Source: Bolinopsis microptera
Taxonomy: Eukaryota; Ctenophora; Tentaculata; Lobata; Bolinopsidae
Direction of reading: 5' to 3'
Length of the DNA: 64,000 bases
NCBI RefSeq assembly: GCF_026151205.1
Contig: NC_087074.1
Span: forward strand, 16,691,962-16,755,961
The notes beneath the pieces are model-generated. The model was given only the letters and a program-made list of their open reading frames with translations, had not been told where the DNA came from and made no database searches. The first letter of the stretch is position 1. Each line of letters begins with the position of its first letter. Shown here piece by piece: positions 1-64,000 of this stretch. The position numbers and the translations under genes are program-made.

Positions 1-126
1 CATCACCAACTTTCTTTGTAAAAAATTGACCGAATCTTACTGAAATCTAAGAGTAAGATGCAATGATCTGTACCAAAAACTCAAAAAGAAAGCTAGATCG
101 TACCTATGACGTGACCTATGACGTAC

Positions 127-432
127 CTATGACGTGAATGTCTGCGCTATCTGAGGTCATCACCACATGTCCCACATCCTCAATATCGTAGTCAACAGAA
201 CAGGAATATTTTCCATTGTGTTTAGGATAATATGCTGCTATTTTGAAAGAAGATCCGTCCGGATTCCCGCTGTCTACAGCAATACCCGAATCTTCCCCGT
301 TTATGAGTAGGGTTGCTTTCCAAGTTTTAAGGTCTGGATTAGCCTTGAGAATTTGATCTATAAGACATTCCACCTCAATAGTGGCCATCTCCTCGACTGT
401 TGCAGCGGTCACTAACTTTACTGTCGGTTTAC
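127..432 (-). CDS. Ig gene exon 27: Ig domain 14, last exon in window
   Basis: This 102-codon phase 1-1 exon encodes a complete Ig domain with ATIEVECLIDQI, LKTWKATLLI and HNGKYSCSVDYD. The donor motif CATAG|GT occurs three times in a row between 102 and 127, so the exact exon end is ambiguous. I chose the first, which keeps phase 1. The gene continues off the left edge. Confidence 0.72.
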
Positions 433-3400
433 CTGATAAGTAATGATTTACTTGACAAATAATGATTTGCCTGATAATCATAAATAATGATTTGCTTGAC
501 GTGAGTCCAACACAGTTGTTATCAGCTTAATTCAAAAAGTAAGCTATTAAATAACTTCAAGTTAATAAAGTATTGAAAACCAGGAATACAAAAGGAATGC
601 TACACAGTTTAATAAGATGTGTATTACATAGTTTAGAGAGATGCTTATTGTCTAACTGTGTTGTGATTACGTCACATGATTACGTCACATGATTACGTCA
701 CATGATTACGTCACGTGTTTGCACTGTGATTAAAGTACCAACTCAAAAACTGGATTTACATAGTTTCAACATTTATTGATTTTGTATTAACCCTTCGGGG
801 CTCGCGTGACCCTTATCATAGAACTGGTTTTCAGGACTGGCAGTCTGACCTATTGCCTTGCCAGCATAGGTGCACTTATATAGTTTTGCATGGTTCAGTT
901 GCATAGTAGTGTCCGAATTGCACTGATTCTAGCCCGAGTAGTGTTCGAAAGGGCGCCCTGTTTTGACATACCTCCTGAGCCGGTACTCATTTCCTCTCTG
1001 AGCTAGCTAGTGTATATCAGTTTTTTGTTGGTGTTTTGTCTGTGTTTGTTTGTCCGTAGTAGGAATTTACTGTAAATTTGGAGACTGGGCGCAGTAATGT
1101 CCCAGAGGGTTTGTAACATCATGGATGCTGACTAAGCTTACCTGATCCTCTCCAACTTGTATTAGTACACTACTTCATCCACACCAGTCATTTCACTACA
1201 TTAAACTGATTGAGGTTATGCCCTTTGTACATGCTGAAGCAATATGCTATGATGAGTGGAATATGAGTTAGGATCAGTTTGGTCCGTTTCATGGCAAAAA
1301 CATTTATTGATTTTGTATTAACCCTTCGGGGCTCGCGTGACCCTTATCATAGAACTGGTTTTCAGGACTGGCAGTCTGACCTATTGCCTTGCCAGCATAG
1401 GTGCACTTATATAGTTTTGCATGGTTCAGTTGCATAGTAGTGTCCGAATTGCACTGATTCTAGCCCGAGTAGTGTTCGAAAGGGCGCCCTGTTTTGACAT
1501 ACCTCCTGAGCCGGTACTCATTTCCTCTCTGAGCTAGCTAGTGTATATCAGTTTTTTGTTGGTGTTTTGTCTGTGTTTGTTTGTCCGTAGTAGGAATTTA
1601 CTGTAAATTTGGAGACTGGGCGCAGTAATGTCCCAGAGGGTTTGTAACATCATGGATGCTGACTAAGCTTACCTGATCCTCTCCAACTTGTATTAGTACA
1701 CTACTTCATCCACACCAGTCATTTCACTACATTAAACTGATTGAGGTTATGCCCTTTGTACATGCTGAAGCAATATGCTATGATGAGTGGAATATGAGTT
1801 AGGATCAGTTTGGTCCGTTTCATGGCAAAAACATTTATTAGTTTAATAAGATATGTATTACATAGTTTAGAGAGACGCTATACTTGTAGCTTTGTAAACA
1901 GATTTGTGATATGTATTACTATGTACCTGCGAGGATAAATTTGATCGTTACTTCAGTAACAGAATCGTCGTTAAGAGTTACTGTAGCGACCATTTCCATC
2001 TCGTTAGCTTTAACGACCGCAGGGTCCACTGTTATCACTACTTCAAGGTTTGAGGCCGTGTGTGACCTAAAGGATTTAACCTTTATCTAATTTATTTAAC
2101 TCAATTTTTGTTTAATTTATTTTAATGATTTTAGAACAAGCTGAAAGTATGCAATTTGAAAGAACAGATTACTTTTCATGTTTCATTACAAAATTACAAA
2201 ACTTTTACAACCAGACAATAATAGTTGTCCTGTAAACTGTAAAATGACTTACGAGGTGGATTTGTCAGATTCAGGAACCGTTGTCACTGTGGGTGTTCCT
2301 TCATAATTGCTGATAGGTATGTTGACATGTACGTCGAGTGCCTCGGTCCGGTCGTCAGCGAAAAATCTTTCCACATCCAATTTTTCTAAGGGAAATTGGA
2401 CAAGCGGTAAGATTACGAACACGTCTGACTCAATTAGATTCTTCATAAAATAGTAACTAAAGAGTCACTTAACAGTACCTTAACAGTAACTTAACAGTAA
2501 CTTAACAGTAACTTAACAGTAACTTAACAGTAACTTAACAGTACCTTAACAGTAACTTAACAGTAACTTAACAGTAACTTAACAGTAACTTAACAGTAAC
2601 TTAACAGTAACTTAACAGTAACTTAACAGTAACTTAACAGTACCTTAACAGTACCTTAACAGTAACTTAACAGTAACTTAACAGTAACTTAACAGTAACT
2701 TAACAGTAACTTAACAGTAACTTAACAGTAACTAAAAAGGGACTTGTACTCACGAAAGACTTGGACGTATTGGCGGTGATTAACAACTGTATCATCATCA
2801 TCTAACATAGCTGTAACCTTGAAACTAGTACCTTGCACCATAACACCTGAAATTATTAATAAATTGATATAAAATAAGAAAACAATTCCAAGAATGTACC
2901 TAAAATGTATCATAAGAATATTGTTCAAACGATCTCTTCCATGTTACCCTGACCTTTGCAATATATTTTGAACATAAATCCTATCTTCTCGATAAAACTA
3001 ATCGGACAAATGAAGCAAACACAACAGTACGGCTCATATCTTGAGTTTCACATAGCTTTACCCGGATTTCTCTTTAGTATATTAATAAAGATATATAAAA
3101 ATATATAAAATATTTAAATATAAACTGAATGAGAACCTGGAGCAATGCTGAGGATGGTAGATTCGCCGTTCTGAGTAACGGTATAATCGCCAGCTGCCCG
3201 TTTCTGATCATCAGCTACTTCGTACGCTGTGTCTGTCTGCTCGTCAAGCCTAGCAGGAACAATACCGTTACCTTATTGCAGATAATTTAAATTTTTACAG
3301 GGTCATCCGTAAACTAGCTGTTTACTTGTTTTAAAACATATTATAAGAGATACGAAAAGTTTGTTTTAGCAGCTTTAGTAGCTGAACTGTCAAGTGCTTG

Positions 3401-6400
3401 CAGCTTGTATCAGACTAGTTGTACACAGCTGATAAGTCATAATCATATCAGCCATGTGACAGTTACTGTATAGTGTATGTGTGACAGTGACTGTATGTGT
3501 GACAGTGACTGTGTGATAGTGATTGTGTGATAGTGATCGTGTGATAACAGTGTATATGTGAAAGCTCTACAATTATTGTTAACATACCATACAGACGATT
3601 TGGATTTCAAATCACCGGAGAACTTCACAGTCATTGCGATTCCCTCTCTACTAGACACATAGTCTACTGACGCCGTAAATCCTGAATATTTAACGTTGTA
3701 ATTACGTCACATAATTACGTCACATGATTACGTCACATGATTACGTCACATGATTACGTCACATGATTACGTCACATGATTACGTCACATGATTACGTCA
3801 CGTGTTTGCACTGTGATTACAGTACCAACTTAAATACTGGATCTTAACAAAATCGTACTTCTAATCTAACCAACTTTATAACGACCTAAGTTTGTAACAT
3901 ATGATAAATCTAACCTTTAACAGCAACATTGATTTTAGACGTGATCAATTGTAAATTCGCTCCCTTATATGTATACATCACAACACAAAAGTAATGTCCA
4001 TCGTCGCTCAACCCAACTGCCCCGATACTGTCGATAAAGTGTGTGTCATCTGCTCTGACCATCTCGCCAAGCTCATTCGGGTCTCTCCATAAAACTGTTT
4101 TTTTTGTGAGTCCGTCACGCATAATGACGCTGCATGTGAAAGAAAGCTCTTCACCTTCGTCAATATCAAGATCGATGCCGTCCATTGTACCTCCGGTTGC
4201 CTCAATGGCAGGCTTATCTGCGATAATATAGTCATTTGTATCGTACATTCCTTAGAAATCAAGGATACCAACCATGTTCAAATGAACTTTACGAGGAGCA
4301 AACCTTGTCCAAAACTAACTGAATTTGGGTAGGAACCGAGTAACTAAAAAGCCCACCATCATGATAGTCAAATAAGACAATGAAACATTTTTAATTCCGT
4401 ACCTATAACTATGTAATCATTCGCCATTTGGAGTTCCACGACAACGTTACCGCTGTTGGCACGCGTGAAACATTTGTAACTTTGCATTTGCGCGTCACTT
4501 TCTGCAGTTACTGAAAAAGTGGTGTTATTTTAGCAAGATCTGCAGGGACCAATAACAGGCTGTAATGTAACTTAAACCTGATAAAGAAATTTGCCAACCA
4601 GAAGTATCATCTCCTTTTTTAACCTCCATGTCATGTTGATGATACTAACCGATGAGAGAACTGGTTCTTGAAAAATCAATAGTGCTGTAGCCATACTGCG
4701 ATATAGATGTAATCCCATCGTCACTATCTGTAACCTCATCGTCACCCCTAAACCACTTTATGTCAACATCCGACTCGCCAACAACCATACAATTGATCCG
4801 TGCGTCTTCACCTTTTACAAACATCACAAAACTGTTTAAGATCATAACTGAAACAAATAAGTGTTGGGTCACAACAAGAATCATATTCGAAAGTAGTAGC
4901 CGGTGTAACACGTGGCAAATGGTAAAATAAACATACTGGAAAGTTTCATCTCAATTGGTAAAATATGATGGAAATTATCTGCTTGGCCAAATGTGCATTT
5001 ATACGTGGCCCTTTCTGAGTTGGCAGTATTTATGGCAACTTTCCAGCAGCCAAACAAATAATACAACTTACTTCTGTCCATAACAGGGACCTTGACTTCA
5101 GGAATGAATAAGATGTCTCCCAAAAGACCTTGTCCAGCTAAAGAGCTTGATCGATCAACATCGATTTTGACAAAGAGAGCGATGTTGTTATCTCCAGCAG
5201 GACCATTAGGGCGAGTGGTTGTGTATTCATATTTACATGTCAATGAACCGCACGTCATATCCGCTGCGTTCAACATAATATCCTGTATAAAGTGTTGTCA
5301 TGTTGTCTGTAGTTTGGTGGGGATAAGGGATTGATCGCATTTTGCCGCCACCTCTATTAGTAGAAATTGGAAATGCGAATAAAGATATTTTCCTTTAGTT
5401 CCAGCCAGCTAAGACAGGTTTCATACGGGTCGTTATGGGCAAAAATCACAGCGAATAAAAGTCAGTAACTATTCATATTTGGAGGTGCACTGGGATAATT
5501 GTTGATACATGATGCGGCAAAATAAGCCCCCCCCTAACAACTAAGTTACTTACTCTGGTTTCTGCATCCCCGATATTCACTCGATAAGTTAAGCTTCCAA
5601 CTTTTTCAACCTCAACCACAATCGTTACATCCTCAGAATCCATCCAAAATATCGGCTGAATTTCAGGACTCAAAACTAAAAGGTTTAATAGGATTAATAG
5701 TTGTTTTAAAATGTATGGCAATATATATATAATATGTATATATATGTTTTAAGACACGTACCAGCGGCCAAAGAAATCCGTGCTGTGAATATTGAACACT
5801 TGTAGTTTACGATATCATCCGTGTACAATGTATACAATGTATACAATGTATAAAGTGTACTGATGACAATGAAGAACAGACCAGAGGTTACTATGTATGT
5901 TTATAAACGACATTATATCTGCTTACCCTTTTTGACTTCTACTTCAGTTATTTTAGCTGAGTCTAAGTTATCCATCTTGCACTTGTAACTCCCAGCAGTG
6001 CTAGCGTCTATCCCTCCAGTGATTGTAAGGACACTCTCATAGATTCCGTTAAGTTTATCCTCAAAATTGGTGAACCCACCGGTCAACAAATTGTTATCTG
6101 AAACGATAGTCATATTGATATAGAAGCCACTAATAATACCTCACGTTGATCAGATTTCGAATATCTCACTTTGAAACCAAAAAATGTTTAAAATGTAGAA
6201 ATTAATTCAAACGATCCGGATGGAATGAAGTTCGTTAGCCTATGTTTAAAGAATTAAATTAAATTCGATACGGACTATGCCATCTACTAATAATAATCCA
6301 CATAAAATTGAAATTACAATTATAATGATTACGAAAACAATTACAAATTACAATTGAGAAATATTTGCAAACCTTTGTACCACTGAGGTGTGAAGCCTTT

Positions 6401-9400
6401 GTCTCCATCATTGGAATCAGCAGTAAGATGGCATGTTAGCTTAGCATTAGCAAGGGAATCTTTATACACGGCCACTGTGCCAGGCTGCGTTACGTATATT
6501 TCTGGGCGAAGTTAAATTAATTGGTTTCATACGAGACACATTGATAGCTGTGGTTATAATTTATAATTTTTTATCGAACTGACTAACTTAAGTTTTGAAT
6601 GGAAATCAATAGTTATTCACTATTGGTGACCTGAGGAAACCTCTTTGCTTGATACTAATAATATGAATAAAGTAATGGTGATTTACCTCTTTGCTTGACA
6701 GTAATAGTGCTGATTGGCCCCATCATAGCTGAGGAGACCCCATCTCCGCTGACACCGATCGCACATTCCACGACCCTGTCAGCCAGGCCAGCGTTCAACA
6801 ACACATACTTGTCCTGTGCAACGCAACGTGGTTAGGTTGTTAGTTTCATTAATTAATTAGTTTTATTAATTAATTAACGTGATTAACCAATTAGTTTGAT
6901 TAATTAATTAGTTTGATTAAATAGTTTGATTAATTAATTAGTTTGATTAAATAGTTTGATTGATTAATTATGTTTAATTTATTTACCAACTAATTACTTA
7001 ATTGAATGATCGATTAATGAACCATTGGACAAACCAGCTTTTTATTTATTCATTCTGTGCATTTTTTAGCTCTGAATGGTTGTGGTAATGTTTGTTGGTA
7101 AATGGTGATTATGTCGGATACGGGCCCCGAAGATTATTGTACTTGTGACTTATACAGCAGGGTGTCAGAATTATTGGCGTGTTTGAAATTTTATGTGTAT
7201 TTTATGATGAAATCAATATTTTTCGACGGGTCATAACTTTACTTCTGAATATCGAAATTAAAAAATTCAAAAACTGGTCTGTAGACAATCAGCTGAACTT
7301 TTTCAGAATTTCAGAATTTTGTGTTGTTGTACCTCAAAACCCATAATTTAGGCCGTTATTTAAAGGGTCGATTCCATACTTGGTTAGATTTACGCAGAAG
7401 TAAGGGATTTATGTGTATTTTTTTTTTCGGTGAATTTTTTCTGAAATTATTCTTTAGACTAAAGTGCACAGCTCTTCAGGCGATAGCGAAACATATCGAA
7501 AACTATAGATTTTATAAAAGCTCTCTTTCTCCTCTAACTGACGCAATAAAATATAGTCGGGCGGACTCATCCCGGAATTCAGGGGAAGCAGCCGAAGGCT
7601 TCAAGTCCAATAATCCAAATTTTTCTCTTTCGTCGTGATTATCGACGAAATTCAACTTCTTTCGGACTTCGTTTTTAGACTGAACTGTAGTATAAACGAT
7701 TATCGAGACTCTATAGAATGATCAAGACTCTATAGGAAACTGACCCTCAGAAGTCAAGTAATGATCGTTTCTAAAAGCTTGGGTAAGCTAAAATTTCACG
7801 CAAAATTGTCTACGCGCCAATAATTATGACACCCTGCTGTAGTTATTTATACTGTAGTGTATAAAAAAAGCTTCATTTGAGTTAGATAATTGCAAGTGGG
7901 ATAAAGAGGGTTTTTTAAAATTAATGTTAAATAGTATTAACAATCATGCAGATGACAGTAAATTACCTCGCCTTGTGTCTGTAGGTTAAGAATCGTGCAG
8001 AATGCAGATGACAGTAAATTACCTCGCCTTGTGTCTGTAGGTTAAGAATCATGCAGAATGCAGATGACAGTAAATTACCTCGCCTTGTGTCTGTAGGTTA
8101 AGAATCGTGCCGTCACCCGAGGCCCTGAATTTGTAAGTCATAACGAGACCATCCGTAGTTGAAGGTACTGGATCAAACACGTACCCTCCAGATTTCAGGG
8201 TAATTTCATCCTCAGACCCGAGGTACCAATATTTGCTTTGAGGTGTCGCTGAAATGGGGTAACTATGTAAGTACGCGAACTACGTAAGTACGTGAACTAC
8301 GTAAGTACGTGAACTACGTAAGTACGTGAACTACGTAAGTACGTGAACTACGTAAGTACGTGAACTACGTAAGTACGTGAACTACGTAAGTACGTGAACT
8401 ATGTAAGTACGTGAACTAGGTAAGTACGTGAACTACGTAAGTACGTGAACTAAGTAAGTACGTGAACTAAGTAAGTACGTGAACTACGTAAGTACGTGAA
8501 CTAAGTAAGTACGTGAACTACGTAAGTACGTGAACTACGTAAGTACGTGAACTACGTAAGTACGTGAACTACGTAAGTACGTGAACTACGTAAGTACGTG
8601 AACTACGTAAGTACGTGAACGAAGTAAGTATGTGAACTAAGTAAGTACGTGAACTACGTAAGTACGTGAACTACGTAAGTACGTGAACTATGTTAGTACT
8701 TGAACTACGTAAGTACGTGAACTAAGTAAGTACGTGAACTAAGTAAGTACGTGAACTAAGTAAGTACGTGAACTACGTAAGTACGTGAACTACGTAAGTA
8801 CGTGAACTACGTAAGTACGTGAACTACGTAAGTACGTGAACTACGTAAGTACGTGAACTACGTAAGTACGTGAACTACGTAAGTACGTGAACTACGTAAG
8901 TACGTGAACTACGTAAGTACGTGAACGAAGTAAGTATGTGAACTAAGTAAGTACGTGAACTACGTAAGTACGTGAACTATGTTAGTACTTGAACTACGTA
9001 AGTAAGTGAAATATGTAAGTACGTGAAGTCGTGAACTATGTAAGTATGTGAACCAGAACAATAGTCGTAGAATTGAATGAAATATTTTTCAAAAATACAC
9101 CAGAAAGGTTAGTAAGGGGAAGTTTTTACAGGTAGAAATCAGACTTGTGTGATCCCATATTTATACTAAGGTTGCCTGACAAGGCTTTGGAAACAGTAAA
9201 CTTGTTATCTAAACTTGTTAGCTAAACTTACCAACAGAAAACTGGTACGCCATTGCCGTCAGGGTCACACTATGACTATCCATCCTGTTACCATTTATCT
9301 CGAAAACTGTGCAAGTATACTCTCCTTTGTCTGTTGATGTAATTGTCTGGGTACTATCTTCGACCCAATTATTATCTGAGGACGGAAGGTGTCAATAACG

Positions 9401-12400
9401 ACATGATGAAATGAAATTAGAATTATAAAGCAATCTTTTATAATGATCATTTTAATATGTAATGTAAGCTTTATGAATACTAAAAACCCCCAATTATTCG
9501 TTAAATTCTGTGAATATAATTTAAGATCTAAGAGATCAGTCTTACCATTCGGACCCTTCCACGCTGTTTTGAATTTAGCCTTGTGGGCTATATCAACTGT
9601 ACAGGAAATTGATACATCATCCATATCTGCCGTTACGAATACCTTCGTAAAATCAATTTTCGGTTCTGAAAATAAAAATTTTACCATTAAAATAATGTTG
9701 GTGGTCCTTTAACAGTTTAACACACCATTGCGATTCATGAAACAAAAACATATGGATAAATAGAAATGTACCGCAAACATCTTTTATATTTAAATTACAA
9801 GAAAAACCACGTGTTACAAGAAAGACCACGTGTTACAAGAAAGACCACGTGTTACAAGAAAGACCACGTGTTACAAGAAAGACCACGTGTTACAAGAAAG
9901 ACCACGTGTTACAAGAAAGACCACGTGTTACAAGAAAGACCACGTGTTACAAGAAAGACCACGTGTTACAAGAAAGACCACGTGTTACAAGAAAGACCAC
10001 GTGTTACAAGAAAGACCACGTGTTACAAGAAAGACCACGTGTTACAAGAAAGACCACGTGTTACAAGAAAGACCACGTGTTACAAGAAAGACCACGTGTT
10101 ACAAGAAAGACCACGTGTTACAAGAAAGACCACGTGTTACAAGAAAGACCACGTTTTACAAGAAAGACCACGTGTTACAAGAAAGACTACGTGTTACGAA
10201 TGTACTTACCAGTCACTTCTACAGTAATTGCAGTCTTAGCTTTAGCCACTAGACATTTGTAGGTTTGTGCGTCAGCGATAGCGACATTTTTTTTCGTAAG
10301 GATGCTCATGGATTTACCACCTCCGTTCTTTTTTTCTATATTAAATGAAACTCCATCTTCTAAATCCATGCTATCATCCATCCATTTTATATCGAAAGAA
10401 TCGGACCCCTCGATAAAACAAGTTAATGGAGAACTCTCTCCCGCATTCAGCAGCCATACGTTATTTCCACTTGATTGCATCTCTGAAATGATAATGTAAT
10501 GAATTCTAACGTTGATTGGTAAGTTGACAAATTCAAAACCATGGTTACCCAGTAACCATGGTTACCCAGTACCCACGCTGGGTTAAGGTATCCAGCACAC
10601 ATATGAACACATGGGAACAACCGATACATCATTTATTAATTATCAAACTTTACATAATATCTAAAGCAGTTAAAAACAAACATCCTAAAGATCTGATAAG
10701 TCTACAACGAAGAAGAAGTATCAACTAAAATATTTGACACCAGACCCTCTTACCAAATATTACAGGTTTTAAAGCATTGGAGGATGTCTTTCCAGCTATG
10801 TCACACTTATAACTGTTTTGATCGTCTGTGCCTTTCGTCATATCCGAGATTTCAAATTTGTACTGTAAAGTTACCCCGTCTGTCAATTGCTGGTAACCGC
10901 TGGAGAACTTCGATTCGTATCCACCGCCAACAGGATCGGTGCTTTGGAGTACAACATTATCCCTCATAAGACTGATGGAAAATGCGGTAGCTTGTGCTAC
11001 AATTGTACAGGTTACCGTCATCGTATCACCCGCCACAATGTTAGTTTCCGCAGCTATCTTCAGCTCTGAAAGTAAGGTCTTATTATTATTATAGACCATC
11101 TAGCCCGGTGAAGACAGAAAGGCTTATTCCCCAGTTTCTGAAATGTTGAGTGTAACAGAGGTGGCTTGGTTGAGATCATGGGTGTAGACCAGTGTTGAAC
11201 TCCGGGATCTTAAAAAACACAACATGTACAGAAACCCAAATTTAGTTAAAGTGACTTATTTCATGTTTAAAAAACCCAAACACCTTACCTATGATATTGG
11301 CTTCCTTGGACCTCAATGAAAAATCAGGGTAAAATGATAATCCATCTGTGTTCAATGACCCTCGGTATTCGAACTCAAAATAGATTGGAGAATCAGAAGC
11401 TGTCGCGCCGGGATAACTGGCTATCTTGCCGGGAATCTGAAATGGCCATAAAATGTTAGAAACCAAGCAACTTTTGTATACATCTGTCACGCAGTGAATA
11501 TAATATAAACATTAAACATGATATTATATGTTATTATATTATGTTATGAGTTTAGATTGAAATTGGCTAATCTCCTCTGAATTGAATACAAATAACACAC
11601 GTTATTGCCGACGTTTCGCCCCCATGGCTTCTTCAAGGCGGAACAAAAACTTTGTTACATAGTGACCTGGTAAATATCCAAATTAATACATAAAACTCTG
11701 AGAAACATTAAAAATAAATGGGAAGATTCTAAGCGGTAGAAAATTTTAAAGCAAAAGATAGATGTTAGGCCAAAGAATCTAGAACTGTCCAATATTTGAG
11801 AGCTAGACCAACGTACACAGAACAGCAACGAAAATAGCTTCCTACTCCCTAACATTTTCGGGGAAACTGAAAGGGTGCCACGTACATATATTTTGATGAC
11901 ATTTACATAATAGCCCATGTGGTCTTTTGCCACGAGTCTGCTTCAGGTGAGAGCTGAGTGTTTATTTTAGGAAGTAACTGCTTGATATACAGTGATTGCC
12001 AGATCATTCGGTCTGCATAATCCTTACACATGGGCTATAATCCTTACCACATGGGCTATTATGTAAATGTCATCAAAATATATGTACGTGGCACCCTTTC
12101 AGTTTCCCCGAAAATGTTAGGGAGTAGGAAGCTATTTTCGTTGCTGTTCTGTGTACGTTGGTCTAGCTCTCAAATATTGGACAGTTCTAGATTCTTTGGC
12201 CTAACATCTATCTTTTGCTTTAAAATTTTCTACCGCTTAGAATCTTCCCATTTATTTTTAATGTTTCTCAGAGTTTTATGTATTAATTTGGATATTTACC
12301 AGGTCACTATGTAACAAAGTTTTTGTTCCGCCTTGAAGAAGCCATGGGGGCGAAACGTCGGCAATAACGTGTGTTATTTGTATTCAATTCAGAGGAGATT

Positions 12401-15400
12401 AGCCAATTTCAATCTAAACTCATAATGATAGACCCTCTGACAAGGGCAAAGCGTCATATATACGCTACAAACTCAATTTATTATATTATGTGTCTAAATA
12501 TTCACCTGTGATCCCCCGCGACCAGCTGAGTACCATTTTGATTTCGGGTAACCAGCATCAGCCCAATCAAATTCTTCTATCTCGCCTGTTAAATCAACAA
12601 CTCCGTTCTCGGCAACATAGTACAACTTTTCTAAATCCGTATCTAACGCTGATGGAGATTGTTAAGATTTAAGATAGTGCTGTATAGTGTATAACAGTAG
12701 TTTAAGATAATGCTGTATAACAGTATAACAGTGATTTCTCTAACAGAGAGGGCTGTTTGTTGGGTTGTGTATAATTTTAGTGAATACTGTGCTCTGATTG
12801 GTTAGTCTTTATCACGCGGTGTGAATACTGTGCTCTGATTGGTTAGTCTTAATCACGCGGTGTGAATACTGTGCTCTGATTGGTTAGTCTTTATCACGCG
12901 GTGTGAATACTGTGCTCTGATTGGTTAGTCTTTATCACGCGGTGTGAATACTGTGCTCTGATTGGTTAGTCTTTATCACGCGGTGTGAATACTGTGCTCT
13001 GATTGGTTAGTGTTCTGTATTTTTCATCTGGCCGAGAACAGGCAGATGGTGTAATTAAATGGGCGATAACGAAATCTAGGGATTTACGGTGTAATTGATC
13101 TACGATTTTGCTATTTATTTAACCCACCATAAAATAAATATTATCTGCTAATCTACTGGTTTTCTTCCGAATAAGTTTAATCCGAATGATCGTGTAACAA
13201 TTCTCAGAACTTTTATAACGAATTGAATCTACATATACATAGTTACTACTCAGCGCTTACCCATATATTTAACATCCAGTGTCACATCTGGCCCGTCATC
13301 ATCTCCATTGCCTCCGAAATCGTCCAGTTCGCACCGGTATTTGATATCATCCGCCGAGCCTTTTGTAACCTTGTAGCTGACATATCTGGTACCATCACCC
13401 GCATTTACCTCATAGCCGCTTTTTACAATTGTATCTGAAATTATCAGGAGTTTTAAAAAGTATTTTTTAAAAGTACACGCACCTTGTCAACCAAATCACT
13501 TTTTGGGAGATTGGAAATCTTCACATGCCCAGCAAGTAGGATGAGTAGGATGAGTAAGATGAGTAAGATGAGTAGAATGAGTAAGATGAGTAGGATTAGT
13601 AGGATGAGTAAGATGAGTAAGATGGGTAGGATGAGTAAGATGAGTAGGATGAGTAAGATGAGTAGGATGAGTAGGATTAGGATGAGTAAGATGAGTAAAA
13701 TGAGTAAGATGAGTAGGATGAGTAAGATGAGAAGAATGAGTAGGATGAGTAAGATGAGTAGGATTAGTAGGATGAGTAAGATGAGTAAGATGGGTAGGAT
13801 GAGTAAGATGAGTAGGATGAGTAAGATGAGTAGGATGAGTAGGATTGATCCACGATATCACTACAGGCCCCAGTTAGAGTGTGTAAAGAACACCAAAGTA
13901 GATCATTATAATGTGTTTTACTGGTTAGGATCAGTTTGGTCCGTTTCATGGCAAAAACATTTATTGATTTTGTATTAACCCTTCGGGGCTTGCGTGACCC
14001 TTATCATAGAACTGGTTTTCAGGACTGGCAGTCTGACCTATTGCCTTGCCAGCATAGGTGTACTTATATAGTTTTGCATGGTTCAGTTGCATAGTAGTGT
14101 CCGAATTGCACTGATTCTAGCCCGAGTAGTGTTCGAAAGGGCGCCCTGTTTTGACATGCCTCCTGAGCCGGTACTCATTTCCTCTCTGAGCTAGCTAGTG
14201 TATATCAGTTTCTTGTTGGTGTTTTGTCTGTGTTTGTTTGTCCGTAGTAGGAATTTACTGTAACTTTGGAGACTGGGCGCAGTAATGTCCCAGAGGGTTT
14301 GTAACATCATGGATGCTGACTAAGCTTACCTGATCCTCTCCAACTTGTATTAGTACACTACTTCATTCACACCAGTCATTTCACTACATTAAACTGATTG
14401 AGGTTATGCCCTTTGTACATGCTGAAGCGATATGCTATGATGAGTGGAATATGAGTTAGGATCAGTTTGGTCCGTTTCATGGCAAAAACATTTATTGAAG
14501 TGTTTTACTGGTACTTACTTCCGGTCAATTCTCTTATAAAAGGGATAACGTCTTCAAACCCCACAAAGTTGTTAAAAGAGTAACCAGACACGACACATTT
14601 AATTTCGATCTCTTCGTTCACGGGAGCATAAACCTTTGAAGAATCTCCGAAATCGAATTTCAATTCTGAAAGGAGTAGGTTAATTAATTATTTGATAGAT
14701 AAATAATTTATCAAATAAATCACATGAAAAATGCAGTCTGGTGGTATATAATCAATACAGCAGGGTCCAAGCATAGCACAGCTAAATATATTGACTTGTG
14801 CGAGTCGGAAAATATTCTGAAATAACTTTCCTTAGGGCCTATTATGTTGATTTTGAGAGCTGTAAAAAATTAAAAATGCATTTATAACTATCGAATTGAA
14901 ATCTTAAAACTATCAAAAGAAAATAATTTACCAATTTTCGCCACTTTAAGATTGTGTTTATGAGTTTGCACAGTTGTTCCGTCAATTACGACATTCAAGA
15001 TACAATCCAAGTTTTTGCCACCATCCTCAGGTTTAACCAGGTAAGTGCTGGTAAGCGTTTGCGACCCGGAGTTATATGATTGAGGCCCTCCAACCTCAAC
15101 ACCTGGAAACGGTTTTAGTGATTGTTAGCATCATCAAGACAACTCCAGCTTAGATTACCTTATGCTATCAATTTTCCAAACAACTAAGTTTAAGTTCAGA
15201 AAATATTTTGCAAGTCATAAAAAAATCTGAAAATAGAGTGTATGTAATTTTTAAAAGAGTATATTTAATTTAAAATAGAGTATATTTAATTTAAGATAGA
15301 GTGTATTTAATTCGAAATAGAGTGTATTTAATTTAAAATAGAATGTATGTAATTTTAAATAGAGTGTATTTAATTTTAAATAGAGTGTATTTAATTTTAA

Positions 15401-16326
15401 ATAGAGTGTATTCATACCTTCCAATTTCCAGATCAATTTCCAGTTGGTGTCGTCTGTGATCTCGTACGCTTCACAATCGATCTTTGAATTAACCATCTCA
15501 GTGAAGATAAATGCTGTATCAACCGATTCCGAAATCGACCCATATTTCCTATAGAAACTCATCTCTGAAAAAACGGTTTTTATTTATAACAGGCTAGAAA
15601 ACCGCTGGTTGATATGCAGCTATATATCTAAAATCAGTTAAAAGTCCTAATTTCTCTTCGTCATGCATTTCCGTTCTGTGAAAAGTTTTGCATTTTATTT
15701 GACGATGATAACAAAGTTTTAGGTATACTATTCCCTAATCGATACTTTTTACCGGCCTAAATGTAAAAAGCCTACATTTTGTTTTGGTGTGTTAGTCGGG
15801 GCCACACAGCTGATAAGAGTACTTTACCTAATAACACCCTAGTAACACCCTAGTAACACCCTAGTAACACCCTGACTACACAGCTGATAACACTATTTTC
15901 CCCAGAAATTTACCGCTATAATTTCTGCCTTCTTCTAAAAAATGTCTTCTAGTCACTTTTTGAGATTTAAATGTTTTATCCAACCTTTGTTTTCGTGTCA
16001 AGAACAATCCCTGAGAACCATCAGGTACGATCAGAAACAATCGCCGATCGACCCAAAAAAACCCAATTTGAACCAATGAAATGCCGAAATTGGCAATTTT
16101 CTGGGAAGATTCCTTAGCGAATTAAGCAAATTTTTCAGAAAGCGGTAGATTTAGTAATAGTATCACTAAGGAAAGGGTCTAGTACTACAAAAGTAATGTT
16201 CCTTGTGTTCTGTAGTACGATCGTAAACAGATATTTTGTAAAACGTATGTTAGAGTTAGATGACTCACCTCCAGACCACACTGTCGTCACAAGGCACAAA
16301 ACAGCGAGCGCCTTCTTTAAAATCAT
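127..16326 (-). CDS. Giant multi-Ig-domain secreted or membrane protein, N-terminal part (3' end outside window)
   Basis: I assembled 27 exons from open frame, GT-AG sites and matching phase: 16269-16326, 15418-15564, 14932-15102, 14519-14665, 13261-13434, 12506-12648, 11289-11436, 10754-11065, 10210-10482, 9546-9665, 9232-9375, 8079-8248, 6687-6813, 6373-6501, 5927-6097, 5762-5890 (weak), 5554-5675, 4937-5282, 4650-4847, 4403-4510, 3915-4250, 3588-3681, 3137-3249, 2754-2846, 2253-2385, 1927-2066, 127-432. Most are phase 1 at both ends. The product starts with a signal peptide and continues as about 14 Ig-like domains of 90-115 residues, many showing the Cys...Trp...YxC pattern. No transmembrane segment or stop is reached, so the C-terminus lies left of the window. 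Adhesion, receptor or allorecognition-like roles are possible, but no close family is recognised. Confidence 0.75.
664..718. repeat. 13-bp GATTACGTCACAT minisatellite, copy 1
   Basis: About four copies of GATTACGTCACAT lie in an intron of the Ig gene. A longer array of the same unit is at 3705-3803, so the unit has spread or been duplicated inside the gene. Each unit contains TTACGTCA, a CRE/ATF-like octamer. Confidence 0.9.
769..1839. repeat. 531-bp repeat, two tandem copies
   Basis: Two nearly identical copies with an exact 531-bp period start at ACATTTATTGATTTTG (769 and 1300). A third copy is at 13927-14497. A roughly 35-bp sequence (AGTTTAATAAGAT...) flanks the pair on both sides, near 606 and 1836. 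No coding capacity was seen. The family is unknown. Confidence 0.9.
1927..3681 (-). CDS. Ig gene exons 22-26: cysteine-free Ig-like stretch
   Basis: Exons 3588-3681, 3137-3249, 2754-2846, 2253-2385 and 1927-2066 join with consistent phases (1-2, 2-1, 1-1, 1-2, 2-1). They encode about 190 residues without a single cysteine. Exon 23 ends AAGDYTVTQNGE, where a canonical domain would have YxC. The strand-like pattern (LEVVITVDP, MVATVTLNDD) suggests two further beta-sandwich domains lacking the core disulfide. Confidence 0.6.
2462..2735. repeat. 11-bp CTTAACAGTAA minisatellite
   Basis: About 24 tandem copies of CTTAACAGTAA, with occasional CTTAACAGTAC variants. The array sits in the Ig-gene intron and ends about 18 bases from the donor of exon 24 (2753). 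Confidence 0.95.
3705..3803. repeat. 13-bp GATTACGTCACAT minisatellite, copy 2
   Basis: About seven tandem copies of the same unit as at 664-718, just upstream (gene sense) of exon 22. The flanking sequence (GTGTTTGCACTGTGATTA) is shared with the first array, so a larger segment was duplicated. Confidence 0.9.
3915..4250 (-). CDS. Ig gene exon 21: single-exon Ig domain 11
   Basis: This 112-codon phase 1-1 exon encodes one Ig domain: EELSFTCSVIMRDGL, KTVLWRDP, then LSDDGHYFCVVMYTY. The DxGxYxC motif is the most textbook Ig signature in the gene. Confidence 0.78.
4403..4847 (-). CDS. Ig gene exons 19-20: Ig domain 10
   Basis: Exon 19 (4650-4847, 66 codons) has DARINCMVVGESDVDIKWFR, the B-strand Cys and C-strand Trp. 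Exon 20 (4403-4510, 36 codons) has DAQMQSYKCFTRANSGN. Both are phase 1-1, forming a canonical Ig domain related to exon 9. Confidence 0.75.
4937..5890 (-). CDS. Ig gene exons 16-18: irregular Ig region
   Basis: Exon 17 (5554-5675, phase 1 to 0) resembles exon 12 (FWMDSEDVTI...SLTYRVNIGD). Exon 18 (5072-5282, phase 0 to 1) has DMTCGSLTCKYEY. Its frame continues through a 33-nt intron-like stretch (5039-5071) into a second-half module with RATYKCTFGQ ending at 4937, so I annotate one long exon. Exon 16 (5762-5890) reads DIVNYKCSIFTA at its 3' end but begins in a 9-bp TATACAATG-type repeat. It would need a 36-nt intron. It may be a decayed exon. Confidence 0.45.
5927..6501 (-). CDS. Ig gene exons 14-15: Ig domain 8
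   Basis: Exon 14 (6373-6501, 43 codons) has NAKLTCHLTADSND and PQWYKG. Exon 15 (5927-6097, 57 codons) has DASTAGSYKCKMDN. Both are phase 1-1. This is a canonical Cys-Trp-YKC Ig domain split in the usual place. Confidence 0.75.
6687..8248 (-). CDS. Ig gene exons 12-13: Ig-like domain 7
   Basis: Exon 12 (8079-8248, phase 1 to 0) encodes a cysteine-free first half with KYWYLGSEDE and LVMTYKFRASGDG. Exon 13 (6687-6813, phase 0 to 1) encodes LADRVVECAIGVSGDG, so only one cysteine is present. The same 1-0-1 phase pattern recurs in exons 6-7 and 17-18, marking a domain subtype. The exon 12 donor region is triplicated at 7945-8105, and the intron holds a mariner-like MITE at 7155-7839. Confidence 0.65.
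6838..6990. repeat. AT-rich TTAATTAATTAGTTTGA repeat
   Basis: Degenerate tandem repeats of TTAATTAATTAGTTTGA inside the intron between exons 12 and 13. Simple sequence with no coding signal. Confidence 0.75.
7155..7839. mobile_element. Tc1/mariner-like MITE with TA target duplication
   Basis: Inverted termini of about 25 bp start CAGCAGGGTGTCAGAATTAT at 7155. The right end (7815-7839) is its near-perfect inverse. TA dinucleotides flank both ends (7153-7154, 7840-7841), as expected for Tc1/mariner insertion. The 685-bp interior has no convincing transposase. It sits in an Ig-gene intron. Confidence 0.8.
7945..8105. repeat. 56-bp tandem triplication spanning a splice donor
   Basis: Three copies with a 56-bp period contain the end of Ig exon 12 (minus strand CAGACACAAGGCGAG) and its donor GTAATT. 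Donor copies therefore lie at 8078, 8022 and 7966. Only the first is assigned. Confidence 0.85.
8262..9052. repeat. 17-bp GTAAGTACGTGAACTAC minisatellite
   Basis: About 46 copies of GTAAGTACGTGAACTAC with scattered point variants. The array fills the intron upstream (gene sense) of exon 12 and stops about 12 bases from its acceptor. On the gene's sense strand each unit reads TACTTAC, and on the other strand GTAAGT. Confidence 0.95.
9232..9665 (-). CDS. Ig gene exons 10-11: Ig domain 6
   Basis: Exon 10 (9546-9665, 40 codons) has VSISCTVDIAHKAKF...AWKGPNG. Exon 11 (9232-9375, 48 codons) has STDKGEYTCTVFEINGN. Both are phase 1-1 and together form a canonical split Ig domain. Confidence 0.75.
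9797..10196. repeat. 19-bp CACGTG-containing minisatellite
   Basis: About 21 copies of the 19-bp unit CAAGAAAGACCACGTGTTA. Nearly every unit contains the palindromic E-box CACGTG. The array lies immediately beside the exon 9 donor of the Ig gene. The unit length is not a multiple of three but lacks stops, so it yields open frames in several phases that are not genes. Confidence 0.95.
10210..10482 (-). CDS. Ig gene exon 9: single-exon Ig domain 5
   Basis: This 91-codon phase 1-1 exon encodes a complete Ig domain. Landmarks are SSPLTCFIEGSDSFDIKWMD (strand B Cys, strand C Trp) and ADAQTYKCLVAKAK (strand F). It is one of the most canonical Ig domains in the gene. Its donor lies only about 13 bases from the edge of the E-box minisatellite. 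Confidence 0.78.
10754..11065 (-). CDS. Ig gene exon 8: single-exon Ig domain 4
   Basis: This 104-codon phase 1-1 exon encodes a whole Ig domain. The first-half cysteine is in TMTVTCTIVAQ and the second in QNSYKCDIAGK. The pre-cysteine spacing is typical of I/V-set strands B and F. It is flanked by a clean TTTCAG acceptor and a GTAAGA donor. Confidence 0.75.
11289..12648 (-). CDS. Ig gene exons 6-7: cysteine-free Ig-like domain 3
   Basis: Exon 6 (12506-12648, phase 1 to 0) and exon 7 (11289-11436, phase 0 to 1) keep the reading frame and the split-domain layout. Neither encodes a cysteine. Trp residues (FDWADAG, SKWYSAG) and alternating hydrophobic strands (IYFEFEYRGSL) suggest a beta-sandwich without the core disulfide. 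The intron was enlarged by the fold-back element at 11545-12424. Confidence 0.6.
11545..12424. mobile_element. Fold-back element with 378-bp arms, Penelope-like ends
   Basis: The left arm (11545-11922) and right arm (12047-12424) are near-perfect inverted repeats around a 124-bp centre. Each arm contains TGAAGAAGCC...GCGAAACGTCGGC (12333-12362 on plus; mirrored at 11607-11636). I recall this as a terminal signature of Penelope-like retroelements, where it is a hammerhead-ribozyme core. The family call is inferred from that motif; no reverse transcriptase is present. Inserted in the intron between Ig exons 6 and 7. Confidence 0.75.
12781..13013. repeat. 41-bp CCAAT-box minisatellite
   Basis: Six tandem copies of a 41-bp unit containing CTCTGATTGGTTAG and ATCACGCGGTGT. 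ATTGG is an inverted CCAAT box, so this is an evenly spaced CCAAT array in an Ig-gene intron. Confidence 0.9.
13261..14665 (-). CDS. Ig gene exons 4-5: Ig domain 2
   Basis: Exon 4 (14519-14665) has EIEIKCVVSGYSF, the first-half cysteine. Exon 5 (13261-13434) has DIKYRCELDDFGG, the second-half Y-x-C pattern. Both are phase 1-1. The 1.08-kb intron between them contains a 9-bp minisatellite and a full copy of the 531-bp repeat. Confidence 0.7.
13539..13849. repeat. 9-bp AGTAGGATG/AGTAAGATG minisatellite
   Basis: About 34 copies of AGTARGATG. A block of about 130 bp within it is itself duplicated. The unit is a multiple of three, so it gives long open frames of Met-Ser-Lys/Arg on plus and Thr-His-Pro/Leu on minus. 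These are artefacts of the repeat. Confidence 0.95.
13927..14497. repeat. 531-bp repeat, third copy
   Basis: Same unit and orientation as at 769-1839, with a few substitutions. About 45 bp of unit sequence (GTTAGGATCAGTTTGG...) appears at both ends, so one unit plus a partial unit was inserted, as expected for a dispersed tandem repeat. Intronic in the Ig gene. Confidence 0.9.
14932..15564 (-). CDS. Ig gene exons 2-3: Ig domain 1
   Basis: Exon 2 (15418-15564, 49 codons) carries the first-half pattern KIDCEAYEI...WKLIW. Exon 3 (14932-15102, 57 codons) carries the second half with NLDCILNVVIDG. Both are phase 1-1, so together they form one Ig domain split in the middle. The intron contains a roughly 22-bp AT-rich tandem repeat that begins just after the exon 2 donor. 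Confidence 0.7.
15250..15412. repeat. AT-rich ~22-bp tandem repeat
   Basis: Seven to eight copies of AGAGTGTATTTAATTTTAAAT. The array directly abuts the donor of Ig exon 2 (15417), so almost the entire start of this intron is repeat. Confidence 0.85.
15836..15872. repeat. Short CCCTAGTAACA array
   Basis: Three to four copies of the 11-bp unit that forms the much larger array at 19340-19652. It lies in the first intron of the Ig gene. Confidence 0.8.
16269..16326 (-). CDS. Ig gene exon 1: start codon and signal peptide
   Basis: ATG at 16326-16324 opens a short peptide: Lys-Lys after the first residues, a hydrophobic core (ALAVLCLVTTVW), then Ser-Gly-Gly. This is a classic signal peptide. The donor GTGAGT follows one base into the next codon, so the exon is phase 1. 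That fits every downstream Ig exon. A 5' untranslated exon cannot be excluded. Confidence 0.75.
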
Positions 16327-16469
16327 ATCTTTTTGAGAGAATAGGTTAGTACTATATGTGTAGTTAAATAATACGGTTAATGGGGGGGGGGGGGGGGGGG
16401 TAAAAACATCTCCCCATCAGTATCAACGTTCTACAGTATCACAATAAATGGAACGAATACGACAACATG

Positions 16470-16705
16470 CAGTGGCGTAACGAAGGGCCCCGCTAACCCC
16501 GGGGGGGGGGGGCGCAAAATCGTCGTTTGAATGTGGGACAATTTTGAAAAACTTAACTGAGGTACTAGCAAAACTGCGCGTTTTGATCTAGAAACACACT
16601 TTTTTAGAGATTTTACCGGCGTATCCTCTAAAATCACCTAATTTGTTCAATTTTAGGGAGGGGCGCCAAAAGGGGAGGGGGGCAACCGGCAACCCTACGC
16701 CACTG
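16470..16705. mobile_element. hAT-like MITE, copy A
   Basis: Terminal inverted repeats CAGTGGCGTA...TACGCCACTG. The flanks ACAACATG (16462-16469 and 16706-16713) are an exact 8-bp target duplication, typical of hAT elements. The interior is shared, in opposite orientation, with 42848-43135. No transposase. Confidence 0.88.
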
Positions 16706-16713
16706 ACAACATG

Positions 16714-17750
16714 GTTCGTTTGTGACATCAGCTGAAAAATCAAATGCGAGAACAAAATAAAGAGTAACATATACAATCCACGATCAATACAGACAACAGT
16801 AGAAGATGACAGAGAATGAAGAGCGAGCAATGTAATAGTGAGTTGCAGGGGCTATACCGGGCGATATAAATATAAATCACTCAACAACGATAACATTAAT
16901 GAGACTAGAAATAGAAGAAGCTAATAAAAAGAAACCAGGAGCCGGTGAATGTGAACGGATCCCTTAAGTAAATAACAATTAACGAGTCACAGATCACTAA
17001 TGATCGTGGTAGTAAGATAAACAGAACACAAGTTATAAGCCCTTCCATTCCTCTCTCTATATCTGTTTATCTAACCTGACCCAATTAGCTGTAACAATCC
17101 TAGGAATGTTTACGAATGTGTAGATTGGGTTATCACAATGTTGTAGGCTTATATCGAGTTAAATTCGTTAAATGTGAGAGAGCCGGAAGGGAACGAGACA
17201 ACAATGAAACCGAATCATGAAACTGAGCTGACTATAACGAGATTATATCAGCACCGCGTTGCGGTCACGTGACCTGCAAATGCTTTGTTGTCCCCCATTG
17301 TGTGATGTTGACCTGGAGTGGACGTGTAAAGAGACTGTAGATTTGCTGGAAACTGCTATTGTTTCTAATTGCAGACCCGAGGAGACTTGAGGAATTTAGG
17401 GACAGCAATCTTTATACACACATTCTTATCACGCATTGTTTGTGGTGAGGTAGAATGTTACCCACCACAAAAATGTTCACAAGTTGGATAAAACCTTAAA
17501 AAATAAAACCTCAACTGACTTCAGAAGAATTTAGATGAAAAAAGCTGACAAAAAGTTTCATGATTTGGTCACACAATCTCAGAACAGGAAAAATTTGGAA
17601 ATATGGGACCAATTGTGATTTCGAAAATGGAGAACTAGGTGCGGCTGATGAGTGACCAGAGATTTTACAGCTTACTAACTATACTACCACTCAGTATAGT
17701 CTAACACACACTAGTTTAGGACCGGTAAATTCAGTTTTTATTTTCAGTAT
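16714..17750. other. Non-coding upstream flank of the Ig gene
   Basis: About 1 kb with no supported ORF, RNA gene or repeat. It lies upstream of the Ig gene's first coding exon, so it may hold promoter or 5' untranslated sequence. I see no clear core-promoter element. Confidence 0.4.
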
Positions 17751-17754
17751 GCTA

Positions 17755-19195
17755 CTGGTCAGTGGTCGGTTAGCTACCCTAGTTACTGGTTACTGGTCGG
17801 TTAGTTACCTTAGTTACTGGTTAGTGGTCGGTTAGTTACCTTAGTTACTGGCCGATTAGTTACCCTAGTTACTGGTTAGTGGTCGGTTAGTTACCCTAGT
17901 TACTGGTCGGTTAGTTACCTTAGTTACTGGCCGGTTAGTTACCCTAGTTACTGGTTAGTGGTCGGTTAGTTACCCTAGTTACTGGTTAGTGGTCGGTTAG
18001 TTACCTTAGTTTCTGGTCGGTTAGTTACCTTAGTTACTAGTCGGTTAGTTTCCATAGTTACTGGTTAGTGGTCGGTTAGTTACCTTAGTTACTGGTCGGT
18101 TAGTTACCCTAGTTACTGGTTAGTGGTCAGTTAGTTACCTTAGTTACTAGTCGGTTAGTTACCTAAGTTACTGGCCGATTAGTTACCCTAGTTACTGGTT
18201 AGTGGTCGGTTAGTTACCTTAGTTACTGGTCGGTTAGTTACCTTAGTTACTGGTCGGTTAGTTACCATAGTTACTGGTTAGTGGTCGGTTAGTTACCCTA
18301 GTTACTGGTCGGTTAGTTACCTTAGTTACTGGTCGGTTAGTTACCTTAGTTACTGGTTAGTTACCTTAGTTACTGGTCGGTTAGTTACCTTAGTTACTGG
18401 TTACTAGTCGGTTAGTTACATTAGTTACTAGTCGGTTAGTTACCTTAGTTACTGGTCGGTTAGTTACCTTAGTTACTGTTCGGTTAGTTACCCTAGTTAC
18501 TGGTTAGTGGTCGGTTAGTTACCCTAGTTACTGGTTACTGGTCGGTTAGTTACCTTAGTTACTAGTCGGTTAGTTACCTAAGTAACTGGCCGATTAGTTA
18601 CCCTAGTTACTGGTTAGTGGTCGGTTAGTTACCTTAGTTACTGGTCGGTTAGTTACCTTAGTTACTGGTCGGTTAGTTACCATAGTTACTGGTTAGTGGT
18701 CGGTTAGTTACCTTAGTTACTGGTCGGTTAGTTACCATAGTTACTGGTTAGTGGTCGGTTAGTTACCTTAGTTACTAGTCGGTTAGTTACCTAAGTTACT
18801 GGCCGATTAGTTACCCTAGTTACTGGTTAGTGGTCGGTTAGTTACCTTAGTTACTGGTCGGTTAGTTACCTTAGTTACTGGTCGGTTAGTTACCATAGTT
18901 ACTGGTTAGTGGTCGGTTAGTTACCTTAGTTACTGGTCGGTTAGTTACCATAGTTACTGGTTAGTGGTCGGTTAGTTACCCTAGTTACTGGTTAGTTACC
19001 TTAGTTACTGGTCGGTTAGTTACCCTAGTTACTGGTTAGTGGTCGGTTAGTTACCTTAGTTACTGTTCGGTTAGTTACCATAGTTACTGGTTAGTGGTCG
19101 GTTAGTTACCTTAGTTACTGGTCGGTTAGTTACCCTAGTTACTGGTTACCCAGGTTACTGGTCGGTTATTTACCCTAGTTACTGGTTAGTGTCGG
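17755..19195. repeat. 1.4-kb GGTTAGTTACCTTAGTTACT satellite
   Basis: Interleaved copies of a 24-bp unit (GGTCGGTTAGTTACCTTAGTTACT) and a longer variant with an added GGTTAGT. Higher-order blocks of several units repeat within the array, indicating unequal exchange. No coding potential. Confidence 0.95.
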
Positions 19196-19339
19196 TAGGT
19201 TTCTTCTAAATTATCGCATAGTTACCGTTCAATGGCTTGTTAATTGGTAATCAGTGATCCTTGTCCAGTAGTAAAAACAGATTTAGTGCAACTAAGATTA
19301 GTGAAAAGTCAGCAAAATTTGAGCTAATTATTTACCGTG

Positions 19340-19652
19340 TTAACACCCTAGTAACACCCTAGTAACACCCTAGTAACACCCTAGTAACACCCTAGTAACA
19401 CCCTAGTAACACCCTAGTAACACCCTAGTAACACCCTAGTAACACCCTAGTAACACCCTAGTAACACCCTAGTAGCACCCTAGTAACACCCTAGTAACAC
19501 CCTAGTAACACCCTAGTAACACCCTAGTAACACCCTAGTAACACCCTAGTAACACCCTAGTAACACCTTAGTAGCACCCTAGTAACACCCTAGTAACACC
19601 CTAGTAACACCCTATTTACACCCTAGTAACACCCTAGTAACACCCTAGTAAC
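19340..19652. repeat. 11-bp ACCCTAGTAAC satellite
   Basis: About 28 copies of ACCCTAGTAAC, highly uniform. It resembles but is not a telomere repeat (the unit has 11 bp, not 6). A small outlying group is at 15836-15872. Confidence 0.95.
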
Positions 19653-19654
19653 AC

Positions 19655-19849
19655 CGAGTACATGGGGGTTTGACTAGAGTGATACAGTGGGTTGGTGCCA
19701 ATTGTACAGCATGTGTGATGCAACTAGAGCCCGGGCCCCTACATGATGCCCCCGTGTGCGCCACAAGCCTCATGAGTTCCCTGCCACACTTCAGAGAGCA
19801 CAATAACCTCTGTGTAAATACCACCAACATTCCGGACACTCACAAGGTG
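19655..19849 (+). CDS. Possible orphan exon, product unknown
   Basis: A GC-richer, stop-free stretch ends exactly at an AAG|GTGAGG donor (19849/19850) and encodes about 65 residues with VGANCTACVMQLEP and FREHNNLCVNTTN. Composition and the donor set it apart from the adjacent satellite. I find no clear acceptor, no neighbouring exon and no recognised family. It could be an exon stranded by transposition or a chance open stretch; the minus strand is also partly open. Confidence 0.25.
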
Positions 19850-20168
19850 AGGTCACGTGCTACATTTTATTGAAAACACAAACAAGACACACATTAAGAA
19901 AACACAGAAGACAAGAGGGCGGTTTAGCGGTTACCTCTTCACTCTAAAATCTTGAAAATGTTAGATAAGCTACTGACTCAGGGGAATAAAACTGGTTCAG
20001 TACTGAACTCAGGAGAATGGACAAATGCAACACTGAGAAATTATTGCTGTATTTAATTAATGATTAATACTAATAGTGATGAAATTTGAGCGGTCTTAAC
20101 TGTGAACGGAAGCCGATGGAAGATTTATCTAAGATCTTTCAGCGAAGTATTTTAATACTTTCAACACT

Positions 20169-20672
20169 ACTATATTATGTGTGTCTGTCTGTCAGTCTGT
20201 CTGCGTGTCTGTGTGTCTGTCTGTAATTTCCGTAATTTCTGTAATTTCCGAGCGTCTCAATCAAGAAAACGGTAAGAGTTACGGGACTGGTTTTTTCGGT
20301 ATATTTTCGACAAAACTCTGACAAAGCCAAACGAATAAAGTTTTTCAAATTGGTCGGTGGTAAGTGGTTTAATTGATGGTTTTGTACCACAAATATGACA
20401 TAAAATGGCTCTCTTTTTCTCCCTCCTCGCTCTCTCTCCCATTACTGCATATTATGTTGCGTTGGTACATAAATCATAATTAGGTTAGCCACAAGATAAT
20501 ACTATAAGCTTATTAGGGGGGATTGCAGAACTCATTGCGGTCTGTTTGGACTGTAGAGAGAGTTTATACTTTCATACGACAATGTTATGAGTGTTTTCAA
20601 GTATAGTAAGCGGGTTTATACTTGGGCATTTCCACTGCAATAAGTCCCGGCCGTAGGCACGGGTTACACTAG
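20169..20672. mobile_element. Helitron-like non-autonomous insertion
   Basis: About 504 bp ends in a hairpin-like CCCGGCCGTAGGCACGGG followed by TTACACTAG and a flanking T, as in Helitron 3' ends (CTRR). The flanking sequence occurs uninterrupted at 37107-37150, an empty site that places the insertion between A and T. A GTCTGTCTGT tract lies near the 5' end. Confidence 0.6.
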
Positions 20673-20673
20673 T

Positions 20674-21866
20674 AACAAATAATTTGAGAACATAAGTATG
20701 ACCTATAAATTTCGATACGTTATTCAGCTATTTGTTTCCATTAGAATCTGTCATCACCATGAGTCTATTCAGAAACAATCAGAAATTGGAATGAAAGAAA
20801 CATCAAATCATGAGACTCAATAACAATACCAGATTATACCAGATTAAGATCGTTCAGCTAACATCACTGCATAGTGCATACTTCATAGTACGTTCAGCTA
20901 TTCAGAGGGAAACATTTTTATACCAGATTTATTCATTCAATTATAACTTACTGGCCAGTTGACTGTAATTTACTGGACGGAGGGTGGTTAGTGGTGAGTT
21001 ACCAGTCAATGGAGGGTAAGTTATGGTCAGTGGTTGTTTGGTAACCGATTTTCTCTTGTTAACTCAAAATTTGCTATTCAGTTACTGGTACGCCGTTTAA
21101 TGTGTTTATAAGTTAAATCTGCATGGGCTAGTATAATCATTACGAGCTAAAGAGGCTATATTCTACCTGACCAAAGCGCTTTTGGGCCTTTTTGAGATCA
21201 ATTGATTATGAGCATGGTATTTGTTGTTTTATTTTTCTATTTTTCAACTATGTTTCACAATGTTTCCTGGATATAGATTCCACTTATCTTTACCAAGGCG
21301 ACCAAGTGATTAGTGTTAAATGTCTGAGAACATCCAAAGTAAAAAACAAGACCTCTAGTTCATCCTACTAGGGTGGGGATGATGATTAATCACTCTATAT
21401 TCGACTTTTTAAAGATTGACTGTAGAGTGATTTAGCACGCTCACTAGGGTGGTGCATGACGTCTTTATATACATTTTCCGAATAATAATAATAAATTAAT
21501 ACTATTTTTAAACAGCACCAAAAGGTTAAATAATTTAAATTTAACCCTTATGCTCAGCTGTAAATGATACCTAAATGACAGTAGAGATTCTACAATGTGC
21601 ATCTCGCCTTGGACGGGAGTGAAAACAGAAGGTTTATAGCTGGTGTGAGCAATAGCGAAAAGTTGGTGTGAGCAATAGCGAACAGCAGGCACACTCCTTT
21701 GCCCCGTCAACCTATATCTAATATATTCAAAGAGTGACAACCATACTACACATTGAATTAGGATTCCTTTAAATATCAAATCGATTTATTGTAAACTTGT
21801 TCACTCTGTAATAAATGGCATACAACTGAAATTTTTGTTTAACTGACTAAATAAATAAGATACACC
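20674..21866. other. Non-coding interval
   Basis: No gene, RNA or structured repeat is recognised. A few degenerate fragments (for example TGGTGTGAGCAATAGCGAA twice near 21640-21680) suggest old repeats. Remaining sequence is AT-rich and closed by stops. Confidence 0.4.
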
Positions 21867-22367
21867 TTAACAGGTGATACTTGTAAAAAATTTGTTCCAT
21901 ATACAGGACCTTCGACGAGTCCAACTTGGCGCGCGTCCTGGTAGGTTGTAAACCTACAAGATACACCTAACAAGAAGATATCCAAGAAAGGTTAGCAGGT
22001 TTTCTAACAAAACATTTGAAAAATAGATGATGACCACAAGTGATTTTTGTATGAAACCCATCAGACTAAAAAATAATATACAAGATAATGAAAATGAAAT
22101 TTCCAAAAATATTAAAATTTCTATAAAAATTTAATCTATAAAGAATCTATTATATATTAAAGACAAACGAAACTATAGTATAAAAGGCTGCAAATGGCAA
22201 AGAGTGTGACGAATTATATGGCTAGACTCTCTTTAATGCTATCGGGTTGAACTGCATATCAAAAAGGAACTTCTAGATAATGGTATGCTCAAAAATCCGA
22301 CAACAAGTGTTAAATTTATAATAATATCATCATAACATTGGTAGAATATTAACATTTGTAGAATATT

Positions 22368-22706
22368 AGCTTCACATAGCCATGTGTCTACGCGTACTGC
22401 GTGACTGGTGACGCGCTTGTTTCACAAGTAGATAGATTCTTTTGCCGCCTACGGCGGTCGCGCGCTACTGCAAGCGAGAGGGCTCTGGTTAGAGCAAAAT
22501 ATTAGCTTTCATCATCAGTACTTACTTGGCTAAAATGTATAACAATAGATATTCGGCGGAATGACAGGCTGAGCAGTGAGCGCTTCACATAGCCATGTGC
22601 CTACGCGTACTGCGTGACGCGCTTGTTTCACAAGTAGATAGATTCTTTTGCCGCCTCCGGCGGTCGCGCGCTACTGCAAGCGAGAGGGCTCTGGTTAGAG
22701 CAAAGT
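22368..22706. repeat. Duplicated ~130-bp GC-rich block
   Basis: Two copies (22368-22500 and 22580-22706) start CTTCACATAGCCATGTG and end GGCTCTGGTTAGAGCAAA, about 210 bp apart. Each contains GCCGCCTACGGCGG-type palindromes and CACATAGCCATGTG dyads. Part of the larger inverted-end element. Confidence 0.85.
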
Positions 22707-22814
22707 GAGCGCCGCTTAGTAATTCATGTCAGTACCTAATATAAATATGATTAGTACTCCAATAAATCTAAATTAATCAAGAACAACTCTGATTCACAAA
22801 TGTGCGTGGGGGCA

Positions 22815-23045
22815 CATTTGTAACTGCTGCACACTGCAATCGCGCCCACGCATCGCGCGCGCCGTTTGCAGCAGTTAGTAGCAGTAAAGACACGCATAAA
22901 ACTGCTGCTAACTGCTGTAAACTGCTGCTAACTGCTGCAAACTGTTGCAAACTGTTGCAAACTGCTACTAACTGCTATTAACTGCTACTAACTGCTGCAA
23001 ACGGCGCGCGCAATGCGTGGGCTCGATTGCAGCAATTAGGAGCAA
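22815..23045. repeat. Long hairpin with AACTGCTGC repeats in the loop
   Basis: The left arm (AACTGCTGC...GCGCGCCGTTTGCAGCAGTTAG) and right arm (AACTGCTGCAAACGGCGCGC...GCAATTAG) are inverted repeats of 50-60 bp around a loop of AACTGCTGC-type units. Likely a MITE nested inside the 2.2-kb element. Confidence 0.7.
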
Positions 23046-24064
23046 TTAGTACATGATTATTGATTTAATCTAGGAATTGTATATAAAATAAATATCTTTG
23101 ACCAAGTTTAAATTGTCAATGAGAATGCACCTCAGAACTTGGCGCGCGCGGCGGCTTTGGTGTTAGCGGCTACAAGTTAGGCTGCTGCCGATAAGATGCC
23201 GCGCGCGTTTTGTAGCGCGATGCGTTGCGCACTCAATGAGACTTCTCACAGCGACAGGTAGATCGGTGAGATGTGCTACTGTGCCGCGCCGAGCTGCAAT
23301 GAATTGATGCATGACATCGTCAATTAACGTGCGTTCAGCGTACGGCTTTTCGTTTTTGATTTTACATGAAAGCAACTTTTAATGATTATTAATGAAATTA
23401 TCGAATATTTATAATTAAATATTTATTAAATCTTCTGCGGAAAATAAAAATTGTACTTTACTTTTTTATTGTATTTTACTTAGTAGCAGCTAGCAAACTT
23501 TACCGGCTGGCAATATTATTATAGGTGATTGCGTCTATATAAAACAGCTTGTTGAGTTCAGCGCGCGTTCGTTAGTTCATTATGCATTATATTTGTACGC
23601 TTCAAATATTTCAAAAATGTGCAATCGCAGGCTCCATGTGCCACGTAATACAATTCAGTTAATTAGAAAACAAGGATCTGCAAAGTTAAAGCTGCACACT
23701 TTTATAAGCCCCAAAACACAAAATAAAACTTTTCGCGATTGTTCAAAATCTAGGTTGTCCCAAATTGTGCTCTTGGGGAGCCAACTTTAGTTTTATGAGA
23801 CGAACATTGAAAATTGCGTTGAAAACCAGAACTTTCCATTTCTTTTACTTTTAAGTCCCTATCGGTAAGGCTTCCTGTGCCATATAATGTATGACCTGAA
23901 CCTGCAACGCGCAGTTTAAAGACTTTCGCTTTCATTTCAAAAGCTTCTCCTTTGACAAAGTTGTAGGTTTATAACCTACTGCAGTACTAGGACGCGCGCC
24001 GAGTTGGACTCGTCGACAGTCCTAATATTTGGAACAAATATTTTACGATCAGTATCACCCGTTA

Positions 24065-24195
24065 ACGACTTGTATCACGTCGCGTGACCCCCACGGTCGT
24101 TTCTACCCTTGTAGAGTTTCTACGATACAGCTATACTAGGCCAGGGGAGTCGAGCACTCGATCGTGCGCGGCGGGTCATACAACGTGTGACAATT
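24065..24195. mobile_element. ~130-bp MITE-like repeat, copy 1 of 3
   Basis: Begins TTGTATCACGT...GTGACCCCCACGGTCG and ends GCGGCGGGTCATACAACGT. Related copies are at 26368-26488 and 38138-38262. Imperfect inverted ends (TTGTATCAC / GTCATACAA) suggest a small DNA-transposon derivative. Confidence 0.6.
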
Positions 24196-25389
24196 AATGA
24201 CAAAGTATTAATCGCCACGTGCACCAACTAAGTAAAATTGCAATTTTAAAATACCAAAAGAAACTAAAGAATTTTGTCGACACAAAAGGGGACGTCTGGA
24301 TGGGGTCGTAAAAACGCGATCTTTACCCTCATAATCGACTTTTAAAATTTCATACTTTTTCCCGTCAAAATAAGAGCGGCAAGCCTTGTAGGTTTATAAC
24401 CTTCCAGGACGCGCGCATTCGATAACTTGAACGAGATCATTCTGAAAATTTGTGAAGACCTTCCAATTAATAGGGCTTTTACAACTGTCCAATAAATTTG
24501 GTGGATATCGGAGTTGATATAGTATTAGTGATTAGTAATGAAAATGGGCAAAATAAGATATAGATGAGTGCGGCAGGGATAAGATATAGATGAGTACGTT
24601 TTTCATTGAGGGCGAAGTCGAATGTAGCGAACAGTTGCGGAAGAAAATTGTCTTTTAGTTTTGGCTCTTTTACGAGGAGTGAGGACCAAAAATATGATGC
24701 AGCAGCTTATATAATGTAGCTAGCTTTGCTTCATTTGAGGAAGCAGTGAAATTGGCAAAGAAAATAGAAGGCGTTGAGAATATGATGAATGAAAACGACA
24801 GATAAATTCCCGTTTCTTCAATTTTGAAACTAACGGCATTTTCTGACAAGTCACCCATCCACGACCCCTCACCTTCGAGGCAAAATAGTCGGGAGGAGGG
24901 AGAAGAAGCTAGTTATCAGACTTCAGAGACCTATGGGGGATAGCAGATCGAGATCTTGGTTGGTTGAGAATCGGGACAAATGGAGAGGAAGGAGCAGAAA
25001 CTAGTCAAGACCCAGATCTGTTCACGATAGAGAACGAGACGGGGGCGAAATTGCAACAAAACCGGACATGTACGAGCTAATTTCTGGACGAGAAGAGGAT
25101 CCGGTGGAGAATTCAACCGACATAGTTTTCAGGGAAACTATAAAAGCTTTGATAATTATCGGTGCCAAAATCATGCACGTGGTACTGGTCAGGGGAATAT
25201 CAGAGAAGGAAACGTTATGCATTATGCAACGGGGTAATTTGCATCAGACTGGCAACACGGTGTTCCATAACAATTCTTTAAAGCTAGAAAGTGGTTGTAC
25301 GGGCGTCCGGGTGGATCCATACAATTGTATGACAAATCAGGGTGCATTAAGAGGGGAATGCTCTAGAGTGCAACCACAGTGTCCCGATA

Positions 25390-25703
25390 TCTCTACTATA
25401 ATAAAAAGAATTATTTTTGTATGTCTGTCTGTACGACCGCCCACGTGCAAATTAGATGAAAAATAGGAATTTAGATAACAACCAAAACGTTCCATAGCAA
25501 CGGTGTTTTAATGCACACATGCACGTGCAAAGATTGTTTTAACGTCGTTTTTATCGGTTTTGTGGTAATTACGTTGTGTTAATTAAAGTGTTTTATATTT
25601 AAATCGGCTGTATCTTCGGTTGGGATGGATATTTTTTGATGTGATTAAAACTTTCTTTTAAAGAATACTACTAGCTTCGTCCCTGTTACCACGGGCTTTC
25701 TAG
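25390..25703. mobile_element. Short Helitron-like insertion
   Basis: 314 bp begin TCTCTACTATAATAAAAAG, contain GTATGTCTGTCTGT, and end in ACGGGCTTTCTAG. A precedes and T follows, as in Helitron insertion (5'-TC, 3'-CTRR, A|T target, no duplication). It interrupts the retroelement relic. Confidence 0.6.
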
Positions 25704-25715
25704 TAATACTATAAT

Positions 25716-26304
25716 TAGGCGGTGCGCCATCGACAGTGAGATGCGCGCGCTGACCATTGAATGGTTTTTTAGCTCTTATTTCGGCCAGCACATTATTTTG
25801 GAAACAATCGAAAAGTTATAATACTTCCCATATAACAATTTTGTTGAAATTTGGTCAGCTTACGTAAACACTTATGTTCTACTGAACCTAATTTAGTTTG
25901 AGCAATTTCGATGGTCAGAATTCGAGTTATCAACGAATTTATACCTATTTTGTCATTTTTAGACCTCTTCATCAAGACCAATCTCTCCCAACTAAATTAG
26001 GTTCGGTAGGTAAGTATGATTGGAAGGTTCTGACAAATTTTCAGCATGATTCATGATCAGGAAGCGAAGATATGACAGAATAATACGACAAAAATCAACG
26101 AATTTCGTCAAATTACGCGACTTTTACACCTAATTTTGCTGGCTAAAGCCGCGCACCATCAAATATGGCACTTAGGCAAAACTCACTGATCATTCCAAAA
26201 AGGTATGAAAAATTTGGTACTGTAAAAATTCTCACAGTTTCTAGAAAACAATAGTACAAAAATTTTGAAAATCCGAGCAAGTTTATTTTTATCGTGCACT
26301 CCCT
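25716..26304. mobile_element. hAT-like MITE family 2, copy A
   Basis: 589 bp with termini TAGGCGGTGCGCC...TGCACTCCCT. The flanks ACTATAAT (25708-25715 and 26305-26312) are an exact 8-bp duplication. A second copy is at 37291-37911. The terminal TAGG/CCT and 8-bp duplication fit hAT. No ORF. Confidence 0.85.
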
Positions 26305-26367
26305 ACTATAATAGTGAGAGGTAGTTGCCAGGACATTGCAGTCAATGTATTAGCAGATACCGGTGCA

Positions 26368-26488
26368 AGCGTTGTATCACGTGGTGACCCCCACGGTCGC
26401 TTCACTACAGTCTTCGACGATACTGTATCGTCTTCGACGATACAGGGGGAGCCACGCACTTCGTGCGCGGCGGGTCATACAACGTATG
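26368..26488. mobile_element. ~130-bp MITE-like repeat, copy 2 of 3
   Basis: Inserted just after the retropepsin active site. Shares TGTATCACGT...GTGACCCCCACGGTCG and GCGCGGCGGGTCATACAACGT with copies at 24065 and 38138. Its middle has a short duplicated palindrome (GTCTTCGACGATAC). Confidence 0.65.
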
Positions 26489-26519
26489 AGTATGACAATG
26501 CAGGCGTTAGTTTAGTGAA

Positions 26520-26985
26520 TATTCGGTTAATAGATGTGGATACTGGCGGGGAGGTGATAATTGTTTGTTTACATTAATAGTGAGCACATGTTCAGGAGGC
26601 TGAGGAGGTGATAATTGTTTGTTTACATTTTAGGGTGAGCACATGTTCAGGAGGCTGATGAGGTGATAATTGCTTGTTTACATTTTAGGGCGAGCACATG
26701 TTCAGGAGGCTGAAGAGACACTTGTAACGCCTTCTTGTTACCCCCCTTTGAGGGCCCCGAATTATTTTCTGAACGAAAGCTCAAAAATAATCGAGAAATC
26801 GACCTTTACTTCTTATTAGCTCATTTTGATGACCGTTTCCAACCTAAAATTGCACGAAAAATCGATTTAGCTGGGTTTCAGAACCTATAAACACTTCCTT
26901 ATCCCTCAAAAGTGATGTTTTATAGTTTAGAAAGACAAACAATTGTCACCTCCCCGCGAGTATCCACATCTATTGACCGTTTAAA
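26520..26985. mobile_element. Fold-back insertion in the protease region
   Basis: Ends are about 45-bp inverted repeats: AATAGATGTGGATACTGGCG at 26528 and its inverse near 26960-26980. Inside are three tandem ~57-bp units (GAGGTGATAATTGTTTGTTTAC..., 26550-26715). It separates the two halves of the protease relic. Confidence 0.6.
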
Positions 26986-27399
26986 TATGACGCACCACAT
27001 TAAACCTTCCCGAATAAGAGTTGCTGACCTTTCTAATAAACTCATTCCCATGAGAGGGGAGATCGAGTTACAGGTCAAACTTGCTGGTACATCGGTCACG
27101 CACAAATTTGTGGCCTGTGATGTAATTTCGGAGGATATCTTAGCAGGAAACGACCTACTAAGGAAACTTGAGGCACGCATACACTGCCAGAAGAGTTTTT
27201 ACTTCTACAAACAGCGCAAACTTTACAAGTTATATTGCGTAGCATGTATCACGTGTGCACAGGGTAAGCAGCTTCGCAGTTTCAAGAAAGCTCCACTGAA
27301 ACCCATTGTTTATAGCCACTTCGGGCAGTGTGTTGCCATTGATTACTTAGAGCCATCTAAGAAGCCTACGAAAAGGGGCCGTATACAGGACTGTTAAAG

Positions 27400-28190
27400 T
27401 GTTAACAATGGTAGATATGTTTTCAAATTATGTGGTGTGCAAACCAGTGAAATCTACAGGCACGGAGGAAGCCATTAATATTTAAGGTTATCATATATGA
27501 GTGGATCCTGAAATTTGGAGTCATGTCTACAATCATACACGACTAAGGACCAAGTTTTTCGAGCACTTTGTTCAAGTCGGTCTTAAAAATGTTCAACATT
27601 AAGGACATACACGGAGTTCCGTGGAAATGTCAGACCAACGGACGAGCTGAGGCCTTCATCAAGAAAATCAATGTTTGTATGAGAACATGCCTAAATGAGA
27701 ATCAGTGGCAGGACTATGACTTGTGGATTAACTACATAGTGTTTGTGCTGTAGTGTTTTGTGCTGTGGATTAACTACATAGTGTTTGTGCTCAACAGCTT
27801 GAAATCCACTAGGACCAAATACTCAGCCAGTTTTCTGTTATTTGGGCGTGAAGTCATGATTATGAGAGACTTGTATATACAGGATGATGAGAGATTAGAG
27901 CAGATTTATTCAAAAATAGATGACGGTAACGCTAGACAGCTTCTTGCATACAATTTGTATCGCAACATAGCTGAGGTGACTAGAAAAGCAGCTGCGAACA
28001 ATGCTGTAAAGGTGAAGTTTATGAAGACGACTAGACGAGCTACGATAAAGGAATAAGAGGGCCATTTTTCGAGAGTGGAGAGTGGTGCATGTTATTGGTT
28101 CAAAGACCTGGACACAAGTTTGCTCCCAGATTTCAGGGACAATACAAGATAATGGAGAAACTAAGTGATTGGAAGTACATTGTTCAGGTG
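27400..28190 (+). pseudogene. Integrase relic of the LTR element
   Basis: Broken frames show integrase-core landmarks: VLTMVDMFSNYVVCKPV near 27400, then a HD*GPSF-type segment near 27540, then CQTNGRAEAFIKKINV. A C-terminal GPF/Y-like module (FAPRFQGQYKIMEKL) is near 28120. In-frame stops and a 40-bp tandem duplication at 27720-27797 disrupt it. Confidence 0.65.
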
Positions 28191-28275
28191 GGATAGGAGA
28201 AGAAGGTAACCAGCATCACGAAGATGAAACCCTAATAAAGGGGCAGAGCCACTCACCAAGGTTCCTGGAGCGGCT

Positions 28276-28632
28276 GTGGGATTTCCCAGCGGTTTTTCTG
28301 TGGAAAGTGAAAGCAACATGAGTGAGGCGAGCCTGGTCATTCAGAGTGATTCAGATGATTCAGATGATTATTACATCATCACGAGGAGTCGGAAGAAGAA
28401 GAGGGATCAAGGAATTCCTTGTCCCTCATCTAAGATCAGTAAAAGTGGAGGTGAAGCGTCAGCACCAGTAAATCTCACAAGTTCTGGAAATGATGTACCA
28501 CAAACTGAAGTTGGAAGCGGAAATCCGGCAATTGTGGTGGAAGAGGAGGAACGAGGATTGGATGACACGATAGTAAACTCATCGCTCAACGATGTACCGC
28601 ATCAGGAAGGAGATCCACAATTAAATCTATAA
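28276..28632 (+). pseudogene. Acidic/basic tail ORF of the retroelement
   Basis: Open frame of 118 codons downstream of the integrase-like domain, rich in Asp/Ser (DSDDSDDYY) and then Arg/Lys (RSRKKKRD). After a stop, a related frame continues to GLRPRKSKPKYV ending at 28871, a tail common at the end of gypsy-type pol. Probably the degenerated pol C-terminus rather than a host gene. Confidence 0.45.
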
Positions 28633-28871
28633 GTGCAGATACCACCGAATCTTTTCACGATGAACTAGATTCAAGTCAATCTCCAAACATTCACTCTAGT
28701 CCGGAAGTAGCGGCTGCATCTGCTGAACCGAGCAGAGAGGGCAATATGCACTTCGGAGAAATAGATAGTAGAGGACTTACTCTTGCTGAGATAAATCGTG
28801 AGGAAGACGGCAGAGATCCGAGGAGAAAGTACGGACTCAGACCGAGAAAGAGTAAACCGAAGTACGTTTGA

Positions 28872-30037
28872 TCACAGTTGAAATATAGACTGGAACGGTA
28901 ATTTGCGTGATGTATTTGATAATTGTGCACAATGGTATTTTGTTTAAATATGTACAGTAAAATCACAGTATCAGGGATTTGAAAAGAACTGTTATGACAA
29001 GCTTGTTGTAAGTTGTAACCTTAACGTTTTAACAGTCTTATTGTATTACTAGGTCGACCTGAGTGTTGATTCCTACCGTATTCGGGAAATTGATCACCTC
29101 TTTTTTACATTAAGTTTGAATCATAACGACACTTTACTTACAGTGATACTTACCAAGATTTTCATTAGAACATGGTTATTTTCAACTTGGTGTTGACAAT
29201 GATTTTGGGCAGCTTTTGTGCCAGTTTTAATAACAAGAGAGACAAAAAACATTTCTTTCAATTTTATGTGGGTTTTAAAAAACATTTTTAGAACTTTAGA
29301 ATTTGTAAAGTTATCCATTGCAATGCAACGGGAGAACTTCCACAAAATTTTGTGGGGAGGATATGTTACATACTCGTTCTAGCAGTTTAAGTACTAGATA
29401 TTAAACAGCATTTTAGCGTAGTATTTTAGGGTATTTATTAGTGTACGTAATCATTTAGTACAGCAGGGTAGTGCAGAGAGTTCAGTTTAACACCTCTGTT
29501 TGGGTAGCAGAGAATTAATTTTAACATTTCTGTTTTAATTATCAGAGGGTGCATTTTAGCACCTCTATTCTGGTTACAAAGAGGATAGTTTAGGAATTGT
29601 TTAGAGCAGAGCGTTTTGGGTAGCAGAGAGTTTATTTTAACAACTCTGTTTTGATTATCAGATAATCAGAGGGTGCATTTTAACACCTCTGTTTGGTTAC
29701 AAGGAGGATAGTGTGGGAATTGTTGAGAGATTGCTAGAACGAGTGGGAGATTGTTTATTCTATCTGGGGATATCTAAGAGTGGGCCTGTTGGATGGCAGG
29801 ACACTTTTTGGTTTGAATGCAGCATACGTTTACAGTTAATGTTTACACTTTACAGTTAAAGACCTAGGATATTTGAATTATTGCGTGTTTAATATTATTA
29901 AGCCTATAATCAAAACTCCCCTTTCTTAAGGTGACTAAGTAATATTTGAACATCCCCTAAATAAAGTGCCGGGCTAATAACATGATCAGTTTCTGTCAAA
30001 CACTGTTATTGAGTTTCGACCATGTTGCTCGAGCAAT
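28872..30037. other. 3' flank of the retroelement, possible LTR
   Basis: No coding signal. Two imperfect ~150-bp repeats (CAGAGGGTGCATTTTA... at about 29545 and 29665) and an AATAAA at 29959-29964 resemble U3 and R of an LTR. The matching 5' LTR was not found, so this is only a suggestion. Confidence 0.35.
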
Positions 30038-30229
30038 TACCTTATCGGACCTTATTTGGACGGACATTAATTGAACGCTGGAGGCCCTAGCGTTCATCTT
30101 AATGTCCGTTCAAATAAAGTCCGTTCAATTAATGTCCGTCCAAGTTAAAGTCCGTTGAAATTTTTTCAAAAATTTTTCCATTTCGAACTTTTTACCCAGA
30201 ATATGACAACTATGAGAACTTTATTGTGC

Positions 30230-30466
30230 CGTAAGTTAACGACGGAAAGGTTCTCCTTGGTCTGCCGGAGGCACAGAAAACTCTACTAGTATATGATGTT
30301 TTCAAGGGTCACTTGGCGGAAAAAGTCAACGAAATCATGGCACTCAACAACATAGTTCATGAGCTAGTCCCCGCCAACATGACAAACTTGTTCCAGCCTC
30401 TAGATATTACAGTAAATCGTGTTGCCAAGGACATTGTCCGACGTTTTTATAGTTCATATTACTGAG
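30230..30466 (+). pseudogene. Pogo/Tigger DDE transposase fragment
   Basis: About 75 residues match the end of a DDE_1/Jerky-Tigger transposase: the DxFxGH block (YDVFKGHL), a P-x-N-x-T block, QPLD and VNRVAKDIVRRFY before a stop. The N-terminal DNA-binding part and first Asp are absent. Not functional. Confidence 0.65.
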
Positions 30467-30611
30467 GGGAGGTAATGAAACAGTGCTAGGAAAGCTCCAC
30501 GTGATGTTAAGGTTAACCTAAAGTTGTCTAAGATAAAACCACTTCACACCTAATGGCTTGTAAAAGTTAACACTGAAATGTAGCTGACCGGGGAAGTTTG
30601 ATAAAAAAGGT

Positions 30612-32204
30612 TTGAATGTAGACTATAAGATATTCACTCATATTATAAAAAATAGGATCTTAAGTTCACTTCCAACACTTATTAGTACAGCCCAATCCGG
30701 GTTTCAAAAAGGGAAGAGTACCAGCGATAATCTGATCTTAATGTATCTAACCTTAGAACATTACCATGATAACCAAGAGGATACTGGTATGATTATGCAG
30801 GTCGACCTCCAACGGGCTTTCGACTCGGTCGAACATAAGTTTCTTTTCAGTGTCTTGGAAGGTATGGGGTTTGGAAATTATTTAATCAACTTGGTGAGAG
30901 TGGCATTTCACGCTGGTATGAGTTACGCTAACGTTAACGGACACCTTAGCAGCCCTGTTCACATACTTCGTGGCGTCCATCAGGGGAGCCCCCTTTCCCC
31001 AATTATTTTCCTCCTAGTGTCCCAGGTACTTAGTAATAAGCTACAGTATAACCCTTATATTAAAGGCCTCAGCATTAATGGTATCGACATACTCATGAGT
31101 CTGTTTGCTGATGACACGGATCTGTACCTGGATCCCTCCCAGGCTTGCGTAGATGCAGTTATACTAGAGCTCAACCTGTTCGGTCAGCACTCAGGCTGTA
31201 AGCCCAACATCAGTAAAACTAAGTGCATACCTTTAGGAGCTACCAGAGACAACACTAGTCTTCGAAATTACCTTACCAGTACATACGGGGAAGACATGGT
31301 AGCTAACGAGTTTACAGCATTAGGAGTCAAGTTCGACAACACGTCTAGTGGAGCTGATCTCTGCAAAATGAACTACCACAGTAAACTTAGTAACGCCAGC
31401 TCCGCTATCAACACCTGGAGTAAGAGAGACTTAACTCTGATAGGAAAGTGCACAATTATTAAATCTCTTATTCTTTCCCAGTTCACTTACCTTATCATAC
31501 CACTAGAAACTCCTGATACTAACACCATCAGTAAAATAGACACTATGATTTTTCATTTCTTGTGGGGTTGTAAGAGGGATAAGTTGAAACGTGATATTGT
31601 TACTTCTCCTCGTGAATGTGGGGGTCTAGGTCTCTTCTATACTAACGATTTTATTATAGGTTTAAAAGTGTCACTTATAGGAAAAGTTATCGATCCTAAT
31701 TTCCAACATGCCTGGAAAAATATTATCATCAATCAGCTTTTACACCCAAATATACCAACTGTGTGTATAGAAAACTGTCTCACATTAAAGAATACTGGTT
31801 TTACCTTTAACCTACTTCGCCATTATAAGCTTTGGAAGTCTATTTCTTCACAGTCAAGTAAGAGTACAGTCAACCACTGTGTGTGGGGAAGCGACGTAAT
31901 AACGGACATTGGCTCCAAGCTCTGGAACGCTATTCTTATTGATAGAAATATCATCTATCTTTCTGATTTCGTTTCAGAGGAAGGTAACCTCTTAAGTTTC
32001 CAGCAATTTCTGAGAAAGTGGGGCCAAACAAGTAGTATAATCTCTTCGACTCAATATGCGAGTATAAAATTGGGAATACGTCGATTTAATAATACCGATA
32101 CGTTTACAAGTAACATTACATTTATCGATACCCAACTTTCACTTCGCTTTTGGAGAGGTAGGAATACCCCCAACTCTAGATACTCCTCTCACTATCAAAG
32201 GTAG
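30612..32204 (+). pseudogene. LINE reverse transcriptase, truncated ORF
   Basis: 530 codons from 30612 begin inside the RT fingers (KIFTHIIKNRIL) and carry QSGFQKGKST, VDLQRAFDSVEH, GVHQGSPLSP and the catalytic LFADDTDLY. The C-terminal thumb follows. A frame break near 32200 separates the remainder. Layout fits the L1/Tx1 side of non-LTR elements. No upstream endonuclease exists, so it is dead. Confidence 0.8.
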
Positions 32205-33262
32205 AAACATTAGAGATACCATGTCTAAGCGTTTAGATCCCAGCACCCTTCCTCCAATGAGGAACTGGAGTGCTAACCTCTCCTTAACGGATATTGATTG
32301 GATTAGTATTTTTACGGATATTTTTACTTCTTTCTCAAATAACTTCAAACTTATTCAGTACCAATATAAGCTCCTTCACCGGATTAGTACTTGTCGGTAC
32401 ATGAGATATAAAATGAAGATTGAAAAAGATAGTCCAAATTGCTCGTTATGTAATCACAACCTCGAAACTATCTCTCACATATTTATTGACTGTCCAGCCA
32501 CAAGCTCTTTCCTACAGGGAGTAAATCTGTTTATTAGATCGAATATTGACGCAAATTATGACGACCCATATCGTCACTATTTGATTTGCTTAAATCACAG
32601 AGATAAAAGTGTTAACTTCATAAATTCGGTTTGCTGTTGGTTTATTGGAAGGAGTTTCCAGAACAAGGAACCCCTAATCTGGGAGCGATATCTTAAACAT
32701 CTTTAGCTTTACTTATTAGGTGAAAAACCGGATATTATACGGTGCCTTAAAGACGTTATACCTTGATGACCATTTTATACCCAAAGTTCTGGTTCCACTA
32801 TACACTCTTGTTTATTTATTTTCTCGAAAATTCAGCCGTGCCTTACCTTTACCCTTTATTTCACAAGTTGTAGCTAGTGGAGTTATCTCCACTACTAGTA
32901 TTGATATAGAGTCACATTTAAAACCAGTAGTATCTCTCCTTTTTCTCTCCATCTTATGTGCAATTTATTACTCTATATCCACTGACTTTATTCGACGTAT
33001 TATCTAAAAGAATAAAAAAAATTGTGTGCGTGTGTTTTTATATTTATTTTGCTACGGCGCATGTGAAACCCCGGAGAAGCTGAAATGACACTCTCTGAAC
33101 CCTTGGTGCCGCTCAGATTTTGCCTCTTGGCTGGTAAGCCGAGTCATGATCGATTAACTCAGCTTCTTCGGTACAACACAGACCGGAGGGTACTATTAGC
33201 CGCTTTGCCGGTGGTATCCTCCTGGTGTCCTGGGGTTTGGCAGGTTCCTCATTAAAAAAATA

Positions 33263-33310
<48 letters not shown>
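30614..33310 (+). mobile_element. 5'-truncated L1/Tx1-like LINE with poly(A)
   Basis: A 2.7-kb insertion ends in a ~40-bp A tract (33268-33310). It is flanked by AAAAAAGGTTT at 30603-30613 and again at the tract's end (GGTTT 33311-33315), a target-site duplication. It begins inside the reverse-transcriptase domain, so the endonuclease and ORF1 are missing. It lies within the Tigger relic. Confidence 0.85.
32221..32706 (+). pseudogene. LINE C-terminal zinc-ribbon ORF
   Basis: Frame-shifted continuation of the RT polyprotein. It contains YQYKLLHRI and the C-terminal zinc motif SPNCSLCNHNLETISHIFID (CxxC...H...C), typical after the RT of L1/Tx1-like LINEs. A third open piece at 32720-33007 may be the tail. 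Confidence 0.7.
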
Positions 33311-33312
<2 letters not shown>

Positions 33313-33689
33313 TTTCCACAAAGCTAGAAATCACTGATGCTTGTTTAAGCATGGACTATTTCATGCACGAAAACCCATTTAATGAAAATGATATGTGATA
33401 TTAGACACTGATCATGTACACATATTTTAACATTTTTACTGCTTAATGACTGCTATTCTTACTTACTGTAGAAAAATGGATTAAAAAATCATTTGCTGAA
33501 ATTAAAAAAAAGTCAAAAATTGAAAAAAATTCGGATTTTTGATGGTTTTGAATGCCTTCGAGCGTTCATATTAATGTCCGTTTACAATTATGTCCGTTCA
33601 TGTAATGTCCGTCCAAATAAGGTCCGATAAGGTATATGTTGCTCAGGCAATTAATAGGGGTGGTTGGCATGTTGCATAATAAGCAGTTA

Positions 33690-33830
33690 CATCACTGCTT
33701 ATAATGTGATAACTTTGAGTTGTGAAAATAGTTTTATCCAACGAGTTTGACGAGTTGGATAAAACGAGTTACATACTGAGGTTTGACCGAGGTGTGTAAC
33801 TCATGTTATCATATTATAAGCAGTGATGTA
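33690..33830. repeat. Hairpin-forming inverted repeat
   Basis: ACATCACTGCTTATAATGTG and its inverse near 33795-33830 surround an inner dyad (TTTTATCCAACGAG / GAGTTGGATAAAA). Perhaps a small palindromic MITE. No coding. Confidence 0.6.
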
Positions 33831-33942
33831 AATGCATTCTCTGATGATCTACGAAATGATGCTAGCGAATGTAGCATTTACATCGGAAATTAACGGCCGA
33901 TAATATTACTACATATAACATTCTGTAACACTCATATAAACA

Positions 33943-34030
33943 CTGTTATTCATATTGAGCTTCGACCATGTTGCTCGAGCAATTATATGTTGCTCAGGCA
34001 ATTAATAGGGGTGGTTGGCATGTTGCATAA
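33943..34030. repeat. Second copy of the Tigger target region (empty site)
   Basis: Matches both Tigger flanks (29990-30039 and 33633-33680) continuously through CAATTATATGTTGC. This shows a segment that was duplicated before or around the insertion and kept the uninterrupted TA target. Confidence 0.8.
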
Positions 34031-34129
34031 TCACTTTTTGCCAACTTTCTACCCCCCCCCCCCCCCCCCTTCCGTCATTAGTTTAACTCATAACTATTAT
34101 ATTGAGATTACACCTTTTTTTCTTCAGAA

Positions 34130-35593
34130 ATGTCGGAACAAAAACCTAAAAAGTTGCGCAAGGATAATCATAAAATAGAGATGATAGAGATCGAACAACC
34201 TGCTGCTAGCTCATCATCTTGTGCATGTAAATTGGAGGATGGCTGCACTGAATTTAGTAATGAGCCCTTCAAGACTGAACCTACTACAAATGAAGATATG
34301 AAGGAAATGAAGGAAGTGGGTAATATGAATTCCTGTAAGTTAGTCATAAAAACTGAACCTGTAGACTGTAAACAATTTCAATGTGATCTTTTTCAAGAGT
34401 CAGTCGATCAACCCAACTTATCTCTTTCTAATGAACAATCTGTCCCTGATCCTCTGAAGACCAACCCTCATAGCAATGTGGTTATCTCTCATTCTATTGG
34501 AAATACTAATCTTTCTGGGTCTGGCCTCAACTTAAAGAAGCATATGTCGACTCACACTGGAGAGAAATCTGACACTGGCAGTTTGTGTGACTATAGGGCT
34601 AGCCAATCAAGCCAATTAAAGAAATATAATTTGACTCATACTGGACAGAAACCTTATCCCTGCAGTTTGTGTGACTATAGAGCCAACAAATCAGGTGTTT
34701 TGAAGAAACATATGTTGACTCATACTGGAGAAAAACCTTATAAATGTGATATTTGTAGCTACTCTGCAAGACAAAATGCTCATCTCACTGCTCACAAACG
34801 AACTCACACTAGAGAGAAACCTTATCCCTGCAGTTTGTGTGACTACAGGGCTAAGGCATCGGTTGTTTTAAAGAGACATATGTTTACTCACACTGGAGAG
34901 AATACTCACAAGTGTGATATTTGTAACTACTCGGCTGGAAGTAAAAGTTCTCTGAAGAGTCACAAACGAATTCACCCTGGTGAGAAACCTTACCCATGTA
35001 ATTTGTGTGACTATAGAGCTAGCCAATCAAGCAATTTGAAAAAACATATGTTTACTCATACTGGAGAAAAACCTTATAAATGTGATATTTGTAGCTACTC
35101 TGCAAGACAAAATGCTCATCTCACTGCTCACAAACGAACTCACACTAGAGAGAAACCTTATCCTTGCAGTTTGTGTTACTACAGGGCTAACACATCAGTT
35201 GTTTTAAAGAGACATATGTTTACTCACACTGGAGAGAATACTCACAAGTGTGATATTTGTAACTACTCGGCTGGAAGTAAAAGTTCTCTGAAGAGTCACA
35301 AACGAACTCACCCTGGTGAGAAACCTTACCCATGTAATTTGTGTGACTATAGAGCTAGCCAATCAAGCAATTTGAAAAAACATATGTTTACTCATACTGG
35401 AGAAAAACCTTATAAATGTGATATTTGTAGCTACTCTGCAAGACAAAATGCTCATCTCACTGCTCACAAACGAACTCACACTAGAGAGAAACCTTATCCC
35501 TGCAGTTTGTGTTACTGCAGGGCTAACACATCATTTGTTTTAAAGAGACGTATGTTTGCTCATACTGGAGAGAAACCAAAATGTGATATTTGA
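34130..35593 (+). CDS. C2H2 zinc-finger protein, truncated at the last finger
   Basis: 487 codons in one exon, with ATG three bases after a TTTTTTTCTTCAG acceptor, so a 5' untranslated exon is likely. The N-terminal ~135 residues have SUMO-type motifs (VIKTEP, FKTEP). Ten intact C2H2 fingers with TGEKPY-type linkers follow, alternating CSLCDYRA and CDICSYSA types. Fingers are duplicated as a four-finger block of 336 bp. The first finger lacks a Cys, the eleventh has Arg for a His (KRRMFAH), and the twelfth ends at TGA where Cys (TGT) is expected. Likely a nuclear DNA-binding protein. Target unknown. Confidence 0.75.
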   Translation: MSEQKPKKLRKDNHKIEMIEIEQPAASSSSCACKLEDGCTEFSNEPFKTEPTTNEDMKEMKEVGNMNSCKLVIKTEPVDCKQFQCDLFQESVDQPNLSLSNEQSVPDPLKTNPHSNVVISHSIGNTNLSGSGLNLKKHMSTHTGEKSDTGSLCDYRASQSSQLKKYNLTHTGQKPYPCSLCDYRANKSGVLKKHMLTHTGEKPYKCDICSYSARQNAHLTAHKRTHTREKPYPCSLCDYRAKASVVLKRHMFTHTGENTHKCDICNYSAGSKSSLKSHKRIHPGEKPYPCNLCDYRASQSSNLKKHMFTHTGEKPYKCDICSYSARQNAHLTAHKRTHTREKPYPCSLCYYRANTSVVLKRHMFTHTGENTHKCDICNYSAGSKSSLKSHKRTHPGEKPYPCNLCDYRASQSSNLKKHMFTHTGEKPYKCDICSYSARQNAHLTAHKRTHTREKPYPCSLCYCRANTSFVLKRRMFAHTGEKPKCDI

Positions 35594-35756
35594 AGCTACT
35601 CATCTGCACGAAGTGACACTCTTACTTTGGTAATCGTACTGTAGTGCGACACGTACTCTAGTGCGATTACTACTGGATAAGAAGCGCGACGACAAGACCT
35701 ACTGACGATGCACTAATAAGACCTGCTCCGGACGCCTAAGTCTCGCGAACGACACT

Positions 35757-35984
35757 GCTGTGACCAGTACGAAGACCCATTCCCACGGCTGGAGAATTCC
35801 CCTTGCATTCGGCTTACTCCCCGGAAAGACACAGGCTCATTATGAAGCCCTCTGGGATGAGCTCCTTGCATTTGAAGTCGACCCTCAATCTATCATGAGT
35901 GACTACGAGAGAGCCCTGATCAACGCTGTGGAGACAACCTGGCCCACTACGTGGGCCAGGTTATATTCAATGATTTTGAATTGA
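35757..35984 (+). pseudogene. MULE transposase fragment
   Basis: Encodes PLAFGLLPGKTQAHYEALWD...QSIMSDYERALINAV, matching the conserved FxLLPxKTxxTY...DxExA block of Mutator-like transposases. It ends in a perfect 27-bp palindrome and a second inverted repeat, so only a fragment remains. Confidence 0.65.
35936..35962. repeat. Perfect 27-bp palindrome
   Basis: AACCTGGCCCAC-TAC-GTGGGCCAGGTT forms a 12-bp stem with a 3-base loop. A second inverted repeat (ATATTCAA...TTGAATAT) follows directly at 35963-35988. These may be transposon-end or fold-back remnants. Confidence 0.85.
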
Positions 35985-36351
35985 ATATTGTGATTGTAAT
36001 TCTTTGATTTTATATTTAACCCCATTATAGTCTATGTTATAAGTCTGAGTGGAGTTGGGTTAGAAACATATAAGAGATACGATGATTTAACTTGTAGAAG
36101 CTTTCAATAAACATGTGTTAATCGTCGTCAGCTGAATGTGATGGGGTGGACAATGCTTATATGTGATTGAGTGGTGTCAGGGATGGAGGGTGGGGGAGGT
36201 GTGGGTGGGAAAGTGAAAATTACAGTACAATGTCAGTAAAAATTTAGTCTTCTGTTGAGGTTGAGAAGGAAATGCCAGATGGTCTGGACTTTAAGGATTT
36301 GGCAATTTTAGGAAGAATGGCAATTTTAGGAAGAATGGGGTCCCAGTTATA

Positions 36352-36986
36352 AGCGCCATGAGTTGGCACAGAATTTTTTGTCTCTGATTTTGATAAATTT
36401 GGTACCAAAAGTTGCCTCTAAGTGTGAATAATGCAAATTCACCGTGTAGCAAAATAACGTCGAGCTATATGTGGGCCTACTGTGCATAACAAGAATGTAC
36501 AAAGGACGAAAAATGGGTAATTTATTGCTTAAAATGCCTATAACTCCTAAAATATTGAATATTTTGAAATAATTATTACAGTATCGTAATGAGCTTAGTC
36601 AGACGCAACTTTTGGTACTAAAATTATAATATTTGAAGCATTAAAATTTCACACAAGGGGGGACCCTTGTGTTCACTGTTCAGATTGAAAAATTTTGAAA
36701 ATAATTTTCCTTTAAATCTTAAAATATTAGTACTAAAAGTTTTGTCTCGATGAGCTGATTACGATGCCATAATAATTATGTGATAATAACTGAAAATGTG
36801 AAAGTTATAGGCCAAAAACTAAAAATTTGCGCGAAAAAAGCACGCGCGGCGAACAAGCGCTGTGTAGCATTTTTAGCAAAAATTGCTACACGGTGGATTT
36901 ATTTTATTCACATTTTTAGACAAATTTTGGTACCAAATTTATCAAAATCGGAGAAAAAAAGTTCTGTGCTCGCGCTTGGCGCTTAT
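36352..36986. mobile_element. MITE with ~105-bp inverted repeats, Harbinger-like
   Basis: Imperfect inverted arms: TAAGCGCCATGAGTTGGCAC at 36352 and its inverse ending TTGGCGCTTA near 36986. Both contain AAATTTGGTACCAAAA-type sequence. TTA lies at both flanks, a 3-bp duplication as in PIF/Harbinger. No ORF. Confidence 0.65.
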
Positions 36987-37106
36987 TACACTGACTATTA
37001 CTCATACACGACTACACTCTTGTCACTTAAAAACATTGTATTGCAATGTCATATAAAGTTTTAAATACATCAATGTGACATGACAAAGTTTTAATACTTG
37101 TGACAA

Positions 37107-37150
37107 AGTTTTAATACTTTCAACACTACTATATAACAAATAATTTGAGA
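37107..37150. repeat. Empty site matching the Helitron-like insertion at 20169
   Basis: TTTCAACACTACTATA joined directly to TAACAAATAATTTGAG. The same two halves flank the 504-bp insertion at 20169-20672. This gives the insertion point (A|T) and its size. Confidence 0.8.
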
Positions 37151-37290
37151 TCATGAATACGATGTAGTTACAATTACATTGAAACGTCGAGTAATCTCCT
37201 TTCCCTAATAAGAGCATTTTTACTTGTCGCAACAACCGGGATAAAGATGATTTTACACAGAATACAATGTGACAACATATATAATTACAC

Positions 37291-37911
37291 TAGGTAGTGC
37301 GCCATTGACAGTGAGCCGCGCGTGCCGACTGTAGGATGGTTTTTTAGCGCTAATTTCGGCCAGCACAATTTTCTTCAAACAAATAGATATTAAGTATCTT
37401 TCCCGACCTCCGATTGCAACAAAAATTGGTAAGCTTACTCATAGATTTACAAGGAAAGTGTCCGAAAAGTTTAAAGCATATCCGACCATCAGACATTATG
37501 TTACAGCTAAAAGCAGCGTATTTTGCCCCATTTTGATCACTTCATCAACTCCGATATCCACCAAATTTTTCGGACAGTTGTGAAAGCCCTATTGGAAGCT
37601 GAAAATTGGCGACGACCTTCGAAGGTCGTCGCCAATTTTCAGAATGATCTCATTCAAGGAACTGAAGATATATCCAAATAATACGACAAAAATCAACGAA
37701 TTTGGTCAAATTTGGTCAAATTACGCGACTTTTACAGCTAATTTTGCTCCAAAAGCCGCGCACCATCAAATATGGCACCTAGGCGAAACTCACTGATCTT
37801 TCCAAAAAGGTATGACAAATTTGGTATTGTGAAAATTCTCACAGTCTCTAGAAAACGATGGTACAAAAATTTTTAAAATCCGAGCAAGTTTATTTTGATG
37901 GTGCACCCCCT
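37291..37911. mobile_element. hAT-like MITE family 2, copy B
   Basis: 621 bp related to 25716-26304 over its length, with ends TAGGTAGTGCGCC...GTGCACCCCCT. AATTACAC flanks both sides (37283-37290, 37912-37919), an exact 8-bp target duplication. Confidence 0.85.
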
Positions 37912-38137
37912 AATTACACCTCATTGCTGTGTGTACATACGATACCCTGCATAATAAAATATTAATGCACATCTGACAACCTGCGCGCATGCAACAAACA
38001 ATTTAACGGGTAAAATATTAGTTTCAAAATACCGCGCCGTCGACGAGTCCAACTCGGCATGCGCCCTGGTACATGGTAGGTTATAATCCTACAACAGAAA
38101 ATAGTATGCAATAGAAAAATTGTTTAACATGACAACA

Positions 38138-38262
38138 AGTTGTATCACGTTGCGACCCCCACGGTCGTTTCACTATATCGTCCTGACGATTTTATCGTCC
38201 TGACGATACAGGGGGAGCCGCGCACTTCGTGTGTCGTGCGCGGCGGGTCATACAACGTATGA
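38138..38262. mobile_element. ~130-bp MITE-like repeat, copy 3 of 3
   Basis: TTGTATCACGTTGCGACCCC...GGGTCATACAACGTATGA, homologous to 24065-24195 and 26368-26488. Contains the small duplicated GTCCTGACGATA element. Confidence 0.6.
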
Positions 38263-38317
38263 CGTATGACAAACAACAAGCAAATAATAAAACATAAAAT
38301 GTAAAATACAATTGAAT

Positions 38318-40910
38318 AGACTGGCAGACTGTATCCGTGTCGTCAGGAGGTTCCAGTGAGACTCAGCTATCAGCTCACTCCCTTCTCAACTTCATGGCCA
38401 AGCATCTGCTGAGTCAATACGTCCTTTGTCCAACCAGGGGTAACAATGTTCTAGACTTGTTCATCACGAATAACAGCAGACTTGTTACTAATGTTCAGGC
38501 ACAAGCTACCTCACTGTCTGACCATCATCTGGTGGATGTTATGCTCGCTACCAATCCGCTATCCCGAAAGGAGGCTACCATCCCTAAGTTTGACGAAAGT
38601 AGCTTCAGGTCTCTTGACTTTTTTAAGGCGGATTTTGATGCTCTAAAGGAGGAGTTACAGGAAGTTAACTGGTCTCAGCTTCGTGACTCATGCTCCTTTG
38701 AGGAGTTTCCTGCTCTTTTTACGGAGACCCTGTTCCAGATTTGCTGTTCGTGTGTTCCTCAGAAATCGGTGCCCTCTGGACGTCCTAAGCACAGCAACGC
38801 GTTGAGACGGAAATGCAACCGGCAAAAAGCACGACTCCAAGCATTAATTGACAAGAATGCTTCAGAAGACCAGATCAAGGCAGTCAGGAATAAAGTTGCA
38901 CTCTTACAGTACGACATCATGACTGCACATACCAAGAAACTGGATGAGAAGGAGAACAGAGCCATCGAGAAGATTAAAAGTAATCCGAAGTTCTTCTATA
39001 GTTATGCCCGATCCCTCTCAACTATCAAATCCAGTATTAACATGCTATTTGATGCAAACCAGGAGATCACTACTGACACAAAGCAGATGGCGGACTTACT
39101 TCAGGAGCAGTTCAGCTCCGTGTTCAGTGATCCAAGCTCTCCTGATATCAAGGACCCAGATTTCCCGTTACCTATGATCGAACATCCGCAAACTCTTGAA
39201 GATTTTTGCATCATGGATGACGATATCATATCTGCAATTGGGAATATTCCTCCTAACTCTGCTAGCGGACCTGATGGAATACCTGCTATCCTCTTAAAGA
39301 GCTGTGCAAAAGAGATGTGCGAGCCGATACGGCTCATCTGGAGCGAATCCTTTGAGCGTGGTGAAGTACCTAAGTTCTACAAAGATACCTACATCACTCC
39401 TCTATACAAAAAGGGTGATCGGGCGAGAGCTGTCAACTACCGGCCGGTGGCGCTCACATCTCACGTTATAAAAGTGTACGAACGCATACTGCGTGGCAAG
39501 ATGGTTAGCTTCATAGAGAAGAACGGATTACTCTGTGATAATCAACATGGCTTTCGATCTGGGCGGAGCTGTCTCACCCAACTGCTCAGTCACGTTGATG
39601 ACATTGTTCAAGGATTGGTGAAAAACGCTGATACTGATGCCATATACCTTGACTTTGCGAAAGCATTTGATAAAGTGGATCACCGACTGCTTATTAAGAA
39701 ACTTAGAAGAATGGGAATTCACGAAAAGGTGGTGTCGTGGATTGAATCCTTCTTAAGTGACCGCACACAGTGTGTTGTGTTGGACGGGATGTCATCACTT
39801 GCTGCAGCAATCATAAGCGGAGTGCCACAGGGTACAGTTTTGGGCCCGCTGCTTTTCATTTTGTTCATTAATGACATGAAGCTGTGCATCACAGGATGTG
39901 TCATTAGATTCTTTGCTGACGATACACGGATTTTGAGGCACATCTATACACTTGAAGATGCAAGTATACTGCAAAATGATCTCAACTCTGTCATTGACTG
40001 GGCAAGATGCAATAACATGTCATTGCATGAGGATAAATTTGAGATACTCGTGCACAAACACTGTCCCCGAAACAGCTTGCAAGACCTCCCGTTTGCCATC
40101 CTGACGCAAACTTATCAAGTTTCGCATGGTAACATAATGTACCCTACGGATGCAGTCAAAGACCTGGGGGTTTTGATCTCGGCGGACTTGTCTTGGAGCT
40201 CACATGTTACTATGATAGCAGATCGTGCCCGTAAAGTTGCCTCTTGGGTTCTGAGCGCTTTTAGATCGAGAAACAAGATCACTATGCTGACCCTCTACAA
40301 GTCATTAGTCAGAAGCCATCTCGAGTACTGTTGTCCCCTCTGGAATTCAACTAAGCAAGCTGATATCGCTGAGCTAGAGGGAGTACAACGTACATTTACG
40401 TCCAAAATACATGGTGTGCAACATCTGAACTATTGGCAGAGACTGAAGGCCTTAAAATTGATGTCACTTCAACGGAGGAGAGAACGTTACACTATCATTC
40501 ATATGTGGAAGATCCTACACAAGAAGTGTCCTAATGATGTCAACGTTCAGTTTACAGATACACTCCGTTATGGCCAGAAAGCAGTAGTCCCTAGCTTGTC
40601 AACGTCCAGTAGCCTAAGGAATCAATCGATCTTTGACAGCTCATTTGTAGTGATGGGGCCTCGATTGTGGAACATCATTCCCGCAAACCTGCACCTTATC
40701 GAGGACCCCCTACGTTTCAAGTCATTGTTGACGGAGTTTGTTACATCTATTCCGGACGAACCTCCTGTTACTGGATATTGTTGCCAGAACGGGAATTCGT
40801 TATTGAACTGGAGCGCAGAAAAGACAGCAACTTCGCTGCACGGGTGGTCAGCCGTTCTGATGACCCGATAGAGGATCTATGAAGCAACCCCAAGTAACCC
40901 AAGTAAGTAA
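38318..40910 (+). mobile_element. 5'-truncated CR1/Jockey-like LINE
   Basis: Starts inside the endonuclease domain and ends after the stop in a short CCCAAGTAACCCAAGTAAG repeat, as CR1-type elements end in short tandem repeats rather than poly(A). The single ORF remains fully open, so the insertion is young compared with neighbours. No target duplication was identified. Confidence 0.75.
38337..40871 (+). CDS. CR1/Jockey-like LINE polyprotein (endonuclease end plus reverse transcriptase)
   Basis: An uninterrupted frame of about 844 codons continues in frame upstream to about 38318 without an ATG. The start is therefore the truncated endonuclease (NVLDLFITNN, SLSDHHLVDV), not a true N-terminus. 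A linker follows, then the RT: YRPVALTSHVIKVYERI, HGFRSGRSCLTQL, DFAKAFDKVDH, SGVPQGTVLGPLLF and the catalytic RFFADDT. The C-terminal region (RSHLEYCCPLWN, GPRLWNIIP) is typical of CR1/Jockey/Rex elements. It should still encode RT activity but cannot mobilise itself without the full endonuclease. Confidence 0.85.
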   Translation: MSSGGSSETQLSAHSLLNFMAKHLLSQYVLCPTRGNNVLDLFITNNSRLVTNVQAQATSLSDHHLVDVMLATNPLSRKEATIPKFDESSFRSLDFFKADFDALKEELQEVNWSQLRDSCSFEEFPALFTETLFQICCSCVPQKSVPSGRPKHSNALRRKCNRQKARLQALIDKNASEDQIKAVRNKVALLQYDIMTAHTKKLDEKENRAIEKIKSNPKFFYSYARSLSTIKSSINMLFDANQEITTDTKQMADLLQEQFSSVFSDPSSPDIKDPDFPLPMIEHPQTLEDFCIMDDDIISAIGNIPPNSASGPDGIPAILLKSCAKEMCEPIRLIWSESFERGEVPKFYKDTYITPLYKKGDRARAVNYRPVALTSHVIKVYERILRGKMVSFIEKNGLLCDNQHGFRSGRSCLTQLLSHVDDIVQGLVKNADTDAIYLDFAKAFDKVDHRLLIKKLRRMGIHEKVVSWIESFLSDRTQCVVLDGMSSLAAAIISGVPQGTVLGPLLFILFINDMKLCITGCVIRFFADDTRILRHIYTLEDASILQNDLNSVIDWARCNNMSLHEDKFEILVHKHCPRNSLQDLPFAILTQTYQVSHGNIMYPTDAVKDLGVLISADLSWSSHVTMIADRARKVASWVLSAFRSRNKITMLTLYKSLVRSHLEYCCPLWNSTKQADIAELEGVQRTFTSKIHGVQHLNYWQRLKALKLMSLQRRRERYTIIHMWKILHKKCPNDVNVQFTDTLRYGQKAVVPSLSTSSSLRNQSIFDSSFVVMGPRLWNIIPANLHLIEDPLRFKSLLTEFVTSIPDEPPVTGYCCQNGNSLLNWSAEKTATSLHGWSAVLMTR

Positions 40911-41639
40911 TGACTTCGCCGCTTCAACGCGCCGCGCAAACTATTGTTTTTACTGTTTACTTCGCATCGAAGACAATATTATTGCTTTGTTAATTAATTG
41001 CAGAGCAACGATCTGAAAGCAAAAAGAGTTGACATCGTGATCGTCAATCAAAAATTTAAAACCATTAAAATTTAAAATTGCTGCAATTGCTTTACAGGAT
41101 TAATTTATTAAAATATTTTAAGTTTTACAGTTTATCTTGCTAAAACTATAAAATTTTGTGCGCACCCTCAAGTAAACAGTAAAATAAGCTGCACTGTACT
41201 GCAATTCTTATTAAATCTTTTAACATTTAATTGAAGGGTTAATTAATTATAATGATGTCACTCATTTGCAGCTCGTGGCAAGGACCAATGTTACCTGTGG
41301 ACCTCAGGCTACCATGTTCATTATCATATATTGCATATAGAAATTTGGCGGAATGACAGGCTGAGCGCGGCCCAGTAAGGACCAATGTTACCTGGGGACC
41401 TCTTGTAGGTTTACAACTTACCAGTGACCAGGATGCGCGCCGAGTTGGACTTGACCATTGTTAATGATTTGGCCCGGCGCGCGCTACTTCGTAGCTCATG
41501 CCGTCGGGCCATTTCGAGAAGAAAGCGGCGCGCGCTACTTCGAAGAAATTTAGATGAGTAACATCCGTCAAAGTTGGACTCGTCGACGGTCCAATATATG
41601 GAACAGATATTTTACGAGTATCACCCGTTAAGGGACCTC

Positions 41640-42650
41640 AGGCTATCGTGTTCATAAACATAATAGAGATTAGGCGGAATGACAGGCTGAGCGCGGCCCA
41701 GAAAGGACCAATGGTGCAACGTGCATTTTGCATATCTTGATGATTTCAATATATCATTATTTTACACATATGCATATTTTTGAAAATCAAATTCGAATCA
41801 AATATTTACAATTTTCTACCCAAAATTGCATTGAAATAAACCCCAGAAACATATTGTTTCCTCATTTAACGTAAGAAACGAATACATAATAAAAACTCAC
41901 CAAATACACTTGATTGACGGTGTCAACCCTTCCAGATCAAAGCAAGAATGCTAGTTTGCGCAGCGCGTCGAAGCGGCGAAGTCTTCCAACAAATACACAT
42001 TTCATAATATCATCACCAATTAAATCCCGACAGTCACAATTAATATTAAACGATGATTAGATCACAGATCCTGGCATGAAATTATATTGTACATAAGTAC
42101 ATTTTTTCCTTAGTACAATAGTATATTGTAATGTGATTGCATTTATAAACGATTTAATTGATTGTATTTAAATGTCTGGTCATGTTCTCAATTGTTAACA
42201 AAACAAATTTTAGGAAAAAAATTAAAATTTTGGTATTTATTAATAACAATCAAAACATATCATATCATAAAAATAAAGCCGCGGGTTGGTTGACTGCCTC
42301 AGTAACAAGTAAGGTAAATAATTAAAGCTTGAAGGTGCCCTGTGCATTTACAGAACCTTATGCGGCGATCACATGATCACGAGGACCTGTGAGCACCAAA
42401 TTTAATTTAAAGTTTCTAGAAATCACACATCACTACGAGTTACATCACTATGCACTACGAGTTACTCATGCTTTTGAATTAAAGGAGTGCGGATTGTTAG
42501 ATATTTCATTCATTCATACTTAGTCGGTTTAAAGCTGTATATTTAGAAGTCACTATTGTTTAAACTATGAAAGCATAACGTAGATAATGGACAATATACC
42601 GACGACAATACCAAGGACCTGAGTGCTGCATTGACTTTTCCGGATCCTTT
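41640..42650. other. Non-coding AT-rich interval
   Basis: No ORF supported. A GGCGGAATGACAGGCTGAGCGCGG repeat-family fragment recurs at 41348 and 41663. An inverted repeat pairs 40912-40937 with 41955-41980 (GACTTCGCCGCTTC). Otherwise nothing recognised. Confidence 0.4.
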
Positions 42651-42651
42651 C

Positions 42652-42735
42652 GCCCATTAAGCTGGTAGAGCACAGAGTTTCCGCCTTTAGAGCAGAAGAT
42701 CCAGGGCTTGAATCCCAGTGTCATCTAGTGTATAT
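42652..42735 (+). other. tRNA-like sequence (tRNA-derived SINE head or pseudogene)
   Basis: AAGCTGGTAGAGC resembles the internal A box and D arm. CAGGGCTTGAATCCCAG resembles the B box and T arm at the right distance. A 7-base loop sits between imperfect TTCCGC/GCAGAA arms. The acceptor stem is not convincing, so I do not call a functional tRNA. Confidence 0.4.
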
Positions 42736-42847
42736 AATAAGGGGATAGCTAAGGATCATAGCTAATTTACACTTAACTGTCATGTTTTCGACTTGATCAC
42801 CGAATGATCGGAAAACTGTGATTGAGGGTTAAATGAAGAGGCCCTGG

Positions 42848-43135
42848 CAGTGGCGTAACGTTGCCTGTTGGCGCCCCCCTGCCCCAAAGGCGCCCCCCTG
42901 TTGGCGCCCCCTCCCCTTTTGGTGCCCCTCCCTAAAATTGAACAAATTAGGTGATTTTAGAGGATACGCCGGTAAAATCTCTAAAAAAGTGTGTATCTAG
43001 AGCAAAACGCGCAGTTTTGCTAGTACTTTAGTTAAGTTTTCGAAATTGTCCCACATTCAAACGACGATTTGGCGCCCCCCTAAGACGGCGCCCCCCTGCA
43101 CAGCGGGGTCAGCAGGGCCCTTCGTTACGCCACTG
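42848..43135. mobile_element. hAT-like MITE, copy B
   Basis: 288 bp with ends CAGTGGCGTAACG...CGTTACGCCACTG. An exact 8-bp GGCCCTGG duplication is at 42840-42847 and 43136-43143. The interior matches 16470-16705 in inverse orientation, with extra GGCGCCCCC blocks. Confidence 0.9.
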
Positions 43136-43143
43136 GGCCCTGG

Positions 43144-43494
43144 CAAAGGATCAAGAATCTTGCTAAGGGTTTCCCTTCAGTAAATCTACATTAAAGTGTA
43201 CACACTGTACAGTAAAAACTAAACAAAGTACTACTACTACTACTACTAGTCACAATAAGTAGCAGGAACGTATACAGACAAACATAATATGACAGTGACG
43301 GTATATTTTCTAAAATTGTTTACAATTTAAGCCTTTGAGCTTCCTGAATGCGCTGCTCAGTTATGCTATTGCATTGGAGCTTTTAACCTTGATAATCTCA
43401 GTCCCCACCTCATCCTAATGTGATCAGATTAATTTATTAAAATATTTGTTCTACTAGTTAACTGAGTAACATGTTCAAACCAACATAGGTATTG
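43144..43494. other. Upstream region of VAP
   Basis: About 350 bp without ORF. Contains a short ACT microsatellite at 43230. An AG directly before GTATTG-ATG may be an acceptor, so a 5' untranslated exon further upstream is possible. Confidence 0.35.
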
Positions 43495-44749
43495 ATGGCA
43501 AAAGGATCTGTGGTCAATATTCTTGAGATATCACCAGAAGACAAGTTATTCTTTACTGGACCCTTCACAGAAATATCTAAAACCCACATCACCTTAAAGA
43601 ATGCCACTTTTAAAAGCATCATTTTCAAGGTACACTTATACTTTTTTGACGTGGATTGGCATTAGCTAATGCAGTTGAGCCCTAGCCCTAGTAAAGTGAG
43701 GGTTCATTGTTATCTCAGTGGGCACCAACTTAGAAATTGTGATGCCATGCCAGACATTACGCTGTAAATAATCAGTTTTTAAGGATCTATTAATGTAAAT
43801 TTAACTGTAACTTTTACTGATTAATCACAAATTTCCTAAAGATCAAAACTACGGAACCAAAGAAATACTGTGTAAGACCAAACCAAGGAATAATAGGTCC
43901 TCAAGACTCAGCCACTGCTACTGTTATACTCCAACCTTTAGATGAGGAACTTCTATCTAGTTCTCAAGGACAACACAAGTTCCAGATTCTTCATACTCTG
44001 AAAGATGATGGCGATTCATTGAAATCAATAGAGGAGTTGTGGATATCAGCAAACCATGCTCTGGTGTTTCATCATAAGTTGAGGTGTTACTTTGAGACTG
44101 AAATTGAGACACAGCACCGTATGAAAGATAAGGACTTACAATTTAATGTAAGCAATCTTAAGGATGCATCAAACTTGGTAAGTGGTTATCATTGTAATAA
44201 CTGGGTTACACCTCTTAAACTAATTGATAAGATCAAGACTTTTAAACTTGTGTTAACTGACTTTTCCAATTAAAAATTGGCTTCAGTAAAGCATGTTGAA
44301 TATTGATGGTATCTTCAGTTTGAAGAATGCATGAAATCTCTCTCATTGGATGTTATTATACTTTTCCAAACAATTCGTTTGTTTCAGATAACTGAGCTAA
44401 GAAGTAAAGTTGATGAACTGAAGAGACAGAATACAAAGCTAAATATCAGTGTAAGTTTGTTACCTAAATCAGTCTATGATAGAGATCATCTTTTCTTAGA
44501 TAAGATTAAACAAACATTTTGATAGTTATTAAATAAGGTTTTAAGGTTCCCAATTAGCATCTCAGATTTTGAACTTAATCCTGGTCTTGGTTTGATTTAC
44601 ATTTGTGTTAACTTTATATAAACATATTTCAGCTGAGTGAGACACAAAAGAGACTTGATATTGCGTTGAAACCCTCCCAGTTTCCTGATCTTCTGATCTA
44701 CATTGTGGTGGCTATTCTTGGCTGGCTCTTTGCCAAGTTTATTATATAA
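43495..44749 (+). CDS. VAP: VAMP-associated protein (VAP), ER contact-site receptor
   Basis: Four exons, all phase 0: 43495-43629, 43842-44177, 44388-44450, 44633-44749, giving 216 residues. Residues 1-115 form an MSP domain (FTGPFTE, YCVRPNQGII, HKFQILHT, KLRCYFE). Then a short coiled coil (ITELRSKVDELKRQ) and a C-terminal membrane anchor (LLIYIVVAILGWLFAKFII). VAPs sit in the ER membrane and bind FFAT-motif proteins at contact sites. The conserved RPN proline (human VAPB P56) is kept. In the KFM pocket segment Met is replaced by Gln (KFQ). The linker is shorter than in vertebrates. ATG choice matches the family's MAK start. Confidence 0.93.
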
Positions 44750-45310
44750 TACCCATGTAGGATATATATTCCTAATCAGTTGACATAATATTTGACTATA
44801 GTACTTGCTTGACCTTCTCTATTTTTTCGGCACGAAGTACAATTTATCACTGACCTGTCTATTATAGTAATTCATATTATGTTATAGCTTAAAGCAATTA
44901 CCTTATAATTATGCTTTGATTTGATTTAATTTTGATATCAAGTCTAAGATGCGATTGAAGTATGACTGAACTTAAACGATTTGAGTTTTATATTATTCAT
45001 GTTATTATATTGTACTTGTCAGGATTATGCACAAATTTTTATAATCAGATTCAGAATATTTGTTCTAACTGTTTTAATAGTAGAAAACATTTTATAATTG
45101 TTCAAGTGTCGAATTTAAATTACTTTGGTCTTTGATATTAACCATAAATAATACAATGTTTGTGACACAATAATATTATTATCTGTAAATATTACATTAA
45201 TTAATTGATGAGCTAATTCCTGACAACTTAATTTGGAACTTAAAATGTATTATTTTGTATTCTATTCATTTGCCAATTTTTATCACTTACTGTATTATAT
45301 TATACATTTA
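44750..45310. other. 3' flank of VAP
   Basis: AT-rich, no coding signal. Probably the 3' untranslated region followed by intergenic sequence. No canonical AATAAA is obvious close to the stop. Confidence 0.35.
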
Positions 45311-45311
45311 T

Positions 45312-45476
45312 CACATGCCTTCTCATGCGATATCAAAACTTTCGCCCACGAGGCTTGCCGAGTTAGCGAAAGTTTCGATATTTCCCGAGGCTTGCCGAGG
45401 GTTATATCGACATTTTCAATCACGAGGCTTGCCGAGTTTTGAAAATGTTGATATCGCATGAGAAGGCATGTGATTA
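45312..45476. repeat. Palindromic snap-back element
   Basis: CACATGCCTTCTCATGCGATATC at 45312 and its inverse ending near 45476. Inside, CGAGGCTTGCCGAG occurs three times. Forms a long hairpin, probably a MITE. Confidence 0.8.
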
Positions 45477-45497
45477 ATGTTTTATCACACTTTCTTT

Positions 45498-46983
45498 GGA
45501 GCCAAATTTGGCCGGGAAAGCAGAATTTGATCAAACGTTAGTTATAAATCTCACCAAAGCAAAACTAGACATGTCGAACTTATTTATGTTTATAATGTCC
45601 AAGCTATATATAGCTCTCGATAAGTTAGTATTTCAGATATTAAAGTTACAATACGTGAAATTAGAATCTCGCGTTTCACATTTATGACACAGTGAATGCT
45701 GTGTGCCGCGCTGAATTTGCTTTGTACTGCTACCTAGTGCATGCAATATTAATGTGTTTTCCGCCTATGGGTCTTGTACTTATGAGTCTAGAATATTCCG
45801 CCGCGAGCGCGTTTGATACATAATTACATCCTGCAAATCAATTGATGTGAGGTGATTCTAATACTTTATTTCTATTAGATATTTTTAGAGTCATTAAAAC
45901 TGTAGATGCAGTATAATGTATAGAACATCCGTTTAAGTGTTGATTATACATCACAGTCCTTATCGTATAATCTGTATCTGCGATAAGGTGAAAGAATTTC
46001 CTGGTTGTTAAATTTGAATAGAGCTGTGGCACCATGATTGTCTATTTATCAGTCCACATTATACACTGCACACCCTAATTTACACCAACAATATTATCGT
46101 CCGTCTTGATTCTTGATTGTCTGTTATTTCAGAATGATTTAATCAATGCAACTTGTAATCGTTGACTTAGAATTTTATCAAGTATTCTGCTTAGTTCTTA
46201 GTCAGTATACATCTTTACTTGCCATTATTTGCCATTATTTGGAGCCAAATTTGGCCTGGAAAGCAGAATTTGATCAAACATTAGTTACAAATCTCACCAA
46301 AGCAAAACTAGACATGTCGAACTTATTTATGTTTATAATGTCCAAGCTATATATAGCTCTCGATAAGTTAGTATTTCAGATATTAAAGATACAATACGTG
46401 AAATTAGAATCTCGCATTTCACATTTATGACACAGTGAATGCTGTGTGCCGCGCTGAATTTGCTTTGTACTGATACCTAGTGCATGCAATATTAATGTGT
46501 TTTCCGCCTATGGGTCTTGTACTTATGAGTCTAGAATATTCCGCCGCGAGCGCGTTTGATACGTAATTACATCCTGCAAATCAATTGATGTGAGGTGATT
46601 CTAATACTTTATTTCTATTAGATATTTTTAGAGTCATTAAAACTGTAGATGCAGTATAATGTATAGAACATCCGTTTAAGTGTTGATTATACATCACAGT
46701 TCTTATCGTATAATCTGTATCTACGATGAGGTGAAAGAATTTCCTAGTTCTTGAATTTGAATAGAGCTGTGGGTTCATAATTACTTAATTAGTGTCTATT
46801 TATCAGTCCACATTATACACTACTCTCCCTAATTTACATCAACAATATTATCGTCCGTCTTGATTCTTGATTGTCTGTTATTTCAGAATGATTTAATCAA
46901 TGCAACTTGTAATCGTTGACTTAGAATTTTATCAAGTATTCTGCTTAGTTCTTAGTCAGTATTCATCTTTACTTGCCAATATT
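45498..46983. repeat. 743-bp tandem duplication
   Basis: Two copies, 45498-46240 and 46241-46983, each start GGAGCCAAATTTGGCC and end near TTGCCATTAT. They differ by scattered substitutions and small indels. Weak open frames are shared by both copies, but codon choice and lack of splice signals give no support for genes. Confidence 0.85.
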
Positions 46984-48200
46984 TGCCATTATCTGCTTCG
47001 AGCTAAAAATTATCTGAACTGGAAATTATCAGAACATTTGTAATATTCAAATGTATCTCTTCAACATTTTAGAACGCAGTACTCCACCAGCCTATAACCA
47101 CCCTGGTCATGGCCAGGTAGTTCACCCGTACTGTTACCAATATTGAATTGGTCTAATGAATGGCAGCACATTAATCATCGGACCTGTTTGCCCCAGTGCC
47201 CAGACTAATTTATAACCAGATTAGCTGATTAAGTTACGTCATTCGTCCCTTGATATATTTATATAAATAATATATTTTATAGGATGTTTTTATTGCACTT
47301 ATTTGCACTAACTAAAATTCAGTTAAAACTAGTCCTGGGATAGAATTTCCGCTCTTTATTGTACAGAATCTACATACAGAATCTCTTTATCAGTCTGTTT
47401 ATAGATCAGCCACGCAAGCTAATCTAGGCGAAACCGGTTTGGAAAAGCCAAGTATAATTTCTGCACAATTTCTATATGGAATATGGCTCACAGAAGGGAT
47501 CAGATGGGGTTAAAAGTGAGGTCTGAGATGGCTGAAATGTGGCTAAATTAATATGCGAATGATCCCATATCGTAATATATCACAATTTATTACGTTATGA
47601 TTTGCTGACCAGCCCTTTATCAATTCTTGACAATAATTTTCTTTCAAATATAACTACTTGACACCAAGATTCTTGTTTTGTGTGTTTTCTTCGTTCGAAT
47701 TAATCAAACATCGTTTAGTGTTTACTATTTTTTGTGAGGGCGACTGTAGTTTGTTCTGACATTTCCTTTTTAATTTCAAGTAAGTGATTAGGGAAATTAA
47801 TTAGCCTGATTGATTGTATCGCTGACAAGTACCAAAACTTTGTGCAACTTTCAAGTCTGCTCGTAAACTTTGATCTCGTTTTCACTTTTCAGTAATCTTA
47901 AGTCACTTAAAGCTCGTACAAGCCAGGGAGTTTTTACTTTGTTTCATCATTCGAAGCTTAATTAGGCTTTGAAATATGAAGTGCAGTAAAAAAGCAACAG
48001 CTTGAAAAAATTTTACAACAAACATTTTTATTTTGCTTAACAGATCTCAAACGCAAGGAAATATTTTTAAAATCATCCATAAATATACATTTTTCCTAAT
48101 TGTGAAAAGTTCATCTGATCATTGCATTTACGGTCATAGACTACTTCAGGTTGTTGATTTAAATCTTTATTTAAATCAGTACCTCACAGTAGTAGAACAG
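46984..48200. other. Non-coding interval
   Basis: No gene, RNA or structured repeat recognised over about 1.2 kb; AT-rich with stops in all frames. Confidence 0.4.
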
Positions 48201-48352
48201 TTGTTGATAGTGGGCTCCTTGTTCCTATGGGAATATCGGGCTCTCTCTGAGCAACTGATTGATATTTCATGCCCCCGGGTGAGAGCCAGTGCTCCCCATC
48301 GGGGCATGCAATATCAATTCTGCTTTCCTGCCAAATTTGGCTCGAAAGTGTG
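48195..48352. repeat. Snap-back element related to 45312
   Basis: GATTGATATTTCATGCCCCCG and its inverse (CGGGGCATGCAATATCAAT) form a hairpin. It ends in TGCCAAATTTGGCTCGAAAGTGTGATA, the same motif seen at the 45312 element. A dispersed hairpin MITE family. Confidence 0.65.
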
Positions 48353-49621
48353 ATAATATATAATATAATCATATTGTAATATTGTGATTGCCTTTAATGA
48401 CCATTTTGAAAATTTATGTTTATCATTGCAACGATAATTCATTGTATAAATTAAAGTTTATTAAAGTCTAGTACATTGCAAAACCTTCACCGAGTCACAG
48501 GATTTTTGCTATCAACTGCTATTCACAAATTAACTATTCCTTAAGTTCCTTAAGTAACTTTCACTTTATCAAATCAATGTTTTCGAATGCACAATCATTG
48601 CATTGAACAAACACAAACACAAACACACACACACCCACACTGAAGAGATACCTTGTTGAAACTACCAAAAAAAAACAGTTGCTGTTCTCGTTAAATCACT
48701 ATTGTCATAAAAAGTTTGGACATTGGACAAACAATTAGGAATAAGTGACTAAACAGCTTGTAATTATATATCCAGTACAACATGTGTACCCTTTTATTGG
48801 CAGTGATGTTCCAACTTTTCATACCTACCTTCCACCTGCCTTAGCCCAAATTAAATCGTATGTTATCTCATACTCTACTAAAATTTAAACTGGTGTCAAT
48901 GTCGACCTTGTGGACAGATGGTTTTAAAATAATCCATATAAACAAAATTATTATGTTAATTTACAGCTGCTCTAGCCTCTATGCAGTCGATCAAACGTTC
49001 GAATATATATCCAGTTTCATGTGTACAATGTATCAGCTATCAAACTTCCACTTGTAATGACTCCGATTATATCAGGGGGTAAGACTACTAACTTGACTTT
49101 GAGCTTCTTTCCCGAATAGAGTAATCTACTGGTGAATACGGAATAAAGCTACTGAAACGACACATGCTGTCCTCTTTGAGTCTCTGATCTTATGTTTTAC
49201 TCATGTTCCAAGTTCGTAGTAGGAATGTAAGGTGTGTCTTTACTAACATTAGCTGAGATTCCTTCTATCGCTCCGAGTATCACAGGATTTCAGTTCTGTT
49301 CTTGCTACATGTAATACAGTTCTTCAATTCTTGCACTTTTAGAATAATTTCAAATTTCATTAGAAATCAGGTTTGAATAGTCTTGTTTTAAGAGTGTTGA
49401 TTGGGTTAATTGTGAGATTTCACCTCTTGGTTAAATGAATTTCTATTGGTGAATTGGAATGTTTTTTCTTTTCACTTACATTATTTGGTTGTACTGGGTA
49501 GCGCAGTGAATTGGTCTTTAAGATCAGATATAACAATTGCTTTATACAATTTGTATTGTATCCAGATTGTATGTCTAAATCTATCATTTCTTGAATAAAC
49601 GAATAGTGTTAAATAATCTTA
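48353..49621. other. Non-coding interval downstream of the K2P-like gene
   Basis: No coding exon supported. A small ACAAAC/ACAC microsatellite is at 48605-48640. Likely intergenic, lying between the 3' ends of VAP and the K2P-like gene. Confidence 0.4.
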
Positions 49622-49627
49622 TTTATT
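49622..49627 (-). terminator. Poly(A) signal of the K2P-like gene
   Basis: AATAAA on the minus strand, about 85 bases after the stop at 49712. Position fits a short 3' untranslated region. Confidence 0.5.
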
Positions 49628-49711
49628 CACCATTGCAATTAACAAGTATAGTAGAAACAGTTAGTTATTGAATTTACGTTATCACAAAATTAAGTTGCTG
49701 ACATTGTTGGT

Positions 49712-50959
49712 TTACAGTTCATCTTCATCAAAACCCCTGTCCAGTGAACCTGGCTGAACTTCCGTGCTATATCTGGAATATCCGGTATTCGTATAGCTAC
49801 AGATGCAGATAACCGTCCTAACAGCTCTAAAAACATTAATCCCTGAACAGAGTACGTTTGCCATAAATCCGAGCTGAAGTAACAAACAGACAACTTTGGC
49901 AACAGCCATTGGAGAGTCACTGAGCACCATTACATCTCCTACAGTAGTGATTGTAAACACCTGATTATACATCACGGATTTGAAACTGAGAGCTCGGTGC
50001 TTCAGATAGAGATATATACCAGGAATAGAAAGCAGTGCAGATAGAGGTAATAATGAGACAACAAGTTTCAAACCATGTCCTGTTAAAGTAAACTTGGTCC
50101 ACAAATCTGAGTTCTGAAAGAACAAGTTCAAAAACCTCTCCATAATCTCCTGCATGAGAATAACAAAACACGCCAGAAAACATAGCAGAAGCAGGACCCC
50201 AACTATGAAGTACATAACCACAAATAATCTCCCTGTCATACTGTTTGGCAGAGAGCCAGGAGCCCTTACCGTACTGATGAATAATGCTGCTCCCTGGGCT
50301 GATCTCCAGAATGAGGGCTCGGTTTGGGGGTTTCTGAGAGGACACCTGGTTTTGTAGCTGGGTAACATGGTATGCAAGTTGTAACGGGATATTACACTGC
50401 TGGTGATGTTAGTGGTGATTGGTAGAGTGGGATTGTGGTTCTGAAGGGTCTGGAGGCAGAGTGCTCCGAAGAGTAGGAAGAACGTTACTGCTACCAATAA
50501 ACCTAATGATTGAAGTATTTCGCATTGAATCTTGGACTCATAGTTAGTGGTGTATAGTGTGGTACATCTGAAAAAAAGCGATTTTACAGTTGCCGCTTTT
50601 TCCATTGATTTTGGGTGCTTTATTCTTGAAGAACTAGCTTCTTTAGTGAGAAACGGGTTTTGTCGGGTTTGTTGGTGGTTGTAGAATTTCGCTAGCCGTT
50701 TTACTCTGATTTTCTGTGCCCGTTTGCCCCACTTTCTCTCCTCCCGCTGAGCTTGGTGTTGCTTGACTTGTTCTGGGTGATTATTCAAGAAGGGGGATAG
50801 GGAGTCTGTATCACTTGCAATACTCATCTGCATCCTGGTATCTATTCTTCTGGATGGGTGCTTAGCAGTTTTCCTCTGATAAGGAGATAATGAAACGGTT
50901 TCACTTTCAAAACGTTCAGTATTATATGATATCGGTGGCATTTTCGTTTGTTTCGACAT
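49712..50959 (-). CDS. K2P (two-pore-domain) potassium-channel-like protein with altered filters
   Basis: 415 codons from ATG at 50959. The frame stays open to 50989, but an acceptor (TTTTTTGTTAG) lies there, so a 5' untranslated exon is likely. The N-terminal ~140 residues are basic and hydrophilic. The rest follows the K2P order M1-P1-M2-M3-P2-M4: M1 at 152-170 (FFLLFGALCLQTLQ), a loop with a glycosylation site (NIT, 184), P1 after Trp218, M2 at 243-270 (TGRLFVVMYFIVG), M3 at 294-320, P2 at 325-344 and M4 at 352-378. Filter motifs are abnormal: STVRAPG where TIGYG is expected, and TTVGDVM where TVGFGD is expected. It may be non-conducting or differently selective. Assignment is by eye. Confidence 0.55.
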   Translation of the reverse strand: MSKQTKMPPISYNTERFESETVSLSPYQRKTAKHPSRRIDTRMQMSIASDTDSLSPFLNNHPEQVKQHQAQREERKWGKRAQKIRVKRLAKFYNHQQTRQNPFLTKEASSSRIKHPKSMEKAATVKSLFFRCTTLYTTNYESKIQCEILQSLGLLVAVTFFLLFGALCLQTLQNHNPTLPITTNITSSVISRYNLHTMLPSYKTRCPLRNPQTEPSFWRSAQGAALFISTVRAPGSLPNSMTGRLFVVMYFIVGVLLLLCFLACFVILMQEIMERFLNLFFQNSDLWTKFTLTGHGLKLVVSLLPLSALLSIPGIYLYLKHRALSFKSVMYNQVFTITTVGDVMVLSDSPMAVAKVVCLLLQLGFMANVLCSGINVFRAVRTVICICSYTNTGYSRYSTEVQPGSLDRGFDEDEL

Positions 50960-50989
50960 AACTGGTAGAGCGTCAATTTGAGCTAACAA

Positions 50990-51843
50990 AAAATAAACAA
51001 GGACGCAAGAAAAGATCTTTACACAATCTGGTTGATTAATGATTAATTGTTAAGTGGATCGAGTTGATTGATGATTCATTACCTCAATTGTACATGAAGT
51101 GTAAGCTTATCAGGACAATGGTCCTAATGTGTTTTTTGGATGTACTTTTACACCTTGCAATAAATGAACAGTTAATTAGATTTAACATATGGGTGGTTGT
51201 AACTTACCCTCGCCTGTAAACGGAGTTCCTATCATATTCCTTTCTTTTTGTTCAGTACTTTAATCGATCTGGTTCCTAATGAAGTTAAAAATCTTAAAAT
51301 CCATTGAAAGTCTATTGAAAGTGACCTTGCAAATGTAACGTCACGTTCGCGTTGTTTGAGTAGGATATTATTATCTTCAGATAAAATTATGTTCTGCATA
51401 AAACGTTGGTGTCTAACGTCATGTTTCGTCCGTTTCAGAATGTTATCTTTACGCGTGCGTATTGTTAGCATGTGACAATATCCTATATCAGTTATTTGGA
51501 GGTATTGTTTGAAGCATTTTGACTTTTGTATACTTGCTCCATATAGCATTAGCACGAGGAATTTGTATAGATTAAAATGGATTTTGGTGAATGACACATA
51601 CCGTTATCATTTCTAGTTTGTTGTGAAAGTAGCTGTTTCCGTCCCTATCTTGGAGTTGGGGGTTTTGGCACATCAATTGCAGCTCACTTCCTCACGATCA
51701 TAAACGGTGAAAACTCACGAGACAATCCGTCATCAGCATTACTATCTCACTCATCCTCAGACCTCAGCATTCTCACATGACGAAAACACAGTAAATACCA
51801 CCTCTTACCATACTCCCACTCTAATAACATATTCCCAGGAGTC
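50990..51843. promoter_or_regulatory. Divergent intergenic region between K2P-like and ENT genes
   Basis: 884 bp separate the two start codons on opposite strands. The interval probably holds promoters and 5' untranslated exons for both. No core-promoter motif stands out. An open minus frame (51232-51597) has no ATG start or family similarity and is not annotated. Confidence 0.4.
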
Positions 51844-54011
51844 ATGTCAAGGCATCGCGCCCGAACCCCCGACTTCACAATCCAAAACGACCTCCAAAAT
51901 GAGCTGGAAGACCAGCCCCTGATTCCAGGTGGTCAGATCCAGCCCCCACGTGACCATTACAACCTGTCCTACCTTGCAATGGTGGTGTTCGGACTAGCAG
52001 CTCTGCTCCCCTGGAACATGTTCATCACAGCTACCAGCTACTTTGACAAGAAGTTCGAGAAGGGGTCCCCTTTCGTCCACAAACAGTTCGAGAACTTCAT
52101 CACAATCTTCTCGCAGATAACAAACGTAGCGTTTCTCTTTATCAACGTGTCCCTCCAGAACAGGTTCTCTGCCTTTGTCAGGATCATGGGTTCTCTGCTT
52201 GTCATGTGCCTTATGTTCGTCATGACAACCATTATGGTTAAAATAGACACCCACACCTGGGCGGATGGGTTTTTTGGTCTGACGCTGGTTACTGTCGTGT
52301 TGTTCAACGCTTGTGCTGGAGTTTTTCAGGGTGGTATCTTTGGATTGGCAGCTTCGTTCACTCCCAGACACATACAGGTGGGTCTTTTGTATTCCTGTTG
52401 TTAAAGTTTGATACTTCAATAATTACAAAACTCCTGTTACCCTGACAACCAAACCATTTTAAATAGTAATAAAGTCTAAAGATATAATACTTCTTTAAAC
52501 TGTTGTTAGTGTCCGTGTGTCGACTATGGAGTGTGACTGAATTCTGTTTCCAGGGTTTCATGACTGGCCAGGGCGTAGGTGGAATATTTGCTAGTGTAGC
52601 CAGTATCATATCTCTTGCAGTTACTAATGGTAAGCATGTTACTAATGGTTACTAATGGTAAGAATAGAGCTCAAATACAACTCTATTATGCAATGTGCAA
52701 TGTGCACGTGTCTACTTTGTTGAAGATAAATCATTAGTTTCTTGTTAAATCGGTGATTTATTCGTTTATTCGTCAGTTTTTCAAGTTTGATGACAAATGT
52801 ATTTATAAAAACATAAGTGCACACACACTACAATACTAACATAACCATTCTTACAGGCGAAGATCCTATTCAGAGCGGCTTTTACTACTTTCTAGCCGCT
52901 TCACTGGTGATAATTGTAGCACTGGTCATGTATCCCATCTTCCTTAACCTACCTATCTCTAAATTCTATCTTGATAGAGTTACGGACGAGGTAAACGTTT
53001 TAGAAGTTTTAAGTTTATTTGATTATTAAATTTATCACGAGCTAACGGTAGTTATTCAGATTCACGTGGCAATATTAATTTTACGAACGATTATTTTGTT
53101 CAAACCATCCTCGGTTATAAAGTAATAACATGTAATCTCGACTGGTTGGTCGTTGGTAAATGGACAATCGTTGACAGCTTACGTTAAATTATAATTGAGT
53201 GTGCAGCTTACACATTGCCAGCCTAAATAATGACTATGAATTGAACCGGAAAGAGACCATCCTACGACAAAATATTAAAATTTCAACTACAATTTTAAAA
53301 CTACCATTGGAGGAAATATTTTAATCCCTATTATATGATAATTGTTTGGTAGACAATTCGAGTATGTTTATATCTTTTTATTGATTATGAAATCTGGTCT
53401 GCACCCCTTAACATACTATTGTAAAATAGTATCTGAAACCCCATTATTTACAGTTGTCGCGGTCATTCAAAGCACCTACCGTCTCCTCATGGACCATCAT
53501 TAAGAAGATAAAATGGATGCTGTTCAGCGTGTGGGCCACATTCTGTGTCACTCTCACAGTATTCCCCGCTGTGATAGCCTCCATTAAGAGCGTATCAGCT
53601 GACAGCCCCCTGACAACCACCTACTTCACCCCAGTCACCTGCTTCCTTCTCTTCAACTTTGGGGACTTTGTGGGCCGGACTGTGGCCGGGTCCGTTCAGG
53701 TGCTGACCAGGAAGTGGCTGGTTATACTGACTATCACCAGGGTTATATTTATCCCCATGTTTGCCATGTGTAATTATCACCCTGACGAGAGAACTACAGC
53801 GGTGTGGTTTAACAATGATGCGTTCCCTATAGCGTTCATGACAGTGTTTTCCTTTTCTAACGGTTATTTAGCGTCCCTGGCCATGATGTACGGTCCTTCA
53901 CAGGTCCCTTCGGATCAACAGACTACCGCAGGGGCTTTCATGGCCTTTGGGTTAGGGCTTGGCCTTATGAGTGGGGCTTTCATGTCCTTTGCTCTTAACG
54001 CCGTATTGTGA
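51844..54011 (+). CDS. Equilibrative nucleoside transporter (ENT/SLC29 family)
   Basis: Four exons: 51844-52377, 52554-52629, 52857-52990, 53454-54011, giving 433 residues, close to the usual ENT length. ENTs carry nucleosides across membranes by facilitated diffusion through 11 transmembrane helices. Seen here: the TM1 signature LLPWNMFITATSYF (residues 54-67), the TM5 segment NACAGVFQGGIFGLAASF, the following MTGQGVGGIFASVASI, and C-terminal FGDFVGRTVAGSV and FSNGYLASLAMMYGP. Splice phases agree (0, 1, 0). A poly(A) signal is at 54267. A downstream duplicate of its terminal segment (54396-54707) could be spliced in. Confidence 0.93.
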
Positions 54012-54266
54012 GACGTTTGGGACTAGGATATTTTGATGGCTTAAATTGAATTCGTACCAATTGCTGGAATTTATAATTGACATTAAGTGAGGTATTGAGA
54101 AGAACTGACGTGCTCAGTAAACATTATCAAACCATCAGTTATTTGTTATAATTATGTTCCGTATAAATGAATGTTATAACGCTGTTGTTTTGTTTAAATG
54201 TGAGATTCCCTAATTTTCTCAGCTCGTATTGTTTTTCTTATCAAGAAGAAAATGATGATAATTATG

Positions 54267-54272
54267 AATAAA
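54267..54272 (+). terminator. Proximal poly(A) signal of the ENT gene
   Basis: AATAAA about 255 bases after the stop of the main isoform and before the alternative last exon. ATTAAA at 54814 could serve the longer transcript. Confidence 0.5.
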
Positions 54273-54395
54273 GAAATTTTAATTAACTGCTGCATATATT
54301 GTGATTTTGGTGTTAATGTTAAGCCCCTGTGGAATGTGGATGTTGTTTAGGACCAGATATTGCTATGATTTTACGAGAATGCCGTTAAATTACAG

Positions 54396-54707
54396 GTGTT
54401 CTCGCGGAAGCAGGTTGTAGCTCTGTCTGTCTCCCGTCTCCTCTTTATACCCCTCTATACCATGTGCCACTACGACCCCTCCCTCCGACACCTCAAACCT
54501 CCCATCCTCTTCTCCTCAGACATTTACCCCATCCTATTCACGACCTTCTTCTCCTTCTCTAACGGCTACCTTTCCTCCCTGGCCATGATGTACAGTCCTG
54601 GTTTAGTGAATAGTCCTGTGGAGCAGCTGGAAGTTGGGGCCTGGCAGAGCTTTATTAGCTCGGTGGGGTGCTTGTGCGGCTCCCTTGCTGCTGTAGCTGT
54701 CACGTGA
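54396..54707 (+). CDS. Duplicated ENT terminal exon, candidate alternative C-terminus
   Basis: After a TTACAG acceptor, 103 codons (VFSRKQVVALSVSRLLFIPL...) closely resemble the last ~100 residues of ENT exon 4 (VLTRKWLVILTITRVIFIPM...), including FSFSNGYLxSLAMMY. The homology begins exactly where exon 4 carries CAG|GTGCTG (53699/53700). Splicing from that in-exon donor to 54396 is phase 0 and would replace the final helices. The frame is intact and has its own stop and ATTAAA. It could instead be leftover from a gene duplication. Confidence 0.6.
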   Translation: MFSRKQVVALSVSRLLFIPLYTMCHYDPSLRHLKPPILFSSDIYPILFTTFFSFSNGYLSSLAMMYSPGLVNSPVEQLEVGAWQSFISSVGCLCGSLAAVAVT

Positions 54708-54819
54708 CGTGGTGTGATGACGTCACGTGATATGGTGACGTCACGTGATATGGAATTATTATGTGACGTTGCGTGACATCGTTATGTGATGATAGTTGAA
54801 TGTTGTTAATTTTATTAAA

Positions 54820-56290
54820 GATGTTGCATGTTAAACTGGAAAACGCTTCTTAGTTTAATCGGCAAGTATGTGAATCTTGGCAGCCAGTGTAGATTGCTCC
54901 ACATTTCAGCGCTTTTACGTTTTATTTTTGGAGTTGTTAATGTTCATGATTAGGTGCGGAACACTGTTAAGTATTCGTTGAACACTATTCAAGCTAATAC
55001 AAGTACAATTATACTATTATACAAATATGGGACATATTTATGCTAAATTTAATAGCTAGCGTTAGTCTGATATTTCCTTGTTATTGGTGTTTATCTGTAT
55101 TATCTCCGTAATTTAGCTTATGACAAGAGATATTGATATAGAAATTACAATAAATTTTTTGAAGGAAAGATTAGACTTGGGCGTTGTTTTTAACTATCCC
55201 TTGTTTAGAACTTTGATTTAATAATGGTGTTTATACTCTACTCTAGTCATATTTTATCGGTTTTTGTTTCATGATTTGTGGGTTATTGTTTTGTAGAGGT
55301 ATGTTTTGTTATGATTCGGTTCGGTTAAATATTAGACATCATTTGAAATAGTTGTTTAGTATTGTGATTGTGGGAGGGGGGGGGGGGGGCAGTAGTACTA
55401 TTAGTAAAATGTATTTATCTTGTTTTTCTCTAAATAAGAGCTAATTGAACTTTGTTTTAGATCATTCTTTCAGTGTTATTGATATATAGACCGTCACTCC
55501 CCCATTCTTGGAAGGAATAATCCAACACAAATAAATAAGTTGTTTTTTACGTGAACTGCTATCACATGTAAATCTAGATTAAATGCAGTTAATAATTAAT
55601 ATTATGGAAGAATAAAGATTAATCAACGCCTTTTTGATATTTCACGATATCTGTCGTGGTCCCATATAAATTGATTTATTTATTGTATTTCACAGTTAAT
55701 TTTAACATCAGGCAGTTGTTTTCTATCAATAAAAAGATTTTTTTCAAATGTTTATTACTGATTTGCCACTGCTCATATAATCACCGGTTGATTTGAATTG
55801 CAAAGAACTTAATATTAAATTGAATTTCATTTGTAATAAAAGTGTGTTTAATGGAGTTTATTACTGGTACTCTGGTAGAAAGGTGGCGCATATCCTTTCT
55901 TGACACGTGAGAGTGATTCGCGAATTTAGTTAGTTGTAGCCCGGAGCTAATTGGATAATCAATGTTACGTCATCACGTGTCATGAGAGATATGCTTCGCC
56001 TCCCAACTATTCGTCAACTGCCGCACATGATAGATAAACTATGATAAATTTATGTACATTGTACAATGTGCTGTTCTAATTTCAAATGTTCTGCAAATAG
56101 GTATGTGTTTATTTGCTTCTACTCTAGTGCTTCGCTTGACTGTTCACAGTGGACATTAATTCCACTTTAACAATAACATTGCAAGAGAAGTAAAGTCACA
56201 CTCAAAGCCTCTTGAAACATGAAAAAAACGTATCAACAAAACTGTCTATCAAAAGGAGATTACATTAAAATGGTACTCTCTTTTACATCA
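54820..56290. other. Non-coding interval
   Basis: About 1.5 kb without supported exons. A poly-G tract is at 55376-55389. Several AATAAA-like hexamers occur but cannot be tied to a gene. Confidence 0.4.
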
Positions 56291-56293
56291 CTA

Positions 56294-57239
56294 ACGGGTG
56301 ATGAATAAAAAATGGGACTACATGTTTTTTAGCCCTCAGATTCCACCTGAACAAAATTTTGATATTTTACCACAACCACCAGGCAGTTACTCTGAACGAT
56401 ACTCGAACAGTTTCCACCCCCATTTGATAAAATTGGTTGATCTTTGTCCCCGATAATGGTCTCGAACTAGGGGAGGGGTCCTATAAAAACTTTACAGTAA
56501 AGCTCTGTTCACAGAAGTCGCCTCACAGGTAGTTAAAGCTTCCATACCAAAAAATATTTAGCAGAGAGTATGCCGAATGTTATGCTTAAGACGAGGGTTC
56601 AACACCCATCAGCGTAGCTAAAACCAGTAAGAAGATATTTGAGCTCAAAACCACCTGAGGGGTAAAATTTTACCGTGTGAAAGATCGAGGCTAGGTCATC
56701 TATCGGCTTTAGCATGGTCTATAATGGTACCACGTAAAAATCAAAGTGCTTGAAGCCTTGCCAGGTGTTGTTCCTACAAGAAAATATCCCCAAAGGGTGG
56801 AAGGTGGTTCGTTAGGATGGGGCTAGATCGTATTTTTCTGGGAAAACCACATCTTTATTTGCCATAAGGGCCAATTTCGTCCCAAAAGTTATCGACCAAA
56901 GTAAATTTTGACAATCTCAACCCATAGAGGACTTCTTTAGAGTCCTGGCAACACATGTACATGCCCGGAATATGGCTTACAAGCATACATGGGCCTTAGG
57001 GCACAAAAGAAGAGACTGCGCCAACACAATTTTAGGCCCAACTGTACAGACGGATTTTTGAGCTTGATGAAAGAAGCCCTCCTGAACCAATCAAAATGGG
57101 CTCATGGGCGCTTGTCATTGACCATACTCGTTCAAAATTGCCCGTTTTACAACGCTGTTTCATTGGTTTGAACCAAAAATAGTTTTATCGACACTAAAAA
57201 GACCCTTGAAAAAAGTCCCATTTTTTAGTCATCACCCGT
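56294..57239. mobile_element. Tc1/mariner-like element with TA flanks
   Basis: Inverted ends of about 26 bp start ACGGGTGATGA at 56294, with the inverse ATCACCCGT ending at 57239. TA lies on both sides (56292-56293, 57240-57241). No transposase recognised in the 946-bp interior. It sits at the edge of the ACATCACT array, as if inserted in a TA of that repeat. Confidence 0.75.
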
Positions 57240-57241
57240 TA

Positions 57242-57573
57242 TACATCATTATTCACTATACATCACTATACATCACTATTCACTTTACATCACAATTCAC
57301 TTTACATCACTATACATCACTATTCACTATACATCACTATACATCATTATTCACTATACATCACTATACATCACTATACATCACTATACATCACTATACA
57401 TCACTATACATCACTATTCACTATACATCACTATACATCACTATTCACCATACATCACTATTCACTATACATCACTATTCACTTTACATCACTATTCACT
57501 TTACATCACTATACATCACTATACATCACTATACATCACTATACATCACTATTCACTATACATCACTTTACAT
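57242..57573. repeat. ACATCACTAT / TCACTATTCACT minisatellite
   Basis: Tandem 10-bp TACATCACTA units mixed with CATTCACTA variants over about 330 bp. Gives a spurious long open frame of His-Tyr-Thr-Ser repeats. Confidence 0.9.
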
Positions 57574-57927
57574 CTTACTATATATAAAGCGAGACGATAT
57601 ATATGGTTCCGTGCCATTTTACTGACACCACAGCATCAACTTTAACGCGACTTTCCGTAAAAACCGTAAAAGATATACAACTGAAACTTTTTTGATTGGA
57701 TCAAATGCTTTAATGGCCTCCAAATCAGTATGAAAAAATAAAAAATAGGCCAAGAAATAGGAGTTTTAGAGCCCAAAATTTGGACCCCCAAGTGGTGTCA
57801 AAAACGCGAATTAAATAGGTAATAATTATTTTAGTCTCTTGAGTCTTGACACCATTTTAGGGTTATACGGGTTCCTGCTAGTATGTATAATAAACAAGCG
57901 TTATGTACAGGAATAGAGGAATGTAAG

Positions 57928-60213
57928 ATGGCTGAGCTGAATTTAACAGATTTGTGTGATGGCAGCGGAAACATCATCGTTGAGAAACTTGTGGACAGAT
58001 TTTATGAAAACGGCATCCTTTTGTTCAAAGACCCGAGGTGCCGATACTCAGAATTGTGCAGTTATTTATAGTACTTACATATCGTAATGAATTGTAGTGT
58101 TGCTCGTAAGTTACATGTCTGCTGGCAATCCTTTTTTAATTGTAGGTCAGTGGTTTGTTATCCTTCTCGTCAAATCTTATCATTACGTATAATTATTGCG
58201 TGTTTTACTTACGACACTCAACCCTTCGACACCTTCGTCAGTAACGTAGGGCTATTCCACTAAAAATACCGCATCCTAAATGATAACGTTACGTAAAAAT
58301 CCACAAGCTAAAACATAATTATATGTTCTCGTCAGGTTAAAAGGGTTCGTGAGTGCTCTCTCAGTCTCCCCAGACAACAGAATCAACGGCCAACACCACA
58401 GTCTGGTCTCCAAAAACCTCCGTAGTACAGTACCTCCAGAGGAGTTTACTCAACTTATCAACGGGTACGCAGTAGTTAAACAAGTGCTGAGGGGTGACCT
58501 GGTAGTCCAGGATTGGGCCTCATTCAAGGAGGACCTGATATCAGCGTACGAGTCTCTGAGTGACGATAATTCGGGCCAGATAACAACTTATATCCCGGGT
58601 CTGTCCAGCTATGACATAGACAAGTGGTCTGTCTCCTTCTGTTCCATAGATGGTCAGGTTCTGGCTCTGGGGGACTACAAGGACCCCTTTACTCTCCAGT
58701 CTGTCACTAAACCTATTCTTTACGGTATAACATGCGATGAAGTCGGCTCTGATACTGTGCATAAGTATGTGGGGAAGGAACCGAGTGGGTTCGGGTTCAA
58801 TAAGATTAAACTCGGATACGAAGAAATCCCTCACAATCCTCTCATCAACATAGGAGCGATCACGGTATCCAGTCTGGTCCGTCCTGACGACCCCATATCA
58901 GAGAGGTTCGAATCTTGCTATGCAAAGTACAAGCAGCTTGCTTCCGGCATCAACCCCAACGGTATTTCCTTCAACAACGTAGTGTATCTATCAGAGAAAC
59001 AAAACGGACACAGAAACTACGCGATAGGTCATTATCTGCTGAACAAGGGATGTATTAACGCCTCCTCCACTGGTCGACTGATGGAGGTACTGGAGCTGTA
59101 CTTCCAGCTGTGCTCTATCGAGGTGGATACTAGGTCCGTGTGTACGATGGGGGCTACACTGGCTAATGGGGGACGGAATGTGTTTACTGGTTTGTTTAAT
59201 TTTATTCTAATTTATTAATAGTTTAATGTTATAGTTTATGCTACTGCTTGTTTATGGTTATGTTTGAGTTGTTTATTGTTGCATTTTATCAAGGGAGCTC
59301 ATTATTAGATTTTCTCCTGCTAATCCCGTGGGGTTTTTACTAAACCGGATCTTTCGAGACAGTTGGCCAATATATTTAGCATATTATATACGGTGCTAGT
59401 TAATTCAATCTTACGATTAAATTACATATTCTTAATTCTTATTCATGTTTTACTAGGCTTTGGGCGAGCGCCGGGCTTTGGCTCTTAATTGGCGCTTGCT
59501 GGTGGTTCGCGAATAAGATATATCATATGAATCATTTATTTAAATATTTTATGTTTGTAAAAAATATCTGACAATTTCCAACGTACTCGTCTGTTTCAGG
59601 AAAACAGGTGTTGACTACATCAACAGTACAGAACACGTTATCTCTCATGTACTCTTGTGGAATGTATGACTATTCTGGGGAGTGGTCCTTCGAGTTTGGG
59701 CTGCCTGCTAAATCAGGCGTTTCTGGTTCGTTATTATTGCACTCTAGCTCTATCTACCTTCTTTTAGTTATGTTCGTTGTTCAGTAATCAATCTAGCTTG
59801 ATATTTTCTCAACAGTGCAGTAGGAACGTGGTTCATATGTTATTATTTAAATTGAACTCACCTCTCCCCTTGCAGGTGTTATAATGGCGGTGCTACCCAA
59901 CCTTGGTAGCATAGCAATGTGGTCTCCACCTCTCGACAACTACGGTAACAGTGTGCGCGGACTTGGCTTTACACGCAACCTCCTCAACCGCTTCAAGACC
60001 TATTCAAAACCAGACACTGACAGCCAGTCTGTGTTCCATCCGTTCAGTTCAAAACGAGCTACTTTTACCAAACACCACAGCTTGGTTACCTCAGTGGGAG
60101 CTAATAGGAAGCTACATACGGCAGTTCCTCCGAGAAGGGATATGCACACTATGGCTAGGCTGGCAGTGGCCGGAGGAAGGCTGGTTGGCTCTGTCGCCAG
60201 GCGGGTTAGGTAA
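57928..60213 (+). CDS. GLS: Glutaminase (GLS family), short form without ankyrin repeats
   Basis: Exons 57928-58037, 58336-59189, 59600-59725 and 59876-60213 give 475 residues; an in-frame ATG at 57883 would add 15. The enzyme hydrolyses glutamine to glutamate and ammonia. Active-site residues of the serine-dependent glutaminase fold are present: Y122, catalytic S159-x-x-K162 (QSVTKP), N209, E257, N264, Y270, Y344 and the GLPAKSGV loop. Exon 1 ends at AG|GTGCCG; joining there gives DPR-LKG, matching the family. The C-terminus is a basic tail, with no ankyrin repeats. No mitochondrial presequence is visible, so either it is cytosolic or a 5' exon is missing. Confidence 0.92.
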
Positions 60214-61486
60214 AGAGAAGGTAGAACTGGGCCATGATCTGTTGTAAACACTGGGAGTATGGAACTCATGGAAGAGGGGCATGTTCATCATGTTATACTT
60301 ATAGAACTTACCAGACCTTTATATTAATACGGGCTATTTGTGGGTTTAAATACTGTGTAATATACTGTAATGTTGATGCATGATGCTATTTATAGATCTG
60401 CTGTTTTAGCTAATGGGTATTTGAGGCCCTTACAGGAGCTCTATCAAAATGGTTTTAATGATGTTTTACAGTTTGACTTTAGCTGAGACGATCCTATAAT
60501 TGGTATAGGATTGAACAAACTTACTGTTGAACGATTCCATTATTTGGTCGAATTTTTTTAGGCCACCGTGACCGTGGTCCAATTATGGTTGCATTTTTGT
60601 CACAATAAGAATTGAGCACATATTTCAAGTCAGGATACCCATAATTTATAATCGATATTATTTATATTATTCTACTTTAAATAATATTATTTATAATGAG
60701 TTATTTCATGAACTCATTTTATCGAACATTGCTATCTAGCAAACATTCAATTGTAGAATGAACTTTAATCGTTCGTTCATAACCTTATGTTATGTTTACT
60801 GAGGTCGTGTAACGTTAGCCTTTGGTTAAATACTATAATAATCTTTATGACAAATCTCCTATTTATGTATGATATTTCTCATATAACTGTTTATACTCAC
60901 TCCCTTCATCATGTATTTAAAAACGATTTGCCTTGAATTTCTGATGTTTTCTATTATATTTCATTATGTTTAGTTATATAAATTATTTATTTATGGACGT
61001 TTTATCATGCATCGATAGAAAGTGCAAGTAGTACATTAAGTTCATCTCATGTGTAGTAAATTATTGATATAGTTTTAGATTTAATTTCGAATAATATTTG
61101 TTGAATAAAAAAGTTTTTTGAAATTTTTACTGCCAAAAGAGCAAATCGATAACAAATTGCAAGTTTTAAGATTTCATTTAAAGAAGTTTACTTTTGTACA
61201 CTTAAAGCGCTAATGTTATATTTTTAGTTGAATAATTAATATGGCTAAAGTTTGAAATTAAGTTCATGTTATTATAGATCTTATTACTTTCCTTTTATTG
61301 ATATCTATCGAACTCAAAAAATCTGCAACATGAAATTGAGCTGGATATTGAAATTAAATTCAAGAAAAATCATAATTCAACAGATTTTTCCAATCTAACA
61401 TTAGTTATGAAGATACAAATTCAGTAAGTTTAACAACACTAACTCCACCCAGAAACTGCAACATGACCCCATAACAACAACATATC
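60214..61486. other. GLS 3' region and DCAF11 upstream region
   Basis: AT-rich, no exon supported. An AATAAA at 61104-61109 is a possible distal poly(A) signal for GLS. The last few hundred bases probably contain the DCAF11 promoter. Confidence 0.4.
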
Positions 61487-62806
61487 ATGAACACTAAACC
61501 ACGGAACATAATCCGGGAGCTAGAGGAGCGTAAATACCAGACAGTAGCAAACTACCCCTCCGGTAAAATAGTCCCCCACCTGCTTCCCACTAACTTCTCC
61601 ATCCTAGACAGATACGGACAGGATGTGTACTGTGGGGAGTTCTCCAAAGACGGCCGGCACTTCATGTGTGCGTGCAAGTCCGGTGAGATATCGGTATATA
61701 AAGTGGGCCACAAGTCCATGGACATCCTCAAGACATACGCTTGCCGGGACATCCAGTGGAGTATTATTGACTGTAAGTTGAGTCCTGACAGCAGGTTTAT
61801 AGCGTACAGTTCGTGGAGTGGAAATGTTCATCTTCTTCCCTTCCAGAGCAGTCCAAATAGCTCCAAGAAGAACACTGAGATGTACCTGAGTCTCTCTGAT
61901 CACCAGTCCTACTACTCAGCTTTCTGTGCGTTTGGTGTTTCTTTCTCTGCTGACAGCCGCGAGCTGATTGCCGGAACTAATGATGGGAGGGCGATTATAT
62001 ACGATCTTCAAACTGGAGTCAAGGCAGTTTCTATCGATAATGCTCATATAGCAGATTTAAGTGCCATTACTTTTTCTAATCAAACAAATCACATAATATA
62101 CTCCGCTGCAGATGATGGCATCCTGAAAATCTGGGATCGCAGAATTTTGAGTGAAAGTCATCCCGAGCCTATCTCTGTATTTGTAGGACACCGACATGGT
62201 ATAACATGGTTGGACTCTAAGGGGGATTTCAGGAACATAATAACAAACAGCAAGGACCAAACAATAAAGCTGTGGGACACAAGACGTCCTTCTAAGTTGA
62301 GCGACTTGAAACATGCTCAGAAAGTAGTGCGCACCAACTCCCAGTTGTGGGATTACCGTCAGGTGCGGCCCAGTCTGCGTATAGACCAGTATCACACTTA
62401 CGTGGACAAGAAACGGTCCCAGTTCGACCCCATAGATGTGGACGACAGTGTCCAAACCTACACAGGCCACACTGTCTCCTACACTCTTATCCGAGCTAGG
62501 TTCTCCCCTGCTTTCTCCACTTTACAGAAATACATATACTCCGGGAGCTCCACCGGCCAGCTGTTCATCTGGGATATATTGAGCGGGGATGTGGTTCACA
62601 AGAGCAAGCAGGGACCAGGGGAGTGCCACAATAGTATTGTGAGAGATGTGTCCTGGCACCCGTACGAGCCCATGATCATGACGTCATCTCTGGATCACAC
62701 TCTGGGATGCACTCAGTACAGGGACGTTAAGTTGGACTGTGACCGACGGGACTCACCCGGCCGGTATGAGGATGAGTACATGGATGAGGGGAATTACTGG
62801 CTGTGA
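61487..62806 (+). CDS. DCAF11: DCAF11/WDR23-like WD40 substrate receptor of CUL4-DDB1
   Basis: 439 residues in a single exon. DCAF11 recruits substrates (Nrf-type factors in other animals) to the CUL4-DDB1 ubiquitin ligase. WD40 repeats are visible through HLLPTNFSILDRYGQDVYCG, RDIQWSIIDCKLSPDSRF, GTNDGRAIIYDL, SAADDGILKIWDRR, ITNSKDQTIKLWDTRR, IYSGSSTGQLFIWD and IVRDVSWHPYEPMI. WDRR (216-219), WDTR (263-266) and WDYR (288-291) fit DDB1-binding WDxR boxes. An upstream ATG is followed at once by a stop, supporting this start. The low-complexity N-terminus of vertebrate DCAF11 is absent. AATAAA at 62840 follows. Confidence 0.9.
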   Translation: MNTKPRNIIRELEERKYQTVANYPSGKIVPHLLPTNFSILDRYGQDVYCGEFSKDGRHFMCACKSGEISVYKVGHKSMDILKTYACRDIQWSIIDCKLSPDSRFIAYSSWSGNVHLLPFQSSPNSSKKNTEMYLSLSDHQSYYSAFCAFGVSFSADSRELIAGTNDGRAIIYDLQTGVKAVSIDNAHIADLSAITFSNQTNHIIYSAADDGILKIWDRRILSESHPEPISVFVGHRHGITWLDSKGDFRNIITNSKDQTIKLWDTRRPSKLSDLKHAQKVVRTNSQLWDYRQVRPSLRIDQYHTYVDKKRSQFDPIDVDDSVQTYTGHTVSYTLIRARFSPAFSTLQKYIYSGSSTGQLFIWDILSGDVVHKSKQGPGECHNSIVRDVSWHPYEPMIMTSSLDHTLGCTQYRDVKLDCDRRDSPGRYEDEYMDEGNYWL

Positions 62807-62839
62807 GAGAGTTGGTTTAAATTAAATCGTTTGGAAGGA

Positions 62840-62845
62840 AATAAA
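62840..62845 (+). terminator. Poly(A) signal of DCAF11
   Basis: AATAAA 34 bases after the stop codon, giving a very short 3' untranslated region if used. Confidence 0.55.
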
Positions 62846-62849
62846 GTAC

Positions 62850-64000
62850 AGTGAAACTGATGTGGTGTGAGAAGAATGTCAAGTGCAGCTTCCTTGTGTG
62901 ACCCATGGTCTGTAGAGCGTCTTTTGTATACTATGGTGGTCTTATCAAAACCGATGAAGACAATGAAGTAGTGCGACCAAAGACAGATATCAGAAGAAAC
63001 ACGTCTATGTTGGTAGTAATTTATACACGTGTCCTGTGAAAAGGTAAATATCAATGATTTACGGTGACCCGGAATGAACACAATTGTTGAAATGATTAAA
63101 ACCAGGTTCTTAGTGACCCTTAAACTGATTTAGGTGGATTTATGTAATTTATTTAAATTACTGTAATTGATTTAAATCACATGGGCAGAAGCTCTAGCTG
63201 TATACTACAAGTCCTTTTTAATTTGTTGTGTATTTTATCTCTGGAGAGATGAGATTGTTATTATAATTATATACACAGGTGGGTAACTAGAAGCTTGACG
63301 AGTAAAATTTCTTTCTGTTAATAATTCACTTTTTAAATTCCAACTTTGTTTTTCAAAAAATGTAAAAAGTGTTATTCTCTCCATTCAATCGTCTTAGGGA
63401 TCTTTCACATATTACGCAAACAATAGCTTTGTGTAAACGTTGTTACGGAGGAGGGAAGTGGGAATGACCAAAATCTGGCTAACGTAATGTGTGAATGATC
63501 CCTTAGGGAAAATCTTTTAATCGGATCTATATACCGAATGGAACATCCCAAATGTCAAAGCTTTCATTAAATTTGAAGCTACGTATTGGACAAATATTTT
63601 ATTAGACGCAGTTCAGTGTATTTTATTTCTTTAGTACATATTATAAGTTACATTAAAAACTTATCAAATAACTCTTAAGGGTTATTATTTATCCTGAATG
63701 GTGTTAAATTTCATTATATTCTCTTTTTGAGTTACTCTATTTAAACTTTACTTTTGATGATGTTGTTTTATTGTACAAACTTTTGCTGACTGCTTCACAT
63801 TTAATTTTAAATGGCACATAACAAAACATGAACAGTTGTCTACTGTGGTAACGACTCCTGTCCGACAGCGACTCCTGTCCGACAGCAATATTTTTTGTGT
63901 TTGAAGTGATATCTCAATTTTGGCACATACAAATTTACCCAAACTTGCACAGATTATTCGTCTTATAGCTATCATACTTTATGGAAAGTTTCAAGAAAAT
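62850..64000. other. Non-coding right flank
   Basis: No supported gene. A short tandem duplication (CGACTCCTGTCCGACAG, twice at 63850-63884) is the only structured feature. Open frames present lack splice or family support. Confidence 0.4.

Follow-up and report, generated by a model that had tools for sequence, protein, structure and literature searches.

The open reading frame (ORF) at positions 49712-50959 of the window, the 64,000-nucleotide stretch of DNA analyzed here, is probably a genuine protein-coding gene that has no introns and traces back to a K2P leak potassium channel. Potassium channels are defined by their TxGxG filter, and the predicted protein has lost it from the first of its two pore loops, while the second loop is two residues short at the filter. 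Our tentative preference, held with somewhat less than even confidence, is that the gene encodes a K2P-derived membrane protein that would not conduct K+ and whose function may be that of a silent subunit or may lie outside transport. The features of the gene and its surroundings are collected in Table 1.

Table 1. Features of the K2P-derived gene, in window coordinates.
Feature	Position	Strand	Evidence or remark
K2P-like membrane protein, single intronless ORF	49712..50959	(-)	Ion_trans_2 E 1.3e-4; z 5.3 for synonymous codons
First 130 codons, a polar N-terminus where the coding signal is weakest (z 1.3)	50570..50959	(-)	its final part contains the two in-frame indels that separate the copies
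M1 (aa 143-174), FFLLFGALCLQTLQN	50438..50533	(-)	hydropathy, alignment; resembles FLMFGALVFSGIEGN of same-genome K2P L043
P1 loop (aa 216-236), SFWRSAQGAALFISTVRAPGS, first filter replaced	50252..50314	(-)	alignment, P1-M2 profile
M2 region (aa 237-281), begins LPNSMTGRLFVVMYFIVG	50117..50251	(-)	filter-free profile 19.8 bits
M3 (aa 292-320)	50000..50086	(-)	hydropathy
P2 loop (aa 324-342), LSFKSVMYNQVFTITTVGD, filter two residues short	49934..49990	(-)	alignment; P2 match alone weak
M4 (about aa 348-377)	49829..49918	(-)	hydropathy
AATAAA	49622..49627	(-)	84 nt beyond the stop; frequent by chance in AT-rich DNA
Spacer, 884 bp, to ORF 51844-52404 (+)	50960..51843	(.)	two substitutions, zero indels between the copies

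Reading frame and second copy

The frame runs on the minus strand from an ATG at 50959 to a TAA at 49712, spanning 415 codons plus the stop with no internal stop, and so is intact as an earlier note on this DNA had described it. Judged from the ORF's own base composition, a stop-free run of 415 codons has a chance probability of ~3e-11. The motifs quoted in that note were recovered at aa 165-173 (GALCLQTLQ), W218, 230-234 (TVRAP), 242-250 (TGRLFVVMY) and 339-342 (TVGD). Its poly(A) signal also exists, as an AATAAA past the stop, yet as an argument against decay the signal carries little weight, chance sites of this kind being common in AT-rich DNA.

A second copy of the gene, 98% identical, is present on the same strand of the same contig (C3), 73,955 bp away toward higher coordinates. 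Both copies have open frames and identical altered filters. The duplication is direct and in pieces, with window positions 23759-57077 corresponding to C3:16794168-16822999 and a 100-N assembly gap between the copies; pieces longer than 800 bp are 91.9-98.6% identical. Other near-identical neighbors occur in the assembly, namely the K2P loci L007 and L008 and innexin pairs with equal scores (14 innexin matches in the genome lie above the cut-off), and these suggest un-purged haplotypes. The duplicated block is either that or a recent tandem duplication, and the two copies may therefore be alleles, in which case they would hold little information on long-term constraint.

Between the copies, the coding sequence (CDS) carries 18 substitutions over 1,239 aligned sites (dN 0.012, dS 0.024). 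The resulting dN/dS of about 0.52 reflects too few changes to decide, so protein constraint is not demonstrated by dN/dS itself. CDS divergence is 1.45% versus 0.46% in the rest of the block (28/6,140, transporter ORFs apart; p 0.0002), and local divergence varies widely, with other duplication pieces differing by 1.4 to 8%, gaps counted. The two CDS indels, of 6 and 9 nt, both preserve the frame, compared with 2 of 18 elsewhere in the block (Fisher p 0.03); outside the CDS the in-frame fraction becomes 2 of 6 once indels of 1-2 nt are left out. Frame-breaking indels and substitutions stand at 0:18 in the CDS and 16:28 elsewhere in the block (p 0.0015); counted per site, the absence of frame-breaking CDS indels has p 0.053. 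The indel pattern favors constraint on the frame, short of proof.

Synonymous codon usage in the ORF is gene-like at z 5.3 (core 5.2, N-terminus 1.3), a value inside the range of five other same-genome K2P ORFs (z 0.3 to 10.4) in a comparison limited to K2P and LINE ORFs. Two LINE ORFs in the window reach z 5.9 and 11.0, and z 5.3 is therefore no proof of current function. When amino-acid composition entered the codon score, no preference for the coding frame was seen, at 0.026 bits per codon versus -0.043 to 0.054 in the other five frames; by the same score, neighboring genes reach 0.21-0.33 bits per codon.

These observations bear on the alternative that survives best, which is that the gene is decaying: a K2P copy without filters that is becoming a pseudogene and whose frame has survived by luck or for lack of time since the loss. 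Decay would account for altered filter residues in both loops and for the missing Pro of GIPL, which is present in 28 of 32 same-genome K2P segments, and it fits the dN/dS value, a CDS that has diverged faster than the remainder of the block, the composition-based codon score and the weak N-terminal codon signal. More speculatively, two compensating small frameshifts could have rewritten P1, where the +2 frame reads QYGKGSW. We nevertheless consider decay unlikely. The frame is kept in two copies whose CDS indels preserve it, while 16 of the 18 indels elsewhere in the block do not; synonymous codon usage points the same way; and beside the lost filter the M2 region retains six residues, P, G, R, F, Y and G, that are common in the M2 of same-genome K2Ps. 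The earlier note had argued against simple decay, and we concur on the strength of the second copy's in-frame indels and of codon usage.

Altered selectivity filters

The first pore loop reads TVRAPGSLP where K2P channels carry T-x-G-aromatic-G. Its alignment with same-genome K2Ps is gapless at the filter, with TVRAPGSLPNSMTGRLF set against T-x-G-x-G-x(3)-P-x(4)-G-[RK], and Arg and Pro occupy the filter-glycine positions. The second loop reads TTVG--DVMVL against the TTIGFGDMVIL of the same-genome K2P L003, two residues fewer. The claim that both filters are altered was therefore correct: VRAP and VGD stand where a filter of the GYG, GFG or GLG type is expected in P1 and P2. Since this defining feature is absent, the protein is a K2P homologue by descent and is not classed as a K2P channel.

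For comparison, pore sites in the same genome were read at hits from a search with Ion_trans_2 (166 candidates, of which 150 were scored, part of the 150 fetched), among which the present gene itself does not appear. The sample is biased toward intact filters: K2P type was judged by eye, sites were picked with filter-containing motifs, and the search model rewards the filter. Within this filter-biased sample, in which several sites are closely related to one another, the last P1 glycine is present in 32/32 K2P-type sites and the first in 30/30 where it is visible (18 GYG, 9 GWG, 2 GFG and 1 GTG; two sites start mid-motif). P2 sites from the same biased sample carry GxG in 24/24 (18 GFG, 4 GLG, 1 GYG and 1 GIG). 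Excluded from these counts were L008, a near copy of L007; the P2 sites of L004 (TTVGEFEDL) and L085 (STIGL, then frame lost), both assumed to enter an intron; L064 and L067 (GFGN), by eye another K+ channel type; L083 (GYG, with an M2 unlike K2P); and one Ion_trans_2 match near L089 that was only partly covered by the sequence read.

Variation at the first filter was seen at other loci in the genome. Nine K2P-type sites have GWG (L007, L011, L013, L043, L063, L075, L086, L089 and L092), and the K2P-type P1 exon of L085 (C9:12692311-12693484) has GTG in place of GYG.

Could the altered loops form a pore of another kind? In a conducting channel with new selectivity, the rewritten P1 and the shortened P2 would line a pore for other ions or a non-selective one. 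The hydropathy pattern is kept and no measurement speaks against conduction, but Arg and Pro at the P1 glycines and the two-residue deletion in P2 remove the known ion-binding backbone. We found no precedent for such a channel in our survey of papers on silent and filter-deficient K2Ps, and we regard this explanation as improbable.

A gene-model or assembly error, in which the true protein takes normal filters from other exons or from corrected sequence, appears less probable still. The idea draws on the many K2P exons elsewhere in the genome that begin at GYG, which imply an intron at the first filter, and on ACG|GTAAGG in P1, which resembles a splice donor. The gene studied here has no intron at that point; frame and homology continue through the filter site, and the two copies agree at both filters, though they come from one assembly. 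Moreover, among the 150 matches scored from 166 Ion_trans_2 candidates, no other one falls in the interval 13.92-18.40 Mb of C3, and hence no alternative pore exon was seen nearby. A retained 29-nt mini-intron in P1 (GTAAGG...AACAG) was considered and rejected, as removal of 29 nt breaks the frame.

Evidence for K2P homology

The hydropathy profile shows two pore loops bordered by hydrophobic segments consistent with M1-M4. Hydropathy and alignment with same-genome K2Ps agree on four transmembrane helices and two pore loops in the order M1-P1-M2-M3-P2-M4, which upholds the order first proposed for this protein; the structure model does not confirm it, since a single-sequence AlphaFold2 prediction of aa 130-415 was unusable (pLDDT 48.7, pTM 0.30).

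Database and pairwise searches gave matches of differing strength. The Pfam Ion_trans_2 profile, a check suggested in the earlier note, matched the protein with E 1.3e-4 and 22.2 bits, yet under the curated cut-off of 22.5 bits. For the second copy, whose reading included roughly nine additional residues at the N-terminus, no Pfam family matched at E<=0.01. A PDB sequence search returned four weak matches, comprising three K2P2 chains (E 4.5, 4.5 and 7.4) and a ribosomal protein (E 6.6). Alignment with same-genome K2Ps places the motifs in register at 19-23% identity, and BLASTP with L043 alone gave 21% identity (E 0.001). With the protein and its second copy as the hhalign query, of which the program retained one of two rows, the match to four same-genome intronless K2Ps scored 88.7% (E 2.6e-6, aa 216-379). 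The match to four Kv-type proteins, their type judged by eye, scored 0.2% over 23 columns and does not place the protein among Kv channels.

The similarity extends beyond the filter, even with the Ion_trans_2 score below its cut-off. A P1-M2 profile built from 32 K2P segments, with three filter columns deleted, scored 19.8 bits, a value reached by 0 of 2,000 hydropathy-class shuffles (1,460 scored, best 11.6). An HMM of the four K2Ps that includes the filter columns scored 17.6 bits, reached by 2/1,000 hydropathy-class shuffles (999 scored) and by 0/1,000 plain shuffles (674 scored). P2 alone is weak, at 5.4 bits, which 2 of 2,000 shuffles attained (1,229 scored). On these scores, the relationship to K2P rests mainly on P1-M2. 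Taken together, the Ion_trans_2 match, the alignment, the hhalign result and the filter-free profile bear out the K2P relationship that the sequence had first suggested. A chance resemblance in a four-helix membrane protein from another family, for which the Pfam score slightly below cut-off and the high E values of the K2P chains from the PDB leave some room, is very improbable given the filter-free P1-M2 test, the profile match over both pores and the negative Kv control.

Genomic neighborhood and other loci

ORF 51844-52404 (+) lies head to head with the K2P-derived gene, 884 bp from its ATG, and matches no Pfam family alone. ORF 53454-54008 matches Nucleoside_tran (E 9e-48), and the two ORFs are taken as one nucleoside transporter gene. 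The spacer contains a splice-acceptor-like TTTTTTGTTAG upstream of the ATG of the K2P-derived gene, which may mark an intron in its 5' UTR. Elsewhere in the window, ORFs 9766-10227 and 13484-13978 are made of short repeats (VTRKTTCYKKDHVLQERPR; MSRMSKMS) and are satellite-like.

At a separate locus, L100:655-1212 (C2:22711854-22712411), a Kv-like ORF contains a 31-residue unit of pore helix and filter (93 bp) six times in tandem, with 99% matches. This sixfold pore repeat is either a VNTR within a channel pore or an assembly artefact.

Discussion

We return to the preferred reading, in which the membrane protein derives from a K2P channel and passes no K+. Such a protein would fold as a K2P-type subunit in which the ring of backbone carbonyls that binds K+ could not form, leaving it unable to conduct. 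Without a TxGxG-type filter, K+ sites do not form as known for K+ channels; here P1 has no TxGxG and P2 is missing two residues, from which we infer that the sites would not form. Most likely, the protein would be a silent partner of conducting K2P subunits, pairing with them so as to reduce or alter their current or their level at the surface. The main variant is a homodimer with a non-transport role.

One result from the genome speaks against the silent-subunit role. In searches of the assembly (264.65 Mb, 232 contigs), no obvious close partner paralogue was found; beyond the second copy, the best matches had E 0.13 and 0.24, with 25% identity and, across 46 residues, 37% identity.

A bolder proposal, which we regard as less likely than not, is that the gene represents a lineage of K2P pseudochannels that selection has maintained in ctenophores, with both filters abandoned and the four-helix scaffold retained as a non-conducting structure. 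Such a protein might silence partner channels, or it might act independently in sensing or trafficking, and it would then stand to channels as pseudoenzymes stand to enzymes. No description of the gene was found in the literature on silent and filter-deficient K2Ps, ctenophore K2Ps, the filter intron and KCNK7, a survey whose scope left out most subscription journals. If the preferred reading is true, this intact gene of K2P descent, with its two filters rewritten, would provide a natural experiment on the uses of a K2P scaffold that conducts no ions, and the few known silent K2P subunits would gain another. If the DNA is from a ctenophore, the gene would also bear on how the ion-channel set diversified in an early-split animal lineage.

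With K2P (KCNK) channels in general, the protein shares the order M1-P1-M2-M3-P2-M4, the FGAL motif near the end of M1, the P, G-R-x-F, Y and G at the start of M2, and TTVG and D in P2. These channels differ from it in having TxGxG in P1, two further residues in P2 and the Pro of GIPL. An altered second filter occurs in KCNK7.

Several K2P subunits are silent on their own. KCNK7, KCNK12 and KCNK15 are termed silent (PMC8616229, with a similar list in PMC11339754), and KCNK7 and KCNK12 give no current when expressed alone (PMC11339754, PMC8616229); the silence of KCNK12 probably comes from retention and a low open probability (PMC8616229). Mammalian TASK-5 (KCNK15) is non-functional alone, forms heteromers with TASK-1 and TASK-3 and lowers their surface expression (PMC11364637). 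The same source describes a TASK-5 G95E variant, in which GYG becomes EYG and the first filter glycine is broken, as dominant-negative (PMC11364637). By analogy, TASK-5 offers a precedent for the proposed silent subunit, being a K2P subunit that is silent alone. TASK-5 has close TASK partners, whereas none was found for the present protein, and G95E changes one residue whereas both filters are rewritten here.

A further comparison comes from the same genome, where the intronless K2Ps L043, L011, L003 and L007 are single ORFs like the gene described here. The M1 of L043 (FLMFGALVFSGIEGN) and that of L011 resemble its M1, but all four differ from it in their P1/P2 filters, which read GWG/GFG in L043 and L011, GFG/GFG in L003 and GWG/GYG in L007.
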